Below are positions 1 through 64,000 of a stretch of DNA of 64,000 nucleotides, piece after piece. Source of the DNA: Deltaproteobacteria bacterium RIFOXYD12_FULL_56_24 (GTDB taxonomy: Bacteria; Desulfobacterota; Desulfobulbia; Desulfobulbales; Desulfurivibrionaceae). Below the pieces are notes generated by a model. That model made no database searches and was not told the DNA's origin. It was given only the letters and a program-made list of their open reading frames with translations. Made by a program: the position numbers and the translations under genes. How positions within the stretch are numbered: position 1 is the stretch's first letter; each line of letters starts with the position of its first letter. The stretch lies in assembly GCA_001799285.1 (NCBI GenBank), contig MGTD01000012.1, forward strand, positions 1-64,000. The letters run 5' to 3'.

Positions 1-89
1 GTAATACTGCAATAACCTGCAATTCATAGTGATATAAATTGTCAATTTTATCAATAAAAATCAAACCGTTATGCGTTTTTCATGGCCGA

Positions 90-506
90 CTAGATATCAA
101 ACATGACCACATCCTGCTGCAAACGCTGCCGGGCCAACAAATCGGCAAGGCTGACCGTGAGCGTTGCCAGCAGACATTCCTGCGCCTTTTGCAGCATGGC
201 GTTGAGCGCATCGGCGGATTCTGCTCCGTTCGGCACCAGATCAATGCCGCCCTCAAGCAGGAGAATAATATCCTTGACCGTAATATCCCCAGGATCTCCA
301 GCCAATTTGTAGCCGCCATTCTTGCCGCGAAAACTGCGGACGATGTTTGCCTTGCCGAGCTGGTTGAAGATCTGTTCCAGGTAGTTCTGGGGGATATGTC
401 GGCTGGCCGCAATATCCTTGATCTGCAGCGGGCCGTTCGCACTGTGCTCGGCAAGATAGAGCAGCGCCTTGAGTCCGTAATGACTTTTGCTGCCGAGGGT
501 TAGCAT
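90..506 (-). CDS. Rrf2-family transcriptional regulator
   Basis: This 138-residue protein has the Rrf2-type winged helix-turn-helix. The N-terminus (LGSKSHYGLKALLYLA) is the typical first helix, and the recognition region reads RHIPQNYLEQIFNQLGKANIVRS... followed by the wing GKNGGYKL. Iron-sulfur members such as IscR and NsrR carry three clustered cysteines near residues 90-105. Here only one Cys is present, at about residue 112 (QECLL), so a cluster-free member, like the cysteine regulator CymR of Firmicutes, is the closer analogy. It is the last gene of the hcyS-metY-hcyF-hcyD-tusA operon and lies 5 nt after tusA. That position suggests it senses sulfur status and feeds back on this operon; an inverted repeat at 3667-3687 is a candidate site. 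The family call is firm; the target is inferred. Confidence 0.88.
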   Translation of the reverse strand: MLTLGSKSHYGLKALLYLAEHSANGPLQIKDIAASRHIPQNYLEQIFNQLGKANIVRSFRGKNGGYKLAGDPGDITVKDIILLLEGGIDLVPNGAESADALNAMLQKAQECLLATLTVSLADLLARQRLQQDVVMFDI

Positions 507-511
507 CGCTA

Positions 512-754
512 TTACTTCTTCTCGATCAGCAGCGACCAGGCGCCGTCCGCCAGACGTTTCTGCTCAATGATCCTGTGGCCTTCACGGGTGACGGAGCCAG
601 GCACGTTGCCGATCGGCGCCCCGTCGTCCAGCAATATTTCCAGAACCTGCCCAGACTGCAACTTTGCCAATTCCACCTTGGCATAAACAAGATTCATCGG
701 GCAGCCTACCTTGCGGCAATCTTTTACGGCATCCGGTTTTATGGCGTCTGACAT
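512..754 (-). CDS. TusA/SirA-like sulfur-transfer protein
   Basis: This is an 80-residue TusA-family protein. The sulfur-carrying cysteine is Cys18 in the motif GCPMNLVYAKVEL, where most family members read CPxP. I start it at ATG 754 because AGGAG lies directly upstream (revcomp aaaggagataacc) and the family core begins soon after. An earlier in-frame ATG at 808 would add 18 unconserved residues. TusA proteins pass persulfide sulfur between cysteine desulfurases or rhodaneses and acceptors. In this operon the likely acceptor is the HcyS carrier activated by the E1-like enzyme upstream, but that partner is inferred from position only. No rhodanese or desulfurase is seen nearby. Confidence 0.88.
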   Translation of the reverse strand: MSDAIKPDAVKDCRKVGCPMNLVYAKVELAKLQSGQVLEILLDDGAPIGNVPGSVTREGHRIIEQKRLADGAWSLLIEKK

Positions 755-782
755 GGTTATCTCCTTTCCGGGCTCCCGGTCA

Positions 783-1199
783 TTAACCAAGAGAGGGCTC
801 ATCGACAAGCTGAATTTCTTCCGAAGATACCTGCCCCTGGCTGATTCTGAAAGATTTCACCTCGAATCTCTCCGGATCGGCCAGAGAGATTATGACATAG
901 CTGATCTCCGGGTCATAGGCCAGGCGGATATCCTCGAGGGACGGCCTGGCCGGAGTCTCGGGATGGCTGTGATAAACAGCGCGGAGATGCTGACCTTGGC
1001 CGCGCATCGCTTTTATCGCGGCAAACTGTTCCGCCGGGTCCAGGGAAAAATGATCCGCCGCCTTGTCGATGTTGGTCAGAGAAATCGCCGCCTCGACGAG
1101 GCCGTTTTTTTCGGCCAGATAGCCGCAGGCTTCATATGGCAATTCCTCCCTGGCCTGGGCGATAACCGCCTCAAGGACCGTTCGGTTAATGACCAGCAT
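783..1199 (-). CDS. hcyD: JAMM/MPN+ metalloprotease processing the sulfur carrier
   Basis: This 138-residue protein carries the complete JAMM zinc site: Glu23 (PYEACGY), His77 and His79 in HSHP, and Ser87 and Asp90 in the HxH-x7-S-x2-D pattern. Bacterial members next to ubiquitin-like sulfur carriers (Mec in the CysO pathway, HcyD in Wolinella succinogenes) trim residues after the carrier's C-terminal glycines. They also release the finished amino acid from it. The neighbouring carrier at 3253-3468 does have residues after its glycines, so a substrate is present. The start at 1199 overlaps the end of the E1-like gene by 14 nt, which suggests translational coupling. The fold and active site are clear; the name hcyD rests on gene neighbourhood. 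Confidence 0.88.
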   Translation of the reverse strand: MLVINRTVLEAVIAQAREELPYEACGYLAEKNGLVEAAISLTNIDKAADHFSLDPAEQFAAIKAMRGQGQHLRAVYHSHPETPARPSLEDIRLAYDPEISYVIISLADPERFEVKSFRISQGQVSSEEIQLVDEPSLG

Positions 1200-2028
1200 C
1201 GCAGGCCTGCCGCACGCTTTTTTCCTGCAAGCCGCAGGCTGGCCGGACGTTGTCGCTCAATTCGCTAATGGTCGGATTTTCCCCGCAGAGTGGACAATCT
1301 TTTTGCCGCGTCAGCCTGATCTTGCGAAAGTCCATGTTCTTGGCGTTAAAGGTCAGCAGGGTGTCAGTCAGCAGACTGCCGGCCCCGGTAAGAAACTTAA
1401 GCGCCTCAGCCGCCTGGATGGTGCCGAGCATTCCGGCGATTGCCCCCAGCACTCCCGCCTGGGAACAGGTGGGCACCGCGTCGGGCGGCGGTGGCTCGCG
1501 GAAGACACAGCGATAGCAGGCGGACTCGCCCGGCAGCACCGTCATGGTCTGGCCGTCGAAGCGCAGGATGCCGCCATGGGAAAAGGGAATTCCTTCCATG
1601 CCGCAGGCATCGTTCACCAAAAATTTGGTGGGGAAATTATCGGTGCCGTCCACCACGAAATCGTAGTCGCGGATGATGGCCCGGATGTTTTCCGCGCTGA
1701 GATATTCCTGATAGGTTCTGACCGTGACCCCGGGATTGATGGCCAGCATTTTCTCCTTTGCCGACTCCACCTTGGCTCTGCCGATATCCGCGGTATAATG
1801 GGCGATCTGCCGTTGCAGGTTCGAGATATCGACCGTATCGCAATCGACGATGCCGATGGTGCCTACGCCGGCCGCGGCCAGATACAGGCCGATCGGGCAG
1901 CCGAGACCGCCTGCCCCGACAATGAGCACCTTTCCCTCCAGCAGTTTTTCCTGCCCTTCCACCCCCACATCCTGCAACAGAATATGGCGGCTGTATCTTT
2001 CAAGTTGTTCCGAGGTGAAATCAAGCAT
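1186..2028 (-). CDS. hcyF: MoeB/ThiF/HesA-type E1-like adenylyltransferase
   Basis: This 280-residue enzyme belongs to the E1-like family that adenylates the C-terminal glycine of ubiquitin-like sulfur carriers. The ATP site VGAGGLGCP is at residues 37-45, and the canonical DCDTVDISNLQRQI stretch follows. Two zinc CxxC pairs are present (CYRC and CPLC near the C-terminus), and a cysteine in PTCSQAGVLG sits at the usual position of the mobile catalytic loop. ATG 2028 is preferred: it has AGGGGG about 10 nt upstream, matches the normal family N-terminus (LDFTSEQLERYSRH), and overlaps the metY stop by 8 nt. Together with hcyS, metY and the JAMM protease it matches the HcyF role of Wolinella. A MoeB role in molybdopterin synthesis cannot be excluded, because NapA in this window needs that cofactor. 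Confidence 0.87.
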   Translation of the reverse strand: MLDFTSEQLERYSRHILLQDVGVEGQEKLLEGKVLIVGAGGLGCPIGLYLAAAGVGTIGIVDCDTVDISNLQRQIAHYTADIGRAKVESAKEKMLAINPGVTVRTYQEYLSAENIRAIIRDYDFVVDGTDNFPTKFLVNDACGMEGIPFSHGGILRFDGQTMTVLPGESACYRCVFREPPPPDAVPTCSQAGVLGAIAGMLGTIQAAEALKFLTGAGSLLTDTLLTFNAKNMDFRKIRLTRQKDCPLCGENPTISELSDNVRPACGLQEKSVRQACDAGH

Positions 2029-3256
2029 GGTGGTTGAACCCCCTTTCAAGGTCTTCGCTAAGATCATCCCCATCCTCGATGCCCACGGACAGCCGCAGCA
2101 TGGTCGGCCTCACCCCGGCCGCGAGCCGCTCTTCCGGGCGGTATTCGGCGTAAATGGTTGACCAGGGATGGAGAATGAGACTTTTGTTGTCGTTCAGGTT
2201 GGTGGCGCGCCGGATGATCCGCAAGCTGTCCATGAAGGCATGACAATCCTCCTCATCCGCCAGATCAAAGGTGAGCAAGCCGCCGAAGCGGGCGCCGAAC
2301 TGTTGCCGTGCGACCGCATGAGACCCAGCCTCCGGCAGACCCGGATAATTCACCGCCGCAACCTGCGGATGCTCGGCCAGGAAACGGGCCAGAACCAGGG
2401 CATTGTCGCAGCTCCTGTCCACCCTGAGACTCAGGGTCTCCAGGCCGAGACTCTGCAGATAGGCATTGTGGGGGGCGAGACAGGCGCCGAAGTTGCGAAA
2501 CACCTCCTGCCGCAGGGTGGCCATGAAGGCCATGCTGCCAAACCGTTCCGCACCCCCGGCCAGTTTCGGCGAGCACCGCCAGTCAAAATTGCCGTTATCG
2601 ATAATCGCCCCGCCCACCGAGGTCGCGCCGCCGGAGATATACTTGGTGGTGGAAAGCACTTCGATATTCACTCCCGCTTTTTTGCTGTCGAACAGATACG
2701 GGGTCAGCAGGGTATTGTCCACCACCAGGGGAACGCCATGTTTCGCGGTGATGGCCGCGATTTTTGCGCAATCAGCCACCTCGAGCTGCGGATTGCTCAT
2801 GCTTTCGAGAAAAACCGCCCGCGTCCCCTCGTCGATGGCCCGGTCAAGGGCGCAAAGGTCGAGCATGGACACATAACGCACCGAAAGCCCCCAGGGCTCA
2901 AAGGTTTTGGTGAGCAGCGACAGGGTATTGCCGAACAGTTTTTTGGTGGTGACGATATTGGTGCCCGCCTCCGCCAGGGTCATGATAGTGTTGCTGATGG
3001 CGGCCATGCCCGAAGAGAGGGCCAACACCGCAAGGCCGCCCGACAAGGACTGCAACCGCTGCTCGAAATCCTGCACCGTCGGATTGGCAAGGCGCGTGTA
3101 TACATAAGCCGGCTTGCGGCCGGCAAAGGTCTGGGCCAGGGAGGCGGAATCCTCATGCGCGAAGGCGACGCCGTCATAAACCGGCATTCTCAATGCCCCG
3201 TAGGGGTCTTTCCCCTTGGAGTCTCCGTACACCGCCCTGGTGGCAAAGCCTTTCAT
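2021..3256 (-). CDS. metY: O-acetylhomoserine sulfhydrylase family PLP enzyme
   Basis: This 411-residue Cys/Met-metabolism PLP enzyme (fold type I) makes homocysteine from an activated homoserine and a sulfur donor. The PLP lysine is Lys205 in STTKYISGG. Other landmarks are SSGMAAI near residue 81 and VVDNTLLTPY near 178. Its ATG overlaps the hcyS stop codon (ATGA), and GGAGG sits about 10 nt before the start, inside the hcyS tail codons. In Wolinella succinogenes MetY uses a protein thiocarboxylate (HcyS-COSH) rather than free sulfide. The direct fusion of operon order here argues for the same chemistry. Cystathionine gamma-synthase activity is the main alternative reading. Confidence 0.9.
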   Translation of the reverse strand: MKGFATRAVYGDSKGKDPYGALRMPVYDGVAFAHEDSASLAQTFAGRKPAYVYTRLANPTVQDFEQRLQSLSGGLAVLALSSGMAAISNTIMTLAEAGTNIVTTKKLFGNTLSLLTKTFEPWGLSVRYVSMLDLCALDRAIDEGTRAVFLESMSNPQLEVADCAKIAAITAKHGVPLVVDNTLLTPYLFDSKKAGVNIEVLSTTKYISGGATSVGGAIIDNGNFDWRCSPKLAGGAERFGSMAFMATLRQEVFRNFGACLAPHNAYLQSLGLETLSLRVDRSCDNALVLARFLAEHPQVAAVNYPGLPEAGSHAVARQQFGARFGGLLTFDLADEEDCHAFMDSLRIIRRATNLNDNKSLILHPWSTIYAEYRPEERLAAGVRPTMLRLSVGIEDGDDLSEDLERGFNHHA

Positions 3257-3468
3257 CTGCGGGCTCCTCCGCCCATGAAATAGAGAAATTCTATTTCGTC
3301 CCCCTCGGCCAGGGCCTGTTCCGCATAGCGTTGCCGGTCAACGATCTTGCCGTTTCGCTGCACCGAGACCATGTCCGGCGACTCCACCTGCTTGAAAGCC
3401 AGAAGGTCGGCCACGGAAATATTGTCTCCCTCCACAATCTCTGCCTTGCCATTAACCATCAACTGCAT
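3253..3468 (-). CDS. hcyS: ThiS/MoaD-like sulfur carrier with C-terminal tail (HcyS)
   Basis: This 71-residue beta-grasp carrier has the ThiS-type N-terminus (MQLMVNGKAEIVEG) and a core that ends DEIEFLYFMGGGARR. Standard ThiS and MoaD end exactly at GlyGly. Here Gly66-68 are followed by Ala-Arg-Arg, so the glycine terminus must be exposed by proteolysis before adenylation. This matches the Wolinella HcyS-Ala precursor trimmed by HcyD, and a JAMM protease is encoded in the same operon. The ATG at 3468 is chosen because the fold begins there. An upstream ATG at 3552 would translate into repeat DNA. A weak GGTGACGG sits before the start. Confidence 0.88.
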   Translation of the reverse strand: MQLMVNGKAEIVEGDNISVADLLAFKQVESPDMVSVQRNGKIVDRQRYAEQALAEGDEIEFLYFMGGGARR

Positions 3469-3493
3469 ACCGTCACCATCCTGATAAATTTTA

Positions 3494-3646
3494 GTAACTA
3501 TCCGGCAGCACCGCATCTGCGTTGTTATCAGCCTGCTCATGGGCACCAGCACACTTCGCAGGCTTCTGCCTGGCAGCTACGGCACTGCCGGGTAGTTACG
3601 GTTGGGGTTGTTTTTGTTCGTTTCCGGCCTTGAGCTGGATAGTTAC
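3494..3646. repeat. Palindromic repeat family A, copy 1
   Basis: The outer ends read GTAACTATCC and GGATAGTTAC. An inner terminal pair (GTAACTATCCGGCAGCACCG and its near complement ending GGGTAGTTAC) encloses a hairpin core. A second module, GTTTCCGGCCTTGAGC, follows. The same modules recur at 3921, 7592 and 35978. This copy lies between the candidate hcy promoter and hcyS, so it should be transcribed in the 5' leader. Confidence 0.85.
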
Positions 3647-3666
3647 AAATTTTATTAAGCTGATTA

Positions 3667-3715
3667 ACTTGATCTATTTAATCAAGTAAGTATACATTGC
3701 CTTTGCGTTTGTCAA
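3667..3715 (-). promoter_or_regulatory. Candidate promoter and operator of the hcy operon
   Basis: On the minus strand a perfect TTGACA (3710-3715) is followed after 15 nt by TATACT (3689-3694). Directly downstream, about where transcription would start, is the inverted repeat ACTTGAT-N7-ATCAAGT at 3667-3687. The 15-nt spacer is short, so the promoter call is moderate. The inverted repeat is exact and well placed for a repressor such as the Rrf2 protein at the operon's end. Confidence 0.5.
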
Positions 3716-3920
3716 GTATCTTTCAGGGAAAAAACCGGATAAACCCCATTTCCCCAGCAGGACGTTGAAATTCCACCGGCATTTTCACGCTGCGGAAACC
3801 AATCCCGTCAAGCGCCGGCCATGGGCGGCGGCCAGAAAGTGTGCGACAATTTGCCGCATTGTCGCCTCTCCCACTATGTAGTACATGTGCGGGCATCAGC
3901 TTCAAGCCGATAATAAAACG

Positions 3921-4075
3921 GTAATAACTATCCAGCAGCACCCCATCTTGCGGCGATCGGCCCGGCTCGCGTACAAAAGTACGCTTCGCCGTCCCGCTTA
4001 CCGCAACCTGGGGCACTGCTGAATAGTTACGCTTCGGTGGTTATAGGCATTTCCGGCATTGAGCTGGATAGTTAC
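3921..4075. repeat. Palindromic repeat family A, copy 2 (hybrid core)
   Basis: The ends are family A (GTAATAACTATCC and GGATAGTTAC). The core is the family B core instead: CATCTTGCGGCGATCGG, then GTACAAAAGTACG, then CCGTCCCGCTTACCGC. The stretch 3469-4343 holds copies 1-3 of this family and the hcy promoter. I see no convincing gene in it. Confidence 0.85.
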
Positions 4076-4080
4076 AAACG

Positions 4081-4258
4081 GTAATCGTTCACCAGAAACA
4101 AAAAAACGTTGCTAAACCTCTGGACTGTATACGTTCAGCAATGCCCCAGATGCGCGTGTCAATCGTCGGCAGCAGTGCCGACCAAGAGGTCTGCGAAGTG
4201 TGCTGGTGCACATGAGCAGGCCGATGACAAAGCAGATGCGGTGCTGCTGGATAGTTAC
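4081..4258. repeat. Degenerate palindromic repeat, family A copy 3
   Basis: This copy begins GTAATCGTTCACCAG and ends GTGCTGCTGGATAGTTAC. It contains the hairpin module GTCAATCGTCGGCAGCAGTGCCGAC, split here as GTCAATCGTCGGCAG and CAGTGCCGAC. It ends 85 nt before the tonB start. The left half has diverged. Confidence 0.7.
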
Positions 4259-4343
4259 GTACATTTAAAACAATATGGTGGAAACGTGGGGCTGTATTGA
4301 TACCGGCTCTTTTGGCAACTATTGCACACAAGATCAGATTGAC

Positions 4344-5135
4344 ATGAACGCTCCTTTTTATCCCTCAGAAATTCAGGGCAAACATTGGCTGCCTCCCCTG
4401 GGACTGGCAACAGCTCTGCATCTGCTTTTGCTTCTGGCAATCATTTATGCGCCTGGCGCCTCTCATTTACGGCCTGAGGTTAAGTCTATACATCTGGTTA
4501 GCATCATCGATCTTGTGGAACCAGGAAAAAACGAAGTTGAGCAAGGTAGAATCGTGCAAACGCCCTTATCTCCACCTGTTATCCGGAAAAGTCCTAAGCC
4601 ATCCGAACGAGTCAGGACAGAGACGGCAATCTTTCAGGCAAAATCGAGCAACCCTGCCCAAGCGATAAGCCAACAGCCTCAGCCGGCAATCGAGGTCAAC
4701 GTTTATGGGCAAGGACAGGCGGCTAACGCCGACCCCTCGGAAGAGCCCGGCGAAAAACGGGAAATATCAAGTTTGGACAACTCCGGAGCGGCAACTGGCA
4801 ATGGAATCGTCTCAGACGTCGCATCTCTCAAGGCCGGAGCAGAGGGTCGGGAGTCAACCCGAAAAAGATACCTTGCCGGACTGCTCGCTCATATCGAAGC
4901 CCATAAATTTTATCCGCTGGCTGCCCGCCGCCGCAGGCTGGAAGGCACGGTGCAGGTTCGCTTCACCCTGGAGGCAGGCGGGATGATCAGCAACCTTGAG
5001 GTGAGCGATGGCGAGCCGATTCTGGAGCAGGCGGCCCTGGAAGCGGTGGAACACGCCATGCCCTTACCGGCACCGAAGGGAGCGGCGCAAACCCCATTGC
5101 CGATCAGTTACCGGATGAGTTTTCAGCTGCGCTGA
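4344..5135 (+). CDS. tonB: TonB-family energy transducer
   Basis: This 263-residue protein has the TonB layout. A single N-terminal membrane anchor lies at about residues 14-36 (LATALHLLLLLAIIYAPG). A long low-complexity periplasmic spacer rich in Pro, Ser and Gln follows. The C-terminal TonB domain begins near residue 182 (YPLAARRRRLEGTVQVRFTLE...) and ends ISYRMSFQLR. It couples the proton motive force to outer-membrane receptors through ExbB/ExbD, which are not in this window. The receptor 46 nt downstream is its likely partner. I chose ATG 4344 because it places the anchor normally; its ribosome site is weak, and an in-frame ATG at 4275 would add 23 residues overlapping the end region of the repeat. 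Confidence 0.88.
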   Translation: MNAPFYPSEIQGKHWLPPLGLATALHLLLLLAIIYAPGASHLRPEVKSIHLVSIIDLVEPGKNEVEQGRIVQTPLSPPVIRKSPKPSERVRTETAIFQAKSSNPAQAISQQPQPAIEVNVYGQGQAANADPSEEPGEKREISSLDNSGAATGNGIVSDVASLKAGAEGRESTRKRYLAGLLAHIEAHKFYPLAARRRRLEGTVQVRFTLEAGGMISNLEVSDGEPILEQAALEAVEHAMPLPAPKGAAQTPLPISYRMSFQLR

Positions 5136-5181
5136 TTTCCCGAATAATCCCCAATCACACAAACAGCAAACAGGAGGAGAG

Positions 5182-7455
5182 ATGAAAAAAAATCACAAAA
5201 GAAAATACAGGACCAGCGCGGTCTTTGTCTTTTCGGCCCTGGTCCTTGCCAGCCCGGCCCTTGCTGCGGAAAAACCGGAAGACCTCGGCACCATGTCGGT
5301 TACCGATGCCCCGATCATAGATCCACAGCCCCTTAACACGAACTTTATCGAGCTTAAGACCGTACGTTCATTTCGCCCGGCAACCAGCGATACGGCCAGT
5401 TTGTTGCGAGGTACTCCTGGGGTAAGCCTTTACAGCGCCGGTGGTGTTTCCAGCCTCCCGGCAATCCATGGCATGGCCGACGACCGCCTCCGAATCAAAG
5501 TTGACGGCATGGATTTGATCTCAGCTTGTGCAAATCACATGAATTCTCCTCTTTCTTACATTGATCCGACCAATGTGGACAATATCCAGGTTTTTGCCGG
5601 GATCACCCCGGTTAGCGCGGGTGGCGACAGCATCGGTGGCACAATCCTGGTTAACTCTGCCCCTCCGGAATTTGCCAGAATCGGCAGCGGTGAAATCATA
5701 ATGAAGGGAGAGACCGGCGCTTTTTACCGGAGCAACAGCAATGCCCATGGTGCCCACCTTGTCTCTACAGTTGCCGGAGAAAGCCTTAGCCTGAGCTATA
5801 GCGGAGCAATTGCCCAGGCTGGCAACTACAACGCCGCAAAAGACTTTAAAGCTGCGGGGTTGGCTGCCGCCGGTCGCGGGTGGCTTGACGGAGACGAAGT
5901 AGGTTCCTCAATGTACAAGGCTATCAACCATGATATAGGCCTTGCTCTCCGCTACGAAAAGCATCTGGTCGAAATGAAAGTCGGCATTCAGGATATCCCA
6001 TATCAGGGCTACCCAAACCAACGAATGGACATGACCGGGAACGACAGCACCCAGCTAAATTTACGCTACAAGGGTGATTATCAATGGGGCGCACTCAACG
6101 GTCGGGCTTATAACGAGAAGACCAGGCACGCAATGCAATTTTACGATGATAAACTATATTGGTACATGAACGGCGTCCCTGGACCAATCAGTGGTGGCTC
6201 AGGCGGCAAGGCAGCCGGCATGCCGATGGATACCGAAGGCAATAACACCGGAGTTACCGCCAAGGCGGATTTTTTTCTGTCAAAACGTGACACCCTAAGT
6301 CTGGGCGGAGAAATCCAACGTTACCGTCTCGACGATTGGTGGGATCCTTCAGGTCGGGGAATGTGGCCAAACACCTTCTGGAACATCAACGATGGCCAAC
6401 GCGACCGTTTTGACCTCTTCTCCGAATGGGAGGCCGCCTGGAATCCGCAATGGCTCACCCTGTTTGGGGTAAGAAACAATAATGTCCGGATGGACACCGG
6501 ACCGGTTCAAGGTTACAACACCACCAGTGCGCTCTACTTGGCCGAATCAACTGCTTTTAATGCCAGCGACCGTGAGCAAACCGATCATAACTTTGACCTG
6601 ACAGCCTTGATTCGGTTAACCCCTGACTCAAACCAGACTTACGAAGTTGGATATGCACGAAAAACCCGCTCCCCCAACCTCTACGAACGCTATGCCTGGT
6701 CCACCGGCGGCATGGCTATGAGGATGGTTAATTTTGCCGGCGACGGCAATGGCTATGTAGGCAATCTAAACTTAGAGCCGGAAACAGCCCACACCGTCAG
6801 TGCCACTTTCGACTTGCATGACGCTTTCCAGAAAAAATGGAGTATCAAGCTTACCCCCTACTACAGCTATATCGAAGATTATGTTGATGCCGAGCGTCTT
6901 GCGCCTTCTGCAAATATCGCGGCAAATAACCAGACGGTAACTAACGCCTTTGTCTATCTCCGTTTCATCAACCAATCAGCCCGGACTTACGGTGCGGACC
7001 TCTCCGCGCAGCTCACCCTTGCCGAGCATAATGATTACGGCAAGTTTACCCTCAGCGGACTGCTGAATTATGTCCGAGGAGATAACCGGACCACAGGGGA
7101 TAATCTTTACAACATCATGCCGCTCAATGGAAAAGTTGCTTTACTTCACAGCCTTGGCAACCTGAGCAACACTATTGAACTTGAGTTGGTTGACGAGAAA
7201 GACCGGGTATCGCAAACCAGAAACGAACTGACGACAGGTGGTTACGCATTGCTTAATCTCCGCAGCAGCTATAACTGGAAGCATGCCCGCCTGGATTTAG
7301 GCATCGAAAACCTCCTGGATCAATTCTACGATCATCCTTTAGCTGGAGCATATCTTGGCCAGGGGGCTACCATGTCCGCAACCGGGGTTGCCTGGGGCAC
7401 ACCGGTGCCTGGGATGGGCAGATCCATCTATACGGCTCTTAGTTTTAAGTTTTAA
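5182..7455 (+). CDS. TonB-dependent copper receptor, OprC/NosA type
   Basis: This 757-residue outer-membrane receptor has a signal peptide (residues 1-29, cleavage after SPALAA), a plug domain and a 22-strand barrel ending YTALSFKF. The plug carries GMDLISACANHMNSPLSYIDP, diagnostic for OprC/NosA receptors. OprC binds copper through a CxxxM and an HxM motif. Both are visible here: Cys116 with Met120, and His316 with Met318 (RHAMQF). The ATG at 5182 is preceded by aggaggag. It follows tonB by 46 nt and is probably co-transcribed with it. Copper or a copper complex is the best substrate guess from the residues. No copper enzyme is encoded next to it in the window. Confidence 0.88.
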   Translation: MKKNHKRKYRTSAVFVFSALVLASPALAAEKPEDLGTMSVTDAPIIDPQPLNTNFIELKTVRSFRPATSDTASLLRGTPGVSLYSAGGVSSLPAIHGMADDRLRIKVDGMDLISACANHMNSPLSYIDPTNVDNIQVFAGITPVSAGGDSIGGTILVNSAPPEFARIGSGEIIMKGETGAFYRSNSNAHGAHLVSTVAGESLSLSYSGAIAQAGNYNAAKDFKAAGLAAAGRGWLDGDEVGSSMYKAINHDIGLALRYEKHLVEMKVGIQDIPYQGYPNQRMDMTGNDSTQLNLRYKGDYQWGALNGRAYNEKTRHAMQFYDDKLYWYMNGVPGPISGGSGGKAAGMPMDTEGNNTGVTAKADFFLSKRDTLSLGGEIQRYRLDDWWDPSGRGMWPNTFWNINDGQRDRFDLFSEWEAAWNPQWLTLFGVRNNNVRMDTGPVQGYNTTSALYLAESTAFNASDREQTDHNFDLTALIRLTPDSNQTYEVGYARKTRSPNLYERYAWSTGGMAMRMVNFAGDGNGYVGNLNLEPETAHTVSATFDLHDAFQKKWSIKLTPYYSYIEDYVDAERLAPSANIAANNQTVTNAFVYLRFINQSARTYGADLSAQLTLAEHNDYGKFTLSGLLNYVRGDNRTTGDNLYNIMPLNGKVALLHSLGNLSNTIELELVDEKDRVSQTRNELTTGGYALLNLRSSYNWKHARLDLGIENLLDQFYDHPLAGAYLGQGATMSATGVAWGTPVPGMGRSIYTALSFKF

Positions 7456-7591
7456 AGCAGAACTACCGAGCCTCTTGCAAAATGAAAACAGGAAAGCAAA
7501 AAGCGGGACTGTACCGCTTCGCTGCGGCAGTTTCGGGGGCTGTCCCTCCTTTTGCCTGGTTGAAGGCCAGCCTCAACTTCTAAACGGCAAC

Positions 7592-7807
7592 GTAACTATC
7601 CAACTCAAGGCCGGAAACGAACAAAAACAACCCAAACCGTAACTATCCAGCAGTACCGTAGTAGGTGCCCCTACAGGGCAGAAGCCTGCGAAGTGTGTTG
7701 GTGCCCTGTAGTCGGCTGATATAGCTGAGTTGAGCAGCTTGTCTGCTCAAACGAAACTTATACCCTCTGGGTGCAACAACGCAGATACGGTGCTGCTGGA
7801 TAGTTAC
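7592..7807. repeat. Palindromic repeat family A, copy 4 (composite)
   Basis: This 216-bp composite starts GTAACTATCCAACTCAAGG, has an internal GTAACTATCC at about 7640, and ends GGATAGTTAC. It is family A in reverse orientation, with module D (GAGCAGCTTGTCTGCTC then ACTTATACCC, 7723-7772) inserted in the core. The rest of the 7456-7840 gap shows no gene. Confidence 0.85.
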
Positions 7808-7840
7808 ACGGCAACAAGTTAAAACACCCAGGAGAAAAGT

Positions 7841-8623
7841 ATGGAACAGAAGAAGGGAAGGCAGGTCAATAAAAGCATGTTGATCGCATGCTGCCTGGCG
7901 GTGGCGGCTTCCGCCGCCCTGGCCTTTGCCGCCACCAAGGAGGGGATGGTCGAATATGTCGGGGCCCAGAAAAACATCTTTGCCACCGGCAAGGCCGAGC
8001 GGATTATCCACCTCAGCGAACTGGCCGGCAAAAAAAATCTCTTTGCCATCGGCCCGGTGGAGGGGCTGGACGGCGAAATAACCATCTACGATTCAAAGCC
8101 CCACATCAGCCAGGTCCGGGGCGAAGATTACCATGTTGACCACAGCCTCAACCACGGCGCCATCTTCCTGGTCTGGAGCGATCAGGAGAAATGGGGCAAC
8201 GAGATCGCCGTTCCCGAGACGGTCCGCAGCTACCCGGATCTGCAAAATTTTGTCGTCGATCAGGCCAAGGCCGCCGGGATCGATACCGGCAAGCCTTTTC
8301 CCTTCCGGTTGAGCGGCACCCCGATTTCCATCAACTGGCACATCAACGTAAACCGCACCGAGGGGCAGACAATCACCAAGCCGGTTTTCGCCAAATCCAA
8401 GGCTGCGTATCTGCTTAAAAACGAGCCGGTGGAGATCATCGGCTTTTATTCAGAAAATCATCACGGGGTCTTCATCAGCCAGTACGCCCCGGCGATTCCC
8501 CCTGATTCCGGCAAGAATAACGCCATCCACATCCATCTCGTTTCCAAAAATGGCAAGGCCACCGGCCATATTGACGATCTGAGCCTGGGCGGCGGCATGA
8601 GTCTGCGGCTGCCTGCTGCTTAA
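7841..8623 (+). CDS. Exported acetolactate decarboxylase-like protein
   Basis: This 260-residue protein begins with a signal peptide (residues 1-31, CCLAVAASAALAFA). The rest resembles alpha-acetolactate decarboxylase. LDGEITIYDSKP holds the conserved Glu79. The C-terminal part holds His230-x-His232 and His243, the same HxH-x10-H spacing as the zinc ligands His191, His193 and His204 of the enzyme. The known enzyme is cytosolic and makes acetoin in butanediol fermentation, so an exported version is unusual. The arginine found in typical members just before the HxH segment is not obvious here, so the reaction may differ. AGGAG precedes the ATG at 7841. It lies between the copper receptor and the convergent nap genes; no operon partner is evident. 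Confidence 0.72.
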   Translation: MEQKKGRQVNKSMLIACCLAVAASAALAFAATKEGMVEYVGAQKNIFATGKAERIIHLSELAGKKNLFAIGPVEGLDGEITIYDSKPHISQVRGEDYHVDHSLNHGAIFLVWSDQEKWGNEIAVPETVRSYPDLQNFVVDQAKAAGIDTGKPFPFRLSGTPISINWHINVNRTEGQTITKPVFAKSKAAYLLKNEPVEIIGFYSENHHGVFISQYAPAIPPDSGKNNAIHIHLVSKNGKATGHIDDLSLGGGMSLRLPAA

Positions 8624-8637
8624 GCGGAAACAGGCAG

Positions 8638-9432
8638 CTAAAACCTGAAAAAAAGCGGCTTGCGCTCCCCGGTCATCTTCCGGCAGGCATCGATGCAGGC
8701 GCCGCAATTGTGGCACTGGGGAGCAAGCTGACCGGCTATTGGGTTAAGGCCGAGCTGGCAGGCCTTGGCGCATTCGCGGCAATGAATACAAAGCCGGTTT
8801 TCTGCCTCGCTCAGAACCACCTTCATGGTCTTTTTGCATTTGAACAGACCAAGCATACTGCCCACCGGGCAGAGGTGGTTGCACCAGACCCGGCGGACCA
8901 GGAAAAGTTCGGTCAGAATAATAATGCCGATCAGGGTCAGCTCCAGGCCTACGGTGCCTTCGTAGATAAGGCGAGCAGTCTGGACCGAGATGATCCCCGG
9001 GGCCGAGAGCAGGCTGGCCAGGGGAAAACCGAAAAGCAGGGTGGCGGCGAGAATTGCCGCCAACACCGCGTAGCGGATCAGCGGTGTTGAGCCGAGGGTA
9101 AAAAAATGGGCAAGGCCCAGCCTGTTGCTCAAGGTATCGAACAGCTCGGAAAGAGTGTTCTGAGGGCAGACCCAGCTGCAGAATACCCGGCCCAGGACCA
9201 GGGCGATCCCGGCCGGAATAAGGGCCGAGGCCAGAAGGACGGCCTCGAACCGAAGGGTGGCCAGCAGGGATTGAATGGCAATCAGCGGGTCGGTAAATAA
9301 AACCGGGCCGATGTTCAACGAATAGAAACTGCCGCTCACTGCGGCGATCCCGCGGTGGTTGAGCAGCGGCACCGCGACCATGGCGCCAAGGGAAAGGAAC
9401 TGGACAGTTCTGCGAATCGTGGTGATTCTCAT
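8638..9432 (-). CDS. napH: NapH: membrane quinol-oxidising iron-sulfur subunit
   Basis: This 264-residue membrane protein has four predicted helices. Two cysteine motifs of the NapH type follow helices (FCSWVCPQN and WCNHLCPVG). A C-terminal double [4Fe-4S] ferredoxin domain reads CIHCRECAKACQ and CHNCGACIDAC. NapH passes electrons from menaquinol to NapG and on to the periplasmic nitrate reductase. The ATG at 9432 overlaps the napG stop (ATGA), so the two are translationally coupled. It is the last gene of the octaheme reductase-napM-A-D-G-H cluster and converges on the decarboxylase-like gene. No NapC is encoded, so NapGH is the likely quinol route. Confidence 0.92.
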   Translation of the reverse strand: MRITTIRRTVQFLSLGAMVAVPLLNHRGIAAVSGSFYSLNIGPVLFTDPLIAIQSLLATLRFEAVLLASALIPAGIALVLGRVFCSWVCPQNTLSELFDTLSNRLGLAHFFTLGSTPLIRYAVLAAILAATLLFGFPLASLLSAPGIISVQTARLIYEGTVGLELTLIGIIILTELFLVRRVWCNHLCPVGSMLGLFKCKKTMKVVLSEAENRLCIHCRECAKACQLGLNPIAGQLAPQCHNCGACIDACRKMTGERKPLFFRF

Positions 9433-9908
9433 CCTGCCCCTCCGGGAATTACGTTGATGGCAACGGATTCTGCCGGGCAGACATGCTCGCAGATTCCGCA
9501 TCCCACGCATTTTTTCTCATTGACTACCGGCCGCAGCTCGCTGTCCATGGTGATCGCCTCGTTAAAGAGCGGGCAGTGATCGTAACAGCTCCGGCAGAAG
9601 GTGCCCTGCCAGGTAAGACAATCTTTTTTTTTGATCCGCGCCGTCCCCATCCGCACCTGTTCTCGCTTTTTCACCCTGCCGTCCAGAGCACCGGACGGGC
9701 AGACCGGTACACACTTCAGGCATAGGTAACAAGGGGACAATCTGGCCCGAATGATCGGGGTTCCCATGAGCGTCAAGCCGTCGAGCAGACCGGCGACCCT
9801 GATTGCCCGGTAGGGGCAGGCCAAAGCGCATTTGCCGCAGCGGATGCAGCGGCCGATGAAGTCCTCTTCCGGCACCGCCCCCGGCGGCCGGAGGAAATCT
9901 CTGCTCAT
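9429..9908 (-). CDS. napG: NapG-type periplasmic ferredoxin
   Basis: This 159-residue protein carries four [4Fe-4S] motifs: CIRCGKCALACP, CYLCLKCVPVCP, CRSCYDHCP and CVGCGICEHVCP. This is the NapG/MauM arrangement. The ATG at 9908 has AGGAG just upstream and lies one nucleotide after the napD stop. Typical NapG has a twin-arginine signal peptide. I do not see one here: the protein begins MSRDFLRPPGAVPEEDF, so it may be exported with a partner or act on the cytoplasmic side, as NapF does. The NapG call rests on its place before napH. Confidence 0.82.
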   Translation of the reverse strand: MSRDFLRPPGAVPEEDFIGRCIRCGKCALACPYRAIRVAGLLDGLTLMGTPIIRARLSPCYLCLKCVPVCPSGALDGRVKKREQVRMGTARIKKKDCLTWQGTFCRSCYDHCPLFNEAITMDSELRPVVNEKKCVGCGICEHVCPAESVAINVIPGGAG

Positions 9909-9909
9909 T

Positions 9910-10146
9910 TTACTCTCCTGCCTCATCGGTGCCCGCGTAAACCGGATAGACCCCGGTCACCCGCGGCACTGCGGCCAGCCGCTGCATGCTCTCGGTCAAG
10001 GCCGCCACCGAGGCGGCCTCAATCACGGTGACGATCTGATTTTCCTTGCTGCCGTGTACTTCCGTGTCCGGTAACCTGGCCAGTTCGACCAGCACCGCCT
10101 CGACCGACCCTGCTTCCGTTGCCACTACTACGCTTGCGATTGCCAT
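9910..10146 (-). CDS. napD: NapD: chaperone for NapA maturation
   Basis: This 78-residue protein is of the size and fold class of NapD, which binds the twin-arginine signal of NapA and holds it until the molybdenum cofactor is inserted. The start MAIASVVVATEAGS is typical, with two beta-alpha-beta halves visible (VEAVLVELARLPDTEVHG and ALTESMQRLAAVPRVTGVYPVY). The ATG at 10146 follows AAGGAT. A longer in-frame ORF extends upstream to 10407, but it runs through an inverted repeat and is not conserved-looking. It is separated from napA by a terminator-like hairpin and a 132-bp inverted repeat, unlike the tight spacing elsewhere in the cluster. Confidence 0.86.
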   Translation of the reverse strand: MAIASVVVATEAGSVEAVLVELARLPDTEVHGSKENQIVTVIEAASVAALTESMQRLAAVPRVTGVYPVYAGTDEAGE

Positions 10147-10193
10147 TTTTTTTATCCTTAGCGCTTTTAAGTAACTTAATGCCGACCAAGTTA

Positions 10194-10325
10194 GTTTTGG
10201 GTCAGGAGATGCTTTCCCGGTATAGGCTGCGTAGCCCGGTCCATGGAAGGACCGGGCAGCATCCGCCTCGGAGGCAGACAGGATGTCTGTCGAGAATGAG
10301 GGAAAAGCATCTCTTGACCCAAAAC
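10194..10325. repeat. 132-bp imperfect palindrome between napA and napD
   Basis: The arms 10194-10218 and 10300-10325 are inverted copies (GTTTTGGGTCAGGAGATGC, then CCC) that differ by one base and a one-base indel. Smaller hairpins lie inside (CCGGTCC-ATGGA-GGACCGG and GCCTCGGAGGC). It looks like a miniature inverted-repeat element inserted in the nap operon. No second copy is seen in this window. Confidence 0.75.
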
Positions 10326-10365
10326 GGTTCCTCGCCGACAAACCGCCGCATCTGCATCGTATCTT

Positions 10366-10417
10366 AAAAAACCCCTCCCCGGTGACAGATTGCGTCAAGG
10401 GGAGCACCGGGGAGGGG
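10366..10417 (-). terminator. Rho-independent terminator after napA
   Basis: A perfect 13-bp stem (CCCCTCCCCGGTG at 10372-10384 with CACCGGGGAGGGG at 10405-10417) is followed on the minus strand by six T residues (10366-10371). It lies 9 nt beyond the napA stop. It should reduce read-through into napDGH or stabilise the upstream mRNA. Confidence 0.8.
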
Positions 10418-10426
10418 CGGAGAAGC

Positions 10427-12745
10427 TTAGACTTTTTCCAGTTTTACCGCGCATATCTTGAATTCCGGCTGCTTCGACAGGGCGTCGAAGGCGTCGGTGG
10501 TCAGCGAGTTGATCATCCGATCCGGGTAGTGCATGGGCATGAAGACCAGCCCGTCCCGCGGCACATCCACCACCTTGGCTTCCAGCACTATGGTGCCCCG
10601 GCGGGAGGTGACCCGGACCTTTTCCTTGTTCTTGACCCCTATCTTGGCCGCGTCTCTGGGGTTGATCTCCAGATAGGCGTCCGGGGCCGACCGTTTGAGC
10701 TCCGGCACCTTGAGGGTCATGGTTCCGGTATGCCAATGCTCGATCTGGCGGCCGGTGGTCAGGGCGAAGGGGTATTCGGCGTCGGGCGGCTCGGCCGGAC
10801 CCTTGTGGGGCCTGAGCCAAATGCTCACCCGGTTGTTGTCCGCCTTGGCACCGTAAAATAAAACGCCCTCGGCCTTGGGATCCTGCTGTTTGACCAGCAC
10901 GTCGTATTCGGAGGTGTAACGCCGAACCGTGCCGGGATGGTCTTCGGTTGGGCAGGGCCACTGGAGGCCGTGGGCCTTTTTCATTCTGGCCCTGGTCATG
11001 CCCATGAAATCGTAGGCCGTGCCCTTGGAGCAGAGACGAATCTCGTTCCAGACCTCCTCGGAGTTCTTGTAGCTGAATAGCCTCTTCGCCTCTTCCTTGC
11101 GGCCCATGGCGGTAAAAAGCCGGTTGGCGAAATCGATCATTACCATCAGATCCGGCCGCGCCTCGCCCGGCGGATTCACCGCCTTTTCCACATACTGGTA
11201 GCGCCTTTCGGACTGGCCGTACGTGCCGTCTTTTTCCACCCAAAGGGCGGCCGGCAAAACCAGATCGGCCAGTTCCGAGGTTCTCGTCGGGTGATAGGTC
11301 TCGGAAACCACCAGGAAGGTGTCGTCACTTGCCATGCCCTTCCGGTAGGGGTCAACATTGGGCAGGCTCTGCCCGGGATTGGTGCAGGCCACCCAGAGGC
11401 AGCGGGTGGCGCCGCTGTTCACCGACTTGAACATCTCCATGGCCGTGAGCCCAGGCTTTGGTTGGATCCTCCCTGCGGGCAGACCCCAGAACTTCTCCAT
11501 TTCCTCACGGTGCGCCGCATTGGCGACCAGCCGACCGTAGGGCAGCAGATGGCTCAAAAGACCGCCGTCACGGACCCCGCCGCAGGCATTGGGCTGGCCG
11601 GTGAGGGAGAAGGAGGTGGCGCCGGGCCGACAGATCTGGCCGGTCAGCAGATGCAGATTGTGGACCAGATTGTTGACCCACACCCCGCGGGTCCGCTGGT
11701 TGAGGCCCATGCACCAGAAACTCATGGTCGCCTTGGAGGTCGCAAACCAGCGGGCCGCCTTGACGATCTCCGCCGCCGGGCAGCCGGAGATCTTCTCCGC
11801 AGCTTCCGGGGTGTAATCATCGAGAAACTTTACATAGTCGCCCCAGACCACCTTCTTGATCTTGGGTGGCGGGCCAGGATCGACCATGGTTTTAAAGATC
11901 GTGTGCTTGTCGACAAAAGCCTGGTCGTAAAGCTTTTCCTTGACGATCACATGGGCCATGGCGTTCAGAATCGCCAGATCGGTGCCGGGGGTGAAGCTCA
12001 TGTGCAGGTCGGCGATCCTGGCCGACAGGGTTTTGCGCGGATCGGCCATAATGATCTTGACGTCCTTGCCCTTCTGCTTGCGCTCGTTGACCAGCCGGAA
12101 GATTACCGGGTGGGCCTCGGCCATGTTGGAGCCGATGATGAAGAAGCACTCGGCATGGTTGATGTCGTCGTAGGCCCCCATGGGCTCGTCCTTCCCGAAG
12201 GTCGAAACGTAGCCGACCGCGGCGGAAGCCATGCAGAGCCTGGGATTGCCGTCGATGTTGTTGGTGCCCAGCCCCCCCTTGAAGACCTTGTTGATGAAGT
12301 AGGATTCCTCGGTGTAGGCCTGGCCGGAGCCGTAGAAGGCCACCGAATTGGGGCCGTTCTTGCGGATGGAATCATGGAATTTGTCGACCATGACGGTCAT
12401 GGCCTCGTCCCAGGAGATGCGGACGAATTTGCCGCCTTTGCGCAACAAGGGGTACTGCAGGCGATCCGGCGCATAGAGGATGGCGGGAAGGAAATTGCCC
12501 TTGAGACAGAGGAATCCCTTATTCCAGTTCTCCTTGTCGCCCTTCACCGCCACGACCTTGCCGCCTTTGACCCCGGTGTAAACGCCGCAACCGGCCCCGC
12601 AATAGCGGCAGACCCCCTTCACCCATTTATCCGGCTCTCCCGCTGCCGCCGCTACGCCTCTGGGCAGAGGCAGCTCCAGGCCTATGGCCGAGGCGGCGGC
12701 CAGGGCGGCCGAGTATTTCATCAGTTCTCTTCGTGTCAACTTCAT
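10427..12745 (-). CDS. napA: NapA: periplasmic nitrate reductase, Mo-bis-MGD catalytic subunit
   Basis: This 772-residue molybdoenzyme reduces nitrate to nitrite in the periplasm. A twin-arginine signal (TRRELMKYSAALAAA) opens the protein. The [4Fe-4S] ligands are Cys46, Cys49, Cys53 and Cys80. The molybdenum ligand is Cys171 in GNPRLCMASA, the Nap type. The C-terminal dinucleotide-binding domain (LTTGRQIEHWHTGTMT...) is complete. The length fits the monomeric Desulfovibrio-type Nap, which lacks the NapB partner, and no napB is present here. It starts 2 nt after napM, its likely electron donor. Formate dehydrogenase is excluded by the absence of selenocysteine and by the Nap neighbours. Confidence 0.95.
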   Translation of the reverse strand: MKLTRRELMKYSAALAAASAIGLELPLPRGVAAAAGEPDKWVKGVCRYCGAGCGVYTGVKGGKVVAVKGDKENWNKGFLCLKGNFLPAILYAPDRLQYPLLRKGGKFVRISWDEAMTVMVDKFHDSIRKNGPNSVAFYGSGQAYTEESYFINKVFKGGLGTNNIDGNPRLCMASAAVGYVSTFGKDEPMGAYDDINHAECFFIIGSNMAEAHPVIFRLVNERKQKGKDVKIIMADPRKTLSARIADLHMSFTPGTDLAILNAMAHVIVKEKLYDQAFVDKHTIFKTMVDPGPPPKIKKVVWGDYVKFLDDYTPEAAEKISGCPAAEIVKAARWFATSKATMSFWCMGLNQRTRGVWVNNLVHNLHLLTGQICRPGATSFSLTGQPNACGGVRDGGLLSHLLPYGRLVANAAHREEMEKFWGLPAGRIQPKPGLTAMEMFKSVNSGATRCLWVACTNPGQSLPNVDPYRKGMASDDTFLVVSETYHPTRTSELADLVLPAALWVEKDGTYGQSERRYQYVEKAVNPPGEARPDLMVMIDFANRLFTAMGRKEEAKRLFSYKNSEEVWNEIRLCSKGTAYDFMGMTRARMKKAHGLQWPCPTEDHPGTVRRYTSEYDVLVKQQDPKAEGVLFYGAKADNNRVSIWLRPHKGPAEPPDAEYPFALTTGRQIEHWHTGTMTLKVPELKRSAPDAYLEINPRDAAKIGVKNKEKVRVTSRRGTIVLEAKVVDVPRDGLVFMPMHYPDRMINSLTTDAFDALSKQPEFKICAVKLEKV

Positions 12746-12747
12746 GG

Positions 12748-13125
12748 CTATTTGCCTCCTTTTGCGTGATACGGACTGGCTGGTCCGCCCTTCAGCGTCA
12801 GCGCATGATTGTCATGGCAGGAGAAGCAACTCTTTTCCTTTTTCCCCTTGGCCTTCATCGCCTGGGCAACCTCATCGGCATGGCAACCGCGACAGGCGGC
12901 AAGTCCGGGGCTGGCCGTAAAACTTTTATCCATGGCGCCGTGGCAAACGATGCACTTAACGTTCATCAAGCCATGCTTGCCGTTGAACCAAGTCTTTTCC
13001 TGGTCGGCGTGACATTCGATGCATTCCTGGTTTTCCGGGGTGGCCGGATGGTTTTTTTCCGCCCCCAGCACTGCCTGTGGCTGGATCAGCAGACACAGGC
13101 CAATCAATACGAGCAATCGGTTCAT
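12748..13125 (-). CDS. napM: NapM: tetraheme cytochrome c
   Basis: This 125-residue protein has a signal peptide (MNRLLVLIGLCLLIQPQAVLGA) and four CXXCH motifs at Cys35 (CIECH), Cys58 (CIVCH), Cys78 (CRGCH) and Cys100 (CFSCH). In Desulfovibrio desulfuricans the nap operon encodes a tetraheme NapM directly before napA, the same order as here. It should be a periplasmic electron carrier feeding NapA. The ATG at 13125 has AAGGAG just upstream. An in-frame ATG at 13185 would remove the signal peptide from the N-terminus and is rejected. Confidence 0.9.
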   Translation of the reverse strand: MNRLLVLIGLCLLIQPQAVLGAEKNHPATPENQECIECHADQEKTWFNGKHGLMNVKCIVCHGAMDKSFTASPGLAACRGCHADEVAQAMKAKGKKEKSCFSCHDNHALTLKGGPASPYHAKGGK

Positions 13126-13154
13126 GGTCTCTCCTTGTCGTCGGATCCGGAAGA

Positions 13155-13183
13155 AAAGCGGCCGGGGCGTTACCACCCCGGCC
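13155..13183 (-). terminator. Hairpin between nitrite reductase gene and napM
   Basis: The inverted repeat GGCCGGGG (13160-13167) and CCCCGGCC (13176-13183) has an 8-nt loop and is followed on the minus strand by GCTTTT. It may be a partial terminator or an mRNA-processing hairpin that sets different levels for the reductase and the nap genes. Confidence 0.6.
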
Positions 13184-13218
13184 ACTCATGCTAAGGATCT
13201 GTTTTGCTCATCCTCGGC

Positions 13219-14889
13219 TTACTTCGCTGCCGCGGTCTTCGGGGTCATGGCCTCGGTGAGCAGCTTGATGCCGGCCATGGACTCGTTGACCGACTTGGTC
13301 AGCGCTTCCTTGGCCATCTCCGGGTTATGGAAACCGTCGGAGTTCTCGGCGGTCCAGTACTCCCAGAGGATGTGCGCCTTCAAGTGCTGATCCTGGGCCT
13401 TCTTGATGGTCGCTTCATCGACCCCGGCCTTCTTCGCCTCGACGATCTTGTCGATCAGGTTGGAAAGATGGTATTCGGCCTTGCGCATCTTGCCCTTGAT
13501 ATGGGCCTTGATCGAGTCGATGGAATACTTGGCCTGCTCCTCGGTCCACTGCGGATGGCACTTGAGGCAGGTCTCCTTGAGCATCACCCTGGGGGTGACG
13601 GCGAAATGCGAGGTATAGACCTTGCCGGCCTTGTTCTTCAGCTTCGGGGTATGGCAGGAATCGCAGCCGACTCCGGCCTTGGCGTGCTTGGAGTTGTAGT
13701 AGGACTCCGATTCAGGATGCTGGGCCTTCCAGAGCAGACCGCCGGTGATGGCGTGTTTGAAGTCCATGAAGTTGATCTTGTTTACATAATGATCATAGAG
13801 CCCGAAAACATCCTTGTACGGGAAATGGTTGGTGCGGCGGTCGGCCATCGTGACCTTCTGGCCGGTCTTGGTGTCGGTGCCGGGGTTGCAGTTGTACTCC
13901 ACATGACACTGGCCGCACTGCAAGCGGGAATCATACTTATCGAGCAGGGCGATTTTGCGGGGGAAGCCCCGGACCCCCATGTCGATAACCTTGATTCCGG
14001 TCCGCTTCGGATCTTTATGCCAGAGAGTGTCTCCGTCCGGCCGGGTAAGGGCGTCGATCAGGCCGTCCCGGACGATGCGGGGCTTGGCGGCGTGGGGATC
14101 GTGACAGGTGAAGCAGCTCAAGCCATGCTCGACATCCTTGGCCACCTCCACCACATTGGACTGCCGGGACCACTGGGCGCCTTCCACCTTGTCGCCCATG
14201 TAGGCCCACTTGAGGATCTGGTCCTGGGTCTTGCACTGGAGACAGACCGGATTGGCCGCCGCAGCGCTCTGCGGGATGAAGGCCTTGTGTTCTTTGGTTT
14301 CCGGGTGAGTATCAACTAGAACGTCCCAGGTCTTGCCCTTCTCGAAGATGTAGTTCCAGCCGTTCTTGGGCTGGAAACGACCGCCAAAGGAACGGTCCAC
14401 CGCCAACTGGTCGGTGAGCATGTTGACATGGCTGCGGGTGAGGTTGTGTTCCTTGGTGAAGCCGTGACCGGCCATCAGCTTGTCCCAGTATGGGTTGGGC
14501 GAACGGTTGGTAAGCTGGGACTTTTCATCGCGAGCCGGACGGTGGTAAGCTTGTTTCATGAAGCTGTCGTATTGATCCTTGTGGCAGGCGCCGCAGGTTT
14601 CCCAGGACATTCTCGTTTCCGGCCTGGTATCCTTACCCGGGTTTGCCAGATGATTGGCCAGACCGCCATGGCAGCTGACGCAGTTCACCTTGCTGTGCTT
14701 GCCCATGGTGTGAAGCTCCTTCACAGTGCCATGACATTCGTAGCAGGCCGCAGGATTTACATTTTTTTCCTGGACAGCCTTCGCTACCCCGCCTTTCTTT
14801 GCCTGGGCATCAGCTTCCGGGACGAACATCACGGCCATCGGCGCAAGAACAAACAGGGCCGCCGCCGTTACAACAGTTTTTTTGTACAT
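13219..14889 (-). CDS. Octaheme cytochrome c nitrite reductase (ONR type)
   Basis: This 556-residue periplasmic protein has a signal peptide (residues 1-29) and eight heme motifs. Seven are CXXCH, at Cys49, 70, 99, 259, 325, 409 and 441. The fourth is CLQCK at Cys216-Lys220. A lysine-ligated CXXCK heme marks ammonifying nitrite reductases. Its position as heme 4 of 8 matches the octaheme reductase of Thioalkalivibrio rather than pentaheme NrfA. CGQCHVEYN supplies the expected active-site Tyr332, and AQHPESE the expected His391. Octaheme hydroxylamine oxidoreductases have CXXCH at the catalytic heme, so that reading is rejected. As first gene upstream of napMADGH it completes nitrate reduction to ammonium. 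The TTTTTCCTCC-complement ribosome site lies just before ATG 14889. Confidence 0.9.
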   Translation of the reverse strand: MYKKTVVTAAALFVLAPMAVMFVPEADAQAKKGGVAKAVQEKNVNPAACYECHGTVKELHTMGKHSKVNCVSCHGGLANHLANPGKDTRPETRMSWETCGACHKDQYDSFMKQAYHRPARDEKSQLTNRSPNPYWDKLMAGHGFTKEHNLTRSHVNMLTDQLAVDRSFGGRFQPKNGWNYIFEKGKTWDVLVDTHPETKEHKAFIPQSAAAANPVCLQCKTQDQILKWAYMGDKVEGAQWSRQSNVVEVAKDVEHGLSCFTCHDPHAAKPRIVRDGLIDALTRPDGDTLWHKDPKRTGIKVIDMGVRGFPRKIALLDKYDSRLQCGQCHVEYNCNPGTDTKTGQKVTMADRRTNHFPYKDVFGLYDHYVNKINFMDFKHAITGGLLWKAQHPESESYYNSKHAKAGVGCDSCHTPKLKNKAGKVYTSHFAVTPRVMLKETCLKCHPQWTEEQAKYSIDSIKAHIKGKMRKAEYHLSNLIDKIVEAKKAGVDEATIKKAQDQHLKAHILWEYWTAENSDGFHNPEMAKEALTKSVNESMAGIKLLTEAMTPKTAAAK

Positions 14890-15042
14890 CTTTTTCCTCC
14901 TCCGTTTTGATTTACCTCCGGGGACAACCGGAGTGAAAGCTTACGGGCCGGCTTTTTCCGCCCTGTTTTTTCCATCTCAGATATCATACCGCAACTGCTT
15001 GTAAAGGTGTGGTTAATGGCGGTAAAGATTCGGTAAATGTGG

Positions 15043-15187
15043 GTTAACCCTGCGGCAGCACCACCGCTGCATGGTTGGCCACTTCTGCCGACAATTAACA
15101 GTAGGCCTGCTCGGCGCACCAGCACACTTCGCCGGTCTCTTCCTGACATCTTCGGCAGCAGCGAAATGGCACGGATGAACAGTTAGC
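15043..15187. repeat. Degenerate palindromic repeat
   Basis: The stretch GGTTAACCCTGCGGCAGCACC to CACGGATGAACAGTTAGCC retains pieces of families A and B and of the hairpin module CACTTCTGCCGACAATT. It is 154 nt upstream of the nitrite reductase start. The rest of the 14890-15247 gap shows no gene, and I could not pick a convincing promoter or FNR box in it. Confidence 0.55.
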
Positions 15188-15247
15188 CTTGTTGGATGTT
15201 TTGGTTGCGGGAAAATACAAAGGAGGGGGGAATACGGACGGCAGGAA

Positions 15248-16030
15248 TCAGCGATGAAGTACAAACCGGATAAAAAACAGGATGATCTCCTGCCGGAAAA
15301 AAAGATAGAGCAGGGCCGCAATGGCGAGGAATGGGCCATAGGGAATGACGGTCTTGCCGCCCTTGCGCTGTTTGATCATGGCCCCGACACCCACCACCGT
15401 GCCCAGGACCGAACTGGCGAACACCACAAAGGGCAGGGACTGCCAACCCAGAAAAGCGCCGATCATGGCCAGCAGCTTGATGTCGCCGCCGCCCATGCCT
15501 TCCCGCCGGGTGAACAGGTAATAGGTCAGAGCGACCAGATAAAAACTTCCCCCACCGAAAAGAATGCCCAACCCGGCTTCCTGCCAGGTGATAAACGGGT
15601 TGACAAAGGAGAGGGCAAAACCAATTACAATGCCGGGCAGGCTGATCACATCGGGAATGATCTGGTGCTGAACATCAATAAAAATGATCGCGAGCAAGGC
15701 CGCGCAAAAGAGGAAATAGATGGGATAGAGAAGGGTAAGGCCGAAATGCTGATACAGAGCCAGGGAAAGAAGCGCCATGGCGGCTTCGACCAGGGGATAG
15801 CGCCAGGAGATCCGCGCTCCGCACTGCCGACATCTGCCACGCAGCAGAAGGAAACTCAGCAAAGGGATGTTATCGTACCACAAAATGCCTTCTTTGCAGA
15901 CCGGACAATGGGAGGGAGGAAAAACCACGGAAGCGCCTTCCTCGGGCAGACGCACAATGACCACGTTTAGAAAGCTGCCGACCAGAGCCCCGAACAAAGC
16001 CACAAAAAAAGAAACCATACTCTCAGCCAT
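15248..16030 (-). CDS. pilD: Type IV prepilin peptidase / N-methyltransferase (PilD)
   Basis: This 260-residue integral membrane aspartic protease cleaves and N-methylates prepilins and type II pseudopilins. The N-terminal methyltransferase part shows FGALVGSFLNVVIVRLP and two zinc CxxC pairs (CPVC and CRQC). The peptidase aspartates lie in FIDVQHQIIPD and GMGGGDIKLL. Eight hydrophobic segments are visible. The start at 16030 (MAESMVSFF) is my choice; a longer reading to 16087 and a shorter one at MVSFF are possible. No pilin genes are nearby. Confidence 0.9.
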   Translation of the reverse strand: MAESMVSFFVALFGALVGSFLNVVIVRLPEEGASVVFPPSHCPVCKEGILWYDNIPLLSFLLLRGRCRQCGARISWRYPLVEAAMALLSLALYQHFGLTLLYPIYFLFCAALLAIIFIDVQHQIIPDVISLPGIVIGFALSFVNPFITWQEAGLGILFGGGSFYLVALTYYLFTRREGMGGGDIKLLAMIGAFLGWQSLPFVVFASSVLGTVVGVGAMIKQRKGGKTVIPYGPFLAIAALLYLFFRQEIILFFIRFVLHR

Positions 16031-16165
16031 GCTTCGTGTTTCCTTGCCGACAAGGGCGGGAATTTTTCCAGGAGGATGCCACGGCACTGCGGGTCATGCA
16101 ACTGCCTGTTGCCAAAGCGCAAAAATTTCTGCTATAGTACCCTACAAAATTTTCAGCCACAATAG

Positions 16166-16225
16166 TAACCGTTCAGCAGCACCACAGCTTCGGACGATCG
16201 GCCCGTTCCTCACCGGGCTGGATAA
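16166..16225. repeat. Degenerate palindromic repeat
   Basis: The sequence GTAACCGTTCAGCAGCACC, then CGGACGATCGGCCCG and CGGGCTGGATAA, keeps the left end of the family A/B elements, but the right half is short. It lies just before the open reading frame of the PilZ protein. Confidence 0.5.
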
Positions 16226-16317
16226 AATTGCATGAGCAAGACCGGCGCTCCACAGCCTGTGCAGGGTCTTCTCTTCTTCCCCTCTTTAATAACGCCAATG
16301 GCTGTGGAGTATTCCCG

Positions 16318-17772
16318 GTGATTCTTTCCCTCGACGAATCCATCCTGAAACTAAAAACAGAAATCCTTTCCCAGGACTGGAGCCTGTCCCAGAAAAAGAT
16401 TAAACCTTTGCAGGCGGCCTTTGCCTGCCTGCAAAATCGCTTCAGTACCAGAAAAAATGCCTTGGCCATTCTGGCCATGGCAGACAGCATCCTGCTCTAC
16501 GCCCAGAAACGGCAGGCTCCGGTCCCCGCTGAATTTATCGATTTCCTTAAGGAAACAATGGCCCACCTTGTCAACATGCATGAAGACGACAAGTTCGACC
16601 AGAACGAGGATGCCGAGTTGTGCAAAAGGGTGTATGGCAAATTTACAAAACTCAGGGAGAAGGCAGCCGCAAAAAAGAAGATACCCCCCAGACCGACAGA
16701 GGGAGAGGCAGCGTCGTCTGCCGATTTTAATCTTTGCGCAAAGCCGATTTATCAGAACAATGCTGCAACAGAACCTGCCCAGGCCAAGACCACTCGGACC
16801 TCTTTTGCCAAGGCTCCCGAACAGGCCGCGGTCAAAGCCGCAGACGCAAAACCCCTGCCAATACAGCCGGGGGCCATGCTCTGCCCCATCACCATCGGCC
16901 ATCTTCCCTGTGCCATTGCCGAAGAAGACATCGCTCTAATCAAACCGCTTTCTCCTGAAAAGAGGAAAAAATATATCAAAAGCAGTCAGATCCCCATGAA
17001 TGATCTGGGAGGCTGGTTCCGCCGTCTGCCAAGCCAGATGAAAGGCCCACTCGCCCTGCTCAAAAACAGCAAGCTGAAAAAACTGATCCTTCCCCTCATA
17101 ATCCCTCGGGGCATTGGGCTTGCGGATCTACCTGACGGAGAGGCAGACATGCTGGTAGTAGTAAGCAAAGGGCACTGGCACGGGGTGATTCTCTGCCGCC
17201 TTGCCCAGGAAGCGGCCCCGCTGCTCTCTTTAGCTTGGGCAAGAAATGGGGACCTTGTTGGCCCAGTCAGACTTGAAAAAGACCAGAATGAACTGCAACT
17301 GCTGAACATCAGTCAACTGCTTGAACGGGAAGGTTTTCTCTTTCTGCCGGATGGCAGATCCCCAAACCACGCCACAGAACAAGAGGGCTCGACCATGAAA
17401 GACAAACGAAAAAACACCAGGGTGCCGCTTCAGATCATCATCAACTTGAAATTTCCGAATCAGAGCTATAAGAATTGCAAAACTGCGGACTTGAGCGCCA
17501 AGGGAGTCTTTGTGCTTGACGTTACCGGACACCAGCTTGGCGAACACTGCCGGGTCTCCCTGCATCTGGAGGGATCAACCAGCCACCTGAGCCTGGAAAT
17601 GAAAGGCGAGGTTGCCAGGATCGAAGAAAATGGTCTGGCCCTGCACTTTTACGAGATGGACCTGGACAGTTTTTCCCATTTGAAAAACATCCTCTATTAT
17701 AATGCCGAAGACCCGGATGCGATGGACGAGGAACTTACCTCTCAGTTCGAAAGTTTACAGGCCAAAGATTGA
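16318..17772 (+). CDS. PilZ-domain protein, probable c-di-GMP receptor
   Basis: The protein has 484 residues from GTG 16318. Its last ~120 residues form a PilZ domain with both nucleotide motifs: RKNTR (RxxxR, about residues 364-368) and ADLSAKG (D/N-x-S-x-x-G). The N-terminal ~130 residues are predicted helical. A Pro/Ala-rich linker follows, and a middle domain of unknown family (about residues 190-330) contains MLVVVSKGHWHGVILC. The start is uncertain. GTG 16318 has TGGAG 8 nt upstream and overlaps the stop of a 29-codon ORF (GTGA). A TTG at 16228 lies inside repeat DNA. I do not recognise the N-terminal or middle domains. The product may link c-di-GMP to the membrane proteins encoded downstream. 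Confidence 0.75.
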   Translation: MILSLDESILKLKTEILSQDWSLSQKKIKPLQAAFACLQNRFSTRKNALAILAMADSILLYAQKRQAPVPAEFIDFLKETMAHLVNMHEDDKFDQNEDAELCKRVYGKFTKLREKAAAKKKIPPRPTEGEAASSADFNLCAKPIYQNNAATEPAQAKTTRTSFAKAPEQAAVKAADAKPLPIQPGAMLCPITIGHLPCAIAEEDIALIKPLSPEKRKKYIKSSQIPMNDLGGWFRRLPSQMKGPLALLKNSKLKKLILPLIIPRGIGLADLPDGEADMLVVVSKGHWHGVILCRLAQEAAPLLSLAWARNGDLVGPVRLEKDQNELQLLNISQLLEREGFLFLPDGRSPNHATEQEGSTMKDKRKNTRVPLQIIINLKFPNQSYKNCKTADLSAKGVFVLDVTGHQLGEHCRVSLHLEGSTSHLSLEMKGEVARIEENGLALHFYEMDLDSFSHLKNILYYNAEDPDAMDEELTSQFESLQAKD

Positions 17773-17778
17773 CCGGAC

Positions 17779-17949
17779 ATGAGCCAGACTTCCAGTAACT
17801 CCCGCAAAAAAAGCCCTCTCCGCAAGGCTCCCATAGTGGTAATCGCCGCCTTTCTTCTCCTTTGGCTGATCGGCGGCGCCACTGGCGAACCGGGCCGGGT
17901 TCTGGAGCAGGCGGTACAGGTTTGCCTGAGCTGCATAGGGATAGGCTGA
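17779..17949 (+). CDS. 56-aa membrane CXXC peptide (CD1871A-like)
   Basis: This short gene begins with ATG 17779, 6 nt after the PilZ gene, and stops 1 nt before the next start. The product has a basic N-terminus (SRKKSPLRKAP), one membrane helix (VVIAAFLLLWLIGGA) and the C-terminal motif VLEQAVQVCLSCIGIG. This tail strongly resembles the small family annotated CD1871A-like CXXC-motif proteins, as far as I recall it. Members sit next to membrane ferredoxins of the NapH class, exactly as here. Function is unknown; the CxxC could carry thiol or metal to the polyferredoxin. Confidence 0.78.
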   Translation: MSQTSSNSRKKSPLRKAPIVVIAAFLLLWLIGGATGEPGRVLEQAVQVCLSCIGIG

Positions 17950-17950
17950 G

Positions 17951-18844
17951 ATGGAAACAGTTCGCAAATGGGTCCAGGTGATCATGGGTTTCCTCATGAA
18001 TGGTTCCTGGTCCTTCCCCTTTACCAGGACCATCTATCAGGGGCCGCTCAAAGTGATTTGCGCACCCGGCCTCAACTGCTACTCATGCCCGGCGGCTACC
18101 ACGTACTGCCCCATGGGTTCGCTCCAGCAGCTGCTGGGCGGCCTGCGCTTCGCCCTGGAAAACGGCCAGTATTATTTTGGTTTTTCGGTACTCGGCAGCA
18201 TCGGCATCCTCGGCGGGCTGTTCGGCAGGATGATCTGCGGCTGGGCCTGCCCTTTCGGCTTTATCCAGGAGCTGTTGCACAAAATACCCACCAGGAAATT
18301 CGGGGTGCCGCGCCTGCTCTCCCATGGTAAATTCGTCTTCCTTTTTCTCTTTGTCATTGTTTTGCCCTTGGCGCTCGTTGATGAATCCGGCATCGGCAGC
18401 CCCTGGTACTGCAAGTTCGTCTGCCCGGCCGGCACTCTGGAAGCAGGAATCCCCATGCTCCTGCTCCAGCCCAACCTCCGCAACACCATCGGTCTGCTTT
18501 TTCTCAATAAATTCGTGATCATGCTTATTTTTCTTACTTGGGCCATCTTTGCCAGCCGCCCCTTTTGCCGGACGGCATGTCCCCTGGGCGCTTTTTACGC
18601 GCTGTTCAGCCGAGTCCGTTTGATCAAGCTGCGCTTGGATGAAGCCCGGTGCACCAATTGCAAGGCCTGTCACCATGTCTGTCCCATGGGGGTCAAATTC
18701 AATGAATCTCCCGACGACCCGGAGTGCATCACCTGCCTGGCCTGCATGAACAAGGCCTGCAAGTTCGACGCCATCTCCCTGGAAATAGGCGGCATACCAC
18801 TAGCCGTTCCAGACAGGGGTATCTCCCTATCCAGTAAACCATAA
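17951..18844 (+). CDS. NapH/CcoG-like membrane polyferredoxin
   Basis: This 297-residue protein opens with an unusual cysteine-rich stretch, CAPGLNCYSCPAATTYCPMG (residues 38-57). Membrane helices follow, with the loop motifs GWACPFGF, CKFVCPAGTLE and CRTACPLGAFY. A C-terminal double ferredoxin domain reads CTNCKACHHVCP and CITCLACMNKACKF. The fold is that of NapH-type electron carriers, but it is not beside a reductase. Its tight linkage to the 56-aa CXXC peptide suggests that they work together, perhaps moving electrons across the membrane to a periplasmic thiol or metal centre. The substrate is unknown. Confidence 0.85.
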   Translation: METVRKWVQVIMGFLMNGSWSFPFTRTIYQGPLKVICAPGLNCYSCPAATTYCPMGSLQQLLGGLRFALENGQYYFGFSVLGSIGILGGLFGRMICGWACPFGFIQELLHKIPTRKFGVPRLLSHGKFVFLFLFVIVLPLALVDESGIGSPWYCKFVCPAGTLEAGIPMLLLQPNLRNTIGLLFLNKFVIMLIFLTWAIFASRPFCRTACPLGAFYALFSRVRLIKLRLDEARCTNCKACHHVCPMGVKFNESPDDPECITCLACMNKACKFDAISLEIGGIPLAVPDRGISLSSKP

Positions 18845-18869
18845 CCAGACAGCACAAGGAGGTTTTCTT

Positions 18870-19307
18870 ATGATCCGGCGAATCTGCCTCGGACTCATTT
18901 TTCTGTTGCTTTTGGCCTCAGCAGCCCACGCGGAAATGGTGAGCATCAACCGCCACAAGGTATCGATGCGTTCCGGACCAGGAACAACATACCCAATTAT
19001 ATGGGAATTGGGCCTCGGCTACCCACTGAAGGTGGTCAGCCGCAAGGGCAAATGGCTCAAGGTGATTGACTTTGAAGCGGACACTGGCTGGGTCTATAAA
19101 AAACTGGTTGAAAAGACGCCCTACATGATTGTCAAAGTTAGCGAGGCCGTTATTCGCAATGGCCCAGGGGAAAAACAGCGCGTTATGGGTAATGCCGTCC
19201 GTGGCGTGGTTCTGCGGACCATCAGGCACAAAAAAGGCTGGGTCCGGGTTAAGCATGAATCCGGCCTCACCGGCTGGGTCCGCCGAGACCTGCTCTGGGG
19301 CTGGTAA
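18870..19307 (+). CDS. Exported protein with two bacterial SH3 domains
   Basis: This 145-residue protein has a signal peptide (cleavage near ASAAHA-E) and two SH3b repeats. The first covers about residues 26-80 (VSMRSGPGTTYPIIWELG...GKWLKVIDFEADTGWVYKKL). The second covers about residues 86-143 (AVIRNGPGEKQRVMG...GWVRVKHESGLTGWVRRDLL). Such domains usually bind peptidoglycan peptides. AGGAGG lies before the ATG, and the gene follows the polyferredoxin by 25 nt, so it is probably in the same operon. A structural or regulatory role in the envelope is likely; nothing catalytic is visible. Confidence 0.85.
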   Translation: MIRRICLGLIFLLLLASAAHAEMVSINRHKVSMRSGPGTTYPIIWELGLGYPLKVVSRKGKWLKVIDFEADTGWVYKKLVEKTPYMIVKVSEAVIRNGPGEKQRVMGNAVRGVVLRTIRHKKGWVRVKHESGLTGWVRRDLLWGW

Positions 19308-19526
19308 TTTGACGATATTAGCCGCCTTCTTACCCCAACGTGCCGCCTCATATCCGTTTCCTGTTCGTCAGGCCAGCGCTTTGCCTTCGGCTTCCTCCAG
19401 ATTCGCAGTCACCCACGACACCCTTGCCGGACGCACCAGAGAAAAAAACCTACTTTATGGCTTGGGTGAAGAGACTCGTGGCCTTTCATGGTCTTCGCAC
19501 CGAACCGCTCCCTGAAAACCGAAAAA

Positions 19527-20555
19527 TCATACCTTGGTTGGCTCCGCCGTATTTATCTGTTTCTGCATGGCAAACCGTCTGCGCACCTCACCAATCCTGG
19601 CCAGAGACCTCCGCAACCGTTCCTCGGTAATCTCCCTGCCCACCGCCTTACTCAGCAGTTCATGGGCCGCGATGATCTTCGTGTGCTCATGGCAGATCAG
19701 CAGCAGATCAGCCCCGGCCTTAAAGGCCACCAGGGCGGCAGCCGCTACGGTACCTTCATTTTCGATGGCGCCCATCTCAAGATCGTCGGTGACGATCATG
19801 CCGTCAAAGCCCAGCTCGTTACGGAGCAGTCCGCCCAGAATACGGGGCGACAGGGTGGCGGGAAGAGCGGGATCAAGTTGTGGGTAGACGGTGTGCGAGG
19901 TCATCACCCCGGCCACTTCCGCCCGTATCGCCGCAGCGAAAGGCACCAGGTCGCAACCGCGCAGCTCTGCCGGCGAACGTTCCACCACAGGCAGCACCTT
20001 ATGGGGGTCCAGGGTTGCGGCGCCTAAACCCGGGAAATGCTTGGCGCAGGCGGCCAGGCCGTTTTCCTGCATGGTCTTGATCACCAGCGTGCCCAGTCGG
20101 GCCACCTGCTCCGGCTCCCCTCCCAGGGAGCGCTGTTCCATGAACAACCCCAAACCAGCAGGGCTCACATCCAGCACCGGGGCCATGTTCATGTTGACCC
20201 CCACCGCCAGCAGTTCGCGGGCGCAGGTGCGGGCATAACCTGTCAGCAACTCCTCGGCCCGGTCGCTGTCCGCCAGCTCCCTGGCATCGGGAAACTCGGT
20301 GAAATGGGGCATCTTGAGCCGGGCCACGGTGCCGCCCTCCTGATCGATGGAGATCAGCGGCGCCTCCAGCCCAGCAGCACGGCAGGCCTCGACCAGTCCG
20401 AAACAGAGACGGCGGATCTGGGCCGGGTTTTCGGCGTTTCTTTTAAAGAGGATAAAGTTGTTGATCCCATATCTATTAATAAGGTCGCGGGTGGAGTCAT
20501 CCAGCTCCGTCCCTGGCAGGCCGACCATGAACAGGCCGCCCAATTTATTTTTCAT
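19527..20555 (-). CDS. nagZ: Beta-N-acetylhexosaminidase NagZ (GH3)
   Basis: This 342-residue glycoside hydrolase family 3 enzyme removes N-acetylglucosamine from muropeptides during cell-wall recycling. It shows the NagZ substrate loop ACAKHFPGLGAATLDPHK and the nucleophile motif IVTDDLEMGAI, and its single-domain length fits. There is no signal peptide, as expected for the cytoplasmic enzyme. The start codon lies 16 nt from a family B repeat that fills its upstream region, so its promoter is either inside the repeat or beyond it. Confidence 0.93.
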   Translation of the reverse strand: MKNKLGGLFMVGLPGTELDDSTRDLINRYGINNFILFKRNAENPAQIRRLCFGLVEACRAAGLEAPLISIDQEGGTVARLKMPHFTEFPDARELADSDRAEELLTGYARTCARELLAVGVNMNMAPVLDVSPAGLGLFMEQRSLGGEPEQVARLGTLVIKTMQENGLAACAKHFPGLGAATLDPHKVLPVVERSPAELRGCDLVPFAAAIRAEVAGVMTSHTVYPQLDPALPATLSPRILGGLLRNELGFDGMIVTDDLEMGAIENEGTVAAAALVAFKAGADLLLICHEHTKIIAAHELLSKAVGREITEERLRRSLARIGEVRRRFAMQKQINTAEPTKV

Positions 20556-20571
20556 CTTTCCCTCTTTGTTG

Positions 20572-20724
20572 GTAACGGATCACGGGGTATGCCCAAGAGG
20601 CCAAATAACCACGGAATAAGCGGTCACAGGGTGCCGCAGGTTGCGGCAAGCGGGACGGCGATGCGTACTGTTGTACGTGAGCCGGGCCGATCGCCGCAAG
20701 ATGTGGTGCCCTGTGACCGCTTAC
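20572..20724. repeat. Palindromic repeat family B, copy 1
   Basis: The ends are GTAACGGATCAC and GTGACCGCTTAC. The core contains CGGTCACAGGGTGCCGCAGG, TTGCGGCAAGCGGGACGGCG, the dyad GTACTGTTGTACG and ATCGCCGCAAGATGTGG. It fills most of the space between nagZ (start) and queC (end). Confidence 0.88.
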
Positions 20725-20739
20725 CTTTGTTGTGCATGC

Positions 20740-21432
20740 TCACTGATACTCCACCGGATCAACCCGCCCGGCCTCGGCAAAGCCCTTGAGCCGCAAGAGA
20801 CAACTGTCGCAGGCCCCGCAGGCCCGGCCCTTTTGGTCCGGGTCATAACAGCTGTGGGTCAGGCCGTAATCAACGCCGAGTTCGAACCCCTTTTCGATGA
20901 TCTCCCTCTTGGTCATCTTGAGGAGCGGGGCATGGACCCGGAAACGTGTTTCCCCTTCCACCCCTGTCCTGGTGGCCAGATTGGCCATCCGCTCAAAGGC
21001 CTCGAGAAATTCCGGGCGGCAGTCGGGATAGCCGCTGTAATCCATGACATTGACTCCGAGAAAAACATCGCCCGCGCCCAGCACCTCGGCCCAGGCCATG
21101 GCGTAGGACAAAAAAATGGTGTTGCGGCCCGGCACATAGGTAATGGGAATGGTTGCGTTCATCTCCGCCAGACTGCGGCCCTTGGGCACGGCGGTATCGG
21201 TGGTCAGAGCCGAGCCGCCGATGGCGTCGAGATCAAGGCGGAGAATGAGATGCTTTTTGATCCCCCGGCGGGCGACATTGGCCTTGGCCCGCTCCAGCTC
21301 CACCTGCTGCCGCTGGCCATAGGCAAAACTGAGGCAGCAGCACTCATAGCCCTCGGCCATAGCCATGGCCAGGACCGTAGCCGAATCAAGCCCGCCGCTC
21401 AAGAGCAGCACCGCTTTTGGTTTTTCCTGCAT
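20740..21432 (-). CDS. queC: 7-cyano-7-deazaguanine synthase QueC
   Basis: This 230-residue PP-loop ATPase converts carboxydeazaguanine to preQ0 in queuosine biosynthesis. The ATP motif is [11 protein letters not shown] (residues 9-19). The C-terminal zinc site is [19 protein letters not shown] with four cysteines. ATG 21432 follows GGGGGAG and puts the PP-loop at its normal place; the open frame extends to 21504 without conserved residues. No other queuosine gene is in the window. Confidence 0.95.
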
Positions 21433-21539
21433 CACAAATCTCCCCCGGCCGCACCATGCGGCCCTTTCTGTTCCCACTCTATTGCAAGGGTTGCCGCGAA
21501 GCAAGCTGAGAAAAGCCGCGCCGACATTTTATGATAAAA

Positions 21540-21740
21540 TCCCCCGCCCATTGCAGCGGCGCAAGCCGCTGCGGGTGTTTCCCCCATTGTCACGCCGCCG
21601 AGTACCGGAGAGGCTGCCGAAAAGGGATTTGCACTGTTTGAGGCGCAGCCGAGTTTGCAAAGCCCCGGCAGCATCGAGGAACACAGGGCATCCCGCCCCC
21701 GGCGGGACAAGGGACAGGGTGCCCTTTCTTTGGTTCGTTT
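21540..21740. other. GC-rich non-coding segment with stacked hairpins, split by IS110
   Basis: The segment begins with a hairpin GCAGCGGC-GCAA-GCCGCTGC (21553-21572) and contains TCCCGCC-CCC-GGCGGGA near 21690. It ends in the left half of a long palindrome (CTTTCTTTGGTTCGTTTCT), whose right half resumes at 23402 after the IS element. Open frames here look spurious. I take it to be a structured intergenic element of unknown role. Confidence 0.5.
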
Positions 21741-21765
21741 CTTCTAAGTAACTACACTCTTTTAA

Positions 21766-23120
21766 TTACGATGCAACCAACTGAAATCCCAACATTTTTG
21801 CTTGATTCCTGATTCTTGATTCTAGGCGTTTTTTGTAAAGCTCTTCCTGATGTGCAAATACGGTTTCGTCAAACTGTTTCCCGGTCGTGACCAAATGGTA
21901 AATTATACGGGCCAGCTTGTGTGCCGTGGCTGTAATCGCCTTCGGCGCACCCAGCCTGGCGCGCATTCGTCTAAGATATTCACCAAGGTAGAATGACTGT
22001 TCCATAACCCCTCGGCAGCCATTCTCAAGGTCTGGGCCAATCTGTTAACGCTTTTACGGGTATGGGACGACAACACCTTGCCGCCGGTAACTTTATTGTT
22101 GGGACAGAGACAAAGCCACGAACAAAAATTGTCGGCTGTAGGGAACCTGGACATATCAGGGCCAACCTCGGCAAGAAAAACATGGGCGGTAATGACGTTG
22201 ATTCCATCGACCTGGGTCAGATCAGTGCCAAGAATTCGGTATAACTGGGAACGCAGATCGAAATCCGGCTCATTCCCTTGTGGTTTTTTACGTTTTGATG
22301 TTGGCGGCGGAGTCGGATTTTCTTCCGGATCAACACGCGAGTCAAGTGCGTTCAAATAACTTTCAATTTCATGATCACATCCACTGATCAGCTCTCGATA
22401 ATTACGGTATGCCTGGAGCGCTTGCTTAAGAGTAAAAAGGTGCTCTGGACGAAAGTCGCCCTCAAGCGATTTTTCGATAATCGATTTATCGGCCTTGATT
22501 CGCCGATCTTTCAAAGAAGCTAAATTTTGAGGGTTGCGTTCACCGGCTAGAATGGCATCAACAATAGCCATGCCGGTCAGGCCGGTAATATCGCTAATCA
22601 CGTGATGGAGTTGAACATTCATCTGAGTAAGGGCCTTCTGCATATGTTGGATATGAGCAGCGGACATTTTTACCAGGTTGTCCCGGTGTCGAAGCAGTGA
22701 ACGGACCGCACAGATTTCCTGGGCAGGACGAAATGATCCGGACAGCAGTCCGACAGAATGCAGATATTGCAACCATTGACAATCTTTGACATCAGTTTTA
22801 CGCCCAGGAACATTCTTGACATGGCGGGCATTAACCAGAACGATGTCAAAACCATAGGAATCAAGGATCTGATAAACGGGAATCCAATAAACACCTGTGG
22901 ATTCCATGGCAATTGATTCAATGCCGCACGACTTTAACCACTTGGCCGCTTTGTGCAAATCCTCGGTGAAGGTTTCGAATTTCCGGACAGAACGAGAATC
23001 CCGGTCATCTGGAACAGCGATATAGATTTCAGTGGAGCCGACATCTATACCGGCAGCATTTGCCTGAATAACATGCACCGCATTAACCCTTTTCTTTTTG
23101 TGACGACCTGGCTTCACCAT
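21766..23120 (-). pseudogene. IS110-family DEDD transposase, frameshifted
   Basis: The N-terminal RuvC-like domain keeps its acidic residues: Asp26 (AGIDVGST), Glu73 (AMESTGVYW), and Asp110 and Asp113 (GRKTDVKDC). The C-terminal domain is interrupted near 22002-22016. Frame one runs out into LWNSHSTLVNILDE, while the expected RRMRARLGAPKAITATAHKL continues in another frame to 21766, so one base is missing or added around the run of G. In addition, the segment CPNNKVTGGKV has Thr where related proteins have the catalytic Ser of an SGGK motif. ATG 23120 is preceded by TTGGAGGG. Both defects suggest an inactive copy, unless the frameshift is a sequencing error. Confidence 0.88.
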
Positions 23121-23401
23121 AAAACCCTCCAAGGAAGATGGTGGTGGCCGAATCGTGCTAAAATGGTATTCTTCTAAACGGGATAGAACACATATTGCGT
23201 ATAGTCTGCAAAAAGTGTTCTTCACCAATGACTAAGGTACGAGATCCGGGGTCACGCTTTGGGACGGGTTGCCAATAAAAATGGACCACACCAATAAACT
23301 ATCGACCTACTTCACACCACCGTTTTGAGGCATTTTACCCCGGAACCCGCGATTAAAAAAGTTACTTTGAAGACTGAAACCGCCCTCCCGTGGAAGTGCC
23401 G
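23121..23401 (-). ncRNA. Candidate IS110 bridge RNA region
   Basis: This 281-nt non-coding left end is where IS110-group elements encode their bridge RNA. Two 9-nt matches fit guide loops. CGCTTTGGG at 23255-23263 equals the left-end/target junction at 23400-23408. TTCTTCTAA at 23169-23177 equals the junction at the other end, 21739-21747. In transcript order the target-type guide comes first and the donor-type guide second, as in the IS621 bridge RNA. The RNA itself and its folding are inferred. Confidence 0.6.
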
Positions 23402-23462
23402 CTTTGGGCAAACAAAGAAATTAACAAACCCACTCTTGCCGACTCTTAATCTTGCAATCAAC

Positions 23463-24173
23463 TCACAAACCCAGACGCACCGGCAACGGCCGGACAATGG
23501 CAATTGTCTCCGCACTCAAAGCCGCCCCATAGGCCAGCACCTCCACCCCCAAGGCCGCCACCTCCCGCAAGGCCTGGGCATAGCCCGGATCAATATGATC
23601 GGCCGGAGAAAAATAATCCACATCCTCCCGCTGGACACAGAAAAAAACCACGGCACGGCAGCCCGTGCGGTGCAGGATCAACAACTCGGCCAGATGTTTC
23701 GCCCCCCGCACGGTAACGGCATCGGGAAACATGGCCACCCGGTCCAAGGCCAGGCTGCAGTTTTTCACCTCCAGATAGATTTTCTCCTCCCCGCAGGTGA
23801 GGAGAAAATCAAGGCGACTTTTATCAGAAACCTTGATCTCTGGCCGGATCGTCTCGATCCCGGTCAGTTCCGTCACCACCCCGGCGCTGATGGCCTCGGC
23901 GACCAGGCCGTTGGTGCGGGCGGTGTTGATCCCCACCCAGGTTGCGCCGACCCGCACCATCTCCAGGGTGTGGGCGTACTTGCGCTTAGGGTTGTCCGCC
24001 AGGGAGACGAGCACCGGGCTGCCGGGTTCCTTGCAGCCCGCCATGCTGCCGGAATTAGGGCAATGCACGGTGAGCAGCCGGCCATCGTCCATGGCCACGT
24101 CGGCAAGAAACCTTTTGTACCGTAAAACCAGCCTTCCCGGCTGCAGGGTTTGTCCGAACTCCATTTTTTTCAT
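23463..24173 (-). CDS. sfsA: SfsA family protein (DNA/RNA nuclease-like)
   Basis: This 236-residue protein is a full-length SfsA, called sugar fermentation stimulation protein after an E. coli phenotype. The N-terminal OB-like part includes RYKRFLADVAMDDG and HCPNSGSMAGCKEPG. The C-terminal nuclease-like part includes KSRLDFLL and IYLEVKNCSLA, with a PD-(D/E)xK-style Asp and Glu-x-Lys. It ends DPGYAQALREVAALGVEVLAYGA. ATG 24173 has GGAG 6 nt upstream; an internal ATG at 24164 is possible. Its in vivo role is poorly defined. A family B repeat lies 36 nt upstream. Confidence 0.92.
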   Translation of the reverse strand: MKKMEFGQTLQPGRLVLRYKRFLADVAMDDGRLLTVHCPNSGSMAGCKEPGSPVLVSLADNPKRKYAHTLEMVRVGATWVGINTARTNGLVAEAISAGVVTELTGIETIRPEIKVSDKSRLDFLLTCGEEKIYLEVKNCSLALDRVAMFPDAVTVRGAKHLAELLILHRTGCRAVVFFCVQREDVDYFSPADHIDPGYAQALREVAALGVEVLAYGAALSAETIAIVRPLPVRLGL

Positions 24174-24209
24174 CCGCTCCGCTTGTTGTCGGTTATAATT
24201 ACAATCGAC

Positions 24210-24345
24210 GTAAGCGCTCACAGGGCACCGCATCTTGCGGCGATCGGCCCGGCTCACGTACGTAAAAGTACGCGTCGCCGTCCCGCTTGCCGCTGTCAAT
24301 CGTCGGCAGAAGTGCCGACAATCTGCAGCACCCTGTGACCGCTTG
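24210..24345. repeat. Palindromic repeat family B, copy 2
   Basis: It begins GTAAGCGCTCACAGGG and ends CACCCTGTGACCGCTTG. An extra hairpin module, GTCAATCGTCGGCAG with AAGTGCCGACAATC, is inserted near 24293-24322. The rest of the gap to 24516 holds a small AT-rich dyad (AAGAATTTCTT and AAAGAAATTTTCT) and no gene. Confidence 0.85.
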
Positions 24346-24516
24346 TTTAGTGACTTACAGAAGAATTTCTTGTTTTTTAAAGAAATTTTCTAATAAGACA
24401 CTTATCCCGTTCATTGGGGCTCGGGGTTGTATTTCCTTTTGGGGCTCACCCTGTGAGGGCTTACCAATCGACAATTCCTTAACCACCCGGAATCATCCGG
24501 CCGGAAAGCATCCATA

Positions 24517-24795
24517 ATGCCAGATACCTCCGCAAAAAAAAAGGCTGTTGCCCTTCGCTACGACAAAAGCCGGGATCCAGCGCCCAAGGTGGTTGCCAAG
24601 GGTTCTGGCGAGCTGGCGGAAAAAATCATCGCCTTGGCCAAGGAATATGGCATCCCCATTCAGGAAGATGCCGACTTGGTAGAGATTCTGGCCAAGCTGG
24701 ACCTGAATGCGGATATCCCCCCGGATACCTATCTGGTGGTGGCGGAAATCCTCGCCTTTATCTACCGAGCCAACAACAAGATGACGCCCCCATAA
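24517..24795 (+). CDS. FlhB C-terminal homologue (FlhX type)
   Basis: This 92-residue protein matches the cytoplasmic C-terminal domain of FlhB, the export-specificity switch of the flagellar type III secretion system, but has no membrane part. KAVALRYDKSRDPAPKVVAKG corresponds to the FlhB segment just after the NPTH autocleavage site, and AKEYGIPIQEDADLVEIL to the rest of the domain. Free-standing copies (FlhX) can support export. It lies directly before the flg operon, but a sigma-54-type promoter separates them. Confidence 0.85.
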   Translation: MPDTSAKKKAVALRYDKSRDPAPKVVAKGSGELAEKIIALAKEYGIPIQEDADLVEILAKLDLNADIPPDTYLVVAEILAFIYRANNKMTPP

Positions 24796-24979
24796 TAAAT
24801 ATCGCGAAACAACCGCCGCCCCTTCGCCGCTAGGTAAAATATACCGACCCCTTCGCAGATGCGTTCATTTTTTTGACACCATTCTCCCCACGTCTCCCAG
24901 CCCTAACCATCCACGCATCTTGTTGTATTTATTGATTTTATGACACAACCTCCTACTCCACCTTGCCACTGACCAAGCT

Positions 24980-24995
24980 CGGCACGCCTCTTGCA
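24980..24995 (+). promoter_or_regulatory. Sigma-54-type promoter upstream of flgF
   Basis: CGGCACG-CCTC-TTGCA matches the consensus TGGCACG-N4-TTGCA at every position except the first. It lies 34 nt before the flgF start. Sigma-54 promoters commonly drive rod and hook operons. Confidence 0.75.
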
Positions 24996-25028
24996 ATCAC
25001 AGAGAGCATCACACACGAGAGGTATGCC

Positions 25029-25754
25029 ATGTTCATCCACAACAGACTCGGATTGCTGGAAAGCGTTGAAACCCTGCTCGGCCAGGAACAACGGCTCAAT
25101 CAGGTGACAAACAACCTGGCGAATGTTGACACGCCTGGGTTCAAGAAGGAAACCGTCACCTTTGACGAGATGCTCTATCAGGTCAGCCGCTCCCGCCAGA
25201 GGGTTGGCAAGGGGCTGAACATCAACACGGTTCACCAGCAGGGCGTTGTTCAACAAACTGACGCCCCTCTGGATCTGGCCATTTCCGGAGAAGGGTTCTT
25301 CCGGGTTCAGACCCCGGCCGGTGTCCGCTATACCAGGGCGGGAAACTTTCAGCGCAACAGCGAAGGGTTACTGATCACGGCCAACGGCTACCCGGTACTC
25401 GGCGAGAGCGGGCCCATCACCATCACCGGCAACAAAATCGATGTGGCCCGCGACGGACGCCTTTCTGTCGATGGCGTCCAGTCCGGGCGCCTGACTGTGG
25501 TCACGGCCAACCCGCAGGCCCTGAAAAAGGAGGGAGAGAGCCTTTTCCGCCTTGAGGAGGGAGCGGTGGAAACCGCTGCCCAAAATTTTCAGCTTATGCA
25601 AGGGCACCTGGAAAAATCAAACGTCAACACCGTCACGGAAATGACGGAGATGATTGATCTGTACCGCGCCTATGAAGGGCAGCAGAAAATGATCCGGGCC
25701 GTGGACGACCTGGACGACCTGGCCGTGCGCAGAGTCGGCAGCCTGACCGGCTAA
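25029..25754 (+). CDS. flgF: Flagellar rod protein FlgF
   Basis: This 241-residue rod protein shows the N-terminal flagellar signature LNQVTNNLANVDTPGFKKE and the C-terminal rod/hook motif VNTVTEMTEMIDLYRAYEGQQKMI. Its size and its position before flgG identify it as the proximal rod protein FlgF. ATG 25029 follows GAGAGG and gives the standard start MFIHNRLGLLESVETLL. It is the first gene after the sigma-54-type promoter. Confidence 0.9.
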   Translation: MFIHNRLGLLESVETLLGQEQRLNQVTNNLANVDTPGFKKETVTFDEMLYQVSRSRQRVGKGLNINTVHQQGVVQQTDAPLDLAISGEGFFRVQTPAGVRYTRAGNFQRNSEGLLITANGYPVLGESGPITITGNKIDVARDGRLSVDGVQSGRLTVVTANPQALKKEGESLFRLEEGAVETAAQNFQLMQGHLEKSNVNTVTEMTEMIDLYRAYEGQQKMIRAVDDLDDLAVRRVGSLTG

Positions 25755-25829
25755 CCGACAGCCGCAACAATGACTTTAGGGAGTCAGTTTCCGTGATGGC
25801 TCCTAAACATTCAACCCAAGAGGACCAGC

Positions 25830-26612
25830 ATGATCCGCTCATTATACTCGGGACGCACCGGCATGACCGGCCAGCAGTTGCAGCTGGACACCATCGCCAA
25901 CAACCTGGCCAACGTCAACACCGCCGGCTTCAAGAAAAGCCGGGCCCAATTCGAGGATCTTTTTTATCAGGAAATCCGGGCCATGGGCACGGAAACCGCC
26001 GATGGCGGCAGAGTGCCTTCCGGCATCCAGGTCGGCCTCGGAGTTCGCCCCACCTCGGTGCAGAAGATCTTCACCCAGGGCAGCCTCACCGAAACAGGCA
26101 ACGACCTGGACTGGGCCATCGAGGGTAACGGCTTTTTCAAGGTGGTCCGCGACGGCGAGGACTACTTTACCCGTGCCGGCGCCTTCAGCCTTGATGCCGA
26201 CGGCAATGTGGTCACCCAGAACGGCGACCGCTTGCAGCCTGAATTCACCGTGCCCGCGGGGACGACCTCTGTCTCCATCAACGGCACCGGCCTGATCACC
26301 GCCAAGGATGCCCAGCAGCAGGTGCTCGCCACGGTCCAACTCACCCTGAACAGCTTCATCAATCCCGGCGGCCTGCGTAGCATCGGCGCCAATCTTTTTC
26401 TGGAAACCGAGGCCTCAGGCGCCCCCACCGAGGCCAACCCTGGCAGCGAGGGTCTGGGCAACATCCTGCAGCGCTTCACCGAGGTTTCCAACGTGGATGT
26501 CACCGAGGAACTGGTCAATATGATCATCACCCAGCGGGCCTACGAGGTAAACTCCAAGTCGGTCCAGACCGCCGACAAGCTGCTGGAAGTAGCCAACACC
26601 CTGGTTCGTTAA
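25830..26612 (+). CDS. flgG: Distal rod protein FlgG
   Basis: This 260-residue protein is a full-length FlgG. It has the signature LDTIANNLANVNTAGFKKSRAQF, the G-specific segment FTQGSLTETGNDLDWAIEGNGFF and the C-terminus EELVNMIITQRAYEVNSK followed by the family ending. It forms the distal rod that crosses the periplasm. AGAGGA precedes the ATG at 25830, and the gene follows flgF by 75 nt. Confidence 0.96.
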   Translation: MIRSLYSGRTGMTGQQLQLDTIANNLANVNTAGFKKSRAQFEDLFYQEIRAMGTETADGGRVPSGIQVGLGVRPTSVQKIFTQGSLTETGNDLDWAIEGNGFFKVVRDGEDYFTRAGAFSLDADGNVVTQNGDRLQPEFTVPAGTTSVSINGTGLITAKDAQQQVLATVQLTLNSFINPGGLRSIGANLFLETEASGAPTEANPGSEGLGNILQRFTEVSNVDVTEELVNMIITQRAYEVNSKSVQTADKLLEVANTLVR

Positions 26613-26616
26613 AGTT

Positions 26617-27342
26617 ATGACTAAGATGCTGCGCCTGAACATGATTGCCTTGCTGCTCTGCCTTGCCTGGCCCCTTCCCGGACAAGCGGCGGAAAGGCTT
26701 GCCCCCCCGGCCTTTGCCGCGCTGGAAAAGATCTTCACCGAGGTGGTGCTCAAGGATTCCCCTTGGCCCAGGGAGGACGTCCGGATCGCCAATTTCAGCG
26801 TCCGCCCCCTGACCATGACCTTGCCGGAAAACGGCTTTGACTACCGGATCACGCAAAGGCCGAAAGACTCCAGGCCCGGCAGAAAAAATATCAGCGCCGC
26901 CATTCTGAAAGATGGCCAGGAGCAGGGGCAGGTGAAAATGAGCGGCGACCTCCAGCTTTTCGGCACGGTAATCAGCACGACAAAACGGCTGAGCCGAAAC
27001 GAGATCATCACCAGCGAGGACATCATCGCAAAGCGGCAGAACATTACCCTGCTGGCCGGAGGACTAATCCAAGATCCGCAACAGGCGGTCGGGCAAAAGC
27101 TAAAGCTCTCGCTGCCGGCTGGGGCCGCCCTCTATGCCAAGGCCATTGACACCCCGCCCCTGGTAAACCGGGGCGAGCGGGTGACCATCATGGCAAAATC
27201 GCAGGCCATCCAGATAACCGCCCCCGGCCAAGCCAGAAATTCCGGCGCGAAAGACGAAATAATCCGGGTCAAGAACCTAACCAGCCGTCGCGAGATCAAG
27301 GCCCGGGTTCTGGAGGCCGGCCTCGTAGAAGCTGAATTTTGA
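26617..27342 (+). CDS. flgA: FlgA: P-ring assembly chaperone
   Basis: This 241-residue protein has a signal peptide (LNMIALLLCLAWPLPGQAA) and a C-terminal SAF domain. The SAF part includes LSRNEIITSEDIIAKRQN, VGQKLKLSLPAGAALYAKAI and the ending LTSRREIKARVLEAGLVEAEF. FlgA helps FlgI assemble in the periplasm. The gene starts 4 nt after flgG. A 35-bp repeat begins directly after its stop codon. Confidence 0.9.
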   Translation: MTKMLRLNMIALLLCLAWPLPGQAAERLAPPAFAALEKIFTEVVLKDSPWPREDVRIANFSVRPLTMTLPENGFDYRITQRPKDSRPGRKNISAAILKDGQEQGQVKMSGDLQLFGTVISTTKRLSRNEIITSEDIIAKRQNITLLAGGLIQDPQQAVGQKLKLSLPAGAALYAKAIDTPPLVNRGERVTIMAKSQAIQITAPGQARNSGAKDEIIRVKNLTSRREIKARVLEAGLVEAEF

Positions 27343-27377
27343 TAACCGTTCACCAGGGCCAATAACCCGCAGGTTTA
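27343..27377. repeat. Short repeat family C, copy 1
   Basis: TAACCGTTCACCAGGGCC with AATAACCCGCAGGTTTA starts immediately after the flgA stop. An inverted copy lies after flgH at 28232-28272, and another at 47042-47082. Confidence 0.8.
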
Positions 27378-27411
27378 GAGGCAGAGTCCCTGTTCATTCA
27401 AGGAGAGAATT

Positions 27412-28116
27412 ATGCGTGCAACACACCAGAGTTCCATCGTCATCCTTATGCTCGCCGGACTTTCAGGCTGCATCGGGGCTGCCGGCCAGCAGGCCCAGCA
27501 GCTGCCGGAACGCTACACCCTGCCTGCGCCGCCCCAGGCTGCGCAAGTTCAGCGGGAGGGAACAATCTACGCGGCCGGCAATGGTCTGGACCTCTACGCG
27601 GACAGCCGGGCTAAAAGGGTCGGCGATATCGTTCTGGTCCGCATCGTAGAGACCTCCAAGGCCAACAAAGAGGCCAACACCAAGACGGAACGCGAATCAT
27701 CGGTTACCGGCGGTGTCTCCAGCCTGTTCGGCCTGGAAACCTGGCTGGCGGACAAAAACAGCCGCTTTTCCCCCTCGCTCACCGAGCTGCAAGCCAAGCT
27801 GACCAATGATTTTGAGGGCAAGGGCAAGACCGACCGGAAAAGCAACGTCACCGCCACCATTTCCGCCCGGGTCATCGACATCACCACCGACGGCAACCTG
27901 AATATCCGCGGCTACCAGGAGGTTAAGGTCAACAACGAAACCCAGCATATCATCCTCTCCGGTATCATCCGGCCGCAGGATGTCGCCCAGGACAACTCCG
28001 TCCTCTCGACCCATGTTGCCGACGCCCGCATAGAATACAGCGGCCAGGGGGTCCTCGGCGACAAGCAACAACCGGGTTGGCTGGCCCGCGCTCTGGACAG
28101 CGTCTGGCCATTTTAG
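27412..28116 (+). CDS. flgH: FlgH: L-ring lipoprotein
   Basis: This 234-residue outer-membrane lipoprotein has a lipobox (MLAGLSGC, acylated Cys about residue 20). It also has FlgH signatures: LDLYADSRAKRVGDIVLVRIVE, the region SRFSPSL, and the C-terminal GNLNIRGYQEVKVNNETQHIILSG...LSTHVADARIEYSGQG split around the usual variable part. It forms the ring around the rod in the outer membrane. GGAGAG precedes the ATG. The gene is bracketed by inverted copies of repeat family C. Confidence 0.95.
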   Translation: MRATHQSSIVILMLAGLSGCIGAAGQQAQQLPERYTLPAPPQAAQVQREGTIYAAGNGLDLYADSRAKRVGDIVLVRIVETSKANKEANTKTERESSVTGGVSSLFGLETWLADKNSRFSPSLTELQAKLTNDFEGKGKTDRKSNVTATISARVIDITTDGNLNIRGYQEVKVNNETQHIILSGIIRPQDVAQDNSVLSTHVADARIEYSGQGVLGDKQQPGWLARALDSVWPF

Positions 28117-28123
28117 AATTTGT

Positions 28124-28231
28124 GTAATCGTTCAGGAGCACCCCATCTTCGGGCGATCCGCCAGGCTTACGTACTTGGGGTACGCAGCGCCTGTCTGCTT
28201 GCCCGAACCTGGGGCACCCCTGAACGATTAC
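28124..28231. repeat. Palindromic repeat family B variant, copy 3
   Basis: The ends are GTAATCGTTCAGG and CCTGAACGATTAC. The core keeps the pattern GGAGCACCCCATCTTCGGGC, ACGTACTTGGGGTACG and GCCCGAACCTGGGGCACC. It starts 7 nt after the flgH stop. Confidence 0.85.
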
Positions 28232-28272
28232 AACCCGTTAAACCTGCGGGTTATTGGCCCTGGTAAACGGTT
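28232..28272. repeat. Short repeat family C, copy 2 (inverted)
   Basis: AACCCGTTAAACCTGCGGG, then TTATTGGCCCTGGTAAACGG, is the reverse complement of the copy at 27343. It abuts the end of the family B variant. The remaining gap to flgI shows no gene. Confidence 0.8.
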
Positions 28273-28458
28273 TAGAATTTCATGCTGACAAGAGTCCAAC
28301 ACTAGGCAAAATATTCCCTCCTCTCCCAAGGTGAGTCCATGGAAAAAAGAATATTTCCTTTAAAAATAGCACATTACAACCAATGCCTCTCCCGTGGCAC
28401 ACTGATTGCTAATGTTACAAGTCACGGACGCGAAAGAACACTTACCGAGGACAGCTCG

Positions 28459-29592
28459 ATGCAGAAAACCACTGGCGCAGTTAACAATGCGGCAACCATG
28501 GAAAGCCCCAACCAGAACATGCGGCGCACTGCGTTGCTCTTGGCCGGCGCCATGCTGCTCGGGATTCTCTGGCAGGCCGGATTTGCCCAGGCCGCCAGGC
28601 TGAAAGACCTGGCCTCAGTGAAAGGGGTGCGGAGCAACCAGCTCGTGGGCTATGGCATCGTGGTCGGCTTAAATGGCACCGGCGACGGCAACAATGCCGG
28701 CTTTACCGGCCAGGGGCTCAGCAATATGCTCAACAATCTCGGAGTCAAGGTGAGCCCGGAAAGCACCAGGATGAAAAATATCGCTTCCGTCATGGTGACC
28801 GCCACCCTGCCGCCCTTTTTCAAGGCAGGCCAGAACCTCGACGTGACCATTTCTTCGGTGGGCGACGCCACCTCCCTCCAGGGCGGCACCCTGCTGGCCA
28901 CCCCGCTCAAAGGGCTCGACAACAACGTCTATGCCATGGCCCAAGGGCCCATCAGCACCGGGGGCGGCCCGGACGACCGGCCGCCGTCTCAGCAGAAAAA
29001 TCACCTGACCGTGGCCAGGATCAGCAACGGCGCCACCGTGGAGCGGGAAGTGCCCCTGAGCTTTGCCAACAAGGAGAGCATCACCATCAGCTTGGCCGCG
29101 CCGGATTTCACCACGATCTCCCTGATGAAAACCGCCATTGACACCTATCTGGGCGGCGCTTACGCCACTGCCCGGGACGGCGCCTCGGTGGAGGTCGCTG
29201 TCCCGCCGAAATACCGGGCCCAGGAGGTTGCCCTGCTGGCGGCCCTGGAAAACATCGAGATCAACCCGGAGCGGCGGGCCAAGGTGGTCCTGAATGAACG
29301 GACCGGCACCGTGGTCATGGGCGACAATGTCACCATCAGCCAGCTGGCCCTTTCCCACGGAAACCTGAGCCTGCGGGTCACTCCTCCACCCCAGTCCGGA
29401 GTCGCTCCGACCAGCGCCCAGCCTGACCCAGTCAGAATCGGTCAGAAGGTGGTAACCCTACCGCCGGGCGTCTCCCTTGGCGAGGTGGTGCGAGCCTTAA
29501 ACTCCGTGGGCGTAGCCCCGCGCGAACTCATTGCCATTTTTCAAGCCATCAAGGCGGCAGGCGCCCTGCAGGCGGAACTGGAAATTATTTAA
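28459..29592 (+). CDS. flgI: FlgI: P-ring protein
   Basis: The protein has 377 residues from ATG 28459. It forms the ring in the peptidoglycan layer. After the signal peptide (RRTALLLAGAMLLGILWQAGFAQA) the mature protein begins ARLKDLASVKGVRSNQLVGY, the classical FlgI start. It ends LNSVGVAPRELIAIFQAIKAAGALQAELEII. The start is uncertain: ATG 28459 has GAGGA, ATG 28519 gives the neatest signal peptide, and ATG 28339 has AAGGTGAG but would add 60 unneeded residues. It lies between flgH and flgJ as usual. Confidence 0.93.
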   Translation: MQKTTGAVNNAATMESPNQNMRRTALLLAGAMLLGILWQAGFAQAARLKDLASVKGVRSNQLVGYGIVVGLNGTGDGNNAGFTGQGLSNMLNNLGVKVSPESTRMKNIASVMVTATLPPFFKAGQNLDVTISSVGDATSLQGGTLLATPLKGLDNNVYAMAQGPISTGGGPDDRPPSQQKNHLTVARISNGATVEREVPLSFANKESITISLAAPDFTTISLMKTAIDTYLGGAYATARDGASVEVAVPPKYRAQEVALLAALENIEINPERRAKVVLNERTGTVVMGDNVTISQLALSHGNLSLRVTPPPQSGVAPTSAQPDPVRIGQKVVTLPPGVSLGEVVRALNSVGVAPRELIAIFQAIKAAGALQAELEII

Positions 29593-29596
29593 AGCT

Positions 29597-29644
29597 TAAG
29601 TTGAGCAGCTTGTCTGCTCAAACGAAACTTATACCCTCTGGGGG
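29597..29644. repeat. Repeat module D, copy 2
   Basis: TAAGTTGAGCAGCTTGTC, then TGCTCAAACGAAACTTATACCC as two joined halves, forms a short hairpin (GAGCAG-CTTGT-CTGCTC). The same module is inside the repeats at 7723-7772 and 40291-40342. It fills the flgI-flgJ gap. Confidence 0.8.
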
Positions 29645-29648
29645 AAAG

Positions 29649-29969
29649 ATGGATATTATCAGCGAAGCAACCGCCGGACTTAAGGGAACCACCCATTCTG
29701 CCGATACGCTGAAGCAGAAGAAACTCCGCGAAGCCTGCGCCGGCTTTGAGGCTCTGATGCTCAAGCAGATCCTGAGCCTGGCCCGCCAGAGCATTCCCAA
29801 AAGCGGCCTGATGGACGGCGGCTACGGCGAGGAAATGTTTCAGTCCATCCACGACGATCAGCTAGCCCAGAAAATGGCAGGCAGCAAAAGTGTCGGCTTT
29901 GGCGACATGCTCTACCGGCAATTGTCGCAAGCCCATGTCCCCCCGAGCCCAACGAGCAAGGAGAAATAA
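29649..29969 (+). CDS. flgJ: FlgJ-type rod-binding protein, no muramidase domain
   Basis: This 106-residue protein is the rod-binding domain of FlgJ: LREACAGFEALMLKQILSL, then GGYGEEMFQSIHDDQLAQKMA. The C-terminal glucosaminidase of enterobacterial FlgJ is absent, as in many delta-type bacteria, so rod passage through the wall needs a separate lytic enzyme. ATG 29649 comes directly after repeat module D, whose GGGGGAAAG end serves as the ribosome site. Confidence 0.88.
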   Translation: MDIISEATAGLKGTTHSADTLKQKKLREACAGFEALMLKQILSLARQSIPKSGLMDGGYGEEMFQSIHDDQLAQKMAGSKSVGFGDMLYRQLSQAHVPPSPTSKEK

Positions 29970-29972
29970 GCC

Positions 29973-30494
29973 ATGATGCATCCACAAGCTACCGAACAAC
30001 GCTCCCTGCCCGTCAAATTCTTCGAGGTTTTGGAACAGGAGGTCATTCTTTCCCAGGACATGCTCAGCATCTTGCACGAAGAACAAAAGGCCTTGGTGAG
30101 CATGGACATGCAGGCCCTCCTCCGTTTGAGCGCCAGCAAAGAAAACCGGCTTAGCCGCATTCAGGCCATGGATTCGCTGCTCGCCAACCTGACCAGCGAG
30201 ATCCGTCCGAAAACCTCCGGCAAAGCCGCAAGCCTTGCCGCCCTCCTGCCCCTGCTCAATCGGGAAGACGGGAGCAAACTCGCCCAGTATCGAAAGATAC
30301 TTACCAGGCTACGGGAAGAGATCCTCAAGCGCAATCTGATCAACAGGCACTTTGCCGCAGATGTAAAAACATACCTGAACGACGCCATTTCCCTTATCAC
30401 CAGCGGCATAGCGGAGCGCCCCATGTACGGACTCACCGGCCTGAGCCGGAAGCCCTCGCTGAACCAGCCCTCTTTTATCAGCAGGGAGGTTTAA
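29973..30494 (+). CDS. flgN: FlgN-family flagellar chaperone
   Basis: This 173-residue, largely helical protein matches the FlgN export chaperone, which keeps the hook-associated proteins FlgK and FlgL unassembled until secretion. Typical features are the long helices LEQEVILSQDMLSILHEEQKALVSMDMQALL and SASKENRLSRIQAMDSLL. It is encoded 3 nt after flgJ and 3 nt before flgK. AAGGAG lies 9 nt before the ATG; a second ATG follows at once, so the start may be 29976. Confidence 0.85.
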   Translation: MMHPQATEQRSLPVKFFEVLEQEVILSQDMLSILHEEQKALVSMDMQALLRLSASKENRLSRIQAMDSLLANLTSEIRPKTSGKAASLAALLPLLNREDGSKLAQYRKILTRLREEILKRNLINRHFAADVKTYLNDAISLITSGIAERPMYGLTGLSRKPSLNQPSFISREV

Positions 30495-30497
30495 CAC

Positions 30498-33017
30498 ATG
30501 GCCGGCATCTCCCATGTGCTGGGCATGGCCAAGGATGCCCTCCTTACCCACCAGCTTTCGATACAGGTGGCATCGCACAATATCGCCAACGTTGACACCC
30601 CTGGCTACACCAGACAATCGATGCAACTGGAAGCCCACAATGCGACCCCCATCAACGCCGGTTTGCTGGGCGGCGGGGTCAAGGGCACCAGCATCATGAG
30701 AAATTACGACCAGTTCATGGTGCAACGGCTGGCCAGCCAGGAATCCAATCTGGGCAGTCTGGAAGCACAGCAGGAAGCCATGCGCCTGGTGGAAACCGTA
30801 TTCAATGAAGCGCCGGGCCTGGCGATCAACGATCTGATGAACCAGTTCTGGAGCAGTTGGCAGGACCTGGCCGACAACCCGGAGATCTCTGCGACCAGAC
30901 AGTCGGTTATCCAGTCTTCCCAGTTGATCATCGATCAACTGCACAGCATGAACACAGAATTGATCCAAACCAAATTCGATATCGGATTAAGCCTGGATAC
31001 GGCCATCGGAGACGTCAACTCCATTATCAGCCAGATCGCCGACCTCAACGTGCAGATCGCCGGGGCGGAATCAACGGCTAACCAGGCAAACGATCTGCGC
31101 GACAAAAGGGAAACCCTGATCCACGATCTCTCCAAGTTGCTGGATGTCTCTTTTTTCGAGGATAAAAACGGCGCCTTCAGCGTCCTCATGGCTGATGGTC
31201 ATTCCCTGGTGGCAAGCGATCAAGCCGGCGAGGTTGACTGGGAGAATAACGAGCTCATCTGGGTGAACAAAGATAAAGGCGGAGGCGAAACACGCACGCC
31301 TATCGGCGGAGGGTCTGAGCTGGGCGGCAAAATCGGGGGCTGGCTCGAAGTGCGCAGCAATCTGGCCGAGGGCGACCCCGATAATTTTCTTGGCCGGTTG
31401 GACGCCTTTGCCAATTCTCTGATCCGCGAGATCAACCAGCAACATTCCCAAGGGGTCGGGCTTACCCTGTTTGGCAACGCCATGACCGGCGCGGAACAGG
31501 CAAAAGATGTCGCCCGCCTCACCACCACCGTGGACGCTATCACCGACACCACCACGATTCCCGCAGACAGCATCACTATCAACGACCGGAAGGTTGGGGA
31601 GATTCTGGGCGGCCCCGATCAAAACGGCCTGGCCATGACCAAGGCAGACAATGCCGTTACCGCCATCAACGCGGCGGAAACCGGGATCGAGGCACGGGTG
31701 ACTACTCTGGTGGCAGGAGGGGCGGTAAGCGCCATGGCGGCTGCCCCAGCCAATGACGGGGAAACCCTCTCCCTGGACATCAACGGCATAACGGTTACCT
31801 ATACAATCGACAATGACGGGGCAGGCCTCACGGACGACAGCACCGCCGCCGACCTTGCCGCCAATCTGGTCGCCGCCATCAATTCGGCCATCACTACCCA
31901 TAACGGCCTGGCTACTACGACAAACCCTGTCACCATGGCGGCGGAAGTCGGCACCGGCGCCAACGGCGGTGCCCTCAACAGCATTATCTTCAAAAACATC
32001 AATGCAGGTGACGAATCAAATATCGTGATCAGCAATCTTGACTCCTCGGTACTCGGACTGGAAACATCCATGGGGCTAACTGCTGGCACCTACAGCGCCG
32101 ACGCCACCCACAACACCGGCGAAATCACCCTGTTTTCCACCAGTTCTTTCACCCTTAATGCCGGAGTTAATGACTCCATCCTGGCCCAGCTTGGCCTTAC
32201 CAGCGCTTCAGTTTCTACCTTTGATACCCAGTCAGGCGACGGCAACATCACCTTTGGCCCGGAAAACAACAACCAAGGGCCCTTGCTCAGCGGCTACGAA
32301 TACTTTGATCAACTCGACACCACCGGCAGCTTCGACATCTGGATTTACAACAACGATGGCTCCCTGGCCATGTCCCAACCGGTGACAGTTTCCCTAAGCC
32401 GGGCCTACAGCCTGGAAGACGTCAAGAACATCATCCAGAAAACCCTCGACACGGCCACCAGTAGCAGCGGTTGGCTGATGGCCTCAACCTATGAAAATCG
32501 CCTGCGGCTAACCCCGGATGCCAACCACCAGTTCGCCTTTGCCAATGACACCTCCAATTTTCTCCAGGTTGCCGGGCTCAACACCTTTTTCTCCGGCAGC
32601 AAGGCAGCCGACATAGGCCTGAACAACAAGATTACAGAAAATCTTAATAACCTGGCTGCGGCCACTGTTGGCCCGCAGGGACAAATATTTCGTGGAGACA
32701 ACACCAATTCTCTCACGATCACAGACACCCAGCACGATGAGAATATTACCTTCACCGATGGCACCCAAAACACCCTGGATGGTTTTTACAATATTCTGGT
32801 CGGCAAGGTTGCCAATACAACACGCACCATCAGCCACTCCTACGATTCCAGTGTGCTGGTCAACACACAGTTTAAAGAAATGCGCGATTCGGTTTCCGGC
32901 GTATCCCTGGATGAAGAAATGGCGAACCTGATCAAATACCAACAGGCCTACACCGCAGCCGCCCGCCTCATCACCATGTCAGACGAGATGCTCGATACCC
33001 TGCTTAATGCGGTGTAA
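30498..33017 (+). CDS. flgK: FlgK: hook-associated protein 1, with a large insert
   Basis: This 839-residue hook-filament junction protein is much longer than the usual 450-650. The N-terminus (SIQVASHNIANVDTPGYTRQ) and C-terminus (DEEMANLIKYQQAYTAAARLI...) are canonical. The extra ~250 residues lie in the surface-exposed middle (about residues 340-620). They contain flagellin-hook IN-type repeats such as GLTAGTYSADATHNTGEITL. A very similar block, with 32 identical nucleotides, occurs in flgL at 34041. The product is exported by the flagellar secretion system with FlgN. Confidence 0.94.
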   Translation: MAGISHVLGMAKDALLTHQLSIQVASHNIANVDTPGYTRQSMQLEAHNATPINAGLLGGGVKGTSIMRNYDQFMVQRLASQESNLGSLEAQQEAMRLVETVFNEAPGLAINDLMNQFWSSWQDLADNPEISATRQSVIQSSQLIIDQLHSMNTELIQTKFDIGLSLDTAIGDVNSIISQIADLNVQIAGAESTANQANDLRDKRETLIHDLSKLLDVSFFEDKNGAFSVLMADGHSLVASDQAGEVDWENNELIWVNKDKGGGETRTPIGGGSELGGKIGGWLEVRSNLAEGDPDNFLGRLDAFANSLIREINQQHSQGVGLTLFGNAMTGAEQAKDVARLTTTVDAITDTTTIPADSITINDRKVGEILGGPDQNGLAMTKADNAVTAINAAETGIEARVTTLVAGGAVSAMAAAPANDGETLSLDINGITVTYTIDNDGAGLTDDSTAADLAANLVAAINSAITTHNGLATTTNPVTMAAEVGTGANGGALNSIIFKNINAGDESNIVISNLDSSVLGLETSMGLTAGTYSADATHNTGEITLFSTSSFTLNAGVNDSILAQLGLTSASVSTFDTQSGDGNITFGPENNNQGPLLSGYEYFDQLDTTGSFDIWIYNNDGSLAMSQPVTVSLSRAYSLEDVKNIIQKTLDTATSSSGWLMASTYENRLRLTPDANHQFAFANDTSNFLQVAGLNTFFSGSKAADIGLNNKITENLNNLAAATVGPQGQIFRGDNTNSLTITDTQHDENITFTDGTQNTLDGFYNILVGKVANTTRTISHSYDSSVLVNTQFKEMRDSVSGVSLDEEMANLIKYQQAYTAAARLITMSDEMLDTLLNAV

Positions 33018-33029
33018 CAGGAGAAAGCC

Positions 33030-35678
33030 ATGCGAATCACCATGCAGTCCCTCCATTACAATATCCTGACCAATCTCAATAAGCTCACCACGGATATGAA
33101 TCGGATCAACAACCAGATTTCCTCCGGGAAACAAATGTCCACCATCTCCGATGATCCGGTAAAACTGGTGACCGCCCTTGGCCTAAGAAGCAGCCTCTCC
33201 CAGATCACCTCATACCAGGAGAATCTCAAGTTCGGCGACAAAACCATCACTGCCGCAGAAAACTCGCTCACTCAGATGAAGAATCTTGCCCTGCGGGCAA
33301 AGACCCTGGCCATTCAACAGGGAAACGCCACGGTTACCCCGGAAAATCGTGCCAGCGCCGCGCAAGAGGTTCGTAATCTCTGGGAACAGTCAATTATTCT
33401 GGGTAACAGCCAGGTGAACGGCAAATATATCTTCGGTGGCTACCGGACCACCGGATACACAACCGCCGAACCAGCGCCGTTTATCGCTGACAAGATCGAC
33501 GGCTACCGCGTCAACGGCGGTGCCGTTGACGCCATGAACGAGCAGCTGACTACCAGCATGCCGGCCGGCGATATCGCCGTCGGCGATCTTACCGTCAACG
33601 GCACGGCCACCACCCTCGCCATAACCGATGATGCGGGCCAGGTCGCCGGTCTGTACATGGGCAAGGCCGTAGAGGCGAAAGCTGCTATCGAGGCGGCCGA
33701 CCCGGCCGTAATCGTCAGTCTGACCACCCTCTATGCTGGAGCGGCCGCCACCCCCGAAGGCGGCAACGGCGGCGAAACCATAACCCAGTCGATCAACGGC
33801 GTTGGTTTCAGCGTGGTCGTGCCGGACGGCGCAACAGCAAACGACATTGCCACCCTGACCGCAGCCGCCATCAACGGGATATCCGGTCAAAGCGGAGTAG
33901 AGGCAAGGGTCGGCAACGACAGCAACGGCGGGGTGGGCGATTCCATCGTTCTTTACAATGCCAGGCCCGGCGATGAAACGAATATCGTTGTGGGCGCCCA
34001 GGTCAACATCAACGCCGACACCGGGCTTGCGGCAGGGACATACAGCGCCGACGCCACCCACAACACCGGCGAGATATCGCTTTCCTCGACCATGTCCTTC
34101 ACCCTCACAAGCCCCAACCACGCAGACGACACCATCCTGGCTAATCTTGGCATGGACGGCGGCGCTCAAGGCTTTGCCGATGTGGCCGGGGATGGGACCG
34201 TCCGCTACGGTTCAGCCATGGCTACCGGAGATCTAACCATTAACGGCACCGCCATTGCGGCCACGGCCGTTGATGGCCTTTCCACGATCTATGCCGATGC
34301 CTCGGCCGCAGCCAAAGCCAAGGCCATCAACGATCTGGCTGACACCACCAACGTCAGTGCTGAGGTCACCCCGGCCTACCACACCGCCGCGGGCTCGGCC
34401 ATCGCGGGCAGCTTGCGCTCTGGCGATCTGCTCATCAACGGCGTGGATATCTTTGACGGCACCCCGGTTGCAACCAATGCCGATCCCTCCACGGTCATTG
34501 CCCAGGATACAGACAACACTATCATCAATGCGATCAACGCCAAATCCGACAGCACCGGCATTGTCGCCACCAGAAACAGCGCCGGCATTATCACCCTGGC
34601 CGCCCGGGATGGCCGCAACCTGCATATCCAGACCTCAGCCAACGGGGAAAATATTACCAGCCTGAACGGCGCAGCGGTCGATACCCCGGCAAGCGTTGTC
34701 TATTTCGGCACGGTTCAGCTGACCTCAGACCAGCAGTTTTTTGTGGAAACAACTCCCCTAGGCGGACTTTACGAACCGGGTCTGGAGGCTCTTGGTCTCG
34801 CTGGGGGCGCGGTATTCACCGGCGAAACCAATGACGTGGCTGCTGATGGCCAACTCCAGGTAGTCACTATCCAGAAAAAAGACGGCAACGTCCGCTATGC
34901 CGGTGATCCAGATCATAATCTGGCAGTCAAGGTCGGCAAGGGAAGCGCCCTGGAGGTAGGCAAAAACGGGAAATCGGCTGTTATGGACACCGGGATTTTT
35001 TCGACGCTCAAGCAGTTTGAAGAGGCTCTGCTCGGGCAAAAATTCAGCACCGTCACCGGCGTTCACAAGGCCACGGACATCACCGCCAAGCTTGACAGCG
35101 GCAATACCGGTCTTGAGCAGCAATTCGAATCCTTCGCCAACGGCACCATCTCCATAACGGTGACTGATCATTCCTATTATCCGCCCAGAGATTTAACCAT
35201 AGATGTCGGGGTGGATACCGCCTCAGACAGCCCTGCCACCATTGCCGCAAAGATCAACGGCATCCCGGGGATGACAGCAGCCTGGAACGCCGACGGCGCC
35301 CTGAAACTGGAAACCAGCGATCCAGAACGGTACTCCTTTGCTTACAATGACACCAGTGGCTTTCTCGACATGTCTGGTATCACCTATGATCAGATGCAGA
35401 TTCAGAGCATTGATAAGGCCATTGCTGATTTAGATACGGTTATGGAAAATCTGACCACCCAGATCTCCGACTTTGGCGCCCGGGCAAACCGGATCATTGT
35501 CCAACAGGAGATTTATACAAAGCTTGAACTCTCCACCCAGGAAAGTCTTTCCGAAAAAGAAGACATCGATATTACCAAGGCCTTGATGGAATTCAAAGAC
35601 AAGCAACTGGCCTATGAAGCGGCCTTGGCGGCTGCCGCCAAAACCATGCAGCTGAGCTTGATGGACTTCCTCAGGTAG
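33030..35678 (+). CDS. flgL: FlgL: hook-associated protein 3, giant form
   Basis: This 882-residue protein is more than twice the usual ~300-400 of FlgL. The ends are normal: ITMQSLHYNILTNLNKLTTDMNRINNQISSG at the start, and EKEDIDITKALMEFKDKQLAYEAALAA close to the end. Several repeated domains fill the middle (residues ~160-700), including GETITQSINGVGFSVVVP and GTYSADATHNTGEISL, shared with FlgK. The insert should project from the hook-filament junction. It starts 12 nt after flgK and is the last structural gene of the operon. Confidence 0.94.
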   Translation: MRITMQSLHYNILTNLNKLTTDMNRINNQISSGKQMSTISDDPVKLVTALGLRSSLSQITSYQENLKFGDKTITAAENSLTQMKNLALRAKTLAIQQGNATVTPENRASAAQEVRNLWEQSIILGNSQVNGKYIFGGYRTTGYTTAEPAPFIADKIDGYRVNGGAVDAMNEQLTTSMPAGDIAVGDLTVNGTATTLAITDDAGQVAGLYMGKAVEAKAAIEAADPAVIVSLTTLYAGAAATPEGGNGGETITQSINGVGFSVVVPDGATANDIATLTAAAINGISGQSGVEARVGNDSNGGVGDSIVLYNARPGDETNIVVGAQVNINADTGLAAGTYSADATHNTGEISLSSTMSFTLTSPNHADDTILANLGMDGGAQGFADVAGDGTVRYGSAMATGDLTINGTAIAATAVDGLSTIYADASAAAKAKAINDLADTTNVSAEVTPAYHTAAGSAIAGSLRSGDLLINGVDIFDGTPVATNADPSTVIAQDTDNTIINAINAKSDSTGIVATRNSAGIITLAARDGRNLHIQTSANGENITSLNGAAVDTPASVVYFGTVQLTSDQQFFVETTPLGGLYEPGLEALGLAGGAVFTGETNDVAADGQLQVVTIQKKDGNVRYAGDPDHNLAVKVGKGSALEVGKNGKSAVMDTGIFSTLKQFEEALLGQKFSTVTGVHKATDITAKLDSGNTGLEQQFESFANGTISITVTDHSYYPPRDLTIDVGVDTASDSPATIAAKINGIPGMTAAWNADGALKLETSDPERYSFAYNDTSGFLDMSGITYDQMQIQSIDKAIADLDTVMENLTTQISDFGARANRIIVQQEIYTKLELSTQESLSEKEDIDITKALMEFKDKQLAYEAALAAAAKTMQLSLMDFLR

Positions 35679-35747
35679 CCCCATTGTTTTTTAAACGTTC
35701 AGGGAAGAGCGTGCTTCATTATAAACCAAGCCAGGGAGGGCGAAAAA

Positions 35748-35981
35748 ATGCTGATTCTTGCCAGAAAACCAGGGGAGGCCATTGCCATCGGCGATGGAAT
35801 TAAAATCAGGGTTCTGGAGATAAAAGGAGGCCAGGTAAAGATCGGAGTGGAAGCCCCGGCCGAGGTCATGGTTCACCGGGAAGAAATCTACCTCCGTATC
35901 GTGGAGGAAAACATCCGGGCGGCAGCAGAGGCCCCGGCCGACCTCTCCTCCCTTGCCACTGTTTTTAAAAATAAAGGGTAA
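35748..35981 (+). CDS. csrA: CsrA: post-transcriptional regulator
   Basis: This 77-residue RNA-binding protein is a typical Csr[28 protein letters not shown], then [18 protein letters not shown], with the conserved RNA-contact residues Leu4, Arg6 and Arg44-type VHREE. It represses flagellin translation and is bound by FliW. Its stop codon TAA is formed by the second to fourth bases of the repeat that begins at 35978 (GTAACTATCC), so the C-terminus was probably set by that insertion. The extended tail ([21 protein letters not shown]) is not part of the family core. Confidence 0.96.
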
Positions 35982-36130
35982 CTATCCAGCAGCACCGAAT
36001 CTGCGTTGTTATCAGCCTGCTCATGGGCACCAGCACACTTCGCCGGCTTCTGCCTAGCAGCTACGGCACTGCTGAATAGTTACGGTTTTGGTTGTTTTTG
36101 TTCGTTTCCGGCCTTGAGCTGGATAGTTAC
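35978..36130. repeat. Palindromic repeat family A, copy 5
   Basis: GTAACTATCCAGCAGCACCG to CTGGATAGTTAC has the same module order as copy 1 (3494), with only scattered differences. It separates csrA from fliW and supplies the csrA stop codon. Confidence 0.88.
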
Positions 36131-36220
36131 AATAAAGACAATTAGACGAAGGGAAGCAGGTGCATAACCCAACTACTACACCGCCCTATAACCTATAACC
36201 CCCCAATGGAGAAAAGGATA

Positions 36221-36712
36221 ATGCAAGCCATGGCCCAAACAATCTGCCCTAAAAACAAGAAACAAGAGGAAATCACGGTTTCCACCAGCCGTTTTGGCGA
36301 ACTGTCAATCGATCCTGAGAAGATCATCACCATGACCTCTCCTTTTCTGGGATTCCCTGGATCAACACGATTCTTTATCAAGCCGCACGGGAAAAAATCG
36401 CCATTTTTCTGGCTTCAGTCTTTGGACGAACCCAAACTCGCTTTTGTGTGCATTCCGGCGGCCATCCTGGTTCCGCAATACCAGCCGGAAATCTCCGGCC
36501 TGATCCGGCAGGAACTGCAAGTCTCACCGGAACAAGGGTTGGAAATCCTGCTGGTCCTGACCATCCCCAAAGAAAACCTCGAAGGGATGACGGCAAACCT
36601 GATGGGTCCGGTGGCGATCAATCCCCAGAGACATCTGGCCAAACAGGTATTACAGGATCCCGTACACTACGATGCCTGTTGGCCCGTTTTCACCAAGGAC
36701 CCTGCGGCATAA
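36221..36712 (+). CDS. fliW: FliW: flagellar assembly factor, CsrA antagonist
   Basis: This 163-residue FliW shows SRFGELSIDPEKIITMTSPFLGFPGSTRFF and the ending NLMGPVAINPQRHLAKQVLQD. FliW binds CsrA allosterically until flagellin is made, so the pair forms a translational timer. ATG 36221 has GGAG 9 nt upstream; ATG 36206 would add five residues. In most genomes csrA and fliW touch or overlap; here a 153-bp repeat separates them. Confidence 0.92.
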   Translation: MQAMAQTICPKNKKQEEITVSTSRFGELSIDPEKIITMTSPFLGFPGSTRFFIKPHGKKSPFFWLQSLDEPKLAFVCIPAAILVPQYQPEISGLIRQELQVSPEQGLEILLVLTIPKENLEGMTANLMGPVAINPQRHLAKQVLQDPVHYDACWPVFTKDPAA

Positions 36713-36825
36713 CCGGGTGATGCGACAACGACAAGGCATCCAGGCAAAGAACAGAAAGACTATGCCAAAGATTTATTTAGGGGCAACCACTACATTGCCA
36801 GCCATTTTGATAGTGCCGAAAAAGC

Positions 36826-36858
36826 AACAACCCCGGCCGAAGCCGGGGTTGTTTTATC
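36826..36858. terminator. Bidirectional terminator between fliW and flgM
   Basis: The stem AACAACCCCGGC (36826-36837) pairs with GCCGGGGTTGTT (36842-36853) across a CGAA loop. T-rich sequence follows on the plus strand (TTTATC) and five T residues follow on the minus strand. It should end both convergent transcripts. Confidence 0.88.
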
Positions 36859-36903
36859 AGTTGGGAGAAAACGGGGGATGACACAAAGAGCCAGAGGACG
36901 CTA

Positions 36904-37200
36904 TCAGGCCAAGGTTTCAGAGAGGAGATCAACCATCATTTTATCGGCAAGCCGGGCAGGATCAATCTTGTATTCGCCACGAGCAATCTCTTCCTTAAGC
37001 GCCTTAACCCTGTCCGCCCGAACTTCCGGGGTCTGGGCCAGAATATCCCGGACCTTCTGCACCTCCAGGGAACCAGAGGAGAGCACCACCCTATCCGTTG
37101 GCAAAGCAGTCTTGTCAGTCGCAGAAACAACAGAGCCTTCCGGCTTCTTAACCTGGACCTTTTCTGTCTTGAGCGAAGGAAAAATGCCTGTTAGTTTCAT
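36904..37200 (-). CDS. flgM: FlgM: anti-sigma-28 factor
   Basis: This 98-residue protein has the FlgM pattern: a disordered N-terminus and a C-terminal helix region, SGSLEVQKVRDILAQTPEVRADRVKALKEEIARGEYKIDPARLADKMM. FlgM holds sigma-28 until it is exported through the finished hook. It is convergent with fliW and separated from it by a shared terminator. Confidence 0.92.
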   Translation of the reverse strand: MKLTGIFPSLKTEKVQVKKPEGSVVSATDKTALPTDRVVLSSGSLEVQKVRDILAQTPEVRADRVKALKEEIARGEYKIDPARLADKMMVDLLSETLA

Positions 37201-37474
37201 AATCAGATCCTTACTGCCTTACATACAGGTTGTTTGCCGCCACACATGATGGTGAAAGCGCAAAAACACCTTTCCCACCCGGCACTTTTATACCTTTACA
37301 GTTATCATATCGGACTTTTGATTACAAACTTAAAATAAAAAAACCTCCCCCCAAAAAACCCAGCCTGATTCCAACAAAGCTCCATCAACCACGCCGATTG
37401 CGGAAACCTTGAAAAATTCGGCGGATGCGGGACGTTATTGCCAAACCATAACCAGGCTGGTAGTATCGTGTCCC

Positions 37475-40153
37475 ATGAGCCAGCCAGAACCCGTTTACCT
37501 CATCGACGCCAGCGCCTATATCTACCGGGCCTACCACGCCATCGCCCCCCTTACCAACAAGAGCGGCCTGCCCACCCATGCGGTGTACGGCTTCACCAAT
37601 ATCCTGCTCCGGGTTCTGCGGGAAAAAGCGCCCAAATTTATCGGTATCGCTTTTGATGTGCGCGGCCCTAATTTTCGGCATAAAATGTACCAGCCCTACA
37701 AGGCAAACCGCCCGTCCATGCCCGACGACCTTGCCTGCCAGATTCCCTACATCAAGGAGATCGTCGCGGCCCACAACTTCGTCTGCCTGGAGCGCCAAGG
37801 CTACGAAGCCGACGATCTGCTCGCCTCCGCGGCCAGAAAATTTGCGGCCCAGGGTCACCCGGTAATCCTGGTCTCCGGAGACAAGGATCTTTTGCAGCTG
37901 GTTTCAGAACACATCACCCTCTGGGACCCCATGCGCGATGTGTTCATGGATCCAACCGCAGTAAAGAAAAAATACAATATCCCGCCGGACCGGCTCCTTG
38001 ATTTTTTTGCCCTGATGGGCGACAGCTCGGACAACGTGCCGGGCGTGGCAAGCATCGGCCCAAAAACCGCGGAAAAGCTCATAAATCAATATGGTTCACT
38101 GGAAGGAATCTATCAGAATATCGAAACGGTCCCCCAGGCAAAACTTAAGGAAAAACTGCTGGCCAACAGGGAGAACGCTTTTCTCTCCCGCAAACTCATC
38201 GCCCTGCAAGAAGATCTTGCCACCCCGGAACTGCAAGAATACGCGATTCCTGAAGCAGACGAGGAAAAACTTCAAGAACTGTACACCGTTCTCGATTTCA
38301 GCCGGTTGCTGAAGACCCCGACCTCTGCTGCCGTTGCCCTGGAGACCAAGGGATTTGAGCTGATCACCACGGAAAGCCAGCTCCAGGATCTCTGTCAGCA
38401 TCTGGCCAAAGCCCCTTTTCTGGTGCTGGACACGGAAACCACCTCCCTGGACCCGCTGGTGGCCGAGCTGGTTGGCCTCTCGCTCTGCGCCGCCGCCGAA
38501 AGGGCCTACTATCTCCCCCTCGGCCACCGGGACAGTGACGGAAACCTCGTAGCCGACCAGCTGCCCCTGTCTTTGCTCCAGAAAAATCTGAGCCCGCTTT
38601 TTTCCGACCCCCACCTGCCCAAACTCGGCCACAACCTCAAATTCGATCTGCCCATCCTGGAAAATCATGGCCTCCACCTCTCCGGCCCCCTGTGGGACAC
38701 CATGATCGCCTCGTACCTCCTCGACCCTTCCCGCCGTTCCCAGAAGCTGGACGATCTGTGTCTGGAGATGCTGGGCAAGCGGCTGACCAGCTTCGGCGAG
38801 GTTACCGGCGGCGACAAGCGACCCAACAGCTTCGCCTATGTGACGCCGGCGGCGGCCAAGGATTATTCCTGTGAGGACGTGGCAGGGGCCTTCCTCCTCT
38901 GGCAGCAGTTCCGGCCCCAGCTCGAACAGCTTGGCCTCTGGGAGCTTTTCTCCGGTTTGGAAATGGAGCTGGTCCCCATCTTGGTGCAGATGGAACAGAC
39001 CGGCATTACCGTCGACCAGGCTCTGCTGCACCGGTTGTCCGAGGATTTCGGACGGCAGCTGACGGAGCTGGAAAAGACCATTTATGGTCTGGCCGGGGAG
39101 GAATTCAACATCAACTCCACCCGCCAGCTCGGGGAGATCCTCTTTACTAAACTGGGGTTGGCCCAGGGCCGCAAAACCAAGACCGGCTATTCCACCGATG
39201 TCAAGGTTCTGGAAGGGTTGGCCAGACAGCACGATCTGCCTGCGGCGATCATGGCCCACCGGAACTTAAGCAAGCTCAAAAACACCTATGTGGATAAACT
39301 GCCGGACCTCATTCACCCCAAAACCGGCCGGGTCCACACCTCCTTCAACCAGACGGTCACCGCCACCGGCCGGTTGAGCAGCAGTAACCCGAATTTACAG
39401 AACATTCCGATCCGCACCCCCGAGGGACAAAAGATCCGCGCCGCTTTCGTAGCTGCGCCGGGCCAACTTTTTTTATCGGCTGATTATTCACAGATAGATC
39501 TGCGGGTCATGGCTCATTATGCCCAGGATCCGGCTTTGCTGGCCGCCTTCCGCGCCGGCCAGGACGTGCACAGCCAGACCGCCGCCGAAATCTTCCGGAT
39601 CAATCCGGCTTTTATCTCGCCGGAGATGCGGCGGGTGGCCAAAACCATCAACTTCGGGATCATCTACGGAATAAGCGCCTTTGGCCTTGCCGCCCAGCTC
39701 AACCTTAGCCGCAAGGAGGCTGGGACCTTTATCGAACGCTACTTCGCCCACTATGCAGGGGTGAAGCGTTTCATGGAGGAAATTGTCGAGAAGGCAAGGA
39801 AGGACGGCTTTGTCACCACCCTGCTCAACCGGCGCAGGCTGCTGCCCGACATTAACAGCAGCAACAAGGTCAGCCGCGAATTCGCCGAGCGCACCGCAAT
39901 CAACACTCCCATCCAAGGCACGGCCGCCGACATCATCAAGCTGGCCACCATTGCCGCCACCCACCGCCTCAGCGAGCAGGGATTTAGCGCCAAGCTTTTG
40001 CTCCAGATCCATGACGAGCTGGTCTTTGAGGTTCCAGCCGTGGAAATCGAGGCGACCGGAGCCGTGGTCAAGGAAGCCATGGAAGGGGTCATGCGCCTTG
40101 ACGTACCCCTGGTGGTGAACACGGTGGTGGGAGAAAACCTGGCCAAGGTGTGA
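37475..40153 (+). CDS. polA: DNA polymerase I
   Basis: This 892-residue polymerase has all three domains. The 5'-3' exonuclease includes YLIDASAYIYRAYHA and GDSSDNVPGVASIGPKTA. The 3'-5' exonuclease includes VLDTETTSLDP, LGHNLKFDLPIL and YSCEDVAG, so the proofreading acidic residues are retained. The polymerase shows motif A DYSQIDLRVMAHYA, motif B RRVAKTINFGIIYG and motif C QIHDELVFEVP. ATG 37475 gives the normal N-terminus; the frame is open back to 37409. It is monocistronic here and followed by a family B repeat. Confidence 0.97.
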   Translation: MSQPEPVYLIDASAYIYRAYHAIAPLTNKSGLPTHAVYGFTNILLRVLREKAPKFIGIAFDVRGPNFRHKMYQPYKANRPSMPDDLACQIPYIKEIVAAHNFVCLERQGYEADDLLASAARKFAAQGHPVILVSGDKDLLQLVSEHITLWDPMRDVFMDPTAVKKKYNIPPDRLLDFFALMGDSSDNVPGVASIGPKTAEKLINQYGSLEGIYQNIETVPQAKLKEKLLANRENAFLSRKLIALQEDLATPELQEYAIPEADEEKLQELYTVLDFSRLLKTPTSAAVALETKGFELITTESQLQDLCQHLAKAPFLVLDTETTSLDPLVAELVGLSLCAAAERAYYLPLGHRDSDGNLVADQLPLSLLQKNLSPLFSDPHLPKLGHNLKFDLPILENHGLHLSGPLWDTMIASYLLDPSRRSQKLDDLCLEMLGKRLTSFGEVTGGDKRPNSFAYVTPAAAKDYSCEDVAGAFLLWQQFRPQLEQLGLWELFSGLEMELVPILVQMEQTGITVDQALLHRLSEDFGRQLTELEKTIYGLAGEEFNINSTRQLGEILFTKLGLAQGRKTKTGYSTDVKVLEGLARQHDLPAAIMAHRNLSKLKNTYVDKLPDLIHPKTGRVHTSFNQTVTATGRLSSSNPNLQNIPIRTPEGQKIRAAFVAAPGQLFLSADYSQIDLRVMAHYAQDPALLAAFRAGQDVHSQTAAEIFRINPAFISPEMRRVAKTINFGIIYGISAFGLAAQLNLSRKEAGTFIERYFAHYAGVKRFMEEIVEKARKDGFVTTLLNRRRLLPDINSSNKVSREFAERTAINTPIQGTAADIIKLATIAATHRLSEQGFSAKLLLQIHDELVFEVPAVEIEATGAVVKEAMEGVMRLDVPLVVNTVVGENLAKV

Positions 40154-40155
40154 GG

Positions 40156-40389
40156 GTAAGCAATCACAGGGCACCACATGTTGTCGGCACTTCTGCCGAC
40201 GATTGACAGCGGCGATCGGTCCGACTCACGTACAAAAGTACGCATCGCCGTCCCGCTTGCCGCAACCTGCACCACCCTGTGACCGCTTTTAGCTGAGTTG
40301 AGCAGCTTGCCTGCTCAAAACGAAACTTATACCCGAAGGGTGATTCCGTGGTTATTTGACCTTTGTGGGTTAACCCCGTGATCGGTTAC
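40156..40389. repeat. Palindromic repeat family B, copy 4 (composite)
   Basis: This 234-bp composite begins GTAAGCAATCACAGGGCACC 2 nt after the polA stop and ends GTGATCGGTTAC. Inserted modules are the hairpin TTGTCGGCACTTCTGCCGAC (40170-40190) and module D (40291-40342). No gene lies in the gap to ppiD. Confidence 0.88.
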
Positions 40390-40532
40390 GTGTGAGGGAA
40401 TTGTTACGGGACAAGGGATACGGCCCATAATCAAACTCCGGCGAAATTCGATTGACGGCCCTGCGGAAAAAAATTAGGATAACGCCCTGAATTTCAAACA
40501 AAACAGTCTTCTCATTTTTACACGGGTGACAC

Positions 40533-42425
40533 ATGCTAAACCTTATACGCAGCAAGGCCCAATCGATCTATATCCAGGCCACCATCCTGATCATCGTCCT
40601 GGTCTTTGTTTTCTGGGGGGTGGGGACAAGCCAGAAAGGCGGCCCCGATGTCATTGCCACGGTTAATGACCAGAGCATTTCCTCACAGCAGTATCAACAA
40701 AACTATAACCAGACCATTAGTCGTTACCAGGAACAGTTCAACGGAGCTCTACCCCCGGAAATTCTCGAAGCCCTGAACCTGAAGCAGCAGGTGCTGACCC
40801 AGATGATCCAGAAAATGGTCATGCAGCAAGGCGCCAAGGAAGCAGGACTGATAGTGGCCGGCGATGAGGTGCGCGAGGTTATCCAGGGCATGGATGCCTT
40901 CCGGGAAGAAGGCATCTTCAAGCTCGACCGCTACAAGACGCTGCTGGCCTCCTCACGGATGACCACGACTGATTTTGAAAACAATGTGCGCAATGACCTT
41001 ATGCAAGACAAGATTCTTGCCCATCTGAACCGGTTCGCCCGAGTGTCCGACAGCGAACTCAAAGACCGTTTTGCCTTTGATAACGACCAACTCAAGCTCG
41101 AATATGTCGCCTTAAGCGCGGAAAACTTCCGGGGTAAAGGCCCGGTTGCCGATGAAGCGCTGAATCCTTTTTTTGCAAGCCGCAAGCAAGCCTATCTGGC
41201 TGAACCGCAGGCCAAGCTCAGATACCTGACCTTTCTTAATGGCCAGGCCCAGTCCAGCGATCAGTTAAGCAATCAGGAGATTGAGCAGTACTACAAAATG
41301 AACCTCGACCGGTTTTCCGCCCCCGAACAGCGCCAGGCCCGGCATATCCTGCTTCGGGCGGCCGCCAAGGACAGCGCCGAACTGCAAGCAACAAGGCGTA
41401 AAAAACTGGAGACCATCCTGGCGCTGGCCAGGGAGGGCAAGGATTTTGGCCAACTAGCCAGGGAGCATTCCGAGGATTCGACCGGGAAAAACAGCGGCGA
41501 CCTGGGTTTCTTCAGCAAAGGCCAGGTAGTTCCCCCCTTTGCCGAGGCTGTCTTTGCTCTCAAGGAAGGGGAAATCAGCGGTATAGTGGAAACCCAGTTC
41601 GGCCTCCATCTCATCAAGCTTGAGAAAATCAAACCGGCAACGACAAGCAGCCTTGCCCAGGCGCGGGAACAGATCATCACCGAAATCAAGGCCAAGCGCA
41701 GCAAGGACCTGACTTTCCAGCTGGCAAACCAGGCCTACGAGGGGATTATCCAGGCCGGCAGCCTGGATAAATATGCAGCCAGCACGTCCATGCAGGTGCA
41801 AACCACCGATTTCTTTACTCAGACCAGTCCGTCTCCGGCTCTGGCAGGCCAGCCGGACCTGCTGAAAACCATCTTCGGCCTGAAAAAAGGCGAACTTAGC
41901 TCGCTGCTTGAGATTAAAGGCGGCTACGCCGTCTTCTATGTTGACGAGGTAAAGGAACCACAGGTTCCGCCGTTGGCTGAAATCCGCGCCAGGGTGGAAA
42001 AGGATTTTCTTGACGATCAGGCAAAATCACGAGCCAAGGAAGGTGCCTCGGCCATGCTGGCCCAGGCAAAAAAGGAAGGCTCTCTTGTCGCCGCGGCGGA
42101 GAAGACCAAGAATCGCGTTCTGGAAACCTCCTTTTTCGCGAGAAGCCAGCAGGAGACCAGCGGCCTGCCGGCTCCAATTGCCGCCCAAGGCCTGAAACTC
42201 AGCGCCGCCTCACCCTATGCCAAAGAGATCGCAGAGAACGACGGCATCTTCTATGTACTCCATTTCAAGGAAGAAAAACCGGCAAACGAAGAGACTTTTG
42301 CCGACCAGAAAGATGCGCTCCGGAAAATATTGGCCCAGGAGAAGCAGCTGCAGGTCATGGACGCCTGGGTCGCTTATCTGCAAAGCCGGGCCAAGATCAC
42401 CACCGACAAAAAATTTATGGAGTAA
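40533..42425 (+). CDS. ppiD: PpiD-type periplasmic peptidyl-prolyl isomerase
   Basis: This 630-residue chaperone has one N-terminal membrane anchor (IYIQATILIIVLVFVFWGVG) followed by a SurA-like N-domain (NQSISS-type start VNDQSISSQQYQQNYNQ). A parvulin domain at about residues 265-370 reads RQARHILLRAAAKD, GDLGFFSKGQVVPPFAEAVFAL and TQFGLHLIKLEKI. It sits at the Sec exit and helps fold envelope proteins. It ends at the start of a 14-bp tandem array. Confidence 0.93.
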   Translation: MLNLIRSKAQSIYIQATILIIVLVFVFWGVGTSQKGGPDVIATVNDQSISSQQYQQNYNQTISRYQEQFNGALPPEILEALNLKQQVLTQMIQKMVMQQGAKEAGLIVAGDEVREVIQGMDAFREEGIFKLDRYKTLLASSRMTTTDFENNVRNDLMQDKILAHLNRFARVSDSELKDRFAFDNDQLKLEYVALSAENFRGKGPVADEALNPFFASRKQAYLAEPQAKLRYLTFLNGQAQSSDQLSNQEIEQYYKMNLDRFSAPEQRQARHILLRAAAKDSAELQATRRKKLETILALAREGKDFGQLAREHSEDSTGKNSGDLGFFSKGQVVPPFAEAVFALKEGEISGIVETQFGLHLIKLEKIKPATTSSLAQAREQIITEIKAKRSKDLTFQLANQAYEGIIQAGSLDKYAASTSMQVQTTDFFTQTSPSPALAGQPDLLKTIFGLKKGELSSLLEIKGGYAVFYVDEVKEPQVPPLAEIRARVEKDFLDDQAKSRAKEGASAMLAQAKKEGSLVAAAEKTKNRVLETSFFARSQQETSGLPAPIAAQGLKLSAASPYAKEIAENDGIFYVLHFKEEKPANEETFADQKDALRKILAQEKQLQVMDAWVAYLQSRAKITTDKKFME

Positions 42426-42514
42426 GCTGATAGCTGTAAGCTGATAGCTGTAAGCTGATAGCTGTAAGCTGATAGCTGTAAGCTGATAGCTGTAAGCTGA
42501 TAGCTGTAAGCTGT
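42424..42514. repeat. 14-bp tandem array between ppiD and plsY
   Basis: The unit TAAGCTGATAGCTG is repeated six and a half times without visible change and fills the whole gap between the two convergent genes. The first unit provides the ppiD stop (TAA), and the array ends at the plsY stop. Each unit contains AGCT dyads. Slippage should make the copy number variable. Confidence 0.95.
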
Positions 42515-43116
42515 TAATCGGGCGCCTCTTTTCGCCAGCTCTTTTCCTTGTGCTGCATGAGTCGCACGATGTTGTCTCTGTGCTTGACCCAGATCAACAC
42601 CCCGATTGCCAAAGCCAGCAATGATTTGCTCAGCGATCCGGTCATCAGCCAGACCAAACCCGGCATCATCAGGGCGGCAGTGAGCGAGCCCAGAGAAACA
42701 TAGCCCCAGTTGTAGACCACTCCAACAAAAATCAACAGGTCGATAAGCGCTGCTGCCGGCGCGAGATAGAGAAAAATGCCCAACGCCGTCGCCACGCCTT
42801 TACCGCCCCGAAAACTCAGGTACAGCGGGTAGAGATGCCCCAGAAAAGCCGCGCCGCCGCAGAGCGCCACCCAGAGTTCCCGTTGGCTGCCATCCTTCAG
42901 CAGCCAAGCCGCCGCCAACATTGGCAGGATGGCCTTGAGCGCATCGAAGATCAGAGTAAGCCCCCCGAGCTTTTTGCCGACCAGGCGGGCAACATTGGTG
43001 GCGCCGATGTTGCCGCTGCCCCCGGCCCGCACGTCAACACCCGCCACCCTCCCCAAGACCAGACCGAAAGGTATTGAGCCGACGAGATACGAGCCGATAA
43101 CCAAGAGATATTCCAT
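42514..43116 (-). CDS. plsY: PlsY: acyl-phosphate glycerol-3-phosphate acyltransferase
   Basis: This 200-residue membrane enzyme makes lysophosphatidate from acyl-phosphate. All three family motifs are present: GSIPFG (residues 12-17), GSGNIGATN (about 36-44) and FRGGKGVATALG (about 95-106). ATG 43116 follows AGGGGC closely. The frame stays open back through the upstream family B repeat to 43290, which is a reading through repeat DNA and not part of the protein. Confidence 0.95.
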   Translation of the reverse strand: MEYLLVIGSYLVGSIPFGLVLGRVAGVDVRAGGSGNIGATNVARLVGKKLGGLTLIFDALKAILPMLAAAWLLKDGSQRELWVALCGGAAFLGHLYPLYLSFRGGKGVATALGIFLYLAPAAALIDLLIFVGVVYNWGYVSLGSLTAALMMPGLVWLMTGSLSKSLLALAIGVLIWVKHRDNIVRLMQHKEKSWRKEAPD

Positions 43117-43127
43117 ACGCCCCTGCC

Positions 43128-43281
43128 GTAAGCGATCACATGGCACCACATCTTGCGGCGATCGGTCCGGCTCACGTACAAAAGTACGCATCGCCGGCCC
43201 GCTTGCCGCAACCTGCGGCACCCTGTGGTCGCTTATTCCGTGGTTATTTGACCTTTGTGGGGTTGCCCCGTGATCGGGTAC
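43128..43281. repeat. Palindromic repeat family B, copy 5
   Basis: GTAAGCGATCACATGGCACC to CCCCGTGATCGGGTAC contains the full module set CATCTTGCGGCGATCGG, GTACAAAAGTACGC, CCCGCTTGCCGCAACCTG and GTGGTTATTTGACCTTTG. It starts 11 nt upstream of the plsY start codon. Confidence 0.88.
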
Positions 43282-43456
43282 CCCCTGCAAAATTATAAAG
43301 AATGGGAAAAGATGCCTGATGCGCCGGTAACTCTAAACCGCCAGAGGACATTTTTCATGCTTATTTTGTAGCTGTTCAGCAGTAAATATTCTGCTTTCAC
43401 CTGCCCCCGCGCCCTGCGGCAGAAAAAAGCAAGCCGGACAAAAATTATCTTTCTTC

Positions 43457-43498
43457 TTGATTTAAGTCAACGCCGGGGAGGATAATTATTCGTATAGT
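43457..43498 (+). promoter_or_regulatory. FNR/DNR-type activated promoter of hcp
   Basis: The dyad TTGATTTAAGTCAA (43457-43470) is one base off the FNR palindrome TTGAT-N4-ATCAA. A TATAGT -10 element lies at 43493-43498, which would put the start near 43505. The dyad centre is then at about -41.5, the standard class II activator position. A Crp/FNR-family regulator such as HcpR or DNR is the likely ligand. The rest of 43282-43667 shows no gene. Confidence 0.68.
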
Positions 43499-43667
43499 CT
43501 CATCAACAAGCGGGCCAATAGAGTTTGTTCCATCTTGCCGAACTCGCATAAATGGAAAAAAACCACAGGTCCGCAGCACAAATTCCCCGAGTTCCAAAGA
43601 AATCGCCGTTGAAATCGCGGCTTGTGGCGATTTCAGCAACCTTTACTCACAACCAAGGAGAACCGAC

Positions 43668-45299
43668 ATGTTTTGCAATCAATGTGAACAAACCGCCAAA
43701 GGAACCGGATGCACCGTTATGGGTGCCTGTGGAAAAAACGAAGCCGTGTCTGGCCTCGAAGACTTGCTGACCCATGCAGTCCAGGGCCTGAGCATCGTGG
43801 CCGCCGCCGGCCGCAAAGTCGGGGTTGTTGACCACGCCATCGACCGCTTCACCTGTGAGGCGATTTTTTCCTGCCTCACCAATGTGGATTTTGACCCGAG
43901 CCGCTTTGAGCCCCTGATTCGCAAGGCCGTCGAGCTCCGCGAATCCTTAAAGAAACAGGTTCTGGCTGCGAGCGGCAAGATCGAGTCCTCCGCCCCGGCC
44001 GCCACCTTTACCCCGGCTGACTCCCTAGTCGGTCTGGAAGCACAGGGCGCGGCCCTGAACTTCATCAATACCCTGGACGCCAACCCGGACCTGCAATCCT
44101 TGAAGCAGATCACCATGTACGGTCTGCGCGGTCTTGCCGCCTACGCCGACCACGCCGCCATCCTCGGCCAGGAAGACGAAACGGTTTACGCCTACATTCA
44201 TGAGGCCATGGCTGAGCTGACCCGCAAGGATCTCGGCCTTGACCAACTGGTAGGCCTTGCCCTGAAGTGCGGACAGGTAAACCTCCGGGCCATGGAGCTG
44301 CTCGATGCGGGCAACACCGGCACTTACGGCCATCCGGTCCCCACCCCGGTGCCGCTCGGACATATCCCCGGCAAGTGCATCCTGGTCACCGGCCATGATC
44401 TCAAGGATCTGGACATGCTCCTGGAGCAGACCAAGGGCAAGGGGATCAACATCTACACCCATGGCGAGATGCTGCCCTGCCACGGCTATCCGGAGCTGAA
44501 AAAGCACAGCCATTTTTACGGCCACTTCGGCACGGCCTGGCAGAACCAGCAGAAGGAGATGCCGGAATTTCCGGGAGCCATCCTCTTTACCACCAACTGC
44601 ATCCAGAAGCCGAAAGACTCTTACAAGGATAACGTCTTCACCACCGGCCTGGTCGGCTGGCCCGATGTGGCCCATATCGGCGCGGACAAGGATTTCAGCC
44701 CGGTCATCAACCGAGCCCTGGCCCTGCCCGGTTTTACCGATACCGCGGACAACGGCACCGTCCTCGTCGGCTTTGCCAGAAACACCGTCCTGGGGGTAGC
44801 CGACAAGGTCATCGCGGCGGTAAAATCCAAGGCCATCCGCCACTTCTTCCTGGTGGGCGGCTGCGACGGCGCCAAGCCCGGCCGCAACTACTACACCGAA
44901 CTGGTGGAACAGATCCCGGCGGACTGCATGGTGCTGACCCTGGCCTGCGGCAAGTTCCGCTTTTTCGACAAAAAACTGGGCGACATAGGCGGCATTCCGC
45001 GTCTGCTCGACGTAGGCCAGTGCAACGATGCCTACTCGGCCATCCAGATAGCCGTGGCCCTGGCCGGGGCCTTCGAATGCGGGGTCAATGACCTGCCGCT
45101 CTCCCTGGTTCTCTCCTGGTACGAGCAGAAGGCGGTGGTCATCCTTCTAACCCTGCTGAGCCTGGGAATCAAGGACATCCGTCTCGGACCCACCCTGCCC
45201 GCCTTCATCACCCCCAACGTGCTGAATGTGCTGGTGGAAAACTTCGCTATCAAGCCGGTAACCACCCCGGCCGAGGATCTGAAAGCCATCCTCGGATAA
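43668..45299 (+). CDS. hcp: Hybrid cluster protein Hcp (hydroxylamine/NO reductase)
   Basis: This 543-residue protein has the N-terminal cluster ligands MFCNQCEQTAKGTGCTVMG... (Cys3, Cys6, Cys15, Cys21), the spacing of the anaerobe-type [4Fe-4S] cluster. Hybrid-cluster ligands are visible later, including GHDLKDLDMLLEQT, FTTNCIQKP, GGCDGAKPGRNYY and LACGKFRF. Hcp reduces nitric oxide or hydroxylamine and protects cells that respire nitrate and nitrite, which fits the nap and octaheme reductase genes here. AAGGAG lies before the ATG. A likely FNR-type promoter is upstream, and a strong hairpin follows the gene. Confidence 0.96.
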   Translation: MFCNQCEQTAKGTGCTVMGACGKNEAVSGLEDLLTHAVQGLSIVAAAGRKVGVVDHAIDRFTCEAIFSCLTNVDFDPSRFEPLIRKAVELRESLKKQVLAASGKIESSAPAATFTPADSLVGLEAQGAALNFINTLDANPDLQSLKQITMYGLRGLAAYADHAAILGQEDETVYAYIHEAMAELTRKDLGLDQLVGLALKCGQVNLRAMELLDAGNTGTYGHPVPTPVPLGHIPGKCILVTGHDLKDLDMLLEQTKGKGINIYTHGEMLPCHGYPELKKHSHFYGHFGTAWQNQQKEMPEFPGAILFTTNCIQKPKDSYKDNVFTTGLVGWPDVAHIGADKDFSPVINRALALPGFTDTADNGTVLVGFARNTVLGVADKVIAAVKSKAIRHFFLVGGCDGAKPGRNYYTELVEQIPADCMVLTLACGKFRFFDKKLGDIGGIPRLLDVGQCNDAYSAIQIAVALAGAFECGVNDLPLSLVLSWYEQKAVVILLTLLSLGIKDIRLGPTLPAFITPNVLNVLVENFAIKPVTTPAEDLKAILG

Positions 45300-45312
45300 A
45301 GGGATTTTAGCT

Positions 45313-45349
45313 GTCAGCGATCAGCCTTCCGTCTGGGCTGGTCGCTGAC
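45313..45349 (+). terminator. Hairpin after hcp
   Basis: GTCAGCGATCAGCC (45313-45326) pairs with GGCTGGTCGCTGAC (45336-45349), with one G-U pair and a 9-nt loop. There is no T run after it, so it may be an attenuator or a processing hairpin between hcp and the HD gene rather than a full terminator. Confidence 0.55.
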
Positions 45350-45376
45350 GGATTGAACACAAAAAGGACAACGATC

Positions 45377-46108
45377 ATGCAATGCCCGGGCCAGGACAGC
45401 CGCTACTGGGACGCCAACGCCGTATTCGAGGCAACCTGCCCGAAATGCGGCAGCAGCATCGAATTCTTCAAGGACGACTCCGCCCGCAAATGCGGCAAGT
45501 GCGGCACCAGGATGCTCAACCCCAACAACGACTTCGGCTGCGCCTCTTACTGTCCCTATGCCGAACAGTGCCTGGGCTCGCTGCCTCCGGAGCTGCTGGC
45601 CAAGAAGCAGGAAGTGCTCAAGGAGAGGGTCGCGGTGGAGATGAAACGCTATTTTGGCGACGACTTCCGCCGTATCGGCCATGCCGGCCGGGTGGCCCGC
45701 CATGCCATGGAGATAGCCGCCAAGGAGGAGTGCAACCCGGCGGTCGTTGAGATCACCGCCTACCTCCACGACATCGGCATCAAGGAAGCGGAACGCAAGT
45801 ACCACAGTTCGTCGCCCAAATACCAGCATGTCGATGGGCCGCCGGTAGCCCGGGAGATTCTCACCGCCCTCGGTGCGCCGCAGCCGCTCATCGACGAGGT
45901 CTGCGACATCATCGGCCATCATCATCTGCCGAGACCGGAAGAGACCATGAACTTCAAGGTTCTTTACGATGCGGACCTGATTACCAACCTGGAAGAAAAA
46001 CAGAAAGATGCCCCCTCCCCCGCGGAGCATCTACAAAAAATCATCGACCGCTCCTTTCTTACCAAGGCAGGAGCCGCCCTGGCCGGCAAGGTGCTGCTTA
46101 AGGGCTAA
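45377..46108 (+). CDS. HD-domain phosphohydrolase with N-terminal zinc ribbon
   Basis: This 243-residue protein begins with cysteine pairs suited to a zinc or iron-sulfur site (Cys21/24, Cys39/42, then Cys55, 59 and 65). It continues with an HD domain: GHAGRVARHA (His102), YLHDIGI (His131-Asp132) and IIGHHHLPRP. HD enzymes hydrolyse phosphate esters of nucleotides or phosphonates; the substrate is unknown. It lies between hcp and a ferredoxin gene, the context in which this fusion is expected to serve nitrosative or redox stress. AAGGAC precedes ATG 45377. Confidence 0.82.
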   Translation: MQCPGQDSRYWDANAVFEATCPKCGSSIEFFKDDSARKCGKCGTRMLNPNNDFGCASYCPYAEQCLGSLPPELLAKKQEVLKERVAVEMKRYFGDDFRRIGHAGRVARHAMEIAAKEECNPAVVEITAYLHDIGIKEAERKYHSSSPKYQHVDGPPVAREILTALGAPQPLIDEVCDIIGHHHLPRPEETMNFKVLYDADLITNLEEKQKDAPSPAEHLQKIIDRSFLTKAGAALAGKVLLKG

Positions 46109-46112
46109 CGGA

Positions 46113-46266
46113 GTAACCGATCACGGGGCAACCCCACAAAGGTAAAATAACCACGGAATAAGCGGCCACAGGGTGCCGCAGGGTGCGGCAAGCGGGACGA
46201 CGATGCGTACTTTTGTACGTAAGCCGGACCGATCGCCGCAAGATGTGGTGCCCTTTGATCGCTTAC
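46113..46266. repeat. Palindromic repeat family B, copy 6
   Basis: GTAACCGATCACGGGGCAACC to CTTTGATCGCTTAC is the full family B in the opposite orientation to copy 5. It lies between the HD gene stop (4 nt away) and the ferredoxin start (17 nt away). Confidence 0.88.
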
Positions 46267-46283
46267 CTAACGGAGACTACGCC

Positions 46284-47039
46284 ATGAAGATAATGCGAAA
46301 GATCATCGAGATAGACGAAAACCTCTGCAACGGCTGCGGCCAGTGCATTATTTCCTGCGCGGAAGGCGCCCTGCAAATCGTGAACGGCAAGGCCCGGATG
46401 CTGGCGGAAAAATATTGCGACGGCCTGGGCGCCTGCCTGGGCGAATGCCCCACCGGCGCCCTGCGCATCATCGAGCGAGAGGCGGACGATTTTGACGAAG
46501 AGGCAGTAGAAGAGCTGCTCAAAGGCAGAGGCGAGACAAACAAGCACCCGGCCCCGCCCGTTGGCGGCTGCCCTTCGGCCAGATTACAGACCTTTGTCCC
46601 GGCCAGCCCCTGCCAGTCAGCCAATGCGCCAATTTTTCTCGGCGCGGCCGGCGGGTCCGCCCTGAGCCACTGGCCGGTGCAGGTCCGCCTGGTGCCGCCC
46701 ACCGCGCCCTTTCTCAAAGGCGCCGACCTCCTGATCGCGGCCGACTGCGTGCCCGTGGCCTATCCGGACTTTCACCGCGAACTCCTGAGCGGCAAGGTGG
46801 TCATGCTGGGCTGTCCGAAATTCGACGAGGTGGAAAGCGCCATCCAGAAGTTCACGGAAATCTTTACCGTAGCCGGGATCAAAAGCATCACCATGGCCAT
46901 CATGGAGGTGCCCTGTTGCGGCAACATGCGCCACATTGTTTCCCAGGCCCTTGCCCGCTCCGGCCAGACCATTCCCGTGCGGGAAGTGGTGATCTCCACC
47001 CGCGGGGAGCTTCTCCGCCAGGGGGAGATGCCCTCTTGA
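46284..47039 (+). CDS. Ferredoxin-like iron-sulfur protein of the hcp cluster
   Basis: This 251-residue protein has an N-terminal ferredoxin domain with one full motif, CNGCGQCIISC (Cys15, 18, 21, 25), and a second modified motif, YCDGLGACLGECP (Cys45, 51, 55). The C-terminal ~150 residues include LLIAADCVPVAYPDF, VVMLGCPKFDEV and MEVPCCGNMRHIV. They are of a type often linked with Hcp and may bind a further cluster. It probably donates electrons to Hcp. CGGAG precedes ATG 46284; the frame remains open through the repeat upstream, and that part is discounted. Confidence 0.85.
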   Translation: MKIMRKIIEIDENLCNGCGQCIISCAEGALQIVNGKARMLAEKYCDGLGACLGECPTGALRIIEREADDFDEEAVEELLKGRGETNKHPAPPVGGCPSARLQTFVPASPCQSANAPIFLGAAGGSALSHWPVQVRLVPPTAPFLKGADLLIAADCVPVAYPDFHRELLSGKVVMLGCPKFDEVESAIQKFTEIFTVAGIKSITMAIMEVPCCGNMRHIVSQALARSGQTIPVREVVISTRGELLRQGEMPS

Positions 47040-47041
47040 AT

Positions 47042-47082
47042 CCCGTTAAACCTGCAGGTTATTGGCCTTGGTGAACGGTTAC
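47042..47082. repeat. Short repeat family C, copy 3
   Basis: CCCGTTAAACCTGCAGG, then TTATTGGCCTTGGTGAACGG and TTAC, matches the copy at 28232-28272 in the same orientation. It starts 2 nt after the ferredoxin stop. Confidence 0.8.
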
Positions 47083-47207
47083 GAATCACAGGAGCCGCCG
47101 ACCGACATTTCCCCTTTTGTTTCCCTGGGAAAAAGAGTAGATATAAATCTATTTCGGTAAACGATTACAGACTGTGCCGGCGGCATCCCTTCATCCAGGA
47201 GAAACCC

Positions 47208-47714
47208 ATGCAAATCATGAAATCCATGGCGGCAAAAGCCCGTCTTCTCACCTTCGCCATTGTCATCTTCGGCTTAATGACCGGGGCGGCCCAGGCCGCC
47301 ACCAAGATGCCCAACTTCACCCTGCCTTCGGTGAAGGACGGGGCCATGGTCAAGGCCAGTGCCTACCAGGGCCAGGCGATGCTGATCAACTTCTTCGCCA
47401 CCTGGTGCCCTCCCTGCCGCAAGGAAATTCCCTCGCTCATCCAGCTCCAAAAAGAATACGGGCCAAAAGGTTTCACCGTGATCGGCATTTCGACCGACCA
47501 GGGAGGGGCAGGATTGGTCGACAAATTCGCCAAAAAAATGGAGATCAACTATCCTGTTCTGCTGAGCGATTCGGAAACCCCTTCTGCCTTCGGAGGCATC
47601 ATCGGAATTCCCACCTCGTTCCTGGTTAACCGGGAAGGCAACATAGTCAAGCGTTACGAGGGCTATGTCGACCGCCAGACCCTGGTTAATGACCTCAAAG
47701 CCATCCTGAAGTAA
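47208..47714 (+). CDS. TlpA/ResA-like thioredoxin, exported
   Basis: This 168-residue periplasmic protein has a signal peptide (cleavage near AAQA-ATK) and a thioredoxin fold. The active site is ATWCPPC, with Cys67 and Cys70. The cis-proline loop GIPTSFLVN is also present. WCPPC is the motif of TlpA/ResA reductases that keep apocytochrome c heme sites reduced. The many multiheme cytochromes encoded nearby would need such a helper. GGAGAAACC precedes the ATG; the methyltransferase gene follows by 10 nt. Confidence 0.9.
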   Translation: MQIMKSMAAKARLLTFAIVIFGLMTGAAQAATKMPNFTLPSVKDGAMVKASAYQGQAMLINFFATWCPPCRKEIPSLIQLQKEYGPKGFTVIGISTDQGGAGLVDKFAKKMEINYPVLLSDSETPSAFGGIIGIPTSFLVNREGNIVKRYEGYVDRQTLVNDLKAILK

Positions 47715-47724
47715 AACGCATGGC

Positions 47725-48516
47725 ATGCTGAAAGACCATATCGGAACAGAGGCGGTTATACACGGGCAACAATGGGGCTCGTTACACAACGGCTACTTTG
47801 CCGATCCCATAATTGCGCGACCTTTACTCAACGCCGTCATCGACGTTCTGACGCATTCGCCTGCGGATGTTATCGTGGATCTGGGCGGGGGGACGGGCTT
47901 CCTGCTATCCCAGCTTGCTGCGCACGACATCGGCCCTGCCCTGACACTTAAGAACATTGACTGCTCGAAAGCACAACTTGCCCTGACAGATACCGCCGGC
48001 ATTTCTCCCGTCCATAAGTCCCTTGAAGATTTCAAGCGCATCGATGTCGCCGCCGCAGGCCAACGACTGTTCCTGATGATGCGGTCAGTTCTGCACTACG
48101 TCGGCGAAAATGGTTTACACCCCTTCCTGCGCCATATCCGCGCTCAGGCACAGGAAGGCGAGTTTTTCGTGCATCAAACTGCATCCTTTGACAACAAGGA
48201 CGATGCAGCATGCCTCAATGCACTTTACAACTACTTGCACACGGCAAAATGGTATCCCATGACCAACGAGTTGACAAGATCCTTGGCCGACTCCGGCTGG
48301 CGGGTAACTAACACCATGGCGGCCCCTACCCTGCTTCTAACCTCGGATGATCTTGCTCTGCGGTATGCCTTGGACGCAACTTACCTGGCGCACATCCGCG
48401 ACAAGATGGCAAGAGAGTTTGGTGCGAAGAACCAAGTGTTTAGCCTGACACCGTCCGGATTCCACGCCTACTTGCCCTACCGTATTTTCACGTGTGTTGC
48501 GTCCCTTTCCCCGTAA
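47725..48516 (+). CDS. SAM-dependent methyltransferase, substrate unknown
   Basis: This 263-residue class I methyltransferase shows motif I, DVIVDLGGGTGFL (about residues 47-59), and an acidic motif II near ALTLKNIDCSKAQLAL. A typical aromatic/polar active-site stretch, LMMRSVLHYVGENG, follows. Base usage is lower in GC than its neighbours (for instance GCATTTCTCCCGTCC, CAAACTGCATCC), which hints at a later arrival. Its stop codon TAA is supplied by the first bases of the family B repeat at 48513. The start at ATG 47725 is the only sensible one, though its ribosome site is weak. Confidence 0.82.
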   Translation: MLKDHIGTEAVIHGQQWGSLHNGYFADPIIARPLLNAVIDVLTHSPADVIVDLGGGTGFLLSQLAAHDIGPALTLKNIDCSKAQLALTDTAGISPVHKSLEDFKRIDVAAAGQRLFLMMRSVLHYVGENGLHPFLRHIRAQAQEGEFFVHQTASFDNKDDAACLNALYNYLHTAKWYPMTNELTRSLADSGWRVTNTMAAPTLLLTSDDLALRYALDATYLAHIRDKMAREFGAKNQVFSLTPSGFHAYLPYRIFTCVASLSP

Positions 48517-48665
48517 GCGATCACAGGGTAAGCCCCAAAACGGGGAAAGCCACAGAACAAGCGGTCACAGGGTGCCGCAGGTTGCGGCAAGCGGGACGGC
48601 GATGCGTACTTTTGTACGTGAGCCGGACTGATCGCCGCAAGATGTGGTGCCCTGTGATCGCTTAC
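48513..48665. repeat. Palindromic repeat family B, copy 7
   Basis: GTAAGCGATCACAGGGTAAG to CCCTGTGATCGCTTAC is in the same orientation as copies 1 and 6. The stop codon of the methyltransferase gene is its TAA at 48514-48516. Confidence 0.9.
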
Positions 48666-48675
48666 CTTTCCCCCC

Positions 48676-48704
48676 TTGACAATCCATTTATTGTGGTGTA
48701 ATGC
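48676..48704 (+). promoter_or_regulatory. Sigma-70-type promoter of the glutamate synthase operon
   Basis: TTGACA (48676-48681), a 17-nt spacer and TAATGC (48699-48704) form a good promoter 160 nt before gltB1. A second AT-rich TATATAATG lies 20 nt before the start codon and could act as another -10 element. No gene is seen in 48517-48863. Confidence 0.65.
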
Positions 48705-48863
48705 AGTGAGTCGCTAAATTCGCCTTGTACGGTTGAAATTTCTCGCTATAATCATTAGCTTTAACCCTGATTCCCAGGCGCATATTTTTTCAATAAGCGC
48801 AAGAACGCTGGCGGTGCTTCGCTTATTATGAAGCCATCATTATATAATGCAAAGGAGTGACAC

Positions 48864-50006
48864 ATGTGTCGGTTAGCCATGAAAACCGCAAGTGAGCCTT
48901 TCTCCCCTTTCTCGGTCCTGCAGGCCATGGAAGCCATGCAGGAAGGGTATGACGGCAGCGGCCTCGGTCTGCTGCTCCGGGGCCTCACATTTGCGGACTA
49001 CAAATACAACGCCTCAGATCCGATCCTCTCGGGCATCGCTCACACCGAAGAGGCGCTTGCTCGCTTGGATCATATTATGGATAAGGCGGGATTTACCCTC
49101 AAGTACGATCACGAATTTGAGGTGAAAAAAGCGATGATCGAAGCCCAGGACCGGCACAAATACATCCTTCGGGTTTACAAATTGCCGGCCGCCTGGAGCA
49201 AGCTTGCCGCCGAACAGGTGGAATACGAACTGATGCTGACCCGCCTTGCCCTGCGCGCCGACGGCGAGGCGCATGGCAACGACCTCACCGCCTTTTCCCT
49301 GTGGCCGGATGTGGCGATGATCAAGGAAGTTGGCTGGCCCCTTGAGATCGGCCTGGCCCTCGGCCTGGACGCCGGCCGGATCCTCAGCCGGATCTGCATG
49401 GCCCAGGGCCGCCAGAACACCAACTACGGCATCAACCTCTATGCCTGCCACCCCTTCTTCATCCAGGGGGTCGCCACCATGACCAACGGCGAAAACACCG
49501 CTTTTATTCCCATCAAAGACTGGCTCACCGGCCGGTCCTATCCCGGCTACATCGGCTACCAGTCCGATTCCGAGGTCTTCGCCCACATTCTCCACTATGT
49601 GACCAAAAAGCTCAAACTTCCGCTTTCGGCCTACAAGCATGTGATCACCCCGCTCAAGAACGAAGAGCTGGCCAGGCACCCCCAGGGCGATTTCCTCCGC
49701 GGCCTGCGGGACGCCTGCCGCCGCCTGATCATCGACGGCCCCAACGCGGTGATCGGCACCCTGCCCGACGAAACCTCCCTGCTGGTCATGGACGCCAAGA
49801 AGATGCGCCCCGCCACGGTGGGCGGCAAGCCCGGCGAGTGGGCCATTGCCTCGGAGATGTGCGGGGTTGACGCCATGATCCCCGACCGGGATCGCAGCAA
49901 GGATTTCCAGCCCATGCGGGAACACACCGTTATTATTCCTCCAGACAGACAGGAGTTGCAGATATGGTCTCAGTTCGATCAATTGTCAATACCCCAAGCA
50001 GCCTGA
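48864..50006 (+). CDS. Glutamate synthase, glutaminase (GATase II) subunit
   Basis: This 380-residue protein is the separate amidotransferase domain of archaeal-type glutamate synthase. The N-terminal nucleophile is Cys2 (MCRLAMKTA), exposed after Met removal. YDGSGLGLLLRG follows, as in class II amidotransferases. It releases ammonia from glutamine for the synthase domain encoded next. AAAGGAG precedes ATG 48864. It overlaps the next gene by 43 nt, which points to translational coupling. Confidence 0.88.
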   Translation: MCRLAMKTASEPFSPFSVLQAMEAMQEGYDGSGLGLLLRGLTFADYKYNASDPILSGIAHTEEALARLDHIMDKAGFTLKYDHEFEVKKAMIEAQDRHKYILRVYKLPAAWSKLAAEQVEYELMLTRLALRADGEAHGNDLTAFSLWPDVAMIKEVGWPLEIGLALGLDAGRILSRICMAQGRQNTNYGINLYACHPFFIQGVATMTNGENTAFIPIKDWLTGRSYPGYIGYQSDSEVFAHILHYVTKKLKLPLSAYKHVITPLKNEELARHPQGDFLRGLRDACRRLIIDGPNAVIGTLPDETSLLVMDAKKMRPATVGGKPGEWAIASEMCGVDAMIPDRDRSKDFQPMREHTVIIPPDRQELQIWSQFDQLSIPQAA

Positions 50007-51604
50007 CCCCCAACGATCTTCCCTGGATCATCGAGCACCGCGAAGAACGCTGTACCCTGTGCGGCCGGTGTGCCGCGGTCTGCCCGGTTGGCACCCTGAA
50101 TCTGAAGTACATGCGCAAGCGCATGCCTCAGCTGGTGCTTTCCGCTACGGAACGGGGCAGCTCGTACAAGACCTTTGTCGGAATTCGCCAGTCCACCGAG
50201 ATCGGCAAGCGCTGCATCGGTTGCGGCACCTGCTCCCTGGTCTGCCCCAACGAGGCGATCCAGCCGTTGCAGAACCCCGGCCGCGACCGCTTCCGTTTTG
50301 TCAACAACCAGCAGGGCGAACCGGCCAAGCGCGGCGGCCGCCGCAACGTCCCGGGTGCGAGCCTGCTCGACCGGATCATCTTCGACCGGATCTCCATGCT
50401 CACCGATCCGGCTCTCGATGCGGGCCGCCACGAATTTTCCTTAAACACCCTGCTCGGCCGAGTGCTGCCGCCTGAGGAATATGTCCGGAGGAAGCTCTCC
50501 GGGGAATGGATTCCGCCGGTCCGGGAGATCTTTCCCTTTATCATCGGCTCCATGTCCTTTGGCGCCCTTTCGCCCAACATGTGGCTGGGCTTGCTTCAGG
50601 GCGTGGCATATTGCAACGAGGTTCTGGGCATTCCCGTGGTCATGGCCACCGGCGAGGGCGGCTGCCCGCCCTGGGTTCTACGCAGCCCCTTTCTCAAATA
50701 CATCATCCTCCAGATCGCTTCCGGGTACTTCGGCTGGGATGAAATCATCCGGGCCATCCCCGAGATGCAATGCGATCCGGCGGCCATCGAGATCAAATAC
50801 GGCCAGGGCGCCAAGCCCGGCGATGGCGGCCTGCTGATGTGGTACAAAGTCAGCAAGATCATCGCCCGGCTGCGCGGGGTGCCGGAAGGCGTGGATCTGC
50901 CTTCGCCGCCGGTGCATCAGACCCTCTATTCCATTGAGGAGTCGGTGATGAAGATGATCCAGACCATGTCCATGGCCTGGAACTTCCGGGTGCCGGTCTA
51001 TCCGAAGATTTCCGGCTCCACCTCAGCCAAGTCGGTCTTGAACAACCTGGTGCGCAACCCCTATGCCGGTGCTCTGCTGATCGACGGCATCGACGGCGGC
51101 ACCGGCGCGGCCTACAACATCAGCATGGACGCCACCGGCCATCCCATTGCCGCCAATGTCCGCGAGTGCTACCTAGACCTCTGCGCCCAGGGCAAGCAGA
51201 ACGAGATTCCCATCTTTGCCGCGGGCGGAGTGGGCAAGAACGGCAACGTCACCCAGAACGGCATGGCTCTGATCATGCTCGGCGCCTCCGGCGTCCATAT
51301 GGGCAAATTCATGATGCAGACCGCGGCCGGCTGCCTCGGCACGGAAACCAATCGCTGCAACGTCTGTAACCTCGGCATCTGCCCCAAGGGCATCACCAGC
51401 CAGAACCCCAAGATTTACCGCCGTCTCGATCCGGATCAAGTCGCCCAACGGGTGGTGGACGCCTTCATGTCCATCCGCACCGAGACGAAGAAGATCATGG
51501 CGCCCCTGGGCCGCTCCCAGAGCCTGCCCATCGGCATGTCCGACGCCCTGGGCATCGATGACAAGGATGTGGCCGAACGTTTAAATATCAGATACGTCTG
51601 TTAG
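49964..51604 (+). CDS. Glutamate synthase, FMN-binding synthase subunit
   Basis: This 546-residue protein carries two N-terminal ferredoxin motifs (CTLCGRCAAVCP and CIGCGTCSLVCP) and then the FMN barrel of glutamate synthase: FPFIIGSMSFGALSPNMW, ATGEGGCPPW, IKYGQGAKPGDGG, KISGSTSAKS and IDGIDGGTGAA. A [3Fe-4S]-type segment, CNVCNLGICPKGI, follows near residue 465. It converts 2-oxoglutarate and ammonia to glutamate. AGGAG lies 9 nt before ATG 49964. Confidence 0.93.
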   Translation: MVSVRSIVNTPSSLTPNDLPWIIEHREERCTLCGRCAAVCPVGTLNLKYMRKRMPQLVLSATERGSSYKTFVGIRQSTEIGKRCIGCGTCSLVCPNEAIQPLQNPGRDRFRFVNNQQGEPAKRGGRRNVPGASLLDRIIFDRISMLTDPALDAGRHEFSLNTLLGRVLPPEEYVRRKLSGEWIPPVREIFPFIIGSMSFGALSPNMWLGLLQGVAYCNEVLGIPVVMATGEGGCPPWVLRSPFLKYIILQIASGYFGWDEIIRAIPEMQCDPAAIEIKYGQGAKPGDGGLLMWYKVSKIIARLRGVPEGVDLPSPPVHQTLYSIEESVMKMIQTMSMAWNFRVPVYPKISGSTSAKSVLNNLVRNPYAGALLIDGIDGGTGAAYNISMDATGHPIAANVRECYLDLCAQGKQNEIPIFAAGGVGKNGNVTQNGMALIMLGASGVHMGKFMMQTAAGCLGTETNRCNVCNLGICPKGITSQNPKIYRRLDPDQVAQRVVDAFMSIRTETKKIMAPLGRSQSLPIGMSDALGIDDKDVAERLNIRYVC

Positions 51605-51653
51605 CCGTCGTTTAAAAATAAACATAAAATATTGAGATGTCGTGAACGGCATA

Positions 51654-51733
51654 AGGGGCCGTAACGAAATAACCTCTGTAGCACCGCCGGTTACGCGGCT
51701 ATTAACAACGATAGTTATTTCGTAACGGCCCCT
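51654..51733. repeat. Perfect 20-bp inverted repeat inside the glt operon
   Basis: AGGGGCCGTAACGAAATAAC (51654-51673) is repeated exactly in reverse complement at 51714-51733. The 40-nt interior contains GCCGGTTACGCGGC. The arms contain GTAAC and GTTAC, the end signature of families A and B. The right arm ends 5 nt before the ribosome site of the next gene. Confidence 0.9.
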
Positions 51734-51750
51734 AAAGAAAGGAGCAAGCT

Positions 51751-54087
51751 GTGAGTAAAGCAATTGTCGTGAAAGGGCTTGATGCCGATGGCCAGCGGAT
51801 CAGTTCCAAGAATTTCGAGGAGCTGGTCCAGAAGGCCTTTGCCAAATCCACCCGGTTAAAACTGGAAACCTACGGCCAGCACAATGTGGGCGGCCGGTTG
51901 AAGAACGTGGGCAAGAAGGTGGAGATTGAGATCAGCGGCCCCTGCGGTCAGCGGTTGGGCTGCATGGGCATGCCCGGCACCACCATTGTCTGCAACGGTC
52001 CGGCCTCAGACGACGTTGGCTACCTCAATATCGGTGCCGAGATCACCGTCAAGGGCGATGCCACCAACGGAGTCTGCAACGCCATGGCCGAAGGCAAGGT
52101 TTATATCGGCGGCTCCATCGGCGCCCGCGGCCTGACCATGACCAAATGGAACCCGGAACACCAGCGCCCGGAGCTGTGGGTGCTGGGCTCGGTGGGCGAT
52201 ACCTTTGCCGAGTTCAACTGCGGCGGCATCGGGGTGATCTGCGGCATCGAACCCAAAAACCCTAAGAACGTCCTGGGCTACCGCCCCTGCGTCGGCATGG
52301 TCGGCGGCTGGCTCTTCTACCGGGGCAAGAATGACGGCTCTTACGACACCAAGAGCGTCAAGGCGGTGCTGCCGGACGACGCCCAATGGCAATGGCTCAT
52401 GGAGCGGATGCCAACTTACCTCAAAAAAATCGGCCGACCCCGCCTGCTCAAGAAGCTCTCCGTTCGCAAGGAATGGATGATGCTAATGTCCATCCCGCCC
52501 CAGGATCGGGCTCTGATGTTCTCCGGTCCCATGCCCATGGCCGAGTTCAAGCAGAAAATATGGAACCCGGGCTTTGGCGGCGGCGACCCCATCCGCGATC
52601 TGGCCCCGGGACTCGATCGCAGCCCCATCGGCATGATCGAAACCGGTGAGCTCCGGCGACGGCAGCCTTTCTGGGCTAACCGCGACAAAGCCGCTCCCTG
52701 CGCATATTACTGCCCGGTCCATATCCCCACCATCGACCGGTTACGCCTGATCCGCGAAGGCAAAGGCGAGGACGCCTACAAACTTCTTCTTGACTACACC
52801 CCCCTGCCAGCCTCGGTCTGCGGCCATGTCTGCCCGAACCTCTGCATGCAGAACTGTTCCCGGCAGATGGTTGACGAAAAGATCGATGTGCAGTTACTCG
52901 GCCGTGCGGCCCGCGATGCCAAGCTGCCCAAGCCGGCCAAGGCAATGGGCAAGAAAGTCGCCATTATCGGCGGCGGCCCGGCCGGGATGAATGCGGCCTG
53001 GCAGCTGGCCAAGGGTGGGGTCGAGGCGCATATTTTCGAGCGCGACCAGCAACTCGGCGGCAAACTGGCCCAGGTCATCCCCTGGGAGCGGCTGCCCCGG
53101 GCAATCTGGGATGCGGAAATCGCCCGGTTCAACTCCATGCCCAATATCAAGACCACCTTCGGCGTGACCATGACCAAGGAGAAGTTCGCCGAGCTGAAAA
53201 AGAAATACGACCATGTCATCGTGGCTGTCGGCACCCACCAGCCTAGGATTATTCCCTTCCCCGGCCATGAGCGGGTCATCCCGGCCCTCGATTTCCTCAA
53301 AGGCGCAAAAAGCGCCAAGCCGCCCAAGGTCGGCAAGCAGGTGGTGATCATCGGCGCGGGCAACGTGGGCTGCGACGTGGCCTGCGAGGCATACCGGCTG
53401 GGCGCCCAGGAGGTGACCCTGGTGGATATCCAGAAGCCTCTGGCCTTCGGTAAGGAAAAGGCGGCGGCCGAGGCCCTTGGGGCCACCTTCCGCTGGCCGG
53501 TGCAGACCAAGGAGATCACCGCCGAGGGGCTCATTGATGCGGCAGGCCAGCTGATCCCGGCCCAGACCGTGATCATCTCCATCGGCGATGTCCCGGCCCT
53601 GAAGTTCCTTCCCGACACCGTCGAGGTTCTCACCGTTGGCGGCGCCGGCTGGATCAAATGTGACGCCGCCGGCCGGACCAGCGACCCCAAGGTCTCGGCG
53701 GTGGGCGATGTGGAACGGCCTGGTCTGGCCACCAACGCCTTAGGGGCTGGCAAGAAGACCGCCGAAGCCATCCTGGCCGGGTTCAAGGGGGAAGAATGGC
53801 ACGATTTCGGCCGGCAGCTCATCCCCCAGGCCAGCCTTACCGCTGCCCACTATACTCCTGACACATGTTCCGGCACTTCCGAGACGGCGGAGGCGGAGCG
53901 CTGCATGAGCTGCGGCACCTGCCGCGACTGTCACCTCTGCGAGACCATCTGTCCTACCCAGGCCATCTCCAGGGAAAAACTGGCGGACAAAGAGTACTGT
54001 TATGTCGTAAATCCGGACAAGTGCATCGCTTGCGGATTTTGCACCGACACCTGTCCGTGTGGCGTCTGGGTAATGCGGCCCTTCTAG
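51751..54087 (+). CDS. Glutamate synthase GXGXG domain fused to FAD/NAD(P)H subunit
   Basis: This 778-residue fusion starts at GTG 51751 behind AAAGGAG. Residues 1-~270 form the GXGXG beta-helix (QHNVGGRLKNVGKKVEIEISG, then GNIGAE-like LNIGAEITVKGDATNG). Residues ~310-690 form the small subunit: CxxxC clusters (APCAYYCPVHIPTIDRL, GHVCPNLCMQNC), an FAD motif (AIIGGGPAGMNAA) and an NAD(P)H motif (VIIGAGNVGCDVA). The C-terminus adds ferredoxin motifs CMSCGTCRDCHLC and CIACGFCTDTCPCG. The fusion joins parts that are separate in archaeal and GltBD systems. It lies 146 nt after the synthase gene, behind a long hairpin. Confidence 0.9.
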   Translation: MSKAIVVKGLDADGQRISSKNFEELVQKAFAKSTRLKLETYGQHNVGGRLKNVGKKVEIEISGPCGQRLGCMGMPGTTIVCNGPASDDVGYLNIGAEITVKGDATNGVCNAMAEGKVYIGGSIGARGLTMTKWNPEHQRPELWVLGSVGDTFAEFNCGGIGVICGIEPKNPKNVLGYRPCVGMVGGWLFYRGKNDGSYDTKSVKAVLPDDAQWQWLMERMPTYLKKIGRPRLLKKLSVRKEWMMLMSIPPQDRALMFSGPMPMAEFKQKIWNPGFGGGDPIRDLAPGLDRSPIGMIETGELRRRQPFWANRDKAAPCAYYCPVHIPTIDRLRLIREGKGEDAYKLLLDYTPLPASVCGHVCPNLCMQNCSRQMVDEKIDVQLLGRAARDAKLPKPAKAMGKKVAIIGGGPAGMNAAWQLAKGGVEAHIFERDQQLGGKLAQVIPWERLPRAIWDAEIARFNSMPNIKTTFGVTMTKEKFAELKKKYDHVIVAVGTHQPRIIPFPGHERVIPALDFLKGAKSAKPPKVGKQVVIIGAGNVGCDVACEAYRLGAQEVTLVDIQKPLAFGKEKAAAEALGATFRWPVQTKEITAEGLIDAAGQLIPAQTVIISIGDVPALKFLPDTVEVLTVGGAGWIKCDAAGRTSDPKVSAVGDVERPGLATNALGAGKKTAEAILAGFKGEEWHDFGRQLIPQASLTAAHYTPDTCSGTSETAEAERCMSCGTCRDCHLCETICPTQAISREKLADKEYCYVVNPDKCIACGFCTDTCPCGVWVMRPF

Positions 54088-54108
54088 GTTACGACAACGA
54101 CAACACAC

Positions 54109-54142
54109 AAAAAAGCCCCGGCTGAAGAGCCGGGGCTTTTTT
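54109..54142 (+). terminator. Rho-independent terminator of the glt operon
   Basis: A6 then GCCCCGGCT (54109-54123) pairs with AGCCGGGGC (54128-54136) across GAAG, followed by six T residues. It is a textbook terminator 22 nt after the stop codon. The A6/T6 symmetry lets it also work for the small minus-strand gene downstream. Confidence 0.95.
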
Positions 54143-54179
54143 GTGTCCACCTATTAGAAAAAACTACCAGTAACTCTCT

Positions 54180-54356
54180 TTACACCTCTTCATAAACCTC
54201 GGTAACGGTCATTTTCTCGTTGGCCGACGCATGTTTTCGTTGAAACTCGTACATGGCCATGGCCACATTTTGTGCCTTAACAACCGTTTTTTCGATTGTA
54301 GCACTACGCCAGGGATCAGCTCCCCCGACCTTGAATTTCACTACGAACCTGCGCAT
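54180..54356 (-). CDS. 58-aa protein of unknown function
   Basis: This small gene is read on the minus strand from ATG 54356 to TAA 54180. AAGGAGAGG lies just before the start, a strong ribosome site. The product is MRRFVVKFKVGGADPWRSA... ending EKMTVTEVYEEV. It has 58 residues, no cysteines, no signal peptide and no membrane helix. It has alternating strand and helix character (KFKVGG, then VKAQNVAMAMYEFQRKHA). I do not recognise a family. It sits between the convergent glt terminator and the divergent amtB promoter, so a link to nitrogen control is possible but unproven. Confidence 0.7.
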   Translation of the reverse strand: MRRFVVKFKVGGADPWRSATIEKTVVKAQNVAMAMYEFQRKHASANEKMTVTEVYEEV

Positions 54357-54740
54357 TACCCTCTCCTTCTGTCTGTGGAATTCTTGGGGCAGTTACCGCC
54401 TGCTTTCAAGTAAGTCCCGGACAACTATTTGAAATATCGTACTCAGCCCCAAAACTTACTTGCCGACAAATCGACGCCGTAGGCGGCGTGGGATGCTAAT
54501 CAATAGATGGGTATTGCATTATTTCCCTCTCAAGTCAACATCTAAAAAAACACCAATATATGAACCCCGAATAACTTTCTACTTTTTCTTGCCGAAGAAC
54601 CAGTCATCAACAAAAAAACCATACAAATATGTGAAACATCGCCACTCATTACACATATTTGTCCATGAATACCGGCAGACCGGCACTCACAAAAAACAAA
54701 AAATAACGTCTATTCAACAAGAAGGCCAATATCATTATCG

Positions 54741-54756
54741 TGGCACGATTCTCGCA
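54741..54756 (+). promoter_or_regulatory. Sigma-54-type promoter of amtB
   Basis: TGGCACG-ATTC-TCGCA matches TGGCACG-N4-TTGCA with a single change and keeps the essential GG and GC. It lies 54 nt before the amtB start. NtrC-type control of an ammonium transporter fits. In the wider gap 54357-54809 I see no gene. Confidence 0.75.
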
Positions 54757-54809
54757 AATCGTCCAGAGGTCTACCAACCCCCATCAATACGGAATCATAA
54801 GGAGACATC

Positions 54810-56135
54810 ATGCGCCACCGTTTTCTCGCTATATCCTGCACCGGCCTTGGCCTTGCCCTCATCCCCGGCCTTACCCTGGCTGCCGACAGCCAAGTCGTAG
54901 ACAGCGGCACCACGGCCTGGATGCTGATCTCCACGGCTCTTGTCTTGCTGATGGTGCCAGGCCTGGCCATGTTTTACGGCGGCCTGGTCCGCACCAAGAA
55001 CGTCCTGGGTACCATGATGCACAGCTTTGTCTGTATGGCGGTGATCGGGGTACTCTGGGTGGTCTGTGGCTACAGCCTTACCTTCGGCAAAAGCATTCTC
55101 GGCGGGGTCATCGGCTGGAACCCGGATTACTTTCTCCTGGGCGGAATAGATGAGACGATCACTAATGGGGTGCCAGAATATGTACTGGCCATGTTCCAGG
55201 GCAAATTCGCCATCATCACCCCGGCCCTGATCAGCGGCGCCATCGCCGAACGGGTCTATTTCCGGGGCTACATCCTCTTTATCGTTCTCTGGTTTCTCTT
55301 GGTGTACAGCCCCCTGTGCCACTGGGTCTGGGCACCGGATGGCTGGCTGTTCAATGCCGGGGCAAGCGGGGTCATCGATCTGGCCGGCGGCCTGGTAATC
55401 CACGTTTCCGCCGGAGTCAGCGCCCTGGTTGCCGCCCTCTTTCTCGGTCCGCGGTTGGGGTACCCGAAAACCGCCATGCACCCGAACAATCTGGTCATGA
55501 CCATGATGGGCGCCGGCCTTCTCTGGGTCGGCTGGTACGGCTTCAATGCCGGATCCACCGTGCAGAGCGGCCTGGAAACCGCCCGCGCCCTTACGATGAC
55601 CCAGATTTCGGCGGCAAGCGGTGCGCTGACCTGGCTGATTATCGAGGCCATCACCTTTAAAAAGGCCACATCCTTGGGCTTTGTCTCCGGGATCCTAGCC
55701 GGCCTGGTGGTGATCACCCCGGCCGCCGGGGTGGTGCAGCCCATCGGCGCCCTTACCCTCGGGGCAGCCTCTTCGCTGCTCTGCTATTTTGCTCTGACCA
55801 TGAAGATACGCCTCGGCTACGATGACTCCCTGGATTGCTTCGGCATCCACGGCATCGGCAGCGGCTTGGGCGTAATCCTGCTCTCCTTTTTCATCCGCGA
55901 CTCCTGGCTGGCAAAAGCCTCCGCCGCGGCTGGACGAAGCTGGACCGCCATTGATCAGTTACAGGTGCAGCTCCTCGGCATGGGGGTGACCATTGCCCTC
56001 GCCGCTTCCGTTACCCTGCTGATCTGTGTAGTGGTGGAAAAAACCGTGGGCTTCAGAATCGACCAGCAGAAGGAGATCGAGGGGTTGGACCAATCCCTCC
56101 ACGGCGAATCCGGTTACGGGATGGTGGACCGATAA
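54810..56135 (+). CDS. amtB: Ammonium transporter AmtB
   Basis: This 441-residue channel has a cleavable N-terminal signal segment (ISCTGLGLALIPGLTLAA) and eleven membrane helices. Family motifs include GLAMFYGGLVRTKNVL, ALISGAIAERVYF, GGLVIHVSAGVSALVAAL and WYGFNAGST. The twin-histidine pore residues are in VIHVS and IHGIGSG. AAGGAG precedes the ATG. No glnK gene follows, so its PII regulator must be encoded elsewhere. Confidence 0.97.
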   Translation: MRHRFLAISCTGLGLALIPGLTLAADSQVVDSGTTAWMLISTALVLLMVPGLAMFYGGLVRTKNVLGTMMHSFVCMAVIGVLWVVCGYSLTFGKSILGGVIGWNPDYFLLGGIDETITNGVPEYVLAMFQGKFAIITPALISGAIAERVYFRGYILFIVLWFLLVYSPLCHWVWAPDGWLFNAGASGVIDLAGGLVIHVSAGVSALVAALFLGPRLGYPKTAMHPNNLVMTMMGAGLLWVGWYGFNAGSTVQSGLETARALTMTQISAASGALTWLIIEAITFKKATSLGFVSGILAGLVVITPAAGVVQPIGALTLGAASSLLCYFALTMKIRLGYDDSLDCFGIHGIGSGLGVILLSFFIRDSWLAKASAAAGRSWTAIDQLQVQLLGMGVTIALAASVTLLICVVVEKTVGFRIDQQKEIEGLDQSLHGESGYGMVDR

Positions 56136-56148
56136 TTGGGAAATAGGT

Positions 56149-56179
56149 TGTTTAGATTGTCAGTCTGTCAGACTAAACA
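56149..56179. terminator. Hairpin between convergent amtB and the decarboxylase gene
   Basis: TGTTTAG pairs with CTAAACA, and the interior TTGTCAGTCTGTCAGA adds further dyads. There is no clear T run. It is placed to end both convergent transcripts, but the call is weak. Confidence 0.4.
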
Positions 56180-56206
56180 CTTACAGACTATCCACCGGCC
56201 TGACCC

Positions 56207-57367
56207 TCAGGACAGACGGGAGCGATAATCCTCATAGCCAAAGGAACGCACCACCTCGCACTCGCCGGTGCGCGAATCACAGACCACGATGCTGGGCAAC
56301 CGCACCCCGTTGAAGGTGGTGGTCTTTACCATGGTGTAATGAGCCATGTCGCCAAAAACCAAGCGCTGGCCGATGGCGAGCGGCGCGGGAAAGGAATAGT
56401 CGCCGATCACATCACCGGCCAGACAGGACAACCCGCCCAGGCGATAGGTGTAGGCAAATTCCCCAGGCTCACCCGCGCCAAAGAGTACCGGCCTATATGG
56501 CATCTCCAGGACATCGGGCATGTGGGCCGTGGCCGAGGTGTCGAGGATGGCGGTGCTTATCTCGTTTTCCACGATATCCATCACCCGGGTCACCAGTACT
56601 CCGATGTTGAGGCCGATGGCCTCGCCCGGCTCCAGATAGACCTGCACCCCGTATTTTTCCCGAATCCTGAGGATGGTGGCGCAGAGGCGGTCGAGGTCGT
56701 AACCCTCCCTGGTGATGTGGTGGCCGCCCCCAAAATTGAGCCATTTCATCCCGCCGAGAAACTCACCGAATTTCTCCTCAAAAGCCGCCACCGTATGCTC
56801 CAGGGCATCAGCACCCTGTTCACATAGGGCATGAAAATGCAGCCCCTCGATGCCGTCCAGCAATTCGGGCCGAAATTGGTCACGCACCACTCCCAGCCGC
56901 GAGAAGCGGCCGCAGGGGTTGTAAAGATCCACCTCCACCTCAGAGTACTGCGGGTTGACCCGGATACCGCAGGAAACATTCTTGCCTCCCCCCGCCACCC
57001 TCCCCTTGAACTGCTGCCACTGGCGAAAGGAGTTGAAGACCAGATGGTCGGCACAGGCAAGGATTTCCGCGAACTCCTCATCTGAGTAGGCCGGGGCATA
57101 GACATGCACCTCCCGGCCGAATTCCTCACGGGCCAAGCGAGCTTCCGACAGAGAGCTGGCCGAAGCGCCGTGCAAAACCTCGCGGATTTGGCTAAAAAGG
57201 CTGAACATGGCGAAGCCCTTGAGAGCCAGGAGTATCTTACAGCCGGTGCACTGCTGAACCCGGTCGAGAATGGCCAGGTTGCGGGCCAGGCTGGCCCGGT
57301 CGCAGACGTAGCTGGGGGTGGGCACCAGGCTTAAATCGCAACCGATATTGATTACCTTGTGGCTCAT
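56207..57367 (-). CDS. nspC: Carboxynorspermidine decarboxylase
   Basis: This 386-residue PLP enzyme of the alanine-racemase fold has the PLP lysine in ILLALKGFAMF (about residue 50). It shows EARLAREEFG and GGGHHITREGYDL, and a C-terminal active site CLAGDVIGDYSF. It decarboxylates carboxynorspermidine or carboxyspermidine, the last step of the alternative (aspartate-semialdehyde) polyamine pathway. It starts 7 nt after the carboxynorspermidine synthase gene, and this pairing distinguishes it from diaminopimelate decarboxylase. Confidence 0.92.
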   Translation of the reverse strand: MSHKVINIGCDLSLVPTPSYVCDRASLARNLAILDRVQQCTGCKILLALKGFAMFSLFSQIREVLHGASASSLSEARLAREEFGREVHVYAPAYSDEEFAEILACADHLVFNSFRQWQQFKGRVAGGGKNVSCGIRVNPQYSEVEVDLYNPCGRFSRLGVVRDQFRPELLDGIEGLHFHALCEQGADALEHTVAAFEEKFGEFLGGMKWLNFGGGHHITREGYDLDRLCATILRIREKYGVQVYLEPGEAIGLNIGVLVTRVMDIVENEISTAILDTSATAHMPDVLEMPYRPVLFGAGEPGEFAYTYRLGGLSCLAGDVIGDYSFPAPLAIGQRLVFGDMAHYTMVKTTTFNGVRLPSIVVCDSRTGECEVVRSFGYEDYRSRLS

Positions 57368-57374
57368 CGCCCTC

Positions 57375-58565
57375 TTAACTCATCACTTTTTCGAGCCAGG
57401 GCAAGCCGTGGATATTGAGCTTCTCCATAAAGGGCTCCGGGTCCAGTTCCTCCATGTTGAAGACCCCCGTTCCCCGCCACTTGCCGGTGAGCATCATCAT
57501 CGCCCCGATCATGGCCGGCACCCCGGTGGTGTAGGAAATGGCCTGGGAGCCCACCTCGCGGTAGCACTCCTCGTGGTCGCAGACATTATAGATGAACATC
57601 TTCCGATGCTTGCCGTTTTTTACCCCCTCGATCTCGCAGCCGATGCAGGTTTTTCCCTTGGTCCGCGAGCCCAGGGAGGCCGGGTCCGGCAGCAGGGCCT
57701 TCAGGAACTGCAGGGGGATGATCTCGCGCCCCTCGAACAGCACCGGCGTAATTGAGGTCATTCCCACATTCTGCAATACCTCTAGATGCTTGAGATAGTT
57801 GTCGGAAAAGGTCATCCAGAAGCGGATGCGCTTGAGCCCCTTGAGATTTTTCGCCAGGGATTCCAGCTCCTCGTGATACATGAGATAGGCGTTCTTGGGA
57901 CCAAGCACCGGAAAATCGTAGCTCTGCTTTACCGAGAGCGGTTCGGTCTCGATCCACCCCCCGTTCTCCCAGAACTTGCCCCTGGCCGTGACCTCGCGGA
58001 TATTGATCTCGGGGTTGAAATTGGTGGCAAACGGGTGGCCGTGGTCGCCGGCGTTGGCGTCTAGGATGTCCACATAATGGACCTCGTCGAAATGGTGCTT
58101 GGCCGCATGGGCGCAAAACACATTGGTGACTCCCGGATCAAAGCCGCTGCCCAACAGGGCCATAAGCCCTTTTGCCTTGAAGCGTTCCTGGTAGTCCCAC
58201 TGCCACTTGTAGCAAAATTTCGCCTCATCCGGCGGCTCGTAGTTGGCGGTATCCAGATAATCGACCCCGGTTTCCAGGCAGGCATCCATGATGTGCAGAT
58301 CCTGGTAGGGCAGGGCCACGTTGATCACCAGCTTCGGTTTAAAACGCCGGATCAGGGCCACGGTCTCGGGCAGACGGTCGGCATCTACCTGGGCGATCTC
58401 GATGTCGCGCCCGGTCCGCTCCTTAACCGATTTCTGGATATTCGCACAGCGGACCAGGGTCCGGCTGGCAAGGCAGATCTCGGAAAAAACCTCCGGCACC
58501 TGCGCACATTTGTGAACCACCACGCTGCCGACCCCTCCGGCCCCGATTATCAATACCCTGCTCAT
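57375..58565 (-). CDS. Carboxynorspermidine synthase (saccharopine dehydrogenase family)
   Basis: This 396-residue NADPH enzyme condenses a diamine with aspartate semialdehyde. The nucleotide site is LIIGAGGVGSVVVHKC at the N-terminus. ETGVDYLDTANYEPPDEA and LGSGFDPGVTNVFCAHA are typical of the carboxynorspermidine branch rather than of lysine metabolism. AAGGAGAAA precedes the ATG. With nspC it forms a two-gene spermidine or norspermidine operon and replaces the SpeD/SpeE route. Confidence 0.92.
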   Translation of the reverse strand: MSRVLIIGAGGVGSVVVHKCAQVPEVFSEICLASRTLVRCANIQKSVKERTGRDIEIAQVDADRLPETVALIRRFKPKLVINVALPYQDLHIMDACLETGVDYLDTANYEPPDEAKFCYKWQWDYQERFKAKGLMALLGSGFDPGVTNVFCAHAAKHHFDEVHYVDILDANAGDHGHPFATNFNPEINIREVTARGKFWENGGWIETEPLSVKQSYDFPVLGPKNAYLMYHEELESLAKNLKGLKRIRFWMTFSDNYLKHLEVLQNVGMTSITPVLFEGREIIPLQFLKALLPDPASLGSRTKGKTCIGCEIEGVKNGKHRKMFIYNVCDHEECYREVGSQAISYTTGVPAMIGAMMMLTGKWRGTGVFNMEELDPEPFMEKLNIHGLPWLEKVMS

Positions 58566-58873
58566 GGATTTTCTCCTTACCTTTCCCTTTGCTCTGCCAC
58601 ACTCCGGCCCCCGGCGGGATAAAAATCAGCCGAAAGACAAAACCCTCCTGAATGTATTCCAGCCACTATACCTGAAGCCCTCCCCTTTTGCACCTGCCGG
58701 CTGGATTACCGGCAAAAAAATCACCAGGCCGCACCACCAATAGTTCAGGAAGAAGTTGCGCAACATGGTTGCGCGAAATCACAAAAGCCGCGATTACAAC
58801 GGTGGCCGCTTACTCCCGTTTGACTTGGCGCACGGAGCTGTAATCTTTTTTCCTTTTTGCGAATTCATCCTGG
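58566..58873. other. Non-coding gap upstream of tRNA-Lys
   Basis: No gene is visible. A 7-bp hairpin GCGCAAC-ATG-GTTGCGC lies near 58766-58783. The left side must hold the promoter for the minus-strand polyamine operon, but I cannot define it. Confidence 0.4.
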
Positions 58874-58902
58874 TTGACAAGGCAAAAGGGAAGGTGTATA
58901 TC
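58874..58902 (+). promoter_or_regulatory. Sigma-70 promoter of tRNA-Lys
   Basis: TTGACA (58874-58879), 17 nt, then TATATC (58897-58902). Transcription would start about 15 nt before the mature tRNA. Confidence 0.75.
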
Positions 58903-58923
58903 GTTGCCACGACATAAAGAGAC

Positions 58924-58999
58924 GGGCCGTTAGCTCAATTGGTAGAGCAAGTGACTCTTAATCACTAGGTCCGCGGTTCGATCCCGCGACGGCCCACCA
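58924..58999 (+). tRNA. tRNA-Lys (anticodon CUU)
   Basis: The cloverleaf is complete. The acceptor GGGCCGT pairs with ACGGCCC, the D stem is GCTC/GAGC, and the anticodon stem AGTGA/TCACT has loop CTCTTAA, giving CUU. The T stem is CGCGG/CCGCG with loop TTCGATC. The discriminator A and the CCA end are encoded. Confidence 0.97.
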
Positions 59000-59110
59000 T
59001 CTTTTCTCATGAAACCCACGGCGAGCCACTCAGCCAACTTGTTCGCCTGCCCCGCCTTTTTTCATGACCGCTCATCCCGCACCCGGCGCATATTTCAAAA
59101 AGGCTGATTT

Positions 59111-59222
59111 TTTTGCCACGAAACCCACGAAAAACACGAAAATTTCAGATTTGGGATCGTGGCAACTCTTTTCCAGGATGAAATTCTTTCTATTTTTTTT
59201 TCGTGCCCGTTCGTGGTTTTAT
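59111..59222. repeat. Imperfect inverted repeat rich in CACGAAA
   Basis: TTTTGCCACGAAACCCACG and AACACGAAAA on the left are answered by TTTTCGTGCCCGTTCGTGG on the right. The hairpin module ATCGGCACTGCTGCCGATG follows at about 59220-59240. It fills the gap between tRNA-Lys and the helicase gene. Confidence 0.6.
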
Positions 59223-59287
59223 CGGCACTGCTGCCGATGATTGACACATGGCAAAAAAATTCCCTATTGCTCGCCTGAGAGGATACT

Positions 59288-60835
59288 TTGGTAAGAAAAA
59301 TCATCAATCGCTTCCGTGACAAACTGAAAAAAATCATCACCGGCCGGGCAAAACCCAGAGATCTCGCCACCCAGCAAGGCGAGCCCCTCATTCAGGAGAC
59401 GCAACGGACCTCCCCGCGGCGGGGCAGAAAAAAAGAGCCAAAATCTCCCCATATCCCGGAAAACCTCCGCCACCCGACAGCGCTCCCCGAGACCGACCCA
59501 ACCCCGCCCTGGGATGCCTCTCAGTTTCTAGTTCCCAAGGTCGAGGGCAAAACCCGTTTCCACGACCTTGACCTGCCCAGCGAGATCATGCATGCCGTCT
59601 CCGATCTGGGCTTCTCCTACTGCACCCCCATCCAGGCCCAGATTCTGCCCCACACCCTGACCGGCAAGGATGCCACCGGCAAGGCCCAGACCGGCACCGG
59701 CAAGACCGCCGCTTTCCTGGCCACCATCTTCACCCGCTTGCTGCGCACCGCGCCCCCCGGCAAACGGCGGCACGGCTCGCCCCGCGCCCTGATTTTGGCG
59801 CCGACCCGCGAACTGGTCCTCCAGATTGTCGAGGACGCCCGTGAGCTTACCAAGCACTGCAACGTCACCACGGTGGCGATCCTGGGCGGCATGGACTACC
59901 AGAAGCAGCAGCGCCAGGTCACCGATCAGCAAGTCGACATCATCGTCGCCACCCCGGGCCGGCTCCTTGATTTCAAGCGCCAGCAGTACATTCACCTCGA
60001 TCAGGTGGAGATCCTGGTGATCGACGAGGCGGACCGCATGCTGGACATGGGCTTTATCCCGGATGTCCGCCAGATTGTCCACGCCACCCCCAACAAGGAC
60101 AAACGCCAGACCCTGCTTTTTTCCGCCACCCTGACCCCGCAGGTCATCAGTCTCGCCTCGCAATGGACCAAGGACCCGGTAACGGTGGAGATCGAGCCGG
60201 AACAGGTGGTGACCGATACCGTGGATCAGCTGGTCTATCTGGTCAGCAGCCGGGAAAAATTCGCCCTGCTCTACAACATCATCATCCGCCAGAACCTGGA
60301 GCGGGTGATGATCTTCTGCAACCGCAAGGACGAAACCCGCCACCTCTCCGAAAAACTGGCCCGCTACGACATCCAGTGCGCCATCCTCTCCGGCGACATT
60401 CCCCAGCACACTCGCACCAAGACCCTGGAAAACTTCCGGGGCGGCAAGCTGCGAGTGCTGGTGGCCACCGATGTAGCCGGCCGGGGAATCCATGTCGATG
60501 GGGTGAGCCATGTCATCAACTACACCCTGCCCCATGACCCCGAAGATTATGTACACCGCATCGGCCGGACCGGCCGGGCCGGCGCCCTGGGCACCTCGGT
60601 GAGCTTTGCCGACGAAAACGATTCTTTCCAGCTCCCCGATATCGAAGAGTTCATCGGGGCCAAGTTGCCCTGCATCCAGCCCGACCCGGAGTGGCTGTCA
60701 ACCCCACCCCCCTCAAGGCCCGCGGTAAAAAGAGATCCCGCCGCCGCGCCCCACGGACGGCCCAGCGGCAGCAGGCCCCGCCCCGGCGGGAGAAGGCCGC
60801 CTTCCCGCCCGGCGAGAACGAAAACCTCAAGCTGA
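59288..60835 (+). CDS. DEAD-box RNA helicase (RhlB/RhlE-like)
   Basis: This 515-residue helicase has all core motifs: Q motif ([11 protein letters not shown]), I (AQTGTGKT), Ia (PTRELVLQ), II (DEAD), III (SAT), V ([11 protein letters not shown]) and VI ([10 protein letters not shown]). The N-terminal ~100 residues are basic. The C-terminus is a Pro/Arg-rich tail of about 55 residues, probably for RNA binding. Translation appears to start at TTG 59288 behind GAGAGG; no upstream ATG fits. It is closely followed, by 2 nt, by the ABC-F gene. Confidence 0.92.
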
Positions 60836-60837
60836 TC

Positions 60838-62739
60838 ATGGCCACTATTACCCTGAAAGATGTCGGCTTAAGCTTTGGCGGCCTGCCCCTATTGAACGGT
60901 ATCGACCTGCAGATCGAGCCCGGCGAACGGCTTTGCCTGGTGGGCCGCAACGGCGAAGGCAAATCCTCGCTCATGAAGATTCTGGCCGGGGAGCTCGAAC
61001 CGGATCGGGGCGAAATCACCCGCCAGAAAGGGCTGCGCGTATCCCGGCTCACCCAGGAAGTGCCCGCCACCTTAAGCGGCACCGTGTACGAGGTGGTGGC
61101 CGGAGGGTTGGGCGAGATGTTCGCCCTGATTTCCCGCTACCATGCGGTGAGCCACCTGCTCCAAACCGATCACTCCGAGGCGGTCCTGGCCGAACTGGCA
61201 GAGGCCCAGCACGCCCTGGATGCCGCGGACGGCTGGCAGGCCCAGCAGCGAGTGGACACGGTGCTTTCCCGCTTACAACTCCCGACAGACCAGGAATTCA
61301 CCACCCTTTCCGGCGGGCTCAAACGACGGGTGCTGCTGGCCAGGGCCCTGGTCAGCGAACCGGACCTGTTGCTGCTCGATGAGCCAACCAACCATCTGGA
61401 CATCGAGGCCATCAACTGGCTGGAGGAGTTCCTCCTCGGTTTTTCCTCCACCCTGCTTTTTGTCACCCATGACCGGATGCTGCTCCAGAAGATCGCCACC
61501 CGGATCGTGGAGCTCGACCGGGGCAGGCTGACCAGCTGGCCCGGCAACTTTGCCACCTATCTCCAGCGCAAGCAGGACGCCCTGGATGCCGAAGCGAGCC
61601 AGAGCCACAAGTTCGACAAAAAGCTGGCCCAGGAAGAGACCTGGATCCGCCAGGGAATCAAGGCCCGCCGGACCCGCAACGAAGGGCGGGTCCGGGCCCT
61701 GCTCGACCTGCGCAAGGAACGCTCCGAGCGCCGAACCCAGACCGGCAAGGCCCGCATCCAGATGCAGGACGCCGAACGCTCCGGCAAGCTGGTGGCCGCG
61801 CTCAAGGATGTCTCGTTTTATTACGACCATATGCCGATCATCAAGAATCTTTCCGCCACCATCATGCGCGGGGACAAGGTGGGGATCATCGGCCCCAACG
61901 GGGTGGGCAAATCCACCCTGCTCAAGCTCCTCCTCGGCCACCTTGCGCCCACGGAAGGCGCCATCAGCCTGGGCACCCGCATCGAGTCCTGCTATTTCGA
62001 CCAGAACCGGGAACAGCTCGACTTCGATAAAACCGTGGCCGACAACGTGACCGACGGCGGCGACACCGTAATGGTGGGCGGCCAACCCCGCCATATCATC
62101 GGCTACCTGCAGGATTTTCTCTTTACCCCGGACCGGACCCGTTCGCCGGTCCGCGTGCTCTCCGGCGGGGAAAAGAACCGACTCCTCCTGGCCAAGCTGT
62201 TCACCCAGCCCTTCAACGTGCTGGTGATGGACGAGCCCACCAATGATCTCGATGTGGAAACCCTGGAGTTGCTGGAAGAGCTGCTGCTGAATTACGAGGG
62301 AACCCTGCTGCTGGTCAGCCATGACCGGGCTTTTCTAAACAACGTGGTCACCTCGACCCTGGTTTTTGAGGGCAACGGCCGGGTCGAGGAGTATGCAGGC
62401 GGCTACGACGACTGGCTCCTGCAGCGGCCTCAACCCCAGGCTCCAGCACCGGCCGCCAAGCAGGAAAAAAGCAGCAAGAAAGAACCTGCCAAAAAGGCCG
62501 CGCACCGGAAACTCTCCTACAAGGAAGAGCGGGAGCTTGAGGCTCTGCCCAAGCGGCTTGAAGACATGGAAAATGAAAAAGAGGAGCTGCACTGGCAGTT
62601 GGGTGATCCGACCCTCTACCAGAAGGACAAATCCGCCATGCCCCGAACCCAGAAACGGCTGGCGGAACTTGAGCAGGAGCTAAAAAAGGCCTATGAACGC
62701 TGGGAAGCGCTTGAGGCGGTTAAGACCGGAGAGGCGTAA
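60838..62739 (+). CDS. uup: ABC-F ATPase, Uup type
   Basis: This 633-residue soluble protein has two ATPase domains. The Walker A motifs are GRNGEGKSS and GPNGVGKST, the signatures LSGGLKRR and LSGGEKNR, and the Walker B motifs LLLLDEPTNHLD and VLVMDEPTNDLD. A charged linker separates them. The C-terminal ~90 residues form a coiled coil (KEERELEALPKRLEDMENEKEE...) as in Uup, which acts on ribosomes or branched DNA. ATG 60838 comes 2 nt after the helicase stop. The frame remains open upstream inside the helicase gene, and this part is discounted. Confidence 0.93.
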   Translation: MATITLKDVGLSFGGLPLLNGIDLQIEPGERLCLVGRNGEGKSSLMKILAGELEPDRGEITRQKGLRVSRLTQEVPATLSGTVYEVVAGGLGEMFALISRYHAVSHLLQTDHSEAVLAELAEAQHALDAADGWQAQQRVDTVLSRLQLPTDQEFTTLSGGLKRRVLLARALVSEPDLLLLDEPTNHLDIEAINWLEEFLLGFSSTLLFVTHDRMLLQKIATRIVELDRGRLTSWPGNFATYLQRKQDALDAEASQSHKFDKKLAQEETWIRQGIKARRTRNEGRVRALLDLRKERSERRTQTGKARIQMQDAERSGKLVAALKDVSFYYDHMPIIKNLSATIMRGDKVGIIGPNGVGKSTLLKLLLGHLAPTEGAISLGTRIESCYFDQNREQLDFDKTVADNVTDGGDTVMVGGQPRHIIGYLQDFLFTPDRTRSPVRVLSGGEKNRLLLAKLFTQPFNVLVMDEPTNDLDVETLELLEELLLNYEGTLLLVSHDRAFLNNVVTSTLVFEGNGRVEEYAGGYDDWLLQRPQPQAPAPAAKQEKSSKKEPAKKAAHRKLSYKEERELEALPKRLEDMENEKEELHWQLGDPTLYQKDKSAMPRTQKRLAELEQELKKAYERWEALEAVKTGEA

Positions 62740-62760
62740 CCCATTGACCAAGGCTTGCCG

Positions 62761-63231
62761 ATGAAAATCATCCTCATCGCCGCCATGGCCAAGAACCGGG
62801 TGATCGGCAGAGATAATGCCATCCCCTGGCACATCCCCGGCGAGCAGCAACGCTTCAAGGCCATCACCATGGGCCACACCCTGATCATGGGCCGCAAAAC
62901 CTTCGAGTCCATCGGCCGCGCCCTGCCCGGCCGCAAAACCATCATCATCAGCCGCAATATTGAGTACCAAGCCAAAGGCTGCCTGACGGCAACCAGCCTG
63001 ACCGAAGCCCTCGCCCTCTGCCCCAAGGAGGCAACGATCTTCATCGCCGGCGGCGGCGAGATTTACCGCCAGGCGCTGGAGATGGCCGAGGCCATCTATC
63101 TCACCGTGCTTGACCGAGAGGTGGACGGAGAGGTCTTGTTCCCCGAGTTTGACCCCGAACAATTACGCAAAATCTCCGCAGAACGAGTGAACGGCCCGGA
63201 AGCATACACCTTCAGCGTCTATCAACGCTGA
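62761..63231 (+). CDS. folA: Dihydrofolate reductase
   Basis: This 156-residue enzyme reduces dihydrofolate with NADPH. It starts MKIILIAAMAKNRVIGRDNAIPWHIPGE. Other landmarks are LIMGRKTFESIGRALPGR and FIAGGGEIYRQAL, the cofactor and substrate segments. The size and ATG 62761 are standard. The gene follows uup by 21 nt and is probably co-transcribed. No thyA is visible. Confidence 0.95.
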   Translation: MKIILIAAMAKNRVIGRDNAIPWHIPGEQQRFKAITMGHTLIMGRKTFESIGRALPGRKTIIISRNIEYQAKGCLTATSLTEALALCPKEATIFIAGGGEIYRQALEMAEAIYLTVLDREVDGEVLFPEFDPEQLRKISAERVNGPEAYTFSVYQR

Positions 63232-63284
63232 CTACAGGCAAGAACAGCGAGGTGTCCACGGATCAAGGATGTTTGCTTGATTTG

Positions 63285-63581
63285 TTATGTCAGGATTTCA
63301 TCCACGGGCAATAGCTGTTTGCCGTGCCGGATTGTAAGTATGGAAATACTTACGCTTTCAAGCCGATAGATGATGCGGTAATTCCCAAAGATTATTTCTC
63401 GTATTTCTTTTCTCTCAATCTCCGGGACAACACGACCAATTTCCGGGGATGAGCTGAGAAGAGCAATTTTTGCAAAAATTTTATCCAGCCACTCCCGGGC
63501 TGCCGCAGGGTTATCCGAGGAAATGAACGCGGCAATTTCCGCAGCTCTATCAATCGCCAGCGGAGACCAAACAATTTTCAT
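63285..63581 (-). CDS. RelE/ParE-superfamily toxin
   Basis: This 98-residue protein shows the fold pattern of this toxin group: VWSPLAIDRAAEIAAFISSDNPAAAREWLDKIF, then EIGRVVPEI and REIIFGNYRIIYRLES. It ends SILTIRHGKQLLP. The RIIYRL strand and terminal RHGK are more ParE-like than RelE-like, so gyrase may be the target rather than the ribosome. Its ATG overlaps the antitoxin stop by 4 nt. Confidence 0.9.
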   Translation of the reverse strand: MKIVWSPLAIDRAAEIAAFISSDNPAAAREWLDKIFAKIALLSSSPEIGRVVPEIERKEIREIIFGNYRIIYRLESVSISILTIRHGKQLLPVDEILT

Positions 63582-63859
63582 TTGGCTGCTCGCGATAATA
63601 TCATTTCCCTGGCGTCTTTATGGGTTACGCCTTCCCCGTTTTCGATCTGGCTGATGGAAGTTTGGATATCTTGCAATAATTCCAGTTTTTCCTGCATAGC
63701 CTCATATTCGCCGACATCCAGAAGCACGGCAGCGCCTTTGCCATGCTGAGTGATGATGAGCGGTCTTTTCGTGTCATGCACTTGCTTTAAAAAAGAGGCG
63801 ATCCCGGTTCTGAACTCTGACATTGACCTTATATCTTGGTCGATTCTCAGTCTTTGCAT
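63578..63859 (-). CDS. Phd/YefM-family antitoxin
   Basis: This 93-residue protein contains SMSEFRTGIASFLKQVHDTKRPLIITQHGKGAAVLLDVGEYEAM, the DNA-binding N-terminal fold of Phd/YefM antitoxins. A helical C-terminal segment that should wrap the toxin follows. It is encoded first, so the antitoxin is made before the toxin. A perfect palindrome upstream is its likely operator. Confidence 0.92.
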   Translation of the reverse strand: MQRLRIDQDIRSMSEFRTGIASFLKQVHDTKRPLIITQHGKGAAVLLDVGEYEAMQEKLELLQDIQTSISQIENGEGVTHKDAREMILSRAAK

Positions 63860-63884
63860 GACGACACCTTTCCATATTAATTTT

Positions 63885-63900
63885 GTACATTATAATGTAC
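63885..63900 (-). promoter_or_regulatory. Operator/promoter of the toxin-antitoxin pair
   Basis: GTACATTATAATGTAC is a perfect 16-bp palindrome 25 nt before the antitoxin start. It contains TATAAT on either strand, so repressor binding would cover the -10 element. Confidence 0.75.
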
Positions 63901-64000
63901 TTTTTCAGGTGCGTCCAAGAGTATTTTAATCGGGACATGGCCGCCCCCCAGGCCTAAGCCAAGCCTAACAGGTTTTTCTCTGCAGATGCGACTCGGCCCA

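What the first reader, a model, noticed from the sequence alone, without database searches (positions are those of the whole stretch)
23121..23401. Bridge RNA guides can be read from the IS110 left end
Inside the 281-nt non-coding end, CGCTTTGGG (23255-23263) repeats the border at 23400-23408, and TTCTTCTAA (23169-23177) repeats the opposite border at 21739-21747. Each 9-mer spans the core and matches both sides of it. In transcript direction the target-like guide precedes the donor-like guide, the IS621 order, about 80 nt apart. Two such matches by chance in 281 nt are unlikely. Right-hand guides were not found by eye.
Basis: partly seen in the sequence, partly recalled or inferred. Interest (0 to 1): 0.72.

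Follow-up and report, generated by a model that had tools for sequence, protein, structure and literature searches.

The report
IS110 bridge RNA with mirrored guides
A jumping gene in this bacterial genome carries an RNA whose two short guide segments match the repeat it landed in and its own end; relatives confirm the pairing, and show the guides sit in the mirror-image position to the textbook bridge RNA.

Summary
Both 9-mers are where stated, and no shuffle of the end (0 of 20,000) has both. Seven near-exact empty copies of the target repeat fix the insertion point independently. About 95 related IS110 elements carry a homologous RNA in the same end; a covariance model built without this copy finds it at 23145-23310(-), E about 2e-17. 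Non-redundant relatives' first guide matches their own left flank (7 or more nt in 21/28, against 3.4% for swapped pairs). The second guide's 7-mer lies in its own right end in 89%, against 20% swapped. So these are bridge-RNA target and donor guides, target loop first as in IS621.

Two corrections. The conserved fold (95.3% of pair cells kept, 299 double-change cells against 81 shuffled) puts both guides on the 3' strand of their loops, not the 5' strand as in IS621. An unbiased scan places the right target guide on the 5' strand of the target loop. This is the guide order published for IS1111, but with the RNA upstream of the gene as in IS110. The two bases by which each 9-mer crosses the core behave like handshake guides. 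The right donor guide was not found, the transposase gene is frameshifted, and no transcript is shown.

The parts
21743..23401 (-). IS110-family element between the two copies of the core (CT on +, AG in the gene's sense); ends ambiguous by up to 3 nt
   Evidence: own-genome empty sites of the repeat
21741..21742 (.). core at the right end (CT on +)
   Evidence: overlap with empty sites; LDG and LTG alignment
23402..23403 (.). core at the left end (CT on +)
   Evidence: overlap with empty sites
21904..23120 (-). IS110 transposase, first 405 codons in one frame; the rest of the Tnp_20 domain follows in another frame (frameshift near 21960-21985)
   Evidence: PF01548 6e-21, PF02371 3e-12; NF033542 1.5e-69; frames; relatives align only to residue about 379
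23145..23310 (-). predicted bridge RNA, target loop followed by donor loop
   Evidence: covariance model built without this copy: 75.2 bits, E 1.6e-17; only other hit in the window E 0.17; only hit in the genome
23255..23264 (-). left target guide with handshake bases: UCCCAA-AG-CG
   Evidence: matches CCCAAAG of the target repeat plus CG of the element; covaries with left flank and element end in relatives
23169..23178 (-). left donor guide with handshake bases: UUUAGA-AG-AA
   Evidence: matches CTTAGAAG of the right end (first pair G-U); covaries with the right end in relatives
23294..23302 (-). 5' strand of the target loop, AUAGUUUAU, carrying the right target guide (GUUU against AAAC of the right target)
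   Evidence: best of 3,335 antiparallel 4-mer diagonals in the family; in this copy only a 4-nt match, shifted by one base
23304..23307 (-). closing stem of the target loop, 5' side (GGUC); partner 23250-23253 (GACC)
   Evidence: helix 1: 99.4% paired, double changes; same stem in the lone fold
23243..23249 (-). closing stem of the donor loop, 5' side (CCGGAUC); partner 23148-23154 (GAUUCGG)
   Evidence: helix 3: all 5 pairs have double changes; same stem in the lone fold
23315..23321 (-). outer stem, 5' side (GGUGGUG); partner near 23140-23147
   Evidence: consensus of near relatives and lone fold
23361..23367 (-). sub-terminal inverted repeat, left copy (AAGTAAC)
   Evidence: rc of right-end 5-mer found 28-48 nt inside own left end in 89% of relatives, 61% for swapped pairs
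21746..21752 (-). sub-terminal inverted repeat, right copy (GTTACTT)

Best explanation
The upstream end of this IS110-family element encodes a bridge RNA with a target loop followed by a donor loop. [quoted passage not shown] On the 3' strand of the donor loop, UUUAGAAGAA pairs in the same way with the right end of the element (CTTAGA, core) and the first two bases of the right target (AA). A shorter right target guide lies on the 5' strand of the target loop. The transposase would use this RNA to join the circularised element to copies of the TTTGCCCAAAGAAACG repeat. Compared with IS621 the frame is mirrored: read on the opposite strand, the core is CT or TT with an invariant second T, the 3'-strand guides are the right guides, and the extra two bases fall exactly where IS621 has its handshake guides. 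Shown: sequence matches, conserved fold, covariation. Inferred: transcription, binding and recombination, from IS621, ISEc21 and IS1111 work. This copy is probably no longer autonomous because its transposase gene is frameshifted.
For: Empty sites fix the boundaries without using the guides. 0/20,000 shuffles hold both matches. The RNA is found in nearly all of about 100 relatives, and the model built without this copy finds it. Fold: 95.3% of cells paired, 299 double changes against 81 shuffled, covariation score 0.509 against at most 0.098 for slid versions. LTG in own flank 21/28 at 7 nt or more against 3.4% swapped; LDG 0.89 against 0.20. LTG and LDG columns top the covariation scans. Right target guide: cols 66-69 against target -1..+2, z 6.8, top of 3,335; significant within AG-core (P 0.004) and AA-core (P 0.00005) sets. 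Handshake: second base beyond the LTG core against element 0.64 vs 0.27; first base beyond the LDG core against right target 0.56 vs 0.32, P 0.0004. First core base A in 70 of 71 targets and 71 of 71 donors.
Against: In relatives the ends were placed partly with the guides, so the LT and LD columns are circular there (not in this copy, not in the swapped-pair test, not for RT or the two extra bases). In this copy the right target guide is only a 4-nt match in a shifted register with the core G unpaired. No right donor guide was found. The lone fold is not unusually stable (z -1.43) and pairs much of both guides. No sigma-70 promoter by the scan. No RNA data. Rfam has no matching family.
Confidence: 0.85

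Rival explanations
1. Canonical IS621 layout: the two 9-mers are LTG and LDG on the 5' strands of their loops, with right guides further 3'.
For: Target loop precedes donor loop and left guides match the bottom strand, as in IS621 (PMC11208160).
Against: The closing stem of the target loop pairs bases just 3' of the LTG with bases upstream of it (helix 1, 99.4% paired with double changes), and the apical hairpin lies 5' of the LTG. No right-target signal lies 3' of the LTG; the best lies 5'.
Confidence: 0.08
2. The 9-mers are terminal repeats bound by the transposase protein, not RNA guides.
For: The element also has a conserved sub-terminal inverted repeat; the donor-like 9-mer is element sequence.
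Against: The target-like 9-mer matches host sequence that differs in each relative and changes with it; both sit in equivalent loops of a conserved RNA fold.
Confidence: 0.03
3. Chance matches in a 281-nt stretch.
For: Short words do recur; each single match alone has a chance of about half a percent.
Against: 0/20,000 shuffles have both and the same two positions match in dozens of relatives.
Confidence: 0.01
4. A decayed copy whose guides are only remnants and never functioned at this site.
For: Frameshifted transposase, single copy in the genome.
Against: The RNA is intact by the model and the guides still fit the occupied site and its empty copies. The frameshift may be later or an assembly error.
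Confidence: 0.1

Closest known systems
IS621 bridge RNA (IS110 group; PMC11208160, PMC11208158)
   Same: RNA in the left end upstream of the gene; target loop then donor loop; left guides of 8-9 nt including the core; two handshake bases next to a guide; DEDD residues conserved
   Different: Left guides on the 3' strand and right target guide on the 5' strand; core AG or AA in the gene's sense (CT or TT on the other strand); long guides where IS621's handshake-bearing right guides sit; transposase not found by single-sequence search of PDB sequences, only by profile
ISEc21 seekRNA (IS110 family; PMC11187229)
   Same: RNA upstream of the gene; related elements here also insert into IS3-family transposase genes
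   Different: ISEc21 has its bottom-strand match 5' of the top-strand match; here the order is the reverse
IS1111-group seekRNA (ISEc11, ISKpn4, ISPa11; PMC11187229)
   Same: [quoted passage not shown] inverted repeats near the ends
   Different: IS1111 RNA lies downstream of the gene, and its repeats lie 7 and 3 bp from the ends; here the RNA is upstream and the repeats lie about 34 and a few bp inside
ISPpu9/ISPpu10, IS110 elements in REP repeats (PMC1525189, PMC8450116)
   Same: Insertion at one point of a dispersed palindromic repeat
   Different: Not compared by sequence here

Membership tests
IS110 family transposon | DEDD RuvC-like plus Tnp_20 transposase | tested here: met
   PF01548, PF02371; NF033542 above cut-off; the four acidic residues invariant in 28 relatives. 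This copy is frameshifted.
IS110 group | Long non-coding end and RNA upstream of the gene | tested here: met
   281 nt, RNA model hit at 23145-23310
IS621-type bridge RNA | Two loops, target then donor, with guides matching target and element end | tested here: met
IS621-type bridge RNA | Left guide 5' and right guide 3' within each loop | tested here: not met
   left guides on 3' strands; right target guide signal on the 5' strand
IS621-type bridge RNA | Right donor guide | tested here: inconclusive
   no diagonal found
IS621-type bridge RNA | RNA is transcribed, bound by the transposase and needed for recombination | not testable with these tools
   needs RNA sequencing and assays
IS1111 group | Top-strand complement 5' of the bottom-strand match | tested here: met
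   (family level)
IS1111 group | RNA downstream of the gene; sub-terminal inverted repeats 7 and 3 bp from the ends | tested here: not met
   RNA upstream; left repeat about 34 bp inside

The most novel reading that the evidence does not exclude
This element belongs to a widespread third arrangement of bridge-RNA transposons, in which RNA and gene together are inverted relative to the recombining ends: RNA upstream as in IS110, guides in mirrored order as in IS1111, with the long guide and handshake bases on the 3' strand of each loop. The published pairing of RNA position and guide order would then be separable traits.
Probability: 0.55. Interest if true: 0.65.

Novelty: new variant of a known kind. 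Interest (0 to 1): 0.52.

Why it matters
It gives a readable guide code for a large, apparently uncharacterised set of IS110 recombinases, shows that RNA position and guide order do not always go together, and gives a direct test of the handshake idea outside IS621. A compact family with one long guide per loop that sets each half-site could add programmable recombinases with other target rules.

Tried and rejected
Rfam scan: no family. Single-sequence PDB search: no hit, only the profile reaches IS621 and ISCro4. Column-by-column covariation did not show the right target guide; 4-mer diagonals with G-U allowed did. A right donor guide was sought on the 5' strand of the donor loop: none. I first read the two bases beyond the core as a new bottom-strand handshake; in the mirrored frame they fall where IS621 has its handshake guides, so I dropped that claim. 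Promoter and terminator scan empty. Extra genome searches added few new elements. A Pfam check of the IS3-like flank failed on frame and was not repeated; that reading rests on the translated ERDILKK motif.

Full report
Observation. The two 9-mers lie exactly where reported and nowhere else on the + strand of the window; neither reverse complement occurs on it. In 20,000 dinucleotide-preserving shuffles of the end, single matches to either border occur in about half a percent and never both.

Boundaries. The flanks belong to a dispersed palindromic repeat with further copies in the genome. Those copies are uninterrupted, seven of them nearly identical over TTGCCCAAAGAAACGAACC. Comparing occupied and empty copies puts the insertion at CCCA-AAG-AAACG in the gene's sense, with a three-base overlap. 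Taking AG as core, which the relatives support, the first 9-mer is left target, core and two element bases; the second is element end, core and two bases of right target.

Relatives. Searches by protein brought about 95 related IS110 elements from many phyla. Nearly all have a homologous RNA upstream of the gene. A covariance model of 32 relatives, this copy left out, finds it here with 75.2 bits and nowhere else in the genome. Counting pairs on 63 distinct sequences gives 95.3% paired cells, 16 of 25 pairs with double changes, and a covariation score of 0.509 against 0.18 for shuffles and at most 0.098 for slid versions.

Fold and guides. Each loop has a closing stem, a 5' strand, an apical hairpin (UUGGUG..CCCG) and a 3' strand of about ten bases; the two 9-mers are those 3' strands. 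With swapped pairs as control, the target guide finds seven or more matching bases in its own left flank in 21 of 28 non-redundant elements without A-runs, against 3.4% for foreign flanks; the donor guide's 7-mer lies in its own right end in 89%, against 20%. Sequences of the donor guide and right end change together: CTTAGAAG, CTTGGAAG, CTTAGGAG, CTTAGTAG, CTCAGAAG, CTTAGGAA.

Right target guide. An unbiased scan of 3,335 four-base antiparallel diagonals puts columns 66-69, on the 5' strand of the target loop, against target positions -1 to +2 at the top (z 6.8). The right flank was not used to choose the ends. The signal holds within the AG-core set (P 0.004) and the AA-core set (P 0.00005), and at 75% redundancy. 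In this copy the fit is GUUU against AAAC, one base out of register, so it is weak on its own.

Two bases beyond the core. Each left guide runs two bases past the core. In relatives the target guide's extra bases follow the element's first bases (1.00 against 0.89 expected, and 0.64 against 0.27), and the donor guide's extra bases follow the right target (0.56 against 0.32, and 0.47 against 0.27; P 0.0004 and 0.007).

Mirror frame. In IS621 the left guides are 5' and the right guides 3' within each loop, with handshake bases just after the right guides and a core CT whose T is nearly invariant (PMC11208160, PMC11208158). Read on the strand opposite to the gene, the present family has the same plan: short left guide 5', long right guide 3' followed by two handshake bases, core CT or TT with invariant T (first core base A in 70 of 71 targets in the gene's sense). 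The glycine that contacts that T in IS621 aligns with the conserved G of ESTG (the contact itself is from PMC11208158). So bridge RNA and gene appear inverted relative to the recombining ends. PMC11187229 reports top-strand complement before bottom-strand match for IS1111 (RNA downstream) and the reverse for ISEc21 of IS110 (RNA upstream). The present family combines the IS1111 order with the IS110 position. The six predicted structures in the figures of PMC11208160 could not be viewed, so an earlier drawing of this arrangement is possible.

Limits. Only this copy's boundaries are independent of the guides. No right donor guide was found. The lone fold has z -1.43 and weakly pairs much of both guides, though it reproduces the outer stem and both closing stems. 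The transposase gene is frameshifted near 21960-21985, so this copy is probably not autonomous unless the shift is an assembly error. Transcription and function are inferred from characterised relatives.

Noticed in passing
window 21600-21742 and 23402-23440; L002-L011: A dispersed repeat of roughly 150 bases or more, with a palindrome TTTCTTTGCTTGCCCAAAGAAA, occurs in at least ten places of the genome; all seven near-exact target cores lie on the forward strand of their contigs.
   Followed up: partly
A3, motif ISGGK (window protein VTGGK): The serine aligned with IS621's catalytic S241 is threonine in this copy and about six of 28 relatives, some of which look otherwise intact.
   Followed up: no
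L040, L041, L053, L060, L078, L080, L083, L088 flanks: Many relatives with A-run guides sit in the ERDILKK codons of what read as IS3-family transposase genes, so one mobile element targets another.
   Followed up: partly
L039:2292-2422 and 3899-4027: Two copies of the RNA 1.6 kb apart on the same strand, suggesting tandem elements.
   Followed up: no
window about 20641-20760 (+) and 24180-24299 (-): Two reading frames share the segment YVSRADRRKM.CPV.AY, suggesting a short DNA repeat flanking this region.
   Followed up: no
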